Assembly: GCA_913054475.1 (NCBI GenBank)
Contig: CAJXJF010000007.1
Location: 1-48,524 of the forward strand
DNA from: an uncultured Nitratifractor sp.
GTDB lineage: Bacteria; Campylobacterota; Campylobacteria; Campylobacterales; Sulfurovaceae
DNA length: 48,524 nt
Reading direction: 5' to 3'
In this document: in pieces, positions 1-48,524 of the stretch
Numbering within the stretch: the first letter of the stretch is position 1
Layout: the number at the start of each line of letters is the position of its first letter
Translations under genes and position numbers: made by a program
The notes under the pieces: generated by a model
Database searches by the model: none
Seen by the model: only the letters and a program-made list of their open reading frames with translations
What the model was told of the DNA's origin: nothing

Positions 1-109
1 AGTTGCCATACTCCTCTATGAGGGGTATGAACATACTCTTGTCTATATAGTAGTACTCTTCTTCCAATACCCTCTTGAAGTCACTCAATCCATAAGGAAT
101 GGCTTTCAT
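1..109 (-). CDS. AAA-ATPase-like (PF09820/DUF1703-type) protein, N-terminal fragment
   Basis: Only the first 36 codons lie in the window; the gene runs off its left edge. The start is the ATG at 109, eight bases after an AAAGGAG Shine-Dalgarno at 115-121. The visible residues read MKAIPYGLSDFKRV followed by a Y-Y-Y-I-D-K-S stretch. That is the signature opening of the AAA-ATPase-like family (a short 'P-x-G-x-S-D-F' segment, then 'YYYVDKT'), which in full-length members precedes a P-loop ATPase and a PD-(D/E)XK nuclease-like domain. Those later domains cannot be seen here. The family is multi-copy in many bacteria and its function is unknown. Family call is from motif memory only. Confidence 0.72.
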   Translation of the reverse strand, partial: MKAIPYGLSDFKRVLEEEYYYIDKSMFIPLIEEYGN

Positions 110-137
110 TCATCTCCTTTGGCTGGCTTTGGCCTGT

Positions 138-143
138 ATTATA
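138..143 (-). promoter_or_regulatory. -10 box for the left-edge ATPase-like gene
   Basis: The minus strand reads TATAAT here, placing a start site near 131 and a leader of about 22 nt before the ATG at 109. The -35 position falls into the palindrome at 162-179, so no separate -35 box is visible. Confidence 0.5.
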
Positions 144-161
144 ACAAAAGGGAGGCTGGGG

Positions 162-179
162 CCGCGACTTTAGTCGCGG
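162..179. repeat. Perfect palindrome CCGCGACT-TT-AGTCGCGG
   Basis: An 8-bp stem with a 2-nt centre lies between the divergent ATPase-like gene and the tRNA. It has no following T run on either strand, so it does not look like a terminator. A related palindrome, GCGACT-CA-AGTCGC, occurs at 33383-33396. The shared core GCGACTnnAGTCGC in two unrelated intergenic spaces suggests a small dispersed palindromic repeat. Confidence 0.55.
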
Positions 180-336
180 AATTGACATTGGAGTTTGTGG
201 AGGGCAAGTATCGGCCTGTAAACGGAGGTCATAACCCTATATTATCGACTATAAGCTCCATGGTCTTTGATGAGATTGAAGCACAACACATCTCTATCTT
301 CTCATTGCCATGCAAGACAATTAAGATTAGATATTG

Positions 337-342
337 TATAAT
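337..342 (+). promoter_or_regulatory. -10 box of the tRNA-Arg gene
   Basis: TATAAT lies 15 bp before the tRNA 5' end. The hexamer 17 bp upstream is AAGACA, half matching TTGACA. A start near 349 would give a short 5' leader removed by RNase P. Confidence 0.55.
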
Positions 343-357
343 TTTGTCTCTTTTCAA

Positions 358-433
358 GTCCCCATCGCTTAACTGGATAAAGCAGGGCCCTCCTAAGGCC
401 TAGCTAGAGGTTCGAGTCCTCTTGGGGATACCA
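358..433 (+). tRNA. tRNA-Arg (anticodon CCU)
   Basis: A complete 76-nt cloverleaf can be drawn. The acceptor arm is GUCCCCA paired with UGGGGAU (one G-U pair at the top), then discriminator A and an encoded CCA at 431-433. The D stem is GCUU/AAGC. The anticodon stem GGGCC/GGCCU holds the 7-nt loop CUCCUAA, giving anticodon CCU, which reads AGG. The T arm is AGAGG-UUCGAGU-CCUCU. The body of this genome uses AGA and AGG heavily for arginine, consistent with needing this isoacceptor. A T-rich run (TCTTTTGTATCTTTTTT, 434-450) follows and may help end transcription. Confidence 0.95.
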
Positions 434-562
434 TCTTTTGTATCTTTTTTGTCAAATCTATAGATAGGGGCAAAATACTATACTGCTGTTGTGAGTAGCG
501 ACATAACTGCACAACCCTCCTTGTCGAGCAAAAAGAAAAAGGGGTTGCACTCATCATAAGAA

Positions 563-844
563 CTACTGTATATCGCTATACACCTCGTCCATATCGAAAT
601 CGTCCTCTGGTTTGATGACCGGTACATCTTTTACTGTACTTTCATCAACCTTCGTTTCGTCTAGGTTGTATTCACTTCCCTCATAAAAGGCCTTCTCTCT
701 GGCATACTTCTTCTCTCTCTCGAGCTGCTCTTGGATATGCTTTTGTATGATAGCGCTTTTGTTCAATTCGTTTCCACCTTTTTCGGCATAGAGGGAGGCG
801 GATGCGATATAGAGCGATACAAGTACGAAAAAGAGTTTTCTCAT
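563..844 (-). CDS. Small secreted or periplasmic protein, unknown function
   Basis: 93 residues. The first 20 form a typical signal peptide: Met-Arg-Lys, then a hydrophobic stretch (LFFVLVSLYIASAS) ending L-Y-A before E-K-G-G, where signal peptidase I would cut. The mature part is about 73 residues, very charged, with a Lys/Glu-rich segment around residues 30-52 that could be a helix or coiled coil and an acidic C-terminus. There is no cysteine, so it is neither a lipoprotein nor a disulfide protein. The start is set by AAGGAG nine bases upstream. It stands alone between a tRNA and the phosphohexomutase gene. I do not recognise the family. Confidence 0.7.
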   Translation of the reverse strand: MRKLFFVLVSLYIASASLYAEKGGNELNKSAIIQKHIQEQLEREKKYAREKAFYEGSEYNLDETKVDESTVKDVPVIKPEDDFDMDEVYSDIQ

Positions 845-992
845 AACTACTCCTTATTTTTATCTTTAGATATTGTGATTCGAGTATATCCCAATATATG
901 GAATTTTCTATCGAAATTCGGATAAGAAAACTCCATTTTTCCGTTTTGTGTAGAGAAAAGTATCGCAAAGTCCAACATAGGCGCCTCTCTAT

Positions 993-2366
993 CTACACTC
1001 TCTTTTTGGCTTCCGATATGAGGCGATTTATCGCCTTTTCGTAGATTTGAGCCTTTTCTCTGTCGATGGCTTCGAATCTTGTCACGAGTACGGGAGTGGT
1101 GTTGCTCGCTCTTACGAGTCCCCACCCCTCGTCGAAGATTATTCTCACTCCATCGACCTCCACGATATCTCTGATATCGGGCATATAGTCCAGAGACTCC
1201 GACAGGAGCTCCTTTATCTTCTCCATCAGGGGGAATTTCTCCTCTTCGCTGGTCTCTATCTTTATCTCTTCGGTAGCGAATGTTTCGGGGAGTGCATCGA
1301 GCTCTTCGTCGAGGTCGATGCCGCGTGCGAGCAGTTCGAGGATACGCAAAGTGGCATATATAGCGTCGTCGAAGCCGAAGTAGCGATCGTTGAAGAAGAT
1401 ATGTCCGCTCACCTCACAGGCCAAATCGGCATCGAGCTCCCTTATCTTGACCTTCAGATTGGAGTGGCCTGTTTTGTACATCACCGCCTTCGCCCCTCTC
1501 TCCTTTAGGATGTCGTACATGGTCTGGGAACATTTGACTTCTCCTATAACGGTAGGTCTCTCCATAATCATCGAAAAGAGCAGTGCCATCTGGTCGCCCT
1601 TGATATTGTATCGATGTGTCAGGACGGCTATACGGTCGGCGTCACCATCGTAGGCGAAGGCTATATCGCCCCCTTTTTCGAGCTCCCTTTTTACATCTTC
1701 GAGATTCTTTTCGACAGATGGGTCGGGATGGTGATTCGGGAAGTTTCCGTCGGGCTCTATATAGATTCCCTTTGCATCGAGCCCCAGCTTTTCGAAAATT
1801 TCGGGCAGAACGACTCCGGCGGCGCCGTTGCCGCAGTCATAGACGATTCGGGTATCCAAGCTCTCGAGGGCTTCAAACTGCTCGAGCATATATTCGATAT
1901 ACCTGCTCTTGACATCCACCTCCACGACTCTTTTCTCTATCTCTTTTCCGTCGAGGGATATCTGCGAAACTCTTTTGCCAAGAGCGTAGATATCTTCACC
2001 GAAAAAGGGTCTTTTCCCTACCGTTATCTTGAAACCGTTGTACTCTTTGGGATTGTGTGAACCGGTAATCATGACCGATGCGGATACCTCTATCTCTCTG
2101 CCGTCGATCTCGAAAGAGATATAGTTTGCGAAGTAGTTCACCGGAGTGGGGACGAGTCCCATATCCAATATCGTTTTGCCGCCTGCATTCAAACCTTTGC
2201 AGAGATATTCGAAAAGCTCCCGGGAGTGTGTACGGGCATCGTAACCTACCGCTACATACTCTCCATCTATCTTTTCGGCCAGTGCCGCCCCTATTTTGCC
2301 TACACTATCTTCATTCAACTCTTTGCCGACTATTCCTCTTATATCGTACTCTCTAAAAATGCTCAT
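993..2366 (-). CDS. manB: Phosphomannomutase/phosphoglucomutase
   Basis: An alpha-D-phosphohexomutase of 457 residues, the usual size, interconverting hexose 1- and 6-phosphates for nucleotide-sugar supply to LPS and surface glycans. All four landmark loops are present: phosphoserine loop T-G-S-H-N-P near residue 103, metal loop D-G-D-A-D-R at about 240, sugar-specificity loop E-V-S-G-H near 318, and C-terminal phosphate-binding loop R-A-S-N-T-T-P near 424. The N-terminal 'FREYDIRG' motif is that of the PMM/PGM (AlgC-like) branch. I take ATG 2366, since GGAG lies five bases before it; the GTG at 2369 would be too close. UDP-glucose dehydrogenase at 4087-5280 may share its product stream. manB versus algC/pgm specificity cannot be read from sequence. 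Confidence 0.9.
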   Translation of the reverse strand: MSIFREYDIRGIVGKELNEDSVGKIGAALAEKIDGEYVAVGYDARTHSRELFEYLCKGLNAGGKTILDMGLVPTPVNYFANYISFEIDGREIEVSASVMITGSHNPKEYNGFKITVGKRPFFGEDIYALGKRVSQISLDGKEIEKRVVEVDVKSRYIEYMLEQFEALESLDTRIVYDCGNGAAGVVLPEIFEKLGLDAKGIYIEPDGNFPNHHPDPSVEKNLEDVKRELEKGGDIAFAYDGDADRIAVLTHRYNIKGDQMALLFSMIMERPTVIGEVKCSQTMYDILKERGAKAVMYKTGHSNLKVKIRELDADLACEVSGHIFFNDRYFGFDDAIYATLRILELLARGIDLDEELDALPETFATEEIKIETSEEEKFPLMEKIKELLSESLDYMPDIRDIVEVDGVRIIFDEGWGLVRASNTTPVLVTRFEAIDREKAQIYEKAINRLISEAKKRV

Positions 2367-2626
2367 CACTGCTCCATCTCTTTTATTCGAGGCAAACTAT
2401 ACAGGCAAAACACTTATCTTAGCTTTTAAAAAATCCAATAGGTATCGAAAATTCGAATGAGCGATGAAGATTTATCGAGGCTTCACTATCGATTCGATAT
2501 ACTCATCGGCGCTTCAGGGGGACGAATATGCAAAGAGAGTCGAATTGTGCGATATTGTTCGATTTCTCATCTATAAATTTTTGTGAAATATACTTCACTT
2601 CCACTATGGAAGAGAGGAGGAGAGAG

Positions 2627-3292
2627 ATGAAAAGAGACGATAGATTGACTCAGGATATGTCGAAAGTCGAGGTAAAGGGTATAGAGGCGAAATATTACGA
2701 TATTCTCATGAATATCCTGACTTTGGGAAAATATCCCTCGTTCATTCGCAAGGCTCTGCGGCAAACCGCTCTCAAAGAGGGAGAGAGAGTGCTGGATATG
2801 GGTTGCGGAAGCGGAAGAAACGCACTTCTGATAAGAGAGATGATAGGTGAATCGGGCAGCTATACGGGGTTGGATATCGGCAGAGAGATGATAGATGGCT
2901 TCAGGAAGAGGTGCGGCGGATTCGACAATATGGAGATACTGGATATGCATATCGACTCGACTCTGGCTTTCGAAGAGGAGTTCGATGCGGTACTCGTCTC
3001 TTTCGTACTTCACGGTTTCGTGCAGGAGAAGAGAGATACGATAATCGAAAACGCATACAGAGCACTCAAAAAAGGTGGAGTTTTCAATATAGTTGACTAC
3101 TCCAATTTCGTCGTGGACGACGCCCCTTTGCCTGTGCGTTTCGCCATACGGAAAATGGAGTGTCCGCTGGCAGAAGATTTTATCCGTCGGGATACGAAAG
3201 AGATGCTTTCGGCCTTCGGTTTCGACTCTTTCGAAGAGTATTTCCACTTCGGAGGCTATGTGAGAGTGCTGCGGGCGCACAAAGGGGAGTGA
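2627..3292 (+). CDS. Class I SAM-dependent methyltransferase (UbiE/Methyltransf_11 type)
   Basis: 221 residues with a Rossmann SAM-binding fold. Motif I is V-L-D-M-G-C-G-S-G-R-N near residue 56, the acidic end of strand 2 is G-L-D-I-G-R-E-M near 83, and the post-motif region 'FDAVLVSFVLHGF' is near 120. 'ALKKGGVFNIVDYS' matches the strand before the post-III motif of menaquinone/ubiquinone-type enzymes. The frame is open upstream to 2528, but the ATG at 2627 has a GGAGG Shine-Dalgarno seven bases before it and starts a normal-sized domain. The SpoU-like gene follows after 6 nt. The substrate is unknown; the fold fits small-molecule or lipid methylation. Confidence 0.8.
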   Translation: MKRDDRLTQDMSKVEVKGIEAKYYDILMNILTLGKYPSFIRKALRQTALKEGERVLDMGCGSGRNALLIREMIGESGSYTGLDIGREMIDGFRKRCGGFDNMEILDMHIDSTLAFEEEFDAVLVSFVLHGFVQEKRDTIIENAYRALKKGGVFNIVDYSNFVVDDAPLPVRFAIRKMECPLAEDFIRRDTKEMLSAFGFDSFEEYFHFGGYVRVLRAHKGE

Positions 3293-3298
3293 GAAGAG

Positions 3299-4081
3299 AT
3301 GCAGATTGTACGAATAGACGATATCGGAGCGCAGGAGTTGTCCGTATATCGTACACTCAGAGGCAACAGTTTCGGTAGCGACGGCAGCTTCGTAGCCGAC
3401 TCTCCGCGTGTGGTTTCGGCCCTTTTGCAGGCTGGTATCGAATTTAGAAGTCTGCTCTGTACGCAGGACTATTTCGAAGCCAACAGAGCCTTGATAGAGG
3501 GAGCGCTCGTACCGACTATCTATCTCGGAGAGAGGAGTGAACTGGAGAAGATAACGGGCCACAGCATACATCACAATGTGATGGCTCACGCCATACGCCC
3601 GGAAGATACGCCGCTCGAAGATATGCCGCAGAGAGTCGTTATGCTTGCGGGACTTTCGAATATGGAAAATGTGGGGGCAATCGCACGCTCGGCGGCGGCT
3701 ATGGGCGTAGGGGGCTATATCGTGCCCCGAAAGGGACCGCACCCCTATGGCAGAAGAGCTGTCAGAGTCTCTACCGGCCATATTACCAGACTTTCGGTAC
3801 ATACATACGACGATATTGTCGAGACACTCGAAAGGCTCAGGGCTCTGGGCTATCTCATAGTCGGGGCCGAGACCGGCAGCTTTTCGGTGCCGCTTTGCAA
3901 ATTCGAAATCGACTCCGAGAGGTGGGTTTTGCTCATGGGCAACGAAGAGCACGGTATAGCCGGTAAGATACTGGAGCTATGTGATGCAGTGGTGCATATA
4001 GAGATGCAAGAGGGTATTAAGAGTCTCAATGTGGCGGTTGCGGCTTCGATATTGATGTATCGACTCGGCCGCAGCTGCTGA
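3299..4081 (+). CDS. TrmH/SpoU-family RNA 2'-O-methyltransferase
   Basis: 260 residues with all three SPOUT motifs: motif 1 N-M-E-N-V-G-A-I-A-R-S-A near residue 122, motif 2 L-L-M-G-N-E-E-H-G-I near 214, and motif 3 I-E-M-Q-E-G-I-K-S-L-N-V-A-V-A at 236-250. Such enzymes form a knotted dimer and methylate ribose 2'-OH in rRNA or tRNA. The N-terminal 90 residues form the usual L30e-like RNA-recognition part. It follows the methyltransferase by 6 nt, so they are probably co-transcribed. The target nucleotide cannot be assigned. A second SpoU protein, closer to RlmB, is at 16378-17157. Confidence 0.85.
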   Translation: MQIVRIDDIGAQELSVYRTLRGNSFGSDGSFVADSPRVVSALLQAGIEFRSLLCTQDYFEANRALIEGALVPTIYLGERSELEKITGHSIHHNVMAHAIRPEDTPLEDMPQRVVMLAGLSNMENVGAIARSAAAMGVGGYIVPRKGPHPYGRRAVRVSTGHITRLSVHTYDDIVETLERLRALGYLIVGAETGSFSVPLCKFEIDSERWVLLMGNEEHGIAGKILELCDAVVHIEMQEGIKSLNVAVAASILMYRLGRSC

Positions 4082-4086
4082 GAGTC

Positions 4087-5280
4087 TCAGCTGTCTTTGT
4101 TGAAGAGGTCTCTCGTATATACCTTCTCCTCTACATCCGAAATATCTTTGGAGAGTCTGTTGGCCACTATTATATCCGAGGCTCTTTTGAACTCCTCCAG
4201 GCTCTCCACTACCCTGCTGTGGAAAAACTCTCTCTCCCTAAGGACCGGTTCGTAAACTATCACATCGATACCCTTGGCCTTGAGTCTCTTCATCACTCCC
4301 TGTACGGCAGAGGCTCTGAAGTTGTCGGAGCCCTCCTTCATCACCAGTCTGTAGATTCCTACCGTACCCGTGGGGAAACCGTGCTCGTCTTTGGGAAGTT
4401 TGGAGATTATATGCTCGGCTATGAAATCCTTTCTGGTTCTGTTGGCCTCCACTATGGCGGCTATGAGATTGCTGGGGACATCGGCGTAGTTTGCCAGTAG
4501 CTGTTTGGTATCTTTGGGGAGACAGTATCCTCCGTATCCGAAACTGGGATTGTTGTAGTGCATCCCTATGCGCGGGTCGAGCCCGACACCCTCTATAATC
4601 TGCATGGTATCGAGGGAGTGGGTGGCGCAGTAGCTGTCGAGCTCATTGAAGAAGGCCACCCTCATCGCCAGATAGGTATTGGCGAAGAGTTTTATCGCTT
4701 CTGCCTCGGTGGAGCCGGTAAAGAGTACCGGTATATCCTCCTTGAGGGCACCTTCCACCAGCAAGGAGGCGAACTTTTCGGCTCTTTCGCTCCTCTCACC
4801 CACCACTATTCTGGATGGATAGAGATTGTCGTAGAGAGCCTTTCCCTCTCTGAGAAATTCGGGAGAGAAGATGATGTTTCGTGTATCGAACTTCTCTCTC
4901 ACACTTTTGGTATATCCTACCGGTACGGTAGATTTGATTATCATCAGGGCATCGGGATTGATATCCAGCACATCGGAAATCACCGCCTCCACACTCGAAG
5001 TGTTGAAGTAGTTCGTCTGCGGGTCGTAATCGGTAGGTGTGGCTATGATTACGAAATCGGCCCCCTCGTAGGCCTCTTTTCTATCCAGTGTGGCTCTGAA
5101 GTCGAGCTCATCCTTTTTGAGATACTCCTCTATCTCCCTATCTTCTATAGGACTCTCTCTTCTTTGAAGCATATCGACCTTTTCTGGAATTATATCCAGC
5201 GCAACCACCTCGTTGTGTCTGGCCAGCAGTAACCCGTTTGACAGACCTACATAACCAGTCCCCGCTATCGCTATTTTCAT
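4087..5280 (-). CDS. ugd: UDP-glucose 6-dehydrogenase
   Basis: 397 residues. Oxidises UDP-glucose twice with NAD+ to UDP-glucuronate for capsule or LPS. The Rossmann dinucleotide loop is at the very N-terminus ([10 protein letters not shown], residues 4-13). The central UDPG_MGDP_dh helix carries '[23 protein letters not shown]' features, split here as S-P-E-F-L-R-E-G and P-S-R-I-V-V-G. The catalytic cysteine is in [11 protein letters not shown] near residue 260, with the partner Lys in the '[16 protein letters not shown]' helix. The '[12 protein letters not shown]' binding loop is near 325. The start at 5280 begins the dinucleotide-binding strand, so longer in-frame starts are rejected. Convergent with the SpoU gene, 5 nt apart. 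Confidence 0.93.
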
Positions 5281-5340
5281 ACTCTCTTTATCCTCTCTCG
5301 ACTCTTTCGTTTCATATCGAACAGTTGATACGCTCCGGCG

Positions 5341-5346
5341 ATTATA
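5341..5346 (-). promoter_or_regulatory. -10 box of ugd
   Basis: The minus strand reads TTTGCTATAAT; the TATAAT hexamer places the start near 5334 and gives a leader of about 54 nt to the ATG at 5280. The -35 position is not conserved, as is common in this phylum. Confidence 0.5.
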
Positions 5347-5502
5347 GCAAATTTGCATACTTTAGATTCGGAGATTGAAAAACTCCCGAAGCACTTTCGA
5401 CTTATAAATCTTGAAACAGATATCATAAATTGGCCAATATCTTCAAAGCGCTCTTTTGTATCAATCTTATCGACTTGGAGCGAAACGGACTATCCATGCG
5501 GT

Positions 5503-5531
5503 TTGACAGTGACGGCGGGCGAGGGTATAAT
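5503..5531 (+). promoter_or_regulatory. Consensus sigma-70 promoter of uvrA-udg
   Basis: TTGACA at 5503-5508, exactly 17 bp of spacer, TATAAT at 5526-5531: a perfect match to the bacterial housekeeping consensus. The start would be near 5538, leaving about 58 nt of leader before the uvrA ATG. No LexA-like palindrome overlaps it. Most promoters elsewhere in the window lack such a -35 box. Confidence 0.8.
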
Positions 5532-5595
5532 CCCCTCGAAATAGTCGTCCATGCAGTTTCGGCATCCACTCACGAAGAGAAAGGAAGATTTCAAC

Positions 5596-8439
5596 ATGAG
5601 CGAAAAAGGCTCTTTCGGTAATATCGAGATATATGGTGCTAGGGAGCACAATCTCAAGGATATAGAGTTGAAAATTCCGAAAAACGAGATGACGGTAGTG
5701 ACCGGAATCAGCGGAAGCGGCAAATCCACCCTCGCCTTCTCCACTCTCTATGCGGAGGGTCAGAGAAGATATATCGAGTCTCTCTCCTCCTATGCCAGAC
5801 AGTTTCTCGGCAGGGTCGGCAAACCGGATGTGGACAAGATAGAGGGGCTCACACCCGCCATCGCCATAGACCAGAAGACCACCTCCAAAAACCCCCGCTC
5901 CACAGTCGGTACGATAACGGAGATATACGACTATCTGCGCCTTCTCTTCGCGCGCGTGGGCGTACAGCACTGCCACAAATGCGGCAAGCCCATCTCCTCT
6001 ATGAGCGCCAGCGACATCATCACCGAGGTGATGCGTCTGCCCGAGGGCTCCAAACTGCTTATCAGCGCTCCTCTTGTGAAGGAGAAGAAGGGTAGCTTCG
6101 CCGATATGCTCGAATCTCTCAGACACAAGGGCTATATAAGGGCCGTCATAGACGGGGTTATGGTGAGGCTCGACGACGAGATAGAGCTTTCGAAGACCAA
6201 AAAACACACTATCAAGGTGATAGTGGACAGAGTGGTCGCCAAAAAGGAGAACGAAGAGAGGATAGGACAGGATATAGAGAAGGCTCTGGGCGAGAGTTAC
6301 GGAGAGGTCGAAATAGAGGTAATCAACCACGAAGAGATGGGACTGGACAGAAAGCATTTCCACTATAGCGAACATCTCGCCTGTTTCGACTGCAAGGAGA
6401 GTTTCGAAAAGCTCGAACCGCTAAGCTTCTCTTTCAACTCTCCCAGAGGAGCGTGCCCCTCCTGCGACGGACTCGGCATCAGCTACGATATAGATATGCA
6501 CAGAATCATCGACGGCTCCAAAACGATAGCCCAAGGGGCGGTCAAGATAATGCACGGATACAACAGAAGCTACCACTCCGCCTTTCTCAAAGCCTTTTGC
6601 GAAACACACGGCATAGATATCGGCGTACCCTACGACGAACTCCCCGAAAAGGATAGAAAGTTGATTCTCGAAGGCTCCACGCAGAAGGTGAAGTTTACCT
6701 GGAAACGCCACAGACTCGAGAGAGTGTGGCCCGGCCTGAAAAACTTCGCCAAAGATATGCTCAAAGAGGATAAAGATATCTCATCCTATATGAGCGAAAA
6801 GGTCTGCGATGCCTGCAAAGGGCACAGATTGCGCCCCCGCTCTCTCGCCGTCAGAATCGGAGAGAGGAACATTGCCGATATAATAGATATCTCCATAGAG
6901 GAGTGCTACGAATATTTCAGCGACGAGAGAAACTTCTCTTCCTTCAGCCCGCAGGAGAGGCTCATATCCGAACCGATACTCAAAGAGATAAGAGAGAGAC
7001 TCTTTTTCCTCTACGATGTCGGGCTGGGCTATCTGACACTCTCCCGGGACGCCCGCACCATCAGCGGAGGGGAGGCTCAGAGGATACGGATTGCCAGCCA
7101 GATAGGCTCGGGACTTACGGGGGTGATGTATGTCCTCGACGAACCGAGCATAGGTCTGCACGAAAGAGATACGATGAAGCTCGTGCGTACGCTGCACTCT
7201 CTCAGAGACAAGGGCAACACCATCATAGTGGTCGAGCACGACAGAGAGACCATAGCCGCCGCCGACTACATAGTCGATATAGGTCCCGGTGCCGGACGCA
7301 TGGGCGGGGAGGTGGTCTTTTGCGGTACGGTGGACGAGCTCGCAGGGCAGGAGACCCCTACCGCTCTCTATTTTCACAGAAAGAGAAAAATCTCCTATCG
7401 ACACTCGCACAGAGCACGGGATAGGTGGCTGAAGATGGAGAATGTCTCCATAAACAATATAGAGAATCTCTCCGTAAGTCTGCCTATCGGAAATTTCGTA
7501 TGTGTAACGGGAGTCAGCGGGAGCGGAAAGAGCTCACTTATACTGCAGACCCTCCTGCCCGTAGCCAGAGAGATGCTCAACAGAGTGCGCAAAATCGATA
7601 CGGTGGAGGGGGTTCGTATAGAGGGGATGGAGCATCTGGACAAGGTGATATATCTCGACCAGAGCCCGATAGGTCGTACTCCGCGCTCGAATCCAGCCAC
7701 CTATACGGGAGTGATGGACGAGATCAGGAAGCTCTTCGCCCAGACCAAGGAGGCCGAGCTAAGAGGCTACAAGGTCGGCCGCTTCTCCTTCAATGTCAAG
7801 GGGGGCAGATGTGAAAAGTGTCATGGCGAGGGAGAGCTCAAGATAGAGATGCACTTCCTCCCCGATGTGATGGTCACATGCGATGCCTGCGGAGGCAGCA
7901 GATACAACAAACAGACCCTCGAAGTGAGGTACAAAGGCAAGAATATAGCCGAAGTCCTGGATATGAGCGTGGCGGAAGCTCTCGACTTTTTCAAAGCCAT
8001 ACCGCCAATCGCCACCAAATTGCAGACTCTCGCCGCAGTGGGGCTGGACTATATCAAACTGGGGCAGAATGCCACTACACTCTCCGGGGGAGAAGCCCAG
8101 AGAATCAAACTCGCAAAAGAGCTCAGCCGCAGAGATACGGGAAAGACTCTATACATACTCGATGAGCCTACTACAGGACTCCACTTCGCCGATGTCGACA
8201 GACTCACCGGCGTTTTGCACCACCTCGTGGAGCTCGGAAACACGGTGGTGGTGATAGAGCACAATCTCGATATGATAAAAAATGCCGACTATATAGTCGA
8301 TATGGGGCCCGAAGGGGGAGACAAAGGGGGTAAAATCGTAGCCTGCGGCACTCCCGAAGAGTTGGCGCAAAAGTACCTCGAGAGCAAAAGCTATACCGGC
8401 GAATATCTCGCCAAAGAGTTGGAGGAGGAGAGAGAATGA
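5596..8439 (+). CDS. uvrA: Excinuclease ABC subunit A (UvrA)
   Basis: 947 residues, normal length. Damage-recognition ATPase of nucleotide excision repair, acting as a dimer with UvrB in the cytoplasm. It has two ABC modules: Walker A G-I-S-G-S-G-K-S-T near residue 35 with signature I-S-G-G-E-A-Q-R-I and Walker B V-L-D-E-P-S-I-G-L-H, then G-V-S-G-S-G-K-S-S near 640 with L-S-G-G-E-A-Q-R-I and I-L-D-E-P-T-T-G-L-H. The CxxC zinc modules are C-H-K-C, C-P-S-C, C-D-A-C, and the C-terminal pair C-E-K-C / C-D-A-C around 740-775. The ATG at 5596 has AAGGA nine bases upstream; an in-frame ATG at 5551 lacks one. Its stop overlaps the udg ATG by 4 nt. Confidence 0.97.
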   Translation: MSEKGSFGNIEIYGAREHNLKDIELKIPKNEMTVVTGISGSGKSTLAFSTLYAEGQRRYIESLSSYARQFLGRVGKPDVDKIEGLTPAIAIDQKTTSKNPRSTVGTITEIYDYLRLLFARVGVQHCHKCGKPISSMSASDIITEVMRLPEGSKLLISAPLVKEKKGSFADMLESLRHKGYIRAVIDGVMVRLDDEIELSKTKKHTIKVIVDRVVAKKENEERIGQDIEKALGESYGEVEIEVINHEEMGLDRKHFHYSEHLACFDCKESFEKLEPLSFSFNSPRGACPSCDGLGISYDIDMHRIIDGSKTIAQGAVKIMHGYNRSYHSAFLKAFCETHGIDIGVPYDELPEKDRKLILEGSTQKVKFTWKRHRLERVWPGLKNFAKDMLKEDKDISSYMSEKVCDACKGHRLRPRSLAVRIGERNIADIIDISIEECYEYFSDERNFSSFSPQERLISEPILKEIRERLFFLYDVGLGYLTLSRDARTISGGEAQRIRIASQIGSGLTGVMYVLDEPSIGLHERDTMKLVRTLHSLRDKGNTIIVVEHDRETIAAADYIVDIGPGAGRMGGEVVFCGTVDELAGQETPTALYFHRKRKISYRHSHRARDRWLKMENVSINNIENLSVSLPIGNFVCVTGVSGSGKSSLILQTLLPVAREMLNRVRKIDTVEGVRIEGMEHLDKVIYLDQSPIGRTPRSNPATYTGVMDEIRKLFAQTKEAELRGYKVGRFSFNVKGGRCEKCHGEGELKIEMHFLPDVMVTCDACGGSRYNKQTLEVRYKGKNIAEVLDMSVAEALDFFKAIPPIATKLQTLAAVGLDYIKLGQNATTLSGGEAQRIKLAKELSRRDTGKTLYILDEPTTGLHFADVDRLTGVLHHLVELGNTVVVIEHNLDMIKNADYIVDMGPEGGDKGGKIVACGTPEELAQKYLESKSYTGEYLAKELEEERE

Positions 8440-9104
8440 GAAGACTTCACAACGCACTGCTTCTCAAACAGCTCTACACTCTCAGAGAGCTCGGTTTCGA
8501 ATATAGCGATATCAAGCCGTCCGAGCTCGAAGAGGAGCCTGCGAGATTGCCTTATGAGATGCGCGAACTCGAAGCGATGGTCGCAGGCTGCCAGCTCTGC
8601 GAACTATCCAAGACGAGACACAAGACAGTTTTCGGAGAGGGTGACGAGAATGCGCAGCTGATGTTCGTGGGAGAGGGACCGGGAGCCACCGAAGACAGTA
8701 CGGGCAGACCCTTTGTCGGAAGAGCCGGAGAGTTGCTTACGAAGATGATAGAAAACGCCCTTCTCATACCCCGTTCATCCACATATATAGCCAATATCGT
8801 GAAGTGTAGGCCGCCCGGCAACCGCGTACCCAGCGAGGAGGAGGCATACACCTGCCGTCCCTATCTGCTAAGACAGATAGAGCTTGTATCTCCACAAATA
8901 GTGGTCACTCTCGGCGCCACCGCATACAGATATCTCACCGGCGACAAGAGCCCCATAAGTCGGGTCAGGGGAAATGTGATAGATACACAGAAGTACAAAA
9001 TAGTCCCCACCTTCCATCCGAGTTATCTGCTGAGAAATCCCTCTGCAAAAAAAGAGGCATACAGGGATATGCTGCTTATAAAGAGTCTGATGCAAGAGGG
9101 ATGA
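8436..9104 (+). CDS. Family-4 uracil-DNA glycosylase with 4Fe-4S cluster
   Basis: 222 residues. Removes uracil from DNA, the first step of base excision repair. The four cluster cysteines of the UDGa/UdgX-type family are visible at 52, 55, 124 and 140 (G-C-Q-L-C-E; V-K-C-R-P-P-G-N-R; T-C-R-P-Y). Motif A is G-E-G-P-G-A-T-E-D near 79, followed by 'GRPFVGRAGELL', and the C-terminal motif is H-P-S-Y-L-L-R-N. The first 45 residues are an extra helical lead-in found in several members. The ATG overlaps the uvrA stop (ATGA), so the two repair genes are translationally coupled. Confidence 0.92.
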   Translation: MRRLHNALLLKQLYTLRELGFEYSDIKPSELEEEPARLPYEMRELEAMVAGCQLCELSKTRHKTVFGEGDENAQLMFVGEGPGATEDSTGRPFVGRAGELLTKMIENALLIPRSSTYIANIVKCRPPGNRVPSEEEAYTCRPYLLRQIELVSPQIVVTLGATAYRYLTGDKSPISRVRGNVIDTQKYKIVPTFHPSYLLRNPSAKKEAYRDMLLIKSLMQEG

Positions 9105-9228
9105 TTTTGCATAGATGCCAGAATCCTCGTCCTATCAAACGGACTATGAGTGCCCTATATCGATGATATCTCCATTGTCTCTGGCGGGCAAACGAAAGCC
9201 CCTCCTCAAAAGCGACTCTAACCCCTTT

Positions 9229-9257
9229 TTGGATATAATCGTACGATTATATATAAT
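9229..9257 (+). promoter_or_regulatory. Probable ileS promoter region
   Basis: Two TATAAT hexamers occur at 9234-9239 and 9252-9257. The second has TTGGAT 17 bp upstream (9229-9234) and lies 29 bp before the chosen ileS ATG. Which one is used cannot be decided from sequence. Confidence 0.5.
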
Positions 9258-9285
9258 TTTCAAGAGAGCGAGAGGAATGAAAAAT

Positions 9286-12048
9286 ATGGACTACAAAGAT
9301 ACGCTCCTACTGCCAAAAACGGATTTTCCGATGAGAGGGAATCTTCCGCAGAGAGAGCCTGAACGCTACAAAAAATGGTTTAGTGAAGGTGTATGGGAGA
9401 AGATGAAAGAGAATCGTCGGGGCTGTGAGCTTTTCACACTCCACGACGGGCCGCCGTATGCCAACGGAGAGATACATATAGGTCACGCTCTGAACAAGAT
9501 ACTCAAAGATATCATAGTCAAACACCACTACTTTCAGGGGATGGCCGTGCGTTTCACTCCCGGCTGGGACTGCCACGGATTGCCGATAGAGCAGAAGGTA
9601 GAGGAGAAGATAGGCAAAAAGAGAAAAGATGAAATGCCCGTATCCGAATTCAGAGCACTCTGCCGCGAGCATGCATCCAAATATATCGAGATACAGAAAG
9701 AGGGCTTCAAATCTCTGGGAGTCATAGGCGACTGGGACAATCCCTATGTAACGATGGATTTCGCATTCGAAGCCAATATCTACAGGACGCTGTGCGAAGT
9801 CGCCAAACGGGGACTTCTGATAGAGAGGAGCAAACCAGTTTACTGGTCGTGGGCGGCACAAAGCGCCCTTGCGGATGCGGAGGTGGAGTATCAGGAGAGG
9901 GAGAGTCACTCCATCTATGTGGCTTTCGAGCTCTCCGACAAGAGCAAAGAGGAGCTCGACATAGATGGCAAGGCGGCACTCGTAATCTGGACCACCACCC
10001 CGTGGACACTCCCTGCAAACAGCGGAATAGCTCTCAATCCCGAAGAGCTCTATGTGCTCACCGCAGACGGATATATCGTGGCCGAGAGCAGATACGACGC
10101 TCTTATCGAAGAGGGTGTGGTCGCTGGTAGGGCCGAGAGAAAAATTTCGGCTACCGAGCTCGAAAACAGACTGGCGATAAATCCTCTCAACGGCAGAGCC
10201 TCCAAGATAATTCTCGGTAAACATGTGGAGCTCAGCGGCGGTACGGGCGCGGTACATACCGCTCCCGGTCATGGAGAAGAGGACTACTTCGCCGGCCTGA
10301 AGTATAATCTGGAGGTCTTGATGCCCGTCGATGACAGAGGACGCTTCGACGAAAGTGTGGTGCACCATCAGCTTCTTCCCGAAGCGGAGAGTTTCGTAGG
10401 TATGCATATCTTCGATGCCAATGAAAAGATCCTCGAACTCCTCGGTGACTCTCTGCTTAAATCATCGACTCTGGTACACTCCTACCCCTACTGCTGGAGA
10501 ACCAAAAAGCCGGTCATCTACAGAGCCACCAGACAGTGGTTCATCTCTGTTGACAGCGAGCCTGCCGGCAGCGACAAGAGTCTGAGAGAGTTGGCACTCA
10601 GGGGTGTTACGGAGACGAAATTCTATCCGCAATTGGGTAGCAAGCGTCTAAGCTCGATGATCGAGGGCAGACCCGACTGGTGTATCTCCAGACAGCGTAC
10701 CTGGGGTGTGCCGATAGCCTTTTTCAGAAACAAAAAGAGCAAAGAGGTGATACTCGACGAGAAGGTACTCAACTTCATAGCCGCCATCTTCGAAAAAGAG
10801 GGTTGCGACGCCTGGTATGACCGTCCGATAGAGGAACTCCTCTATCCTGGAAGCGGTTACGAGCCCTCCGAGCTGGAAAAGATAGACGACATTCTGGATG
10901 TCTGGTTCGACAGCGGCTCTACCTGGAATGCCGTTTTGCGCAGTCGCAACTACGATGCCGGAGCTTTCCCCGCGGATATCTATCTCGAGGGGAGCGACCA
11001 GCATAGAGGCTGGTTTCAAAGCTCTTTGCTGCTTTCGTCGGCGATAAACTTCCATCCTCCCTACCGCTGCATACTCACACACGGTTTCACTGTAGATGAG
11101 AAGGGTGAGAAGATGTCCAAATCGAGGGGCAATGTGGTGGCTCCCCAGAAGGTTACGAAGCAGTACGGTTCGGAGATACTCAGGCTCTGGGTGGCTCTTA
11201 GCGACTATCAGGGTGACCTGAAGATATCCGACTCCATTTTGAAGCAGACGGCCGAGCAGTACCGCAAGACGAGAAACACCTTCCGTTTCCTGCTGGCGAA
11301 TGTGAACGATTTGCAGGAGCTTGTGGATATCGAAGAGATGGGAGAGTTGGATAGATGGATTCTCTCCAGAGCTTCGGAAATTTTCGCGGAGGTCAAAAAC
11401 TCTTTCGACGCTTATGAGTTCCTCAGGGGCCTCTCGCTCTTCAACCACTTCATCACGAACGAGCTGAGCGGAATATATATGGATATCTGCAAAGACAGGC
11501 TCTACTGCAACGCGGCCAACGACCCACAGCGAAGATCCGCCCAGTCGGCCATGGCGATGATAGCCGACAGAATGATGTCTCTGCTCGCTCCGATTCTCAC
11601 ATATACCATCGATGAGATAATGGAGTATGCTCCCGATATCCTGAAAAGAGATAGGGAGTCTGTCTTCGATATAGTTTACGAGGAGCTGCCGCAGCTAAGC
11701 AGCCGGCTCCCCGCAGCTCTCCTGATAGAGGCACGCGAAGCCTTCTTCGAAGAGATAGACAGATTGAAGAAAGCCAAGATGCTCAAGGCGACTCTGGAGC
11801 TCGAGCTTGCCGGTGCGATAGAGATATTTGGTATCGAAGAGAAAAAAGACCTCGAAGACTGGTTTGTCGTAAGCTCGGTATCGGCCGAATCTGCCGGCGA
11901 GAAGTTGGGGAGCTTCGAGGTGGAAGGGCACAGCTTCGGTATCCACAGAGCGACGGCGCACAAATGCCCCCGCTGCTGGCGTTTCGCCGCACAAGAGGAG
12001 GATGGACTCTGCGAAAGATGCGAAGAGGTCATGAATGCCGAATCTTAG
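9286..12048 (+). CDS. ileS: Isoleucyl-tRNA synthetase
   Basis: 920 residues. Class I synthetase charging tRNA-Ile. The HIGH motif is H-I-G-H at residues 64-67 after 'PPYANGEI'. The CP1 editing domain has the 'WTTTPWTLPANSG' motif near 245, and the tRNA-binding/catalytic K-M-S-K-S is near 608. A C-terminal zinc finger, C-P-R-C then C-E-R-C, ends the protein, as in bacterial (not eukaryote-like, mupirocin-resistant) enzymes. The frame is open upstream to 9115. I start at ATG 9286 (MDYKDTLLLP, the usual N-terminus) because AGAGGA is eight bases upstream; ATG 9277 is in frame but abuts the Shine-Dalgarno. The last 14 bases overlap the small membrane ORF at 12035. Confidence 0.97.
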   Translation: MDYKDTLLLPKTDFPMRGNLPQREPERYKKWFSEGVWEKMKENRRGCELFTLHDGPPYANGEIHIGHALNKILKDIIVKHHYFQGMAVRFTPGWDCHGLPIEQKVEEKIGKKRKDEMPVSEFRALCREHASKYIEIQKEGFKSLGVIGDWDNPYVTMDFAFEANIYRTLCEVAKRGLLIERSKPVYWSWAAQSALADAEVEYQERESHSIYVAFELSDKSKEELDIDGKAALVIWTTTPWTLPANSGIALNPEELYVLTADGYIVAESRYDALIEEGVVAGRAERKISATELENRLAINPLNGRASKIILGKHVELSGGTGAVHTAPGHGEEDYFAGLKYNLEVLMPVDDRGRFDESVVHHQLLPEAESFVGMHIFDANEKILELLGDSLLKSSTLVHSYPYCWRTKKPVIYRATRQWFISVDSEPAGSDKSLRELALRGVTETKFYPQLGSKRLSSMIEGRPDWCISRQRTWGVPIAFFRNKKSKEVILDEKVLNFIAAIFEKEGCDAWYDRPIEELLYPGSGYEPSELEKIDDILDVWFDSGSTWNAVLRSRNYDAGAFPADIYLEGSDQHRGWFQSSLLLSSAINFHPPYRCILTHGFTVDEKGEKMSKSRGNVVAPQKVTKQYGSEILRLWVALSDYQGDLKISDSILKQTAEQYRKTRNTFRFLLANVNDLQELVDIEEMGELDRWILSRASEIFAEVKNSFDAYEFLRGLSLFNHFITNELSGIYMDICKDRLYCNAANDPQRRSAQSAMAMIADRMMSLLAPILTYTIDEIMEYAPDILKRDRESVFDIVYEELPQLSSRLPAALLIEAREAFFEEIDRLKKAKMLKATLELELAGAIEIFGIEEKKDLEDWFVVSSVSAESAGEKLGSFEVEGHSFGIHRATAHKCPRCWRFAAQEEDGLCERCEEVMNAES

Positions 12049-12168
12049 TCAACCCGTAAGCGATGGGGTCATCGTCGCTTCCGTAGCCTTCATACTCCTA
12101 TGTATAGCGGCGGGACTGGGTATCTGTTTCTACTATAGAAAGAAATTCGAAAGAGAGGGGAAGTTGTG

Positions 12169-12169
<1 letters not shown>
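12035..12169 (+). CDS. Small single-span membrane protein (44 aa) between ileS and gatA
   Basis: A 44-codon ORF that begins inside the 3' end of ileS (ATG 12035) and whose TGA overlaps the gatA ATG by one base (TGATG). Residues 1-11 are polar (MPNLSQPVSDG). About residues 12-34 are a strong membrane helix (VIVASVAFILLCIAAGLGICF), written here in part. It ends Y-Y-R-K-K-F-E-R-E-G-K-L, a positively charged tail, so N-out/C-in topology is likely. A GAAGAGG Shine-Dalgarno lies a few bases before the ATG. Overlap on both sides argues that it is translated as part of the ileS-gatA operon. The family is unknown to me. Confidence 0.65.
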
Positions 12170-14969
<2,800 letters not shown>

Positions 14970-15011
14970 CAGCTCTTTGTGCCCGATAGTGGGACGAAGC
15001 GGATGCCACTT

Positions 15012-15587
15012 CTATCTCGAGGCATCTGCGAGAGTGAGGGCGAAGAGTACATCCACACCTTTTTCGAGCAGGATGTTGTGGGCCTCCTGTAGCGTCAATC
15101 CAGTAGTGACTATATCGTCTATGAGAATCACCTCTATATCTCGGGGACCGCTATATTCGAATTTGCGGGGATTGCCCAGACGATACTCCAGACTCTTGCC
15201 GGCGTAGCTGACTCTGTTCGTGGCCCTCAGTACACTGTGGAGTACCTCTATCTTTTCATTCTGCGCATAGTGCCCCAAGATGGCGGTATGGGAGTAGCCT
15301 CTGTCGCAATTGTCGTCTATACAGAGCATATGAATCTTCCTATCCAGCCCCTCGGCGAAGGCTTCGAGAAACGGAGCCATATGTCTGCGTGAGAAGTAGC
15401 GAAAGATTCTATGGCCGAAGAGTTCATATTTGCTCAGTAAAAAGAGCTCTATATCAGCATATTCGAAAAAGCTTATCACATCCAGCGTACCTACGCGCCT
15501 CATAGATATGGAGGGTCTGAAGAGCTTTTCATGACATTTGCGGCAGATGGGGCTCAGTGATAGAGAGTGACAGCTAAAACATCTCAT
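15012..15587 (-). CDS. ComF-family phosphoribosyltransferase-like protein
   Basis: 191 residues. The N-terminus has a double CxxC zinc-ribbon-like start (C-F-S-C at 3-6, C-R-K-C at 15-18). The type I PRTase PRPP loop, V-I-L-I-D-D-I-V-T-T-G-L-T, is near residue 153. Both are typical of ComF/GntX proteins, involved in DNA uptake in competent species and usually next to repair genes. It is the last gene of the minus-strand run fabI-rlmB-xth-comF, 6 nt after xth. The Shine-Dalgarno is weak, so coupling to xth is likely. Confidence 0.88.
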   Translation of the reverse strand: MRCFSCHSLSLSPICRKCHEKLFRPSISMRRVGTLDVISFFEYADIELFLLSKYELFGHRIFRYFSRRHMAPFLEAFAEGLDRKIHMLCIDDNCDRGYSHTAILGHYAQNEKIEVLHSVLRATNRVSYAGKSLEYRLGNPRKFEYSGPRDIEVILIDDIVTTGLTLQEAHNILLEKGVDVLFALTLADASR

Positions 15588-15593
15588 CCATAT

Positions 15594-16376
15594 CTACTGC
15601 GGGAGTCTCAGTCTCAATGTTACGGGCGCGTGGTCGCTACCCTCGATATCGCTCAGTATGTCGGCATCCTCTATACTCTCTTCGAGCTCCCGTGATACGA
15701 AAAAGTAGTCTATCCGCCAGCCTACATTTCTCTTTCTCGCTCCGGTACGCACGGACCACCAGCTGTATCTATCCTTCTCATCCGGATGGATATGGCGGAA
15801 AGTATCTATATAGCCCGCATCTTCGACTCTGTCTATCCACTCTCTCTCTATAGGCAGAAAACCGGAGATTTTTTCGTTGGCTTTCGCTCTGGCCAGGTCG
15901 ATGGGGCGGTGTGCAGTATTGAGGTCTCCGCAGAAGATTATCGATCTGCCCTCTTTCGCACGCATCTGTATATGCTTGAGAAATCTTTCGTAGAACTCCA
16001 TCTTGTAGTTCAATCGCTCTTCGTTTCTCTGGCCGTTGGGGAAATATACATTGAAAAAGGCTATTTTGCCGAAGTGTATCTCGTTTATGCGTCCCTCTCT
16101 GAGAATATCCACCTCATGACAGGCAGAGTGGTAGTCCGGCTCTATCTCACTGTATAGAGCCACTCCCGACTGCCCCTTTTTGTGGGAGGGGTTTATGAAG
16201 CTGTATCTGAATTTGCGAGCGAAAATATCTTCGGGTATCTCACCGGCCTCGGCCTTTATCTCCTGCAGAGCCACGATATCGGCTCCACTCTCTCCTATCC
16301 AGTCGAGCGCCCCTTTTCTGTATGCCGCTCTGATACCGTTTACATTCCACGATACGAAAAGGAGACTCCTGCCCAT
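15594..16376 (-). CDS. xth: Exodeoxyribonuclease III / AP endonuclease
   Basis: 260 residues of the exonuclease-endonuclease-phosphatase fold. Incises abasic sites and trims 3' ends in base excision repair. Landmarks: S-W-N-V-N-G-I-R near residue 9, metal-binding L-Q-E-I-K near 37, F-N-V-Y-F-P-N-G near 107, F-C-G-D-L-N-T-A-H near 149, R-I-D-Y-F-F-V-S near 218, and the catalytic G-S-D-H-A-P-V near 247. It starts 1 nt after the rlmB stop. With udg at 8436 it gives the window two steps of uracil repair. Confidence 0.94.
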   Translation of the reverse strand: MGRSLLFVSWNVNGIRAAYRKGALDWIGESGADIVALQEIKAEAGEIPEDIFARKFRYSFINPSHKKGQSGVALYSEIEPDYHSACHEVDILREGRINEIHFGKIAFFNVYFPNGQRNEERLNYKMEFYERFLKHIQMRAKEGRSIIFCGDLNTAHRPIDLARAKANEKISGFLPIEREWIDRVEDAGYIDTFRHIHPDEKDRYSWWSVRTGARKRNVGWRIDYFFVSRELEESIEDADILSDIEGSDHAPVTLRLRLPQ

Positions 16377-16377
16377 C

Positions 16378-17157
16378 TTAGAGCCTTCCGTCTATACAGA
16401 AAGCGAGCAGAGATGCCGTTACCGCCACATTGAGAGACTCGACACCCCTCCTCATGGGGATGGATATCTTTTTGTCGCTTATGCGGAGTATGGAGTCGGA
16501 TACTCCGCTACTCTCGTTGCCGAGTATGAAAACGGACCTCTCGGAGTATCTCTCCTCTGTGTATGCTCTACCCTCATGCGAATCCAGGACATATAGAGAG
16601 GCACCCTCCTGCGATAGTAGCTGCAGACTCTTTTCGAGATTTCTGGAGATGACAATAGGCATCCTGAATATCGTACCGACACTCGCCTTGATGACGAGAG
16701 GAGAGATGGAGGCTCTCTTTTTCGAAGGGATGAGCACGGCGTCTATATCTCCCGCGGCGCAGGAGCGTATAATCATCCCTATATTCTGGGGATTTGTGAT
16801 ACCGTCGAGTGCGACTATTCTGAATCGCTCCTTTTCGAGGATTTCTTCTATGCTCGAGAAGTTGGGCATGACTATATCCAGAGCCACCCCCTGGTCCTGC
16901 CGTCCGTTTCCAGAGATACGGGATAGAGCTTTCTTCTCGTGATATATCAACTCTATGCCTCTCTCTTGGGCCAGACGCTTCATCTGTGCGATATCTTTCG
17001 ACTCTTTTACCGACTCCGCCATATGCAGTCGGTGTAGTTGCAGCGCCTCATCCTGCAGCGCCTCCAGCACGACCTTTCTGCCGTATATTGTCAGTACCTT
17101 TTCGTAGAAAGCCTTTTTTTCGAGATACTCCGGGCTATCCTTTTCGTATCTCTTCAT
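16378..17157 (-). CDS. rlmB: 23S rRNA 2'-O-methyltransferase RlmB-like (TrmH family)
   Basis: 259 residues. Three SPOUT motifs: D-G-I-T-N-P-Q-N-I-G-M-I-I-R-S near residue 119, V-F-I-L-G-N-E-S-S-G-V near 209, and I-P-M-R-R-G-V-E-S-L-N-V-A-V-T-A near 232. The N-terminal 90 residues contain 'IYGRKVVLEAL' and 'QDQGVALDI', diagnostic of the RlmB/TrmH group 3 substrate domain. I start at ATG 17157 with GGAG upstream; that base is shared with the fabI stop (TGATG). The exact rRNA target (G2251 in E. coli) is inferred. Confidence 0.88.
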   Translation of the reverse strand: MKRYEKDSPEYLEKKAFYEKVLTIYGRKVVLEALQDEALQLHRLHMAESVKESKDIAQMKRLAQERGIELIYHEKKALSRISGNGRQDQGVALDIVMPNFSSIEEILEKERFRIVALDGITNPQNIGMIIRSCAAGDIDAVLIPSKKRASISPLVIKASVGTIFRMPIVISRNLEKSLQLLSQEGASLYVLDSHEGRAYTEERYSERSVFILGNESSGVSDSILRISDKKISIPMRRGVESLNVAVTASLLAFCIDGRL

Positions 17158-17978
17158 CACTCTCCGTTCCAAGCGATATGCGGTTTGCCATCTTCGTCGA
17201 ACTCCACAGCGGGCATACCCATGATATTGAATCCGCCGTCCACATAGTGTATCTCTCCCGTAACGGCGCTCGATAGCTCACTGAGGAGATACATACCGCT
17301 CTTTCCGACTTCGTCTATGCTTATGTTTCTTCTCAGGGGGGAGTGAGCGGCGTTCCACTTGAGCATGAAGGAGAAATCCCCTATACCGGCGGCTGCCAGA
17401 GTCTTGATGGGACCGGCACTTATGGCGTTGACTCTTATCCCGTCTCTACCGAGGTCTTCGGCCATATATCTGACCGTCATCTCCAAAGCCGCCTTGGCAA
17501 CTCCCATCAGATTGTAATTGGGTATATATTTGACTCCGCCGTGATAGCTCAGTGTCAATATCGAAGCGCCCTCGGACATGAGAGGTTTGAGTACCCTGCT
17601 TATCTCGATAAGGGAGTAGACGGAGATATCCATGGCAACATTGAAAGCCTCTTTGCCTATATCTATGAAGTGTCCGCCAAGTCCCTCTTTGGGAGCGAAG
17701 GCTATGGAGTGGACGATGAAATCGATCTTTGTGAAATCTTTTTCGAGAGAGTCTCTGAGTGCCTCTATCTCTTCGGGTTTGGAGACATCGCAGGGGTAGA
17801 GGCGGGAGGAGCATCCGAGCTCTTCGGCTATGGGTTCGAGTTTTTTACCGAATCTTTCGTTGAGGTAGGTTATGGCCAGTTCGGCTCCCTGCTCACGACA
17901 CGCCTTGGCTATACCGTAGGCTATCGATTTTTTGTTGGCTATACCCAGTACTATACCTTTCTTGCCGCTCATCAACAT
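17157..17978 (-). CDS. fabI: Enoyl-[acyl-carrier-protein] reductase (NADH)
   Basis: 273 residues. Last step of the fatty-acid elongation cycle. The FabI-type SDR has a modified cofactor loop (G-I-A-N-K-K-S-I-A-Y-G near residue 12) and the Y-x6-K pair in P-N-Y-N-L-M-G-V-A-K near residue 155. 'AGPIKTLAAAGI' is the substrate loop. The C-terminus is extended past the usual end by about 15 residues ending H-I-A-W-N-G-E, like other Campylobacterota FabI. An AGGAG lies eight bases before ATG 17978. It heads the four-gene minus-strand operon. Confidence 0.96.
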   Translation of the reverse strand: MLMSGKKGIVLGIANKKSIAYGIAKACREQGAELAITYLNERFGKKLEPIAEELGCSSRLYPCDVSKPEEIEALRDSLEKDFTKIDFIVHSIAFAPKEGLGGHFIDIGKEAFNVAMDISVYSLIEISRVLKPLMSEGASILTLSYHGGVKYIPNYNLMGVAKAALEMTVRYMAEDLGRDGIRVNAISAGPIKTLAAAGIGDFSFMLKWNAAHSPLRRNISIDEVGKSGMYLLSELSSAVTGEIHYVDGGFNIMGMPAVEFDEDGKPHIAWNGE

Positions 17979-18014
17979 TTCTATTTCTCCTATCTTTCGA
18001 AATTTGCATATTTT

Positions 18015-18020
18015 ATCATA
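18015..18020 (-). promoter_or_regulatory. Possible -10 box of fabI
   Basis: TATGAT on the minus strand, giving a leader of about 30 nt before fabI. It lies in the 136-bp divergent space shared with the small gene at 18115. No -35 match. Confidence 0.35.
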
Positions 18021-18089
18021 GTGTCCGAAACGATGGTAGGGATAGTTTACCGATACTCCGAAATTTCAAAAGCATGGGGGCTCTTTGGC

Positions 18090-18095
18090 TATAAT
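18090..18095 (+). promoter_or_regulatory. -10 box for the small gene at 18115
   Basis: TATAAT 19 bp before the ATG at 18115, so transcription would start near 18102 with only about 13 nt of leader. Confidence 0.5.
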
Positions 18096-18114
18096 TTTGC
18101 AAAAACGGACTACT

Positions 18115-18390
18115 ATGGATATAGCGCGGAAGATAGAAGAGATTACGGGTATCGCCCTAGGAGAGCTAAGGGGCGAAGATGAGCTCAGATTGATATTGAA
18201 AAGACGACTGACCAAAAAGGAGTACAAGATATTCTTCCTCTCTCTCGAGGGGGAGGAGAGAGAGGCGATAAGAGAAAAGACTCTTCTTTGCGAAGAGAGG
18301 TATGTCGAACTCGAAAAGAGAATTTCACAAAAACTCAAGAGCGATAAAACCAGAAGCGAACTCCTGCGTACAGAGCAGGGGTCTATCTGA
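18115..18390 (+). CDS. Hypothetical protein, charged and helical, 91 aa
   Basis: 91 residues starting MDIARKIEE. It is strongly charged (Arg/Lys/Glu), with no membrane segment or signal peptide and a single cysteine. Residues 30-90 look like two long helices, with 'LTKKEYKIFFLSLEGEEREAI' features reminiscent of the helices of small DNA-binding or coiled-coil proteins. The ATG lacks a clear Shine-Dalgarno and has a very short leader, so near-leaderless translation is possible; in-frame TTG codons at 18085 and 18097 overlap the -10 box and are less likely. Same codon use as the neighbours. Family not recognised. Confidence 0.6.
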   Translation: MDIARKIEEITGIALGELRGEDELRLILKRRLTKKEYKIFFLSLEGEEREAIREKTLLCEERYVELEKRISQKLKSDKTRSELLRTEQGSI

Positions 18391-18668
18391 AAAGCAATAT
18401 TGTATCTACATCATAGCTTTTGCATACCGCTGCCTCTCTTATGGCGGAATTCAAAACGATTCGCATCATCCTGTTTGCCCTCCAGAAAGGCTCATCTGTT
18501 TGCTGAAATGGTTGAGTGGGCTTTTCTTTCGGCTTTTGCCGTATTCTACGATATCCGTACCTAATTTTTTCATTCGGAGATTGCAGATAAATTTTATCCG
18601 GAGTCTGTGTACGAAACTTGAGTATAATACCCATCAAAAACTGCGGTTTATAGAGGGATTGAAAAGAT
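18391..18668. other. 278-bp intergenic space with obgE promoter
   Basis: No convincing gene on either strand. A TATAAT -10 box at 18623-18628 lies 41 bp before the obgE ATG. Around 18488-18530 an imperfect hairpin (GGCTCATC ... TGAGTGGGC) is followed by TTTTCTTTC and could end the transcript of the small upstream gene, but its pairing is poor. Confidence 0.4.
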
Positions 18669-19814
18669 ATGTTTATAGATAATGTGGAATTGACGCTCAG
18701 CTCCGGTAAAGGTGGGGCGGGTTGCGTCTCTTTCCATACCGAAAAGTTCGTAATCAAAGGTGGTCCCGACGGTGGTGACGGCGGTCGGGGAGGTTCGGTA
18801 TGGTTCGAGGTGGATAACAATACCGATACCCTCTCCCACCTCAAGGGCAAGAGACATATAAAGGCCGAAAACGGAAGACCGGGAGAGGGGAGGAAAAAGT
18901 ACGGCAGAAGCGGCAAGGATGTGACGGTGGTGGTCCCCCCGGGCACACAGGTCATAGATGCCGAGACGGGAGAGCTCCTGCTCGACCTCACCGAAAACGG
19001 CGAGAGGGTGAAGTTTCTCGAAGGGGGCAAGGGGGGGCTTGGCAATGTCCATTTCAAAAGCTCCACCAACCAACGGCCTACATATGCACAGCCCGGACTG
19101 CCCGGAGAGAGCAGGCTGGTGAGACTCGAAATGAAGCTCATAGCCGATATCGGTCTGGTGGGCTTTCCCAATGTCGGCAAATCGACCCTCATCTCCACCC
19201 TCTCCAACGCAAGGCCCGAAATAGCCAACTACGAATTCACCACACTCACCCCCAAGCTGGGAGTGGTGCCGGTAGGAGAGTACAACTCCTTCATGATGGC
19301 CGATATTCCCGGTATCATAGAGGGTGCGAGCGATGGAAGAGGTCTGGGGCTGGACTTTCTCAGGCACATAGAGCGCACCAGGGCACTGCTCCTCATGATA
19401 GATGCTGCCAACTACAGAGAGATAGACTATCAGTACGACACTCTCCTGGAGGAGTTGCGACGATACAGCAGCGAGCTTGCCGGCAGACCTTTCGCCGTGG
19501 CCATAACCAAGGCCGACGCCCTGCCCCGGGACGATATCGATCTCAAAACGATGCAACTGCTCGAACATCTCGGTCTCGAAGCCAACGATGCGATGAAGCG
19601 CTTCGGAGCCGAAAGCGACCTTCTAAGCTACGCCTTCGATGGTGAAAGCTGGGAGAGGCTGCCGGAGGGCAAACCGGCCTTCATCCTGCCTGTATCCTCT
19701 GTTTCGCACAAAAACAGAGAGGCTCTCAGATACGCTCTGGCCGAGATGGTGGAGCGCAAAAGAGCGGAGCTCAAGAGTATGCGGGACTCTTTCGAAGGGG
19801 AGTTGCGGCAGTGA
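18669..19814 (+). CDS. obgE: Obg GTPase
   Basis: 381 residues. Ribosome-assembly and stringent-response GTPase. The glycine-rich Obg fold fills residues 1-158 ([12 protein letters not shown] near 31). The G domain follows: G1 G-F-P-N-V-G-K-S-T near 166, switch I '[11 protein letters not shown]', G3 [10 protein letters not shown] near 213, G4 I-T-K-A-D near 280, and G5 V-S-S-V-S near 345. A C-terminal OCT domain is absent or much reduced, as is usual in this phylum. The stop overlaps the proB GTG by 4 nt. Confidence 0.96.
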
Positions 19815-20575
19815 AAAGAATCGTCATAAAGGTCGGCTCGCATGTCCTTACTGAAAACGGCACGATAGCCCACGACAGACTCAACGCTCTCGTCGAGCTC
19901 ATTTCAGACCTGCATGAAGCGCAGATGGAGGTGATACTCGTGAGCTCTGGAGCGGTGGCGGCCGGATATACACAGCTCGAACTCGACAGGAACGAATTGG
20001 CAAACAAACAGGCCCTCGCAGCCATAGGACAGCCCTATCTGCTCAAGATATATCAGACCAGATTCGCCCACCATGCCATCTTGTCGGCGCAGGTATTGTT
20101 GAGTGCCGACGACTTCGATTCGAGGAAGAGAACCGCCCATGCCAGAAGAGCTCTCGAAAGACTGCTCGAAAACGGTGTCGTTCCCATAGTGAACGAAAAC
20201 GATGTGGTAGCTACCGAAGAGCTGGTTTTCGGCGACAACGACCGTCTTTCCGCACATGCGGCACACTATTTCGGAGCCGACTTGCTCGTGATACTCTCCG
20301 ATATAGACGCCTATTACGACAAAGACCCGCACCGCCACGAAGATGCCAAAATCCGCAAAGTCGTCAACGCCCTGAGTACGGAGGAGCTCGAAGAGGAGTG
20401 CAGTGCGCACGGGGCCTTCGCCACCGGCGGCATAGTCACCAAACTTCAGGCCGCGGACTTCCTCATGCGAAGGGGAGGCAGAATGTTTCTCGCCAGCGGT
20501 TTCGAGCTCGATGACATACGCTCCTATCTGCTCGACGGGGTACACAAGGGAGGTACGCTCTTCATCGCCCGATAG
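19811..20575 (+). CDS. proB: Glutamate 5-kinase, short form
   Basis: 254 residues. Phosphorylates glutamate for proline synthesis. Amino-acid-kinase fold: K-V-G-S-H-V-L near residue 6, V-S-S-G-A-V-A-A-G near 42, N-E-N-D-V-V near 135, D-N-D-R-L-S near 148, G-T-G-G-I / T-G-G-I-V-T-K near 199. It lacks the C-terminal PUA domain of the 367-residue E. coli enzyme, as in other Campylobacterota. Starts at GTG 19811 in a GTGA overlap with obgE. Confidence 0.93.
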
Positions 20576-20689
20576 TCTGTGCAGGGCGAGGGAAATCCGC
20601 TCTAATGCAGAGGCGATAATACCCTCTTTATCATATTTTGGATACCATAAAGAAAATTTTCCACAATTTACCGGTTTCGAGACACTCTC

Positions 20690-21259
20690 GTGGCGGAGGA
20701 GTGGAGAGGGCCGGAAAATCCCAATAATACAGAACGGATAGAAGAGGTGCTAAGAAGAGAAATCGCGCAATCGTGGGAGTGGATACATTACGGACACTAT
20801 CCCCATATCGTCCGCAGAGCCCAAAGAGTCCACAGACACCATGTACTGCTGGGTATAGGAGGAAATATCGGAGATATGCCTAGGCGCTTCGAACATCTAT
20901 GGCACTATATGGGCAAAATGCCGGATATATCGATAGTCGAAAGCTCGGCGATTTTGAAAAATCCTCCTTTCGGCTATATCGAGCAGGACGATTTCCACAA
21001 TGCCGTTTTGCACATCGGCACCTCCCTCTCTCCCAAAGCGCTCTTGCGGAGAGTTTTGGGGATAGAGAAGCGTTTCGGGCGAAAACGGAGCTTCAAAAAC
21101 GCCCCCCGCACTCTCGATATAGATATACTCTTCTACGACGATTTGAAGATACGGAGCGAAAGACTGAGCATTCCGCATCCGCACTGGAGAGAGAGGGAGT
21201 CGGTACTTCTGCCTATTGCCGGAATGAAAGGAAAGAGATGGTCGAAGAGACTTTCGTAG
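20690..21259 (+). CDS. folK: 2-amino-4-hydroxy-6-hydroxymethyldihydropteridine pyrophosphokinase
   Basis: About 189 residues. Transfers pyrophosphate from ATP to hydroxymethyl-dihydropterin in folate synthesis. The core is recognisable: L-L-G-I-G-G-N-I-G-D near residue 53, 'NPPFGYIEQDDFHNAV' near 92, R-T-L-D-I-D-I-L-F-Y near 145, and I-P-H-P-H-W-R-E-R near 164. The N-terminal 50 residues exceed the E. coli form, as in Campylobacter and Helicobacter FolK. The start is uncertain: GTG 20690 has no clear Shine-Dalgarno, and GTG 20747 or 20750 in the same region is possible. It overlaps flhF by 22 nt, the conserved folK-flhF order. Confidence 0.87.
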   Translation: MAEEWRGPENPNNTERIEEVLRREIAQSWEWIHYGHYPHIVRRAQRVHRHHVLLGIGGNIGDMPRRFEHLWHYMGKMPDISIVESSAILKNPPFGYIEQDDFHNAVLHIGTSLSPKALLRRVLGIEKRFGRKRSFKNAPRTLDIDILFYDDLKIRSERLSIPHPHWRERESVLLPIAGMKGKRWSKRLS

Positions 21260-22290
21260 CGCCTACTCCGCAGGATGCCTATCGACTGGCCAAAGAGAAA
21301 TATGGTGAGTTTGGTGTTTTGCGTCTGCTGAGGGCCAGACAGATAAAAAACGCCGATGGCAAGCTGATATCGGAGATAACGGTGGAGGTGGATGAAGAGT
21401 CGTTTCTCGAGAGTGCCGGAGTGAGCGAAGAGGAGGAGCTTCTCGAGGAGATAGTCTCTCTGCGTTCCCGTATGCAGAGATTGAAGAGCGTCATGAGTCC
21501 TGCCACAGGAGTCTCGGAGAGAGTCTCCCGACTCTTTCTCGAGAGGGGGATACGCTCGGAGTGGATAGAGAAAATCCTACAAGAGGTCAAAGAGACCTCC
21601 ATAGCCTCCGACGAGAAGCTTCTGATATCCTATATGCTGGAGACGATGGACGAAGAGATAGAGATAGTCAAAGAGCGCATAGGGAAAAGGGAGATAAGGA
21701 TGTTGGTGGGGCCTACTGGCGTGGGCAAGACCACCACGATAGCCAAGCTTGCCGCCAGATATGCCTACGGCGGCAAAAAAAGCTCCAAAGTAGCCCTTGT
21801 AAATCTCGACACCTTCCGGGCCGGGGCATACGAACAGCTCGAAAATTTCGCCTCACTCCTGAGACTCGAACATCGCTATGTCCGAAGTATCGGAGATTTC
21901 GAAAGAACGCTCGAAAGTCTCGATACTTACGACAAGATTTTGATAGACAGCGCCGGGACCTCTCCCTACGATACGGGCAGACTCATAAAGACGATAGAGT
22001 TCATCAAGAGTGTAAGACGAGAAGATATGAAGATATCGCTCGTAATTCCGGCTACCGCGAAATATCACGATATCTTGGATATATACGAACACTTCTCCTT
22101 CATAAATCCATCCGATATCATAGTCACGAAATTCGACGAAACAAGACGCATAGGAGATTTGATAGCCTTTCTCACCGAAAAGAGAGTTCCAGTCGGCTAT
22201 ATGAGTACCGGTCAGCAGATTCCCGACGACCTCGAGCCGGCGAGCAGAGAGAGGATACTGGAGCTTTTCGTGGGAGAGTTGAATGTATAA
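21238..22290 (+). CDS. flhF: SRP-type GTPase FlhF
   Basis: 350 residues. SIMIBI GTPase that places the flagellum at the pole. A basic N-terminal segment opens with 'TPQDAYRLAKEKYGEFGVL', typical of FlhF. The NG domain has G1 G-P-T-G-V-G-K-T-T at 158-166, 'NLDTFRAGAYEQL', G3 I-D-S-A-G-T-S-P-Y-D (where most members read D-T-A-G-R), and G4 T-K-F-D-E. ATG 21238 with AAAGGA upstream is chosen; the frame runs on upstream inside folK but without conserved sequence. Its usual partner flhG is not next: the following gene is the two-SpoA-like protein. Confidence 0.93.
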   Translation: MVEETFVAPTPQDAYRLAKEKYGEFGVLRLLRARQIKNADGKLISEITVEVDEESFLESAGVSEEEELLEEIVSLRSRMQRLKSVMSPATGVSERVSRLFLERGIRSEWIEKILQEVKETSIASDEKLLISYMLETMDEEIEIVKERIGKREIRMLVGPTGVGKTTTIAKLAARYAYGGKKSSKVALVNLDTFRAGAYEQLENFASLLRLEHRYVRSIGDFERTLESLDTYDKILIDSAGTSPYDTGRLIKTIEFIKSVRREDMKISLVIPATAKYHDILDIYEHFSFINPSDIIVTKFDETRRIGDLIAFLTEKRVPVGYMSTGQQIPDDLEPASRERILELFVGELNV

Positions 22291-22762
22291 CACTCAGCTC
22301 AAAGTCCTGAACTTCTCGATTCTAAAAAAGGCGGACGAGGAGTCGATAATCGTCTCTCTGGAGCCGATGCTGCTGAAAAAGAAGAGCTCTCCTTCGAAGC
22401 TGAAAGAGGGCGACTGCCTCGATTTGGGAAGCGAACCCCCCTCTCTGGAGATAAGAAGAGCTTCGACTCTCCTCGCCAGAGCCTCCATGGGAAGATACGG
22501 CAGAAAATTCGCCCTGCGCATAGAGTCTCTCGAGCGTGAAGAGGAGGACGATATGGCAAAAAAGTCCAAAAAGAGCCGTATTGTCCGTGCTCCTCTCGCC
22601 CTCATGAACGAAAAAGAGCTCAAAAGCGGAAATATCGTACTTTTCGACTGGAATATATATGAAGGCTTTCCCCTCTTTCTGGGCGATAGACTCTTCGCTT
22701 CAGCCTCCCTCTACTTCCAAAACGGCAGATATATCCTGGAGATAGAGGAGCTTTGCCAATGA
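22283..22762 (+). CDS. Protein with two SpoA/FliN-like domains (tentative)
   Basis: 159 residues, no signal peptide or membrane helix. The C-terminal half (about 113-156) has the pattern of a SpoA domain of FliN/FliM/HrcQ proteins: '[12 protein letters not shown]', a short loop, '[16 protein letters not shown]', then '[10 protein letters not shown]', matching FliN's G-x-V-x-x-L-D ... I-N-G-x-L-I-A-x-G-x-V ... V-R-I-T-x-I. A similar pattern occurs at about 39-85 ('[11 protein letters not shown]', '[21 protein letters not shown]'). A charged linker ([16 protein letters not shown]) separates them. It overlaps flhF by 8 nt and mnmA by 4 nt, so it sits in the operon slot where related genomes carry flhG and switch genes. 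This is pattern-based inference; a general beta-barrel protein is the alternative. Confidence 0.6.
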
Positions 22763-23799
22763 GCGCACGAAAGGTACTTGTGGGTCTAAGCGGAGGTGTG
22801 GACTCGGCCGTGGCCTCTCTCCTCCTATCCCGCGAGGGATGGGAGCCTGTAGGGGTATATATGAAACTGCACGACAACGACAGCTACCACGAAGAGAATT
22901 TCGCCAAGGCGAAGCAGGTAGCCGACTATCTCGGAATGCAGTTGCACTTTCTCGATTTGAGCGGAGAGTTTCGCAAAGAGGTCTATGACTATTTCGTGGA
23001 TAGCTACAGGAGGGGTCTTACGCCCAACCCCTGCGTCATATGCAATCGTGAGATAAAATTCGGCGAAATGCTCCGTTTCGCCGACACTCTCGGTATAGAG
23101 AAGGTGGCCACCGGACACTATCTCAGAAGTGACGGAAAATATATCTACAGAGCCCTCGACAAAGAGAAGGACCAGAGCTATTTTCTGGCGGAGGTGAAGC
23201 CGGGCGTCATAGGAAGACTCCTCTTCCCTCTCGGTGAGCTTCGAAAGAGCGAAGTGGTGGAGATGGCCGAAGAGATAGAGCCTCTGCGCAATATCGCCAG
23301 GCAGAAAGAGAGTAGCGAGATATGTTTCGTAGATGGCGACTATACCGAGATTTTGGCGAAACATATGCCCGTGGATATGGAGGGGGAGGTTCTCGATACC
23401 GCCGGAGAGGTGGTGGGTACCCACAAAGGATATATGCACTATACCATAGGCAAACGAAGAGGCTTCACCGTCCGCGGAGCCCACGAACCGCACTATGTAC
23501 TCGGGCTCGACGCACGCAACAACCGTATCATCGTAGGCAGAAGAGAGCTTCTTGCCGAGAGTGAATTTCGACTGCGCAATATAAATCTCTTCGACGATAT
23601 GGAGAGCTTCGAGTGTATGCTCAAAGTCAGATACCGCACCGAAGCGGTGAAGGCGAGTGTCCGAATAGGGCCCGAAGGGGGCAGTGTCAGACTCCACAGC
23701 CCCGTCTTCGGCCTCGCCGAAGGACAATTCGCCGTATTCTACGACCAAGAGAGACTGCTTGGAGGCGGAGAGATAGTCAAAAGGAGAGATTTTGCGTAG
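22759..23799 (+). CDS. mnmA: tRNA-specific 2-thiouridylase MnmA
   Basis: 346 residues. Puts sulfur on U34 of Lys, Glu and Gln tRNAs. The PP-loop S-G-G-V-D-S-A-V is near residue 11. The catalytic cysteines lie in N-P-C-V-I-C-N near 95 and S-E-I-C-F-V-D near 189. '[16 protein letters not shown]' marks the central domain, and a C-terminal beta-barrel follows. Start ATG 22759 is in a 4-nt overlap with the upstream gene and has GAGGAG upstream; a TTG two codons earlier is in frame but unneeded. Confidence 0.95.
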
Positions 23800-25225
23800 A
23801 TATCAGAGTTACAGCCCCTCGGTACTGGTAGTCGGAGATTTGATGATAGATCACTATCTCTGGGGAGCCTGCGACAGAATATCGCCGGAAGCACCGGTCC
23901 CCGTGATAGATGTGAGAGAGGAGAGCGAGATTCTCGGAGGAGCCGGAAATGTGATAAACAATCTACAGGCTCTCGGGGCTGTGGTGAGTGTCGCGTCGGT
24001 AGTGGGAGAGGACGAAAACGGCAGACGGCTCAAAGCCATGTTGGAGGAGATAGAGGTAAATACGGAGGCTCTCATCCTGCAAAAGGGACGCTCCACCACA
24101 CGCAAAAGCAGAGTGATAGCCTCACATCAGCAGGTACTGCGCTTCGACAGCGAGACCAAAGAGGCGATAGAGAAGAGTACCGCGGCCGAGCTTCTCTCCC
24201 GAATAGAGAGCGCAATCTCCGATTTCGATATCGTTCTGCTCTCCGACTACGGTAAAGGTGTGCTGGAAGAGAGCTTTACAGCCTCTCTCATAGAGCTGGC
24301 CAGGAGCGAAGGCAAGATGGTTCTTGTCGACCCCAAGGGGAGAGACTACTCCAAATATAGAGGCGCAACCCTCGTGACCCCCAACAAAAAGGAGGCGAGC
24401 GAAGCCACCGGTATAGAGATAGTCGATACGGAGAGTCTGCGAAGAGCGGGTTTCAAACTCAAAGAGGAGCTCTCCCTCGATATGGCCATGATTACACTCT
24501 CCGAGGAGGGGATGGCTATTTTCGACGATAGTATGCGCACCATAGAGACGGTAGCGAGAGAGGTTTACGATGTCACCGGTGCGGGCGATACGGTACTCTC
24601 GACGCTCGGTTTCGTCCTCGCCTGCGGGGGGAATATAGACGAGGCGGCACGCATAGCCAACGCCGCCGCCGCCGTCGTCGTGGGCAAACTGGGCAGTGCC
24701 ACCGCCGACTGGGACGAAATCATCTCCTACGAAGATACGCTCCACGAAAGCACGACCGAGCACAGAATCAAAAGCCGTGAGGCTCTCGTCTCGACAGTCA
24801 GAAGAGCCAAAAAGAGCGGCAAAAAGATAGTCTTCACCAACGGCTGTTTCGATATCCTGCATATGGGGCATGTCAAATATCTCGAAAAGGCCAGGAGTTT
24901 CGGAGACCTCCTGATAGTGGGTCTCAATTCGGACCAGTCGCTAAGGAGGCTCAAGGGAGACGGACGGCCCGTCAATCCGCAATACGACAGAGCCTATCTC
25001 CTGGCCGCCCTCGACGCGGTGGACTTCGTGAGCGTTTTCGAAGAGGATACCCCCTATGAGCTGATAAAGGCGATAGAGCCCGATGTACTGGTAAAAGGGG
25101 GAGACTACAGGGGCAAAGAGGTAGTCGGAAGCGATATCGCCAAAGAGCTCCGTCTGGTCGATTTCGTGGAGGGTAGAAGCACCACCGCGATCATAGAGAG
25201 GGTCTCCAACAAGAAGCCCCGATAA
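23792..25225 (+). CDS. hldE: Bifunctional heptose 7-phosphate kinase / heptose 1-phosphate adenylyltransferase
   Basis: 477 residues. Makes ADP-heptose for LPS inner core. Residues 1-320 are a ribokinase-type kinase: [10 protein letters not shown] near 13, G-G-A-G-N-V near 47, and the catalytic V-T-G-A-G-D-T-V near 260. Residues 335-475 are a nucleotidyltransferase with [13 protein letters not shown] near 350 and V-K-G-G-D-Y near 434. It starts at TTG 23792, supported by AAGGAG seven bases upstream and an 8-nt overlap with mnmA; no ATG fits. ADP-heptose is itself a known innate-immune agonist. The plus-strand run ends here against the converging cassette. Confidence 0.95.
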
Positions 25226-25278
25226 GCCCTCTTCTCTCCGTGACGATTAGGATATGCGATAATTGTCAACTTCCGACT

Positions 25279-28092
25279 CTATCTTGCGACGACTTGATAA
25301 TATAGAGACTCCAGGCCTTCTTTCTGTTCATATCTATTGTATAGCTCAAAGATCTTATCTTTGAGAACACGCGCTCTATCCGCTTGACATCGGGACCAGT
25401 AGTCTATTCTTTGAACGATCAGCTTTGTATTCACTCTTTGTACAAGTTCCAAAATAGCCTTCTCCAACTCCAACTCACCGATATCTTCCTTCAGGTAGAG
25501 ATCCAATTTTTCGATGGCTTTGAATGTTTCATGCTCTTTTAGTTCGACTACTTTTTCGCTCAGCTCGTTTAGTTCGATCCAAGAGAAATCGAGCTTGTCG
25601 AGCAGAATTTCGACATTGGTTTTTGCGTCAAGATATTTCAAATCTTTTTTCATATTTGAGAGTTCCGCCAATACTTCTCGGGTTAGTGTCTCTTCATGGG
25701 TGCGCCAAAGATCCAGTCGATTTTTTTGATGCAGCTCTTCGACAAAAGCGTAGAAGAGCTTATTGCGTACACTCTCTCTCAACAGTATGAGCCCGAATCC
25801 ATAAAAAGTGAATACTTTGTACACACTGTCGAAATCTTCCCGATTCAGATAGTCGAAAATGAAGGCGCTTGCCCTCTCGACGAACTCTCTATAGGCTTTT
25901 GTATAGCGAAACGAATCTATGATTTTTAGATAGATTTCATGCAGTATCTCTCTATGCTTTTTTATTTCCGGATTCGTCATAAGAACACTCGATGAGAGTA
26001 TGGGAAGTATCGACTCGATTTTGTGCATATCCGTATCGTTGCCATGAAGTACGATATCGACCGCGAGATAGACCAAGCTCTCGAAAAAAGAGGCTTCGAT
26101 CGTATCGACACTTACGATATGGAATATCCGATACATCGCATAGAGCTCGAGTGTCGCTTGCATATTGTAATTTCGGACGATATCGATCAATATCCTGAAA
26201 TGGTCATAATTTCTTTTGTCGAATGTCTCGAGATGTTTCAGCGCCCTTAGATAGTCTTCGAATTGACCAGAGTCGATCACATTATGGATAAACGAGCTGT
26301 TTTGTAGGAAAAACTCCAGCAGTTTATCATCGAAATATCTATATTCGGTGTTCGATTTCTTTTTCGACTCTTTGATGACATCGAGAAGATAGGGATAGAG
26401 CTTCAATATGATCGCACTTTGCGACGAGAGTATCTCGTCGAGCAATTCGCTACTTTTGATTTTGTTGATAAACTCCACCAGCCGATCCTTGTTTTTCTCC
26501 AGTACCTGACAAAACGATACGAACAGCTCTTTGTGCTGTATGAAAATTTCGGCGAACTCGTTTTTGTAATCTTTGTAATCGAACTTTTTCTTTTCGAAAA
26601 TCGATAGTATGAATCGAGCCAGATTTTTACGCACGACTCCACTGTATGTATTGGATGAGATATGAAGCAGCTGCTTGAGCAATTTGTCGTCGAACTTCAG
26701 ATAATCCACGAAACTGCTGTAGTCGTCATCCACAAAGAGTATCGAGATCATCTCTTTCGAATCCGACGCTATGTCGAGAATCGTTCCGATACACCGGCTA
26801 TAGAGATCAGCTTCCGAAGAGACTGAACGGATAGTGTCTTGAAAGAGATTTTTGACTTCATAGTGGTTCGAAGATGCAATCAGCAGAGCCACAACAGTGT
26901 CAAACTGCGACGAGCAGGTACACTCCTTGTTTATTGTGAAATTCCGAAAAAAATTTCGAATACAGTCCGATAGTTCCAGCAATGGAGAGATTGCGTCCGC
27001 ATTGTCGAAAATATCGAAAGACTCGAAACTGCGATAGTAGTTCAGCAACAGGCGATTGATACGATACGCATCGGCATCGCTATAGCCGAAATCTTCGTAG
27101 AGATTTAGATAAATGTCTCGTTTGGCCTCCCGAATGTAACGGTTGATAAAAAAGGGGTTTTTGGAGATGTGGTGATAGAGTGCCCGATACTCCACATGCA
27201 GAATCGACATGAGCGCCGTGGAGCGTTTCATCACCTCTTCCGATACGCCTCCTCTCTTGTTGCCGCATTTGCAACGATAGACATTAAGAATGTAGTTGAT
27301 GTCTCTGGGTGTAAGAGGATAGATACTGAGGATATATCTCCGAAGTATCTGATCGAAACCCCCGATACTATCCATGTATCGGTCGATATCCGCCCGGGTT
27401 TTTTGCTTGACATAGTAGGAGGTGTGAAAGGTTTTTTTGACAAGATCCTCGAAATATTTTTTCTGCTCATCGACTGCGTGGGGATCGATGGCGATAAGGA
27501 TGGGTTTGTCGAACCACTCCTGAAGCTTGTGCACCGACGAGAGTAGTTCGATCTTTTTCTCGATGGAGCAGCGATCGAGATTTTCGAAGCAGATCGCTTT
27601 GACGCTCTTTTGGTATCGGATGATTTTTTTGAATCCGTCGATCAAGCTCCTGGTGGCTTCTTTGTGGAGCTTGTACTGGTAGGCGGTGTAGCCGCCATGA
27701 AGCCCCGATGAAGGGACGGGCAGGGTGAAATTGAGACCGTAGAGAGAGCTCTTGAGCCCGCTTTTACTTCCTATACTCATGAACGATTGTTTGAGATTAC
27801 CGAAGGAGGTACTGATATCCTTCTCCATATTGTAGATTCGATGCAGAGCGTTTTCGATATCGTACACCTCATATTTCCAGACATCGACCTCCAGTATGCC
27901 CACTCTTTTTTCAAGGGCTTTGACGATAGCGCTCTTGCCTTCGCCGTATGCACCGAAGATACCGATGACGACATAGCTTCTGCCCGCCTTTTCGATCTCT
28001 TTTTCTATTTTCTCGACCAGCTCCCATGAGCCGAAGAGATCGCTCTCCTGCGTCAGTTCGAACTCTCTGTCTATATAGATATCCATCTTCAT
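25279..28092 (-). CDS. KAP-like P-loop NTPase, last gene of the phospho-signalling cassette
   Basis: 937 residues, soluble; I see no membrane helix, although many KAP proteins have them. Walker A is G-A-Y-G-E-G-K-S at 47-54. Walker B is A-I-C-F-E-N-L-D-R-C at 166-175, close to the KAP hallmark D-D-L-D-R-C but with E-N in place of the first D-D. 'ILIAIDPHAVDE' near 207 is a KAP sensor-like strand. 'YPLTPRDINYIL' near 281 fits the helical lid. The remaining 600 residues are long alpha-helical repeats without a recognised domain, perhaps a target or sensor scaffold. The ATG overlaps the preceding receiver gene's stop (ATGA), so translation is coupled. GATC-rich and ATC/CGN codon use, unlike the core genes. 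Role inferred: ATP-driven output or regulator of the cassette. Confidence 0.85.
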   Translation of the reverse strand: MKMDIYIDREFELTQESDLFGSWELVEKIEKEIEKAGRSYVVIGIFGAYGEGKSAIVKALEKRVGILEVDVWKYEVYDIENALHRIYNMEKDISTSFGNLKQSFMSIGSKSGLKSSLYGLNFTLPVPSSGLHGGYTAYQYKLHKEATRSLIDGFKKIIRYQKSVKAICFENLDRCSIEKKIELLSSVHKLQEWFDKPILIAIDPHAVDEQKKYFEDLVKKTFHTSYYVKQKTRADIDRYMDSIGGFDQILRRYILSIYPLTPRDINYILNVYRCKCGNKRGGVSEEVMKRSTALMSILHVEYRALYHHISKNPFFINRYIREAKRDIYLNLYEDFGYSDADAYRINRLLLNYYRSFESFDIFDNADAISPLLELSDCIRNFFRNFTINKECTCSSQFDTVVALLIASSNHYEVKNLFQDTIRSVSSEADLYSRCIGTILDIASDSKEMISILFVDDDYSSFVDYLKFDDKLLKQLLHISSNTYSGVVRKNLARFILSIFEKKKFDYKDYKNEFAEIFIQHKELFVSFCQVLEKNKDRLVEFINKIKSSELLDEILSSQSAIILKLYPYLLDVIKESKKKSNTEYRYFDDKLLEFFLQNSSFIHNVIDSGQFEDYLRALKHLETFDKRNYDHFRILIDIVRNYNMQATLELYAMYRIFHIVSVDTIEASFFESLVYLAVDIVLHGNDTDMHKIESILPILSSSVLMTNPEIKKHREILHEIYLKIIDSFRYTKAYREFVERASAFIFDYLNREDFDSVYKVFTFYGFGLILLRESVRNKLFYAFVEELHQKNRLDLWRTHEETLTREVLAELSNMKKDLKYLDAKTNVEILLDKLDFSWIELNELSEKVVELKEHETFKAIEKLDLYLKEDIGELELEKAILELVQRVNTKLIVQRIDYWSRCQADRARVLKDKIFELYNRYEQKEGLESLYYQVVAR

Positions 28093-29180
28093 TTCAGCTT
28101 GAGAGTGACGATGCTCTGCGAGCGATCTCTCTCTATATATTTATCGAGCGAGACTATATTTTTGGTAGAGCGCTCGAAGAGTTGATAGAGCTTTCTGTTT
28201 TCGATATACGGCTCACTCTCGAGCTCGAAAGCGTAGGGTTGTGGAGAACCTGTAAGTATCTGTGCTCTAACATGCAGTTTTCGATTCTCGAATTCATGGT
28301 GTTCGACATAGATGAGCGGATTGGCATAGAAGTAGTTGTTGTGCAGTACCAGATTGGCGAAATGCATCTGCAACTCCGGCGTCAACTCTACATCTTCGTT
28401 TTTGTGGGTAAAATAGTCGCGCATCTTCCGTAGCGCTTCGAGCGACTCCATCAACGATTCGCAGAGGAGCTTGCTAATTTCCGATTTTACGCAATCCGCC
28501 ACGGAGATATCCCAAATTTTGTTTCGCACCTCTTCGAGTCTATCGATCATTCTGGCATTTTGCCATATGGCTTCTCCTCTTAGTCCCGTAGCGGAGAGAA
28601 CCGAAGCGTAGATGAATTTCAGATCGAGTTCGAAAAACCGTACCATCGCCTCTATGCGCTTTTTGTCATCATAATCATATGATAGATAGCGACTGAGCAT
28701 ATTCCCCAGCCTCAGGGGAAGTATCTTGGTTGCATCCTGGTAGATATCCTTTTGCAGATACTCGAGACTCCGCTCGAGAAAATGAGCGCTCCACCGCTTC
28801 AATACATCTTTTTCTCCCTTGTTGAAGTAGTTCTCTTGTCCTATTTTGCTATCTGTGAATTTTATATCGTAAGGATAGTTCGAGAGCATTACTTGAAACA
28901 ACATATTGTTTTTTATTTTCAGTATCTCTACAGCTTTTGAGCCAAACTCCCCATTTGCCTCTCGACGCTCAGATGAGCTATAGATTTTTTGATCTATCGA
29001 GACACCGATATAGTAATTTTGGGCGATTTTTCGCTCCACAGCCTCCAGATCGCCCACATAGCCACACTCCAATCCCACTCCATACTTTTCGGAAAGCTCT
29101 TCGCACTTTTTGGAGATATACTCTTTCATCCTTTTCAAAAAACGCTCATCATCTTCGATAATCAAGAGTTTAAAGCTCAT
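28089..29180 (-). CDS. Receiver domain fused to a HEPN-like domain
   Basis: 363 residues. Residues 1-130 are a receiver: acidic pair E9-D10-D11, candidate phospho-acceptor D63 (V-S-I-D-Q-K), S100 and K121. An insertion of about 15 residues near 66-80 is unusual. The rest is helical; 'LRLGNMLSRYL' followed by 'RIEAMVRFFELDLKFIYASVL' leads into a helix ending A-L-R-K-M-R-D-Y-F-T-H-K at 249-260. R254-x4-H259 is the R-x(4-6)-H signature of HEPN domains, many of which are metal-independent RNases. The C-terminal 90 residues are beta-rich and unrecognised. ATG 29180 has AAGGAGGG upstream and overlaps the previous gene by 11 nt; the longer in-frame start has no Shine-Dalgarno. No DNA-binding output domain is visible. 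Nuclease activity is inferred. Confidence 0.8.
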   Translation of the reverse strand: MSFKLLIIEDDERFLKRMKEYISKKCEELSEKYGVGLECGYVGDLEAVERKIAQNYYIGVSIDQKIYSSSERREANGEFGSKAVEILKIKNNMLFQVMLSNYPYDIKFTDSKIGQENYFNKGEKDVLKRWSAHFLERSLEYLQKDIYQDATKILPLRLGNMLSRYLSYDYDDKKRIEAMVRFFELDLKFIYASVLSATGLRGEAIWQNARMIDRLEEVRNKIWDISVADCVKSEISKLLCESLMESLEALRKMRDYFTHKNEDVELTPELQMHFANLVLHNNYFYANPLIYVEHHEFENRKLHVRAQILTGSPQPYAFELESEPYIENRKLYQLFERSTKNIVSLDKYIERDRSQSIVTLKLK

Positions 29181-31914
29181 ACTCTCCCTCCTTTTCGGAT
29201 AGCGGCAGTGTAATGACGACCTGGGCACCGCCGCTCTCTCTATTTTCAAGTTTCATCTCACCTTTTAGTTCGAATTCGATCATCTGATGGATATATTTCA
29301 GTCCGAAGCCACCACCGTCACTTTTGGTCGTTTTCAACTTGGCAAAATCTGTCTCGACAAAACCTTTGCCATCATCTTCGATCGTGATCGTGCAGACTCT
29401 CTTCTTACGATCGATGGAGGCTTTCACTCCGATTTCGGTGACCTCTTCTGCCTCGAGGGCATTTAGCAGAGGATGAAAGAGGATCATATAGAGATAGCTC
29501 GTATGCTCCGCCTTGATGGTGACAGGCTCGATGTGGTAATGAAGCTTCACCTTTGCGCTATCGATCTTGTATCGCAGATCGTCGATCAGGGCTCCGTAGA
29601 GTTCCTCGAGAGTCTTGTAGCCATATGTCGCGCTGGAGATATAGCGTTTGGGATAGTTGGATACCGTAATGAGCAGATCGACCGTCTCATCGACTATCTT
29701 TTCGATCTCATCCGCCGAATAACTATCCCGAAAGTCGCGGATGGCTTCCAGATTGGCTTTGGCTGTGTTGAGCGGTGTCCCCATGGCGTGGGAGAGGTTG
29801 CGAAAGAGGGCATCGAGGGTATTTTTGCTCGTGAGATAATCGACCTTCTCTTTGAGCCTCTCGTTGTCGATATGCTCTCGTATATCTCTCCCAAGCCACG
29901 CCACGAACCCTTCGAGTATCTTTAGCTGGTTCTCACTTAGGGGATTTTCGCGGTCGAATTCGATATTGACAGCGCCCAGCACTTCACCTGCGAAAGATAG
30001 TTTCGAGATAAACGCGGATTTCGTATTGGAGCCCTCTATGATTATAAAATGAGACTCTCTTGCTATATCGGGAATATAGCGTGTCTTCTCCTCTACCTCT
30101 TCTGCCTCTATGAAGTTTTTGATCGACCCATCTTTATTGAGCTTCTCTTCGATAGATCTCATATCCTCCTTCCCAACAGGCTCATTGCTGGAGTTGTAGG
30201 TGAAATACTCCATCTTCAGACGGTTTTTGTCCAGCAAAACGATGCCGAAATTGCCAAATCCCACGAACTCTTCCAAAAACTTTGTAGCCTGCTTCAATCT
30301 CTCTTCGTGCGACTCTTTGGAGATTGCCTGAATCATACTGCGCATAAAGTTTTCATGTCTCAGATTCGATACCCGTTTTTCGGCGACCGTAACCAAGTAT
30401 TCGATCTCTTCACGCAATTGGATATTCTCGGGCGTTTTTCTCATCCCATAAGCGTAGGGCTGGTTGGATTCGAGGTTGAGCACCCCTATCGCCCTACCCT
30501 CCGAAACGATGGGGAGGCAGAGTTCGCTCAGCATCTTGGAGTTGTTGGTAAAGAAGTCTATATTTTCGTCACCTCGATTTTTCGTCAACGCTTCGACAAA
30601 ACTTCTTTTCAAGCTCTTCTCCTCGGCCCTGGGATCCTCGAAGGCATCCCTATTCAGTACACAAAAGTGATTGTTGCGAAAGACCCAGCAGGAGATATTG
30701 CTATTGTAGATAGGTATAGGTTCTGTATTTTTACAACCAATACCCACCGTAGCTTTATATACGAGAAGATTTGTCAGAGGATCGAGTATCTTGATGGTCG
30801 TTTTGGTATTTTCGGACTCCTGATTGTAATGTCTATGTATCAAAGCACCCAACTCTTCCCATATCTCATCTTCATTCTCGGCTTCGAGTATCTTTTTTAC
30901 GAAGTCGATTAGATCCTTGTAGCAGTGATTGCGATTCATCAACTGCCAGTCTCGACGGATGCTGTTGGCGGAGAGCTGGAAGAGCCCTTTTAGCTCATCG
31001 TCGAAACTGTGCGAGCGATTGTGGCAATAGATCGAGATATTTCCAAGCGGAGTATTTTTATCCCCCACGCGAATCATCAATCCGCTCTCGATATTGAGAC
31101 TTTTTGCGGCATCTCGAATCGAACTAGCGACCGAATCATCGTCAACAAATGTCTTCATAGCTACATCGCTTATGACTCCGCTATCGCTGCAGAGCAGATC
31201 GTTGAGTAGCTTCACATCGCCGACCCGAAGCTCGGAGAGGGCCTCTCGTATGGACTCATCTTCGATATTGGACGCTATCAGCTTCATGATCCCGGCTTGG
31301 TACTCACGGATGATCACCGTGTAGTAGGGATAGTATTTGGCAAACACCTCTATATAGTGCTTGGCCAGCTGCCCGATATCTCCTACATTGTTATCCCTTT
31401 TGTGGCTCACTTCGGTGATGATTTTGTGGGTGGTAAGCTGACGCTGCTCGGTATGTAGGCGCATAGCCGTCACCAGCAGATCCTGCATGAAGTAGTCTCT
31501 GGCTTTGGAGACCGAGAGGGCTTCGTTGCTCTTGATAATATAGCCCTTGGCACCCAATCTGACCGATTCAATCCCCTCTTTTTGCAAATTCTCGCCATTG
31601 GCTGTCATAATGACAATCGGAGGCAGCGACGGATATTTTTGGGCGAGCTCTAGTATCTCGATAGCCCGTATACCACTCCCAAGATCGTAATCGCATACGA
31701 TAATATCGGCGATGTAGCTTTGGTGCTGCTCATTTATATAGTCATAAAAGGATTGACCATAGTCACTGTTTCGCACCTCTCCCGCATCGCTACCGAAACA
31801 GAGCGGCTCTATATGCTCACTATACTCCTCGTTTAGCTCGATATCTTCTTGCAGACTTCTCAAAAAGGCTCTGTCGTCATCGACGAAGAGTATCCGAATC
31901 TTTCTCTTGCTCAT
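29170..31914 (-). CDS. Hybrid signalling protein: receiver, three GAF-like domains, histidine kinase
   Basis: 914 residues, cytoplasmic. The receiver at 1-135 has a complete active site: D12-D13-D14, phospho-acceptor D75 (I-V-C-D-Y-D-L-G), T104 and K128. Three GAF-like modules follow at roughly 185-330, 345-510 and 525-690 ('LPIVSEGRAIGVLNLES' is a GAF landmark). The kinase core has H709 in N-L-S-H-A-M-G-T-P-L-N, N box H-P-L-L-N-A-L-E-A near 818, G1 E-D-D-G-K-G-F near 847 and G2 G-G-G-F-G-L. Having a receiver before its own kinase suits a relay position between the separate kinase and the receiver-HEPN protein. The ATG overlaps the upstream kinase's stop (ATGA) with GGAGG upstream. Confidence 0.9.
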   Translation of the reverse strand: MSKRKIRILFVDDDRAFLRSLQEDIELNEEYSEHIEPLCFGSDAGEVRNSDYGQSFYDYINEQHQSYIADIIVCDYDLGSGIRAIEILELAQKYPSLPPIVIMTANGENLQKEGIESVRLGAKGYIIKSNEALSVSKARDYFMQDLLVTAMRLHTEQRQLTTHKIITEVSHKRDNNVGDIGQLAKHYIEVFAKYYPYYTVIIREYQAGIMKLIASNIEDESIREALSELRVGDVKLLNDLLCSDSGVISDVAMKTFVDDDSVASSIRDAAKSLNIESGLMIRVGDKNTPLGNISIYCHNRSHSFDDELKGLFQLSANSIRRDWQLMNRNHCYKDLIDFVKKILEAENEDEIWEELGALIHRHYNQESENTKTTIKILDPLTNLLVYKATVGIGCKNTEPIPIYNSNISCWVFRNNHFCVLNRDAFEDPRAEEKSLKRSFVEALTKNRGDENIDFFTNNSKMLSELCLPIVSEGRAIGVLNLESNQPYAYGMRKTPENIQLREEIEYLVTVAEKRVSNLRHENFMRSMIQAISKESHEERLKQATKFLEEFVGFGNFGIVLLDKNRLKMEYFTYNSSNEPVGKEDMRSIEEKLNKDGSIKNFIEAEEVEEKTRYIPDIARESHFIIIEGSNTKSAFISKLSFAGEVLGAVNIEFDRENPLSENQLKILEGFVAWLGRDIREHIDNERLKEKVDYLTSKNTLDALFRNLSHAMGTPLNTAKANLEAIRDFRDSYSADEIEKIVDETVDLLITVSNYPKRYISSATYGYKTLEELYGALIDDLRYKIDSAKVKLHYHIEPVTIKAEHTSYLYMILFHPLLNALEAEEVTEIGVKASIDRKKRVCTITIEDDGKGFVETDFAKLKTTKSDGGGFGLKYIHQMIEFELKGEMKLENRESGGAQVVITLPLSEKEGEYEL

Positions 31915-33239
31915 TTCGCCTCCTCGGTCAGTGTGGTCAACTTCATGGCATCTCTCGGTAGAGTCAGTGTGAAGGTGGTCTTGTATCTCTTGTAATTTTC
32001 AAGCTCGATCCTGCCTCCGAGAAATCCGGCGATATAGCTACAGATAGGCAAGCCAAGACCGTTACCCTCCTCTTTGGTGGTATATCCCTCTTCGAAGAGT
32101 CTATCGACTACCGCCGGATCGATGCCGCGGGCATTGTCGCTGACTCGGATAAGCAGATGCTTTTCGTCGCTATTATCGACCTTGATATGAATGATCTTCG
32201 GCAAAGTTTCGATATCGCGATATGCTTCGATACTGTTGGTAACGAGATTCATCACCAGATGCATCAGCAAGGCACGGTCGGTATGGATGGGGCTGGGTGG
32301 AGAGTCGATTGTGATTTTGATCCCCAACCGTGTCGCCACGACATTGGCAATCAAGACCGCATCATGCAGGACTTTGGCAATATCCACCTCTTCGGTAGTG
32401 GCCTGCTTGGTGAGTTTGGAGATCGCCCTTGTGATGTCGGTGAGCGCTTCGAGTGTCGGCTCGACAACCTCTTCGATACTGCTTAGAAGTTTTGCCGTTT
32501 CCAAATGCGCCTCCTCGAGTGTCTCACTCTCGGCAATTCGCCCGATGCGTTTTTTGAGATTTTGGACCGATGTATAAAGTGTGACACCGCGATGATAAAT
32601 CTCGTGGGTTATCATCGAGGGGACAAGGGCTTTGAGCATCTCCATGCGCTGCTCGTAGATGAGCTTGGCTTTGCTCTTGATATTGAACGATGCCAACTCG
32701 TAGTAGTGCCCGAAGAGATAGAGTACCCGCTCGTCCTGTGTTATGGTCGTGGGAATCTTCTGAATCGAATTGTAACCGCTATACCATAGAACCATTATGC
32801 GATCCGGATGTTTTGGTGTAGCGCGAGGCAGATAGACCATCGTAGCCCAACCACCCCTACGAAACTCGCTTGGTGGAATGAAAAAGGATAAAAAATCGAT
32901 CATTCCCGAAGAGCTGTGGTAGCTATAGGCATCGCGACTCTTTTCGATATCTCTCAAACAGCCATTTTCGACCAGTTCGGTCACCCTTTGCGCATTTGCG
33001 CTACTATAATAGTCTCTCTTGAGATTGCGATAGATATTTTTGTCCCATATCTTGAAGAGCTCCAAATGCTCCCCTCTATTGTATCGTTCGAGAATAATTA
33101 TCACCCCTGCCGAAGAGATCTTCATAAGCTCATCTCCGAAATAGAGCAAAAGCTCTTCACGCAAACGATACGAGGCTATCTCTCTGAGGAGATTTACAAG
33201 TATCCGATCGTAGCTCCGGTGCCCCACATAACTCTTCAT
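31911..33239 (-). CDS. Soluble histidine kinase, first gene of the cassette
   Basis: 442 residues, no membrane helix, so it would sense a cytoplasmic cue. Residues 1-190 resemble a GAF-type sensor ('GVIIILERYNRG' near 45). The dimerisation/phosphotransfer helix has H212 in M-I-T-H-E-I-Y-H-R. The ATPase domain has N box M-N-L-V-T-N-S-I-E-A-Y at 330-340, G1 S-D-N-A-R-G-I-D at 367-374 and G2 G-N-G-L-G-L near 392. GGGGG five bases before ATG 33239 supports the start. Partner inference: phosphorylation of D75 of the next protein. Confidence 0.9.
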   Translation of the reverse strand: MKSYVGHRSYDRILVNLLREIASYRLREELLLYFGDELMKISSAGVIIILERYNRGEHLELFKIWDKNIYRNLKRDYYSSANAQRVTELVENGCLRDIEKSRDAYSYHSSSGMIDFLSFFIPPSEFRRGGWATMVYLPRATPKHPDRIMVLWYSGYNSIQKIPTTITQDERVLYLFGHYYELASFNIKSKAKLIYEQRMEMLKALVPSMITHEIYHRGVTLYTSVQNLKKRIGRIAESETLEEAHLETAKLLSSIEEVVEPTLEALTDITRAISKLTKQATTEEVDIAKVLHDAVLIANVVATRLGIKITIDSPPSPIHTDRALLMHLVMNLVTNSIEAYRDIETLPKIIHIKVDNSDEKHLLIRVSDNARGIDPAVVDRLFEEGYTTKEEGNGLGLPICSYIAGFLGGRIELENYKRYKTTFTLTLPRDAMKLTTLTEEAK

Positions 33240-33273
33240 CCATTCCCCCTCTCGACAGTTTGTAGATGGAGTT

Positions 33274-33302
33274 TTGACTTATACTATATTTGCACTTAGA
33301 AT
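33274..33302 (+). promoter_or_regulatory. Plus-strand promoter facing the NosL gene
   Basis: TTGACT at 33274-33279, 17-bp spacer, TAGAAT at 33297-33302. It is immediately followed by a strong Shine-Dalgarno and a 19-codon ORF. The same A/T-rich patch carries TATAGT on the minus strand (33283-33288), a possible -10 box for the histidine kinase operon, so divergent promoters may overlap. Confidence 0.45.
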
Positions 33303-33318
33303 AAGAAAAAGGAGGCAG

Positions 33319-33378
33319 ATGACGACAATAAGCCGACCCTTCTGCGCTACAAAAGTACAACTCGAGATAGCGGACTGA
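33319..33378 (+). CDS. Possible 19-aa leader or remnant peptide
   Basis: ATG 33319 is preceded by AAAAAGGAGG with three bases of spacing, and the ORF reads MTTISRPFCATKVQLEIAD, then TGA. It lies between the cassette promoter and the NosL gene, downstream of a good promoter, and ends four bases before a palindrome. It could be a leader peptide, the stub of a gene cut when the cassette entered, or chance. No family. Confidence 0.3.
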   Translation: MTTISRPFCATKVQLEIAD

Positions 33379-33382
33379 ATCT

Positions 33383-33396
33383 GCGACTCAAGTCGC
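33383..33396. repeat. Palindrome GCGACT-CA-AGTCGC
   Basis: Shares the GCGACTnnAGTCGC core with the palindrome at 162-179. It is followed by a second short GC-rich inverted repeat (GCGC-ccctat-GCGC at 33395-33408). No T run on either strand. Confidence 0.5.
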
Positions 33397-33444
33397 GCCC
33401 CTATGCGCGCGAAGTCGAGAAAAGTGGATTCGAGGATGTGAAGG

Positions 33445-34161
33445 TCACTCTTCATCGTAATCTATACCGTCGAGGGCCATCACCGTTTTGGCGTCTATCT
33501 CGTCGAAGCTCAGAATCTTTTCACCGTTGTGGTCGTTTTTGAACTCTTCGGCACTCTTTCTGTCGGCGAAGGGTATGAGCTCGTTTCCCATGGGGCCATA
33601 GACATTCGAGCCGACTACATACCAGGCCTTTCTGGCGTCTATGGCCCTAAGCGTATAGAAATCCTGTACCAGAATCTCTTTGATGGCGCTTCTGTCATAG
33701 GGGAAATCGCCGTCGAAGATATAGAATTTCATCATATCCTTCACCCCGTCGAAGAAGTACTCTTTGCCATCTATCGCAATCTTTGCGCTCCATTTGGGGT
33801 ATTTGTGTACGAACATACCGCAGACCGGGCACTTGGCATCTTCCGGTACATCGATGGGGCCGAAACTCTCCTTTGCCCCGGCGGCTTCGGCACTCTTCGA
33901 AGCCCTGTGCAGAAGGTAGTATGTCAGAGCTTTCAGGCGGCCGCTGTCGAGATAGCGGCAGGCGCCGCTCTTTCGGACGGCTTCTTCGAGCTCGTCGAAA
34001 GAGGCGGAGGCGGCTATCGGAGGTATTTTGGACTCGTCGCAGAGATAGCGGTAAACCTTCTCCCCTTTGGAGAGCATCTTGAGGTAGAGAGCCTGGGGCA
34101 TCTCGTGAGCGCTCCCGATAGAGAGAGAAAGAAAGATAGCTATGATAAATCTGGGTAACAT
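33445..34161 (-). CDS. NosL-like periplasmic protein
   Basis: 238 residues. The signal peptide is about residues 1-18 (MLPRFIIAIFLSLSIGSA, cut before H-E-M). There is no lipobox cysteine. The C-terminal half carries the NosL landmark C-P-V-C-G-M near residue 112 and 'DGKEYFFDGVKDMMKFY' near 133, the Cu(I)-chaperone fold used for nitrous oxide reductase. The N-terminal half has two further cysteines (Y-L-C-D-E-S; G-A-C-R-Y-L) of a small helical module. ATG 34161 has AGGAGG seven bases upstream; a TTG two codons earlier is rejected. No nosZ or other nos gene is in the window, so the metal partner is unknown. Confidence 0.8.
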   Translation of the reverse strand: MLPRFIIAIFLSLSIGSAHEMPQALYLKMLSKGEKVYRYLCDESKIPPIAASASFDELEEAVRKSGACRYLDSGRLKALTYYLLHRASKSAEAAGAKESFGPIDVPEDAKCPVCGMFVHKYPKWSAKIAIDGKEYFFDGVKDMMKFYIFDGDFPYDRSAIKEILVQDFYTLRAIDARKAWYVVGSNVYGPMGNELIPFADRKSAEEFKNDHNGEKILSFDEIDAKTVMALDGIDYDEE

Positions 34162-34254
34162 TTCCAATCCTCCTAATTGTAAAATCGATTCGCACTTGCC
34201 ATCGAATGGTAGCGAAGTTTACAGACAATCGGCAAAACGAGAAGAGCAGCTCTC

Positions 34255-35055
34255 CTATCTGCGAGCATCTGCCACTCTGTCGCTTTTCAAAGAAGATAGG
34301 AGACTCTCCTCTATACTATCCCACTCCCGCTGCATCTGCGAATAGGCTGCCTCTATAGCCTCGTTGACCCTGCCGAAATCGAAAAGCGGCATATCCGATA
34401 CGGCATCTATCATACGATAGGAGTCACACAACTGCCTCGATGGAAGCGTCGTACCCCTTAGAAGTATCATGACGGTATGTATCGTCAGAGATATCACCCC
34501 GGCGCTCCCCCTTTTGGGGAGCGGATTTACATCTATCCCCAGAATCGGCAGCTTGTATTTAAGCAGAGGACGCGCCGGCAGATTGTCACGGAATCCGCCG
34601 TCGGCGAAAAGCCTCCCCTCTACGGATACAGGGGAGAAGATGGGGGTAAGAGCGCTCGAAGCTATGACATTTCTTATCGGGTCTCCTTCGCTTAGATAGT
34701 GCACCTGGGCACTTTGCATATCCGTAACGGCACAGAAACACGGTATTTCGAGCTCATCGTAACTCTCTATCTGCAGGGCTTCGCGGAGCCTTCGCTCGAG
34801 CCTTTCGAGAGAGAATATTCCGGGAGAGCCTCTGAATCTGAAGATATCCCTCTTTTCAAGAGAGTGCAACAGCTCTCTCATCTCCTCCGTCTTCCAGGAG
34901 GCGGCCATGAGCAGAGCGACTATGGCACCGGCGCTCGAACCGGAAATGGCCGATACCCTCACCCCCTTCTCTTCGAGAAACTTCAACACTCCGATATGTG
35001 CCGCCGCCCTTGCGGCACCTCCGCTGAGAACCAATCCTATCTCCATCTTCTTCAT
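34255..35055 (-). CDS. Patatin-like phospholipase
   Basis: 266 residues. Serine lipid acyl hydrolase fold: oxyanion loop L-S-G-G-A-A-R near residue 10, nucleophile elbow G-S-S-A-G near 40, and the dyad aspartate in F-A-D-G-G-F-R-D-N-L-P near 151. This matches the RssA-type bacterial branch. No signal peptide, so cytoplasmic. Its ATG overlaps the PBP2 stop (ATGA), so it is the tail of the cell-wall/LPS run and may act in membrane lipid turnover. Confidence 0.9.
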   Translation of the reverse strand: MKKMEIGLVLSGGAARAAAHIGVLKFLEEKGVRVSAISGSSAGAIVALLMAASWKTEEMRELLHSLEKRDIFRFRGSPGIFSLERLERRLREALQIESYDELEIPCFCAVTDMQSAQVHYLSEGDPIRNVIASSALTPIFSPVSVEGRLFADGGFRDNLPARPLLKYKLPILGIDVNPLPKRGSAGVISLTIHTVMILLRGTTLPSRQLCDSYRMIDAVSDMPLFDFGRVNEAIEAAYSQMQREWDSIEESLLSSLKSDRVADARR

Positions 35056-36935
35056 CTTACTTCGACACTTTCGTTGATATCGAGCCCGAGCTCCTGCGCC
35101 TCTTTGATATCCTTGAGCCTTTTGAGCTCCTCTCTAACCTCTTCGAGGGGATGATTTTTGAAATAGCCGTTGTAGTAGAGCCAGCGGTATATTTTGGCGG
35201 CTATGGGACCGGCGCTGCTGCCTCCGTGCCCGCCGTGCTCCATGAGGACTGTCACCACATATTCGGGTTTTTTGTAGGGAGCGTAGGTGGTTATCCAGGC
35301 GTGGGACTTCTTGAAGTATGCCAAATCTTTCTCTTTGACTCTCTTTTTGACATCCTGGGGAATCGATACGACCTGCGCCGTACCCGTCTTGCCCGCCACA
35401 TCTATGGGAAGTCTGCTCATGGTCTTGTAGGCCGTACCCCGTCTATCGTTGCAGACATCGTGCATCCCCTCTCTAATAATAGCCATATGTACGGGATTGA
35501 AATTGATTTTGCGGGAGCTCATTTTCACCTTTTTACCAGCTATCTCTCTGGCGAATCTGGGGACGGGCAGTCTGCCCGTAGCGAGAAAGGCCGTATAGCG
35601 AGCCACCTGCAAAGGAGTGACATTGTCGTAGCCCTGCCCTATCGCACAGATTACCGTCTCTCCCTTGTACCAGGGCAGATTGTATCTCCTCTTTTTCCAT
35701 GCCTTGTTTGGAATGATACCTCTGTACTCTCTGGGAAGATCGACTCCGCTCCTGACTCCCAATCCTATGTCGTGTAGTGTTTTGGATATCTTGTCTATAC
35801 CCACTTTTAGGCTCTTTTCGTAGTAGTAAACATCGCAACTCTCTCTTATCGATTTTCTCAAATCTACCTCTCCGTGCCCCCACTGCGCCCAACATCTGAA
35901 TTTGTGTCTGCTCTTGTCTATGCGTATGAAACCCTTGCAGTATTCGTGCTCATCGAGTATCCCCTTGCCCTCTCTGGAGGTAGCGAGTGCCACCCCCATC
36001 TTGATGATGGAGCCCGGCGGATAGACGGCGTTGATGAATTTGTTGGTAAAGGGGTGTCCGAGATTGTTCTGCAGGGCTCTCCAGTCTTTTACGCTGATAC
36101 CGCCCACGAAGAGGTTGGGATTGAAGCTTGGATTGCTCACTGCCGCCAGAATCTCACCCGTAACCCTCATCACTATCACCACGGCCGCCCTCTTCTCGAG
36201 TATCTTGAAGATATATCTCTGAAGGTCCATATCGAGAAAGAGCTTTATGTTTCTATTGCTTACGGGCTCTTTGCGCTCGAGTACTTCGAGCTCCTGGTTT
36301 CTGGCGTTCACCTTGCTCAGCACATAGCCCAGCTCCCCTTCGAGTACTCTGTTGTAGTAGAGTTCAAGTCCGCTCTTTCCCGTTTTTCCCACGATATCGA
36401 CGACCTTGTCGGCTCTATTCTCCTTCCTGTTGGACCTGCCGACATATCCGACGATATGTGCGGCGTAGCCTCCGAAAGGGTAGTATCTCTTGGTCTCGGT
36501 ATCTATCTTGATCCTCGGATCGGCAATGAGTTTCGGATAGTAGCGCATCATATCGCTGTAGGATATGAAATCTATCACCTTGATATATTTGTGATTGTAG
36601 GGGGAGCTCATCTTTTTGTAAACCCTGTACATGACGGTCTCGTTGATATCGGGAAAGTAGCTTTTGAGTTCGGATACGACACTCGAAAGCTCATTGCCCC
36701 TATTTTGCAGATGGGGAGCGATAGATACCGAAAATCCGAGCTTGTTCACGGCGAGATAGTTGTCTTTGCTGTCGAAAATCTCTCCCCTTACGGGTTTGAG
36801 ATAGCTCTTTCGCTCTATATTCTCTTTGGCCAGCTTCTCGTAGTAGTAGTTGGACTTGATACTGATATGGTAGAGTCTGACTATCAAAAGCCCCCATACA
36901 GCGATAAAAATCAACACCAGAAGTCTATATCTCAT
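35052..36935 (-). CDS. mrdA: Penicillin-binding protein 2 (elongasome transpeptidase)
   Basis: 627 residues. One N-terminal membrane helix (about 4-22), a dimerisation ('pedestal') region with R-G-E-I-F-D near 50, then the transpeptidase domain: S-I-I-K (S-x-x-K) near residue 311, S-C-D (S-x-D/N) near 368, and K-T-G-T-A near 523. Cross-links peptidoglycan in side-wall synthesis with RodA. Neither rodA nor mreB is in the window. ATG 36935 overlaps the preceding membrane-protein stop. Confidence 0.94.
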   Translation of the reverse strand: MRYRLLVLIFIAVWGLLIVRLYHISIKSNYYYEKLAKENIERKSYLKPVRGEIFDSKDNYLAVNKLGFSVSIAPHLQNRGNELSSVVSELKSYFPDINETVMYRVYKKMSSPYNHKYIKVIDFISYSDMMRYYPKLIADPRIKIDTETKRYYPFGGYAAHIVGYVGRSNRKENRADKVVDIVGKTGKSGLELYYNRVLEGELGYVLSKVNARNQELEVLERKEPVSNRNIKLFLDMDLQRYIFKILEKRAAVVIVMRVTGEILAAVSNPSFNPNLFVGGISVKDWRALQNNLGHPFTNKFINAVYPPGSIIKMGVALATSREGKGILDEHEYCKGFIRIDKSRHKFRCWAQWGHGEVDLRKSIRESCDVYYYEKSLKVGIDKISKTLHDIGLGVRSGVDLPREYRGIIPNKAWKKRRYNLPWYKGETVICAIGQGYDNVTPLQVARYTAFLATGRLPVPRFAREIAGKKVKMSSRKINFNPVHMAIIREGMHDVCNDRRGTAYKTMSRLPIDVAGKTGTAQVVSIPQDVKKRVKEKDLAYFKKSHAWITTYAPYKKPEYVVTVLMEHGGHGGSSAGPIAAKIYRWLYYNGYFKNHPLEEVREELKRLKDIKEAQELGLDINESVEVR

Positions 36936-37378
36936 ATCAGCACCGCCACTACGATATCCATGATGAGAGAGAAGAACAGCAAAGAGTCGATACCCACACT
37001 GCTGGTACCGAATATGAAGTCGTAGGAGAGTATCATGAGCAGATAGAGGAGATCTATCGATACCACCGTAATGACGGCCACACAGGCCCTACATCTCTTG
37101 AGAAACGCCAGCTGCGGGTAGAAAAAGATATAGAAGACGAGAGTGGCCAGAAGTGTCAGAAAGAGCGGAAGAGAGAGATTGACTTCGAGATTGCACAGAT
37201 AGACGAACGCAAAGAGGATCCTCGCCGGCACTCTGCCCTGCATACCCCTTATCATCGTATAGCCGGCATATCCTATGAAGAGGGGAAGCGTGACATAGAT
37301 GGAGATGAGCATGGGATAGAGCAGTACGAAAAATATCGCGACACCCCGAACGACTATGGTTTTGAGCACACCCAACAC
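36932..37378 (-). CDS. Membrane protein upstream of PBP2 (possible MreD-like)
   Basis: 148 residues, almost entirely hydrophobic with four or five membrane helices (about 10-35, 38-50, 60-85, 98-118, 128-147). Starts at GTG, directly after the upstream stop. Size, topology and position before mrdA fit an MreD-type elongasome protein, and related genomes have an unnamed membrane protein here. Sequence identity to MreD is not visible to me, so this is a positional inference. Confidence 0.65.
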   Translation of the reverse strand: MLGVLKTIVVRGVAIFFVLLYPMLISIYVTLPLFIGYAGYTMIRGMQGRVPARILFAFVYLCNLEVNLSLPLFLTLLATLVFYIFFYPQLAFLKRCRACVAVITVVSIDLLYLLMILSYDFIFGTSSVGIDSLLFFSLIMDIVVAVLI

Positions 37379-37849
37379 TTATCGATTCACCTTCCCGATA
37401 TCGTAAATCAAAGAGACTTCGTTGCAGTTTGGAAAATGTCTGCACTTGATACAGTCGGCCCATATCTTGTGATCGGGCACACTCTCTTTCTCTATCTCTT
37501 CGAAGCCGAGTTTTCTGAAAAAGTCCGGCAGATATGTAAGTACCAGCACCTGCGATACACCAAGCTCATCCGCCTCACGGAGAGTGAAGTCCACAAGAGC
37601 CTTTCCCATCCCCAGACCTCTGGCTTCGGGAGAGACTACGAGACTCCTGATTTCGGCGAGTATGGGAGAGTGTATATGCAGTGCGGCGTAGCCCAGGAGT
37701 CTCTCTTTCTCCTTGAGCAGCACATAGCTTCTTATGTTGGTGGCCACCTCATCGTCGCTTCTGGGGAGTATCACACCCTTTTCGACCTCCTCCCTCACCA
37801 TAGTCTGCATCAGGGGTATATCCGAAAGTACGGCTTTTTGCAATCTCAC
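37379..37849 (-). CDS. Short N-acetylglutamate synthase-like GNAT acetyltransferase
   Basis: 156 residues of a single GNAT domain: beta-4 'AEIRSLVVSPEARGLGMGKALV' carries the acetyl-CoA loop (R-G-L-G-M-G-K near 78), followed by 'LTYLPDFFRKLGFEEIEK'. The C-terminal K-I-W-A-D-C-I-K-C-x-x-F-P-x-C-N-E stretch is characteristic of single-domain ArgA-type enzymes, which make N-acetylglutamate for arginine synthesis without the kinase-like domain. GTG start overlapping the engB stop by 4 nt. Confidence 0.82.
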   Translation of the reverse strand: MRLQKAVLSDIPLMQTMVREEVEKGVILPRSDDEVATNIRSYVLLKEKERLLGYAALHIHSPILAEIRSLVVSPEARGLGMGKALVDFTLREADELGVSQVLVLTYLPDFFRKLGFEEIEKESVPDHKIWADCIKCRHFPNCNEVSLIYDIGKVNR

Positions 37850-38457
37850 GACTCTTCTCCGAAAAGAGCTTCGAAAATCTTTCTGTGCACCTGTTCGTCT
37901 CCTCTGCGTCCGGTGTTCGAGACGGCCATATAGCCCGGAAACTCCTTCGCCAGAAGGCTCTTCTCTTTCTGGTTGAGCTTGTCTATCTTGGTAAAGAGAG
38001 TCATATATCGCTGGTCGGGCCGCAAAAAAGAGTGGATATAGCTTCGCACCTCGTCATCTATCTGCGCATGGGGGTGCCGGGCGTCTCTGAGATGGATGAA
38101 GAGCCTTATCGCCGTCCTGCGCTCTATGAACTCCACCAGATTCTTCTGCCAGGTCTCTTTGAGGCTTTTGGAGACTCTGGCATATCCGAATCCGGGAAGA
38201 TCCACATATCTGACCCGAAAATCCCTATCTTCCAGCCTGTATCGGATATCGAAAAAGTTTATCAGCTGTGTCTTGCCGGGTGTGGACGAGCTTTTGGCCA
38301 GATTCTTCCTCCCTGTAAGCAGATTGATGGTGGAGCTCTTACCTACATTCGAACGCCCCAGAAAGACCACTTCGCTGATGCTCTCATCCACCGAATCCCC
38401 GATACTCTGCGCCGACTTCAGGAAATCGGCCGAAATCACCTTTATCTTCTCTTTCAC
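37846..38457 (-). CDS. engB: Ribosome-biogenesis GTPase EngB/YsxC
   Basis: 203 residues. G1 G-R-S-N-V-G-K-S-S near 34, switch 'SSTPGKTQLINFF', G3 D-L-P-G-F-G-Y-A near 84, G4 T-K-I-D-K-L near 155. Acts late in 50S assembly. The GTG start is directly adjacent to the lptA stop, with AAGGG upstream. Conserved neighbour of pbp2 and lptA in this phylum. Confidence 0.93.
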   Translation of the reverse strand: MKEKIKVISADFLKSAQSIGDSVDESISEVVFLGRSNVGKSSTINLLTGRKNLAKSSSTPGKTQLINFFDIRYRLEDRDFRVRYVDLPGFGYARVSKSLKETWQKNLVEFIERRTAIRLFIHLRDARHPHAQIDDEVRSYIHSFLRPDQRYMTLFTKIDKLNQKEKSLLAKEFPGYMAVSNTGRRGDEQVHRKIFEALFGEES

Positions 38458-38973
38458 CTATCGCCCTTTTCTCTTTTTCGATTTTTTGGCCTCTTTCATC
38501 TGGAATATCAGCTTCACCGGTGCCCTGTGGTCGCTACGAGCCTTCGCTTCCTTTTTTCTGTTGTCCAAAAAAAGCTCCTCCCCTATCATCTCCCTCTTGT
38601 TGAGCATATCGACGATATGGGCACCCCCCTTGAGGAGATATGTCTCACGGGAGACATTGTAGATAAGCTCTTTGCAACTCCCCTTTACATGCTGGTCGGG
38701 TTTGACAATCTCGAAACTGACATTCCCCTTCGCCAGATACTCTCTGGCTTCGTTGTTCTTGTCGAGAAATATGACGAATCTATCGGCATCGACTCTGCTT
38801 TTGCCCTCGATGGCGTGGGCATTGCCTTCGAATATCGCCTTGTTCTCCTTCTCCACATGGGTAAACCTGTCGGCAGTAACTTCGAGTTGCTGGGCGAAAG
38901 AGAACGACAGCGCCAGAAAAAACGGAAACAAAACTCTTTTTATAGAAAATCCAATCATCTCACCTCTTTTCAT
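38458..38973 (-). CDS. lptA: LPS transport periplasmic protein LptA
   Basis: 171 residues. Signal peptide in the first 28 (IKRVLFPFFLALSFSFA, cut before Q-Q-L). The OstA/LptA jelly-roll begins 'EVTADRFTHVEKENKAIFEGNA' in pattern, and the C-terminus is Lys-rich. Bridges LPS across the periplasm from LptC to LptD. ATG 38973 overlaps the lptC stop (ATGA); an in-frame ATG at 38958 has a better Shine-Dalgarno (AGAGGTG) and could be the true start. Confidence 0.85.
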   Translation of the reverse strand: MKRGEMIGFSIKRVLFPFFLALSFSFAQQLEVTADRFTHVEKENKAIFEGNAHAIEGKSRVDADRFVIFLDKNNEAREYLAKGNVSFEIVKPDQHVKGSCKELIYNVSRETYLLKGGAHIVDMLNKREMIGEELFLDNRKKEAKARSDHRAPVKLIFQMKEAKKSKKRKGR

Positions 38974-39491
38974 TTAGCTTTGCTTTCGGAGACTTTATAG
39001 AGAGCCCGGACCCCTCTGCCCGTAGTACTCCTCTTCTTCATATCGTAGCGAAAATCGTAGCCCCTGGCTCTATTTCCCGATTTTCTCGCCTCGAAAGGAC
39101 CCACGGAGTAGAAAATCTTCCTATCGCTCAGATAGACCACCTTCTGCGCCCTGTAGATGGAGCTATCCTCCTTGAGCATACTCACATTCCCCTCCAGTAC
39201 CATTTTGGAATGCCCCCTTCTTCCCCTCCTGGCGCTCATCTTTCTAATCTCCGGATTGCGAAAGACTATATCGTCGAAATACCAGACATCATCTCTTCTG
39301 ACAGCCTCTCTCGCCACTATCTCGTCTATCAGAGAGCTCGAATTGATCTCCACGAGGCGCGCTGCGTGCATCTGCACGCTTTTGCCGTCTTGTGAAACGG
39401 CGGGCTTTCGCGCCCCCACGGAGAGACTCCCCGCCACTACGGCCAAGAGCAGCGTAAGCACGACAAGCACAATCTCTATGCGGGCAACCAT
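38970..39491 (-). CDS. lptC: LPS export protein LptC
   Basis: 173 residues. One N-terminal membrane anchor (IEIVLVVLTLLLAVVAG), then a periplasmic jelly-roll with 'MHAARLVEINSSSL' and 'MVLEGNVSMLKEDSSIYRAQKVVYL' patterns typical of LptC. ATG 39491 has GAGGAG upstream and overlaps kdsC by 16 nt; the frame is open further up inside kdsC but without conserved sequence. Weakly conserved family; position between kdsC and lptA supports it. Confidence 0.85.
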   Translation of the reverse strand: MVARIEIVLVVLTLLLAVVAGSLSVGARKPAVSQDGKSVQMHAARLVEINSSSLIDEIVAREAVRRDDVWYFDDIVFRNPEIRKMSARRGRRGHSKMVLEGNVSMLKEDSSIYRAQKVVYLSDRKIFYSVGPFEARKSGNRARGYDFRYDMKKRSTTGRGVRALYKVSESKAK

Positions 39492-39979
39492 AGTCTGCGC
39501 ATCTCCTCTTCGAGCCCCTCTCTCTCTATGAGGTAGTCTATCATCTCTCTGACCGCGCCATCCCCGCCCGCACTTCGCAGAGGTACGGATACGGACTCTC
39601 TGACGACGGAAGCCGCATCGGAGGGGGCGAAGGAGATACCGGCGCAAGCCAGCATGGCATAGTCGTTCCAGTCATCTCCGATAACGGCTACGCTCTGAGC
39701 GGAAATACCCATATCTTCCATGATTTCACGAAGCTTGTCCAGCTTCCGCGATACACCCTGGAAGCAGTACTCTATCCCCAACTCCCGGGCCCTGCGCTCC
39801 ACTATCGCGGACTTTCTGCCTGTAATTATGGCCGCACTTCTCCCCATCCTGACCCAGCTGGCTATGCCAAGCCCGTCCTTGACATCGAAAGCCTTCATCT
39901 CCTCTCCGCTTTGGGAATAGAGTATCTTCCCGTCGGTGAGGGTACCATCCACATCCAGTACGATGAGCTCTATACTCAC
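39476..39979 (-). CDS. kdsC: 3-deoxy-D-manno-octulosonate 8-phosphate phosphatase
   Basis: 167 residues. C0-type HAD phosphatase: motif I D-V-D-G-T-L-T-D-G at 9-17, motif II I-I-T-G-R-K near 51, motif III/IV G-D-D-W-N-D near 100. Releases KDO for LPS and lacks a cap, so works as a tetramer. GTG start in a GTGA overlap with hisB. Confidence 0.92.
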   Translation of the reverse strand: MSIELIVLDVDGTLTDGKILYSQSGEEMKAFDVKDGLGIASWVRMGRSAAIITGRKSAIVERRARELGIEYCFQGVSRKLDKLREIMEDMGISAQSVAVIGDDWNDYAMLACAGISFAPSDAASVVRESVSVPLRSAGGDGAVREMIDYLIEREGLEEEMRRLWLPA

Positions 39980-40548
39980 AATATACCTTTCGTACTGGGC
40001 ACGCCCACTCTTTCGTTGCGACCGAGCGCTCTTCTGAGTGCGAGTGCCAGAGCCTTGAAGGCCGCTTCGGCGATATGGTGCCTGTTGCTACCTCTCCTAT
40101 ACTCCAGATGTATAGTCAGAGGCATATTGAAGGCGAAGGCCCTGAAAAACTCCTCCACCAACTCCGCGTCGAAATCTCCGATTTTACCCTCCAGGGGGAG
40201 ATCGAAATAGAGATAGGGGCGATTGCTCAAATCTATATCGCAACTTACGCAGGCTTCATCCATCACCACTACGGCATTGCCGAATCTCTCGATACCTTCG
40301 GCAGGATATACCGCTTTGCGGAAGAGACGCCCCAGAACGATACCGGTATCCTCCACGCTGTGGTGCATATCGACATGGAGGTCTCCTTCGCACTTTAGAC
40401 CGAGATTGCACAGCGAATGCCTCGCGAGCGCCTCCAGCATATGATCGAAAAATCCTATACCCGTCTCTATCTCGAACTCTCCCGAACCGTAGAGTTCGAG
40501 CGTAGCGGATATCTCCGTCTCTCTCGTCTTCCTCTCGTACTTTGGCAT
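39976..40548 (-). CDS. hisB: Imidazoleglycerol-phosphate dehydratase
   Basis: 190 residues, the monofunctional enzyme of histidine synthesis. Two Mn-binding histidine motifs: G-F-F-D-H-M-L near 32 with D-M-H-H-S-V-E-D near 60, and the repeat E-F-F-R-A-F-A near 133 with N-R-H-H-I-A-E near 155. AGGAG upstream of ATG 40548. A histidine gene inside an LPS-transport run; the tight overlap with kdsC suggests shared transcription. Confidence 0.95.
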   Translation of the reverse strand: MPKYERKTRETEISATLELYGSGEFEIETGIGFFDHMLEALARHSLCNLGLKCEGDLHVDMHHSVEDTGIVLGRLFRKAVYPAEGIERFGNAVVVMDEACVSCDIDLSNRPYLYFDLPLEGKIGDFDAELVEEFFRAFAFNMPLTIHLEYRRGSNRHHIAEAAFKALALALRRALGRNERVGVPSTKGIL

Positions 40549-40566
40549 GACTGCTTCTCCTCGCTA

Positions 40567-41334
40567 TCAGGGTCTGATGATGAATCCGCCCTCTATATCG
40601 TTGCGGGCTATGAAATCTCTCGCCTCGTCCTCGCTGCCGAATTTCATGACCCAAACTCTAAACAGAGATGCACCGCCCTCCATGAACTCCCGAATGATAA
40701 CATGTTGGGGAGGAGATACGAGAGCCAAGTAGCGTCTTTTGTATATCTGCGCCCCCGCCTTTCGCCTGAAAGCCCCCACCTGTACGGCGAAATCGCTGAG
40801 TCTGATCTTCGGCAAGGATGTACCCTCGGCCATTCGGGATGCTGTTGGCCTGTACTCTTTGCCGGCGAAACCGAGTACGGTCAATCTGACTCTGGCGGTA
40901 CCCCTTTTGTCTATCCCGAGCTTTTTGCCGGCGGCATAGGAGCAGTCTATGATACGATTCTTCACGAAGGGGCCCCTGTCGTTTATCCTCACTTTGACAC
41001 TCTTGCCATTGTCCAGATTCTCCACCCTGACTATGGTATCCATAGGCCATGTCTTGTGCGCCGCCGTCATGGCGTACATATCGTATCTCTCTCCGCTGCT
41101 GGTCTGCTTGCCGTGAAAATCGGGACCATACCAGCTCGATACCCCCTCCATGGTGTCCCCCACCTGCACATAGGTCGGCTTGTAGGTCTTGCCCAGTACC
41201 GTATAGCTTCTCATCGTCGCTTTTCTTCTCGCTTCGCTCGTATATCCCGCATGAGACTCCTTTTCGGTGCAGGAGTTCAACACGAATACGAGAGCGAGCG
41301 CCACCCAACCCCATACTATCTTCGTGCCCCTCAT
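40567..41334 (-). CDS. rlpA: RlpA-like lipoprotein (septal-ring lytic transglycosylase)
   Basis: 255 residues. Lipoprotein signal with lipobox L-N-S-C (Cys about 22). A double-psi beta-barrel follows: 'GVSSWYGPDFHGKQTSSGERYDM' pattern near 65 and the catalytic-type V-R-I-N-D-R-G-P-F near 115. The C-terminal SPOR domain (about 180-255) starts 'FAVQVGAFRRK' and targets denuded glycan at division sites. Its usual upstream partner mltD is not here; tgt lies there instead. Confidence 0.92.
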   Translation of the reverse strand: MRGTKIVWGWVALALVFVLNSCTEKESHAGYTSEARRKATMRSYTVLGKTYKPTYVQVGDTMEGVSSWYGPDFHGKQTSSGERYDMYAMTAAHKTWPMDTIVRVENLDNGKSVKVRINDRGPFVKNRIIDCSYAAGKKLGIDKRGTARVRLTVLGFAGKEYRPTASRMAEGTSLPKIRLSDFAVQVGAFRRKAGAQIYKRRYLALVSPPQHVIIREFMEGGASLFRVWVMKFGSEDEARDFIARNDIEGGFIIRP

Positions 41335-41405
41335 CTATCTCATCCCCGTTTGTGCGAGTCTAAGTCTAATAATATCCAATAGCCGATGAAAAATTCCAAA
41401 ACCCA

Positions 41406-44048
<2,643 letters not shown>

Positions 44049-44384
44049 GCTACCGAAGCAGACAGAGCGCTTCGAGAAAAAATCCACCCAAAAAGTCTAA
44101 ATATTAATTTCAACTTCTAAACTACACTTCAGAAAGATTCTCCAACTTTTTAAAATTGGGCAAAAGTATCATGTGATACTCTGGATTACCACCGCTCCCC
44201 ACCGCAAACAGTACTACTCAAAAAGCATCTTGACCCTTGAACACCGAGATTTCAAAAGATTATGACCTGTCCTGCAAAATTTCTCTGCGCATAAACATTT
44301 TAAATGGCCAGTGACTAAGCTTACTAGCGCCAACAGAGCTTAGTAGAATTGCCGTCCAAATACAGCACCTTGTCATGCGCTTTT
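44049..44384. other. 336-bp non-coding junction between G+C-rich and A+T-rich segments
   Basis: No ORF with support. Base composition drops from core-like to A+T-rich along this stretch. It contains a perfect 8-bp inverted repeat, ACTAAGCT (44314-44321) and AGCTTAGT (44337-44344), separated by 15 nt, and a CGAAGC/GCTTCG hairpin at about 44054-44074. Neither has a T run. No transposase, integrase or tRNA fragment is visible. Confidence 0.6.
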
Positions 44385-45158
44385 CTAATACCTCTTAATA
44401 TCTGCATACAAATTGATTAATGATTCCCTTTTCAGCCGAAATTTTGTTCCATGATTGTGTCCAGTTCTTGCATCAAAGTCGATATAAACATTACCTGATT
44501 CTATAGCGCCAATAAATTTATCTAAATCGAATTTTTTTAGCATGTATATATCCTGATAATGAAAATGGAGTGTCCCATTTATTCTTTTTGATTCAGCGTT
44601 TACAAAAAAGCAATTATGAAGCTTTGTCCCTGCCTTATGATACAAATCATCAAATCCCCAATATGGTTTAGGGTCAAGTATTTTATGAGAAACTGATCGT
44701 GTCCACTCTGGATGATCTTTGCCTACAATTTTACTTGGATCAAAATCAATTAGCACTTTTCTTTCTTTTCTATCAACTTTTGCTATAAATCCTCTATTGC
44801 TAAAACCTGATGCATTTATTGTTTGACGAAAACTTTTTTCACCTTTTGGATATCTTCGACCTGCTTCTTGATGCTCCCACCCAAATTCTGGTAATAGAAT
44901 AGCTGGAACAAATCTATAAGCACGAGGAGAAGGTTCCATATGAAACAAGGTAATCAATGAGGTAGTATCTTTTTTCTGTGCTTTAAGTTCCCATTCTGCG
45001 GCATTGGGTATAGGTAAATTATTTTCTTCAATACCTAATAAATCTTCTAATGTATTACCAACACCACCGTCATTATTCCTTCTTCTGGTTGGAATCCAAC
45101 CTTGATCACGAATCTCTATAAGAGCCTCTATTAAACTCTGTTTAGTATATGTCTTCAT
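44385..45158 (-). CDS. Type II restriction endonuclease, MvaI/BcnI family
   Basis: 257 residues. The segment G-G-V-G-N-T-L-E-D-L-L-G at 31-42, then E-E-N-N and 'PNAAEWELKA' at 51-60, is the core of the MvaI/BcnI family: a PD-(D/E)xK variant whose catalytic E-x-K is W-E-L-K-A. Known members cut CCWGG or CCSGG as monomers, so a CC(N)GG-type site is expected but not proven. It overlaps the methyltransferase stop by 4 nt. A+T-rich codon use (AAA, TTT, ATT) unlike the genes before 44 kb. Confidence 0.85.
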   Translation of the reverse strand: MKTYTKQSLIEALIEIRDQGWIPTRRRNNDGGVGNTLEDLLGIEENNLPIPNAAEWELKAQKKDTTSLITLFHMEPSPRAYRFVPAILLPEFGWEHQEAGRRYPKGEKSFRQTINASGFSNRGFIAKVDRKERKVLIDFDPSKIVGKDHPEWTRSVSHKILDPKPYWGFDDLYHKAGTKLHNCFFVNAESKRINGTLHFHYQDIYMLKKFDLDKFIGAIESGNVYIDFDARTGHNHGTKFRLKRESLINLYADIKRY

Positions 45159-45904
45159 TGATTCTCCGCAATGTTAAAAAGTGTTTGTTGTTTTGTTTGA
45201 GTTTTATTTCCTCTCCTTGTTATTGAGAGAGGGTTAACAAGGCGTTCTTCTGCCATTTTGCAATATTCAGGTGAAATATCTATACCTATAAATTGCCGAT
45301 CCAATTTTTTTGCTACTACTGCTGTAGTTCCTGAACCCATAAAGGGATCAAGAATAATATTTGCATTTGTTGATGATATAATTCTTTCTATTAAATTCTC
45401 AGGAAACGGTGCAGGGTGTTTGTTTTTACTCTCTTGTCCAAATTCCCATACATCACCATAAGAATTTGCTTTTTTTACTAATTTAAATTTTGGTTTTGCT
45501 ATTAGGTATATAACCTCATAAGTTGGTAAAAAATATCCTGGATTGAAATTTATTCCTCCTTTTCTTCTCCAAATTATAATTTGTCTAACTGGGAACCCTG
45601 AAACAATATCATGACGGTCTTGAAGTAAGCCAGCTTGTACACGCCACTTATGATTATAAAAAATAGCACCATCATCCGGAATAACCCTTAGCATTTCAGA
45701 AAGACACTCTCTTTGCCATTCAACATATTTTTCATGAGGCATATTGTCGTCATAGTGTGAATACCCATCAATAAGTGCAGCATTTGACCACTTACCACCT
45801 CTACCATCTTTCATTCCATTTCCTGTCGAATTTTTCAGGTTGTATGGCGGAGAAGTAACAACTAAATCAACTGCCCCATCAGGAATCTGTTTCATTACAT
45901 CCAC
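45155..45904 (-). CDS. Site-specific DNA methyltransferase (beta-type, probably N4-cytosine)
   Basis: 249 residues from GTG 45904. Catalytic motif IV is T-S-P-P-Y-N-L at 17-23, and SAM motif I is D-P-F-M-G-S-G-T-T near 193, giving the IV-before-I order of the beta group. S-P-P-Y and the MvaI/BcnI partner suggest N4-cytosine methylation. The conserved lead-in K-F-I-C-G-D-S-V-D-V-M lies partly upstream of any ATG, GTG or TTG: the frame stays open into the purT 3' end without a standard start. An ATA codon at 45929-45931 sits five bases after GGAG and could be the real start. Protects host DNA from the neighbouring endonuclease. Confidence 0.87.
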   Translation of the reverse strand: MDVMKQIPDGAVDLVVTSPPYNLKNSTGNGMKDGRGGKWSNAALIDGYSHYDDNMPHEKYVEWQRECLSEMLRVIPDDGAIFYNHKWRVQAGLLQDRHDIVSGFPVRQIIIWRRKGGINFNPGYFLPTYEVIYLIAKPKFKLVKKANSYGDVWEFGQESKNKHPAPFPENLIERIISSTNANIILDPFMGSGTTAVVAKKLDRQFIGIDISPEYCKMAEERLVNPLSITRRGNKTQTKQQTLFNIAENQ

Positions 45905-45927
45905 ACTATCCCCACAGATAAATTTAT

Positions 45928-47088
45928 CTATAAAATCTCCACTTTTTGAATCATTTTTTTCGCTTTTTGTAAAGAGTTCTCACCACTTACAAGTAAAACT
46001 CCCATTCTTCTCCCTTTATGGGATTCCGGTTTTCCAAATACAATAAATCTACTATTTGTAGAAAATAGAGTTTCATCAATTTCAAAAGTTGGTGAATAAC
46101 TATCTTTATCAGCTTTAAAAGCGGCAGAAGTCCCCTCTCCATAAAATTCAAATCCAAGAGGAAGACCAAGCACCGCTCTAATATGAAGGGCAAATTCAGA
46201 TTGTGATTGAGTTATCATTGTAACCATTCCTGTATCGTGTGGGCGAGGACTAACTTCTGAAAAATAAACTTCATCACCCGCTACAAAAAGTTCTACCCCA
46301 AAAATCCCTTTTCCACCAAGGCCATCAGTGATTTTTTTCGCTATCTCTTTCGATTTTTTAAGTGCTATTTCACTCATTTTCATCTCTTGCCATGAAAAAA
46401 CATAATCCCCATTTTTTTGAATATGCCCTATTGGTGGGCAAAAAATAGTTTCTTTCCCATTTCTTGCCGTTAAAAGAGTGATTTCATAATCAAATTTTAT
46501 AAACTCTTCCACTATCAATTCATCAGCACTACCTCTTGCATCTTCTTGTGCAAAATCCCAAGCTTTTTGAATCTCTTTTTCACTTTTTATAATAGTTTGT
46601 CCATGTCCTGAACTACTCATTACCGGTTTTATTACACACGGAACTCCTATTTCTTTAACCACTTTTTTTAATTCATCTAAACTTTTTACAAATTTATATT
46701 TACTTGTTTTAAGTCCCAATTTTTCACTTGCAAAAACTCTAATATGTTTTCTGTGCATTGTTTTATTTACCGCCTCTGCATTAGGGATTACATTAAATCC
46801 CTCTTTTTCCGCTTCAAAAAGTGCTTCAATACTTAAAGCTTCTATTTCCGGCAAAATATAATCCGGTTTTTCCCTTCTAATAATCTCTAAAAGTGCTTCT
46901 TTATTTCTCATATTAACTACATAACTATTTTGAGCGACAAGCATAGCGGGTGCATTTTGATATCTATCAACCGCTACCACTTCACAACCGAGTCGAATCG
47001 CTTCAATTGCTACCTCTCTTCCAAGTTCTCCACTCCCTAAAAGCATCACTTTTTTTCTATTTGATTTTAATGGTGTTGTAAATCTCAT
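45928..47088 (-). CDS. purT: Formate-dependent phosphoribosylglycinamide formyltransferase
   Basis: 386 residues. Uses formate and ATP to formylate GAR in purine synthesis. ATP-grasp: '[21 protein letters not shown]' pattern at 14-34, P-E-I-E-A near 80, 'SSSGHGQTI' near 155, '[13 protein letters not shown]' near 255, and '[14 protein letters not shown]' near 275. AAAGGAT upstream of ATG 47088. Low-G+C codon use. Its stop touches the methyltransferase lead-in. Confidence 0.95.
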
Positions 47089-47103
47089 ATTTATCCTTTA
47101 AAT

Positions 47104-47400
47104 TTATTTTAAAAAATCGTTCATATCTCTACTATTTAAACTATCTACCGGATTTTGAATATCGATTTTTGTTTCATTTTGAAGTTTATTTAACTCATCT
47201 TTATATTTTTTGACCTCCTCTCTCATCTCTTCTATCTCTAACTCCCTTGTAATATCAGCCGTTGCATCTTTCCACATTTTTTTAATTTTTTTTATAAATC
47301 TCGCAAAATCTTTCATAGCTTCTGGAAGTTTATCCGGCCCTAAAACTAATACCGCTAAAACAATAACAACTAAAAATTCACTAAATCCTATATCAAGCAT
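47104..47400 (-). CDS. tatB: Twin-arginine translocase subunit TatB
   Basis: 98 residues. One N-terminal membrane helix with the TatA/B start (MLDIGFSEFLVV, then L-V-L-G-P-D-K-L-P near 19), an amphipathic helix (about 25-45), and a charged coiled-coil tail. The E at position 8 and G-P hinge fit TatB rather than TatA. tatC is not adjacent in the window; purT follows after 15 nt. Confidence 0.88.
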   Translation of the reverse strand: MLDIGFSEFLVVIVLAVLVLGPDKLPEAMKDFARFIKKIKKMWKDATADITRELEIEEMREEVKKYKDELNKLQNETKIDIQNPVDSLNSRDMNDFLK

Positions 47401-47455
47401 ATTTTTACCTTTTAAGTCTTATTGTAAAAATGATTTTATCATCTTAACAATAACA

Positions 47456-47477
47456 CCAAAAAGAGCTTAAAGCTCTC
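47456..47477 (-). terminator. Rho-independent terminator of leuC
   Basis: The minus strand reads AGAGCT-TTA-AGCTCT followed by TTTTT: a 6-bp stem whose loop lies within the leuC stop region, then a U run. Short but well placed, 56 bp before tatB. Confidence 0.6.
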
Positions 47478-48524
47478 TTGGATCAGCTATTTTCCCCATT
47501 ATGGCACTTGCAGCTGCCACTGCTGAATTTGCAAGATAAACTTCACTATCTCTTGCCCCCATTCTACCTCTAAAATTTCTGTTTGTAGTAGATACACATC
47601 TTTCTCCATCACCTAAAATTCCCATATATCCACCTAAACAAGCCCCACAAGTTGGATTTGAAACAACGGCACCCGCTTCAATAAAAATATCTATAAGCCC
47701 CTCTTTTTGTGCTTCTAAGAAAATTCTTTGAGTTGCCGGAGTTACAATCATTCTTACTTTTTTATGAACTTTTCTCCCTTTTAAAATATTTGCAGCAATT
47801 CTAAGGTCTGAAAGTGTTCCATTTGTGCAACTTCCTACAAAAGCTTGGTCAATAGTTATATCATCTTTTACCGCTTCACTCATACTTTTCCCATTACTTG
47901 GTAAAAATGGGTAAGCAATTACCGGTTCAAGATTTGTAACATCAATCTCAATCACTTCTGAATAATTTGCATCTTCATCTGAATAATGTTTTACAATTTC
48001 ACTTCGTAAAGGGTGATTTTTTGCTACATCATTTAAAAACTCTTCTGTAATTTTATCATAAGCAATTATCCCATTTTTAGCACCCGCTTCAATAGCCATA
48101 TTACATAAAGACATTCTATCGTCCATTGGTAATTCATCTATCACTTCCCCTGTAAATTCAAGAGATTTGTATAATGCCCCATCAACTCCGATTCTTCTAA
48201 TAAGTTCAAGGATTAAATCTTTTCCATAAACATTTTTACCCCTTTTCCCTTTGAAAATCACTTTAATAGTTTCTGGAACTTTAAACCAACTTGTTCCTGT
48301 AATCATAGTAAAAGCAATATCAGTTGAACCCATACCTGTTGCAAATGCCCCTAATGCTCCGTGAGTGCAAGTGTGAGAATCTGCTCCAATAATCACATCT
48401 CCCGGAATTATAAGCCCATGTTCCGGTAGTAGTCTATGCTCAATCCCCATCCTTTTTTCATCAAAAAGGTGTTTCATATTATGTTCATAAGCAAACTCTC
48501 TACTAATTTTTGCTTGATTTGCAC
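47467..48524 (-). CDS. leuC: 3-isopropylmalate dehydratase large subunit, 5'-truncated by the window edge
   Basis: About 352 residues visible; the frame continues off the right edge, so the N-terminus (about 65-70 residues) is missing. The Met at 48477 is internal: preceding codons encode A-N-Q-A-K-I-S-R-E-F-A-Y-E-H-N, normal LeuC sequence. 'GADSHTCTHGALGAFATGMGSTD' carries the first Fe-S cysteine, with G-S-C-T-N-G and T-C-G-A-C-L-G giving the others. 'GRMGARDSEVYLANSAVAAASAI' is the family C-terminus. Length fits the short (about 420 aa) HacA/LeuC type. Makes 2- and 3-isopropylmalate interconvert in leucine synthesis with LeuD. Confidence 0.95.
   Translation of the reverse strand, partial: ANQAKISREFAYEHNMKHLFDEKRMGIEHRLLPEHGLIIPGDVIIGADSHTCTHGALGAFATGMGSTDIAFTMITGTSWFKVPETIKVIFKGKRGKNVYGKDLILELIRRIGVDGALYKSLEFTGEVIDELPMDDRMSLCNMAIEAGAKNGIIAYDKITEEFLNDVAKNHPLRSEIVKHYSDEDANYSEVIEIDVTNLEPVIAYPFLPSNGKSMSEAVKDDITIDQAFVGSCTNGTLSDLRIAANILKGRKVHKKVRMIVTPATQRIFLEAQKEGLIDIFIEAGAVVSNPTCGACLGGYMGILGDGERCVSTTNRNFRGRMGARDSEVYLANSAVAAASAIMGKIADPREL

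What the first reader, a model, noticed from the sequence alone, without database searches (positions are those of the whole stretch)
25279..33239. Four-gene phospho-signalling cassette: histidine kinase, receiver-GAF3-kinase, receiver-HEPN, KAP NTPase
Four minus-strand ORFs overlap by 4, 11 and 4 nt, so they form one translationally coupled unit. None of the four has a membrane helix or DNA-binding output domain. Seen in sequence: complete kinase boxes (H212; H709), a complete receiver (D75), a second receiver (D63) fused to a domain with R-x4-H, and a KAP-like NTPase with N-L-D-R-C. From established knowledge: HEPN and KAP domains are frequent in bacterial conflict systems, and two-component phospho-signalling is used in anti-phage defence by Detocs. 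Inference: an internal cue starts a His-Asp relay that switches on a HEPN RNase, with KAP ATPase control or output. I know of no named system with this set of four.
Basis: partly seen in the sequence, partly recalled or inferred. Interest (0 to 1): 0.88.

Follow-up and report, generated by a model that had tools for sequence, protein, structure and literature searches.

The report
Orphan two-component operon with RNase-like output
One bacterium of the Campylobacter phylum carries a four-gene unit in which two sensor kinases probably switch on a protein that looks like an RNA-cutting toxin, together with a KAP-type ATPase; it resembles known two-component anti-phage defence, but no relative was found in the genomes sampled and its function is untested.

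Summary
Four minus-strand genes (33239 down to 25279) overlap by 4, 11 and 4 nt. Profiles support a histidine kinase (HATPase_c 7.5e-20), a receiver-GAF-kinase, and a KAP NTPase (20.6 bits, cut-off 20, when the N-terminal 300 aa are scanned alone). Two assignments go beyond what profiles show. The receiver of the third protein is too divergent for Pfam, but its key residues align with 19 receivers of this genome, at about the 1% level. Its HEPN domain rests on motif and topology (R254-D-x3-H259 at the end of predicted helix 3, E217-x3-K in predicted helix 2); no HEPN profile hits it and both structure models were too poor to use. The cassette is accessory: beyond kinase and KAP cores, no relatives in 150 to 397 genomes per survey, nor in plasmid, phage or viral collections. 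G+C is slightly low and a MvaI/BcnI restriction system lies 11 kb away. I found no published receiver-HEPN system with a KAP partner. Best reading: a Detocs-like two-component system with a HEPN RNase output and a KAP partner (confidence 0.4). With a single known copy, conserved order and enrichment near defence genes cannot be shown.

The parts
31911..33239 (-). Gene 1, cytoplasmic sensor histidine kinase, 442 aa. Unknown N-terminal domain (1-205), phosphoacceptor H212, HATPase_c 321-430
   Evidence: ATG with upstream GGGGG; HATPase_c 7.5e-20; N-terminal 205 aa has no relative in 397 phylum genomes
29170..31914 (-). Gene 2, receiver (D75) - GAF region - histidine kinase (H709), 914 aa
   Evidence: Response_reg 4e-7 in the whole protein; receiver matches the genome's own receiver profile at 96% probability; GAF_2 2.2e-8, HisKA 9.3e-5, HATPase_c 7.8e-11; segment scans show two GAFs, the first of three segments unassigned
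28089..29180 (-). Gene 3, divergent receiver (E9/D10, D63, S100, K121) fused to a helical R-x4-H (R254/H259) HEPN-like domain (about 170-286) and a C-terminal strand-containing tail, 363 aa
   Evidence: Receiver residues align in a global comparison, score 14.8 against shuffles mean 3.8, max 16.4; E217xxxK and RDYFTH; helix layout from two low-confidence models; no Pfam HEPN hit
25279..28092 (-). Gene 4, KAP-family P-loop NTPase, 937 aa, no transmembrane insert, long C-terminal region without known relatives; start lacks a Shine-Dalgarno and overlaps the stop of gene 3 (ATGA)
   Evidence: KAP_NTPase 20.6 bits (cut-off 20) on residues 1-300, 18.5 bits in the genome search; Walker A 47-54, Walker B region with NLDRC 171-175

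Best explanation
A soluble, single-operon two-component (phosphorelay) system whose output is an enzyme and not a transcription factor, most likely an anti-phage or stress-arrest module. Kinase 1 (H212) and/or the GAF domains of kinase 2 detect an intracellular cue. Phosphate passes to the receiver of gene 2 (D75), which tunes its kinase, and then to the receiver of gene 3 (D63). Phosphorylation frees or dimerises the HEPN-like domain, whose R254/H259 pair cuts RNA and stops growth. The KAP NTPase is translated by coupling from gene 3 and acts with it, as an ATP-driven switch or restraint of the RNase or as a second output. Shown: gene layout, kinase, first receiver and KAP signatures, motif residues. 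Inferred: HEPN fold, direction of phosphate flow, RNase activity, role of KAP, defence.
For: Overlapping genes with the KAP start lacking its own ribosome site. Catalytic residues present in both kinases and both receivers. Profile support for kinases, GAF, first receiver and KAP. Second receiver above nearly all shuffles with all key residues aligned. [quoted passage not shown] Patchy distribution, lower G+C (0.43-0.49 against mostly 0.49-0.55 in neighbouring host genes) and a nearby restriction system. Precedents: Detocs two-component defence (PMC11249213) and KAP in phage immunity (PMC8195603).
Against: No HEPN profile match even at E 10. Comparison with HepT and Apea HEPN alignments gives 2-3% probability, the Apea match lies outside the motif, and one unrelated control scores higher for HepT. 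Both structure models are below pLDDT 50 and the fold search returned no HEPN among the matches shown. No second example, so no conservation of motif, order or defence context. PADLOC hits are limited to weak matches. No HPt domain was found, so the relay route is a guess.
Confidence: 0.4

Rival explanations
1. A non-defence signalling operon. The kinases and receivers control a cellular process through protein-protein contacts; the helical region of gene 3 is a binding or dimerisation module without RNase activity, and KAP is the regulated ATPase.
For: No HEPN profile or fold evidence; no credible defence profile hit on the signalling genes; GAF-bearing kinases usually serve metabolic or redox sensing (general knowledge).
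Against: Absent from all 12 other genomes of the genus and from the wider samples, so accessory, not core; motif and helix layout fit HEPN.
Confidence: 0.33
2. The KAP NTPase is the main effector and sensor of a defence module, as in other KAP-based exclusion systems. Gene 3 is a regulatory receiver subunit that holds KAP inactive, and its R-x4-H is not catalytic.
For: KAP is named as an anti-phage player (PMC8195603); genes 3 and 4 are translationally coupled and KAP has no own ribosome site; weak AbiLi match of the KAP protein.
Against: Does not explain the R-D-x3-H and E-x3-K arrangement; no known KAP defence with two kinases was found in the papers searched.
Confidence: 0.2
3. A decaying or recently assembled cassette without a coherent function.
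For: Single occurrence.
Against: Four intact long frames with overlapping starts and catalytic residues in place.
Confidence: 0.07

Closest known systems
Detocs (defensive two-component system)
   Same: Soluble kinase and receiver genes in one operon; receiver fused to a non-DNA-binding output domain (the latter from general knowledge of Detocs)
   Different: Three genes, best described with a PNP-type ATP-cleaving effector (PMC11249213); here four genes, two kinases, receivers on a GAF kinase and on a HEPN-like protein, and a KAP NTPase. Sequence membership not tested
HEPN RNases of toxin-antitoxin and abortive infection systems
   Same: R-D-x3-H at the end of predicted helix 3 and E-x3-K in predicted helix 2
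   Different: No profile match; fused to a receiver, a fusion not mentioned in the HEPN survey PMC3710099
KAP NTPases (PF07693)
   Same: Walker A, DRC-type Walker B, VDVWKYE strand, profile match just above the cut-off
   Different: No transmembrane insert; C-terminal 600 aa without relatives; linked to two-component genes
GAF-containing hybrid histidine kinases
   Same: Receiver, GAF, HisKA, HATPase order
   Different: Only the kinase core has relatives in the phylum sample

Membership tests
HEPN superfamily | Rx4-6H with polar residue after R | tested here: met
   RDYFTH at 254-259; definition in PMC3710099
HEPN superfamily | Ex3[KR] in helix 2 and motif at the end of helix 3 of a four-helix bundle | tested here: inconclusive
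   Positions fit in two models of low confidence
HEPN superfamily | Profile or fold similarity to known HEPN domains | tested here: inconclusive
   No Pfam hit at E 10; weak hhalign match at the motif for HepT, prob 3%; fold search not usable
Receiver domain (gene 3) | Acid pair, phospho-Asp, Ser/Thr, Lys in a (beta-alpha)5 order | tested here: met
   Residue set met, fold not verified: E9/D10, D63, S100, K121 align; score 14.8 against 100 shuffles mean 3.8, max 16.4; first half of the strand-helix order seen in a poor model; Pfam not hit
KAP NTPase | PF07693 gathering score | tested here: met
   20.6 bits on residues 1-300 (cut-off 20); 18.5 bits in the genome search; not listed when the whole protein was scanned
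Detocs | Three-gene set with a PNP or similar ATP-depleting effector | tested here: not met
   Four genes; no such domain in any of the four proteins
Detocs | Sequence homology of kinase and receivers to DtcA/B/C | not tested
   No Detocs family turned up in the PADLOC scan, which gave no hit at all to gene 1; whether that library holds Detocs models is unknown

The most novel reading that the evidence does not exclude
A new type of two-component defence in which a His-Asp phosphorelay directly switches a HEPN RNase under control of a KAP NTPase.
Probability: 0.3. Interest if true: 0.8.

Novelty: new variant of a known kind. Interest (0 to 1): 0.5.

Why it matters
If true, two-component phosphosignalling, best known for gene regulation, would directly fire an RNA-cutting toxin. 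That would extend the Detocs principle to a second effector class and give KAP NTPases a testable regulatory role.

Tried and rejected
1. Homologue searches for gene 3: 249 class and 150 family genomes, pattern scans of genome and viral contigs, plasmids and phages. A plasmid hit at E 0.4 lay outside any receiver or kinase context and was rejected as chance.
2. Gene 4: one hit, G236, an ordinary KAP protein next to a type III restriction system; plasmid and phage searches empty or with E 4-6 partial hits to P-loop proteins.
3. Gene 2: only kinase-core matches in 397 genomes; nothing in plasmids, genome contigs or viral contigs. Gene 1: N-terminus unique, nothing in viral contigs; plasmid hits are to the generic kinase core.
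4. Structure prediction of gene 3 whole and of its helical part, without an alignment: mean pLDDT 36 and 50, pTM 0.24 and 0.38; the fold search gave unrelated helical bundles.
5. HEPN profile comparison with HepT and Apea sequences: not separable from controls.
6. Empty-site comparison: hldE and pbp2 are not neighbours in the related genomes read, so no clean empty site could be shown.
7. Promoter and terminator scan: no excess over shuffles.
8. Rejected: RbsD_FucU match of gene 3 (E 0.012) as chance.
9. Searches centred outside the phylum were not possible with the handles available.

Full report
What is there. The four genes lie as described. In order of transcription: HK 33239-31911, receiver-GAF-HK 31914-29170, receiver-helical protein 29180-28089, KAP protein 28092-25279. 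Overlaps are 4, 11 and 4 nt. The first three starts have purine-rich ribosome sites; the KAP start has none and overlaps the stop of gene 3 as ATGA, which suggests coupled synthesis of genes 3 and 4 (inference). The unit is flanked by hldE on one side and by nosL, patatin and pbp2 on the other.

Domains. Gene 1 ends in HATPase_c (7.5e-20); its first 205 residues match nothing credible. Gene 2 has receiver, GAF, HisKA and HATPase_c matches. Scanned in pieces, GAF is seen in the second and third of the three segments between receiver and kinase (the third only at E 0.023), but not in the first, so 'GAF3' is two GAFs plus a possible third. Gene 4 is a KAP NTPase: 18.5 bits in the genome search, 20.6 bits against a cut-off of 20 when residues 1-300 are scanned alone, with Walker A at 47 and NLDRC at 171. 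None has a membrane helix by hydropathy.

Gene 3. Pfam finds no domain above chance. Compared with an alignment of 19 receivers of the same genome, its first 145 residues score 26 locally, controls and eight shuffles at most 16.5. In a global alignment the acid pair, D63, S100 and K121 all fall on the expected columns; the score, 14.8, lies far above the mean (3.8, sd 2.6) and below the maximum (16.4) of 100 shuffles. I take the receiver as probable. The helical part has R254-D-Y-F-T-H259 and E217-V-R-N-K221. [quoted passage not shown] Both models place E217 in the second long helix and R254/H259 at the end of the third, but mean pLDDT is 36 and 50, so this is layout only. The motif R[NDH]x3H occurs 5 times in 62,549 residues of 169 ORFs, 0.019 per 243 aa, and twice with Ex3[KR] upstream, each count including gene 3. 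In shuffles of gene 3 itself it appears in 6% (residues 121-363) or 3% (165-290). Direct comparison with HepT and Apea HEPN alignments is not decisive: the HepT match falls on the motif (KMRDYFTH against KMRDKLIH) with probability 3%, and one control window of gene 4 scores higher. HEPN is therefore plausible and somewhat more likely than not, but unproven.

Distribution. No relative of gene 3 in 249 class genomes and 150 family genomes, nor of gene 1's sensor in 397. Gene 4 has one match besides itself, an unrelated KAP protein, and gene 2 only kinase-core matches. Plasmid, phage, viral and genome-contig searches gave nothing credible. These searches find close to moderate relatives, are samples, and for genome and viral contigs depend on exact short peptides; absence elsewhere is not shown. 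The genus has 13 genomes held and the cassette was found in this one only. In related genomes read, hldE and pbp2 lie in other surroundings. Gene G+C is 0.43-0.49, neighbours mostly 0.49-0.55. This fits an accessory, probably acquired unit, but does not prove it.

Context. A MvaI/BcnI restriction enzyme and its methylase lie at 44385-45904, G+C 0.34-0.35. One neighbouring system at 11 kb is weak evidence for a defence island.

Literature. The HEPN survey mentions receivers only in another fusion; conflict-system papers mention receivers without histidine kinases and KAP as one of several NTPases; Detocs is a three-gene two-component defence with a PNP effector; DefensePredictor lists HATPase and REC among domains of predicted systems. 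I found no system with these four genes, within an open-access library that lacks most subscription journals.

Judgement. I put the RNase-output reading at 0.4.

Noticed in passing
window 44385-45904 (-): MvaI/BcnI-family restriction enzyme and N4/N6 DNA methylase overlapping by 4 nt, G+C 0.34-0.35 and third-position G+C 0.20, clearly unlike the rest of the contig.
   Followed up: partly
window 44100-48524: The last 4.4 kb drops to G+C 0.32-0.37, including PurT-like and LeuC-like (aconitase family) genes that would usually be of host composition; a foreign block or a chimeric contig end are both possible.
   Followed up: no
window 34255-35055 (-): Patatin-like phospholipase (RssA-like) between nosL and pbp2, two genes upstream of the cassette.
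   Followed up: no
L006 30-8950: KAP NTPase directly beside a type III restriction-modification operon in another Campylobacterota genome.
   Followed up: partly
L028 (genome G058, contig of 2101285 bases): The single-contig congener has the size I recall for Nitratifractor salsuginis, which would place the window in that genus; from memory, not tested.
   Followed up: no
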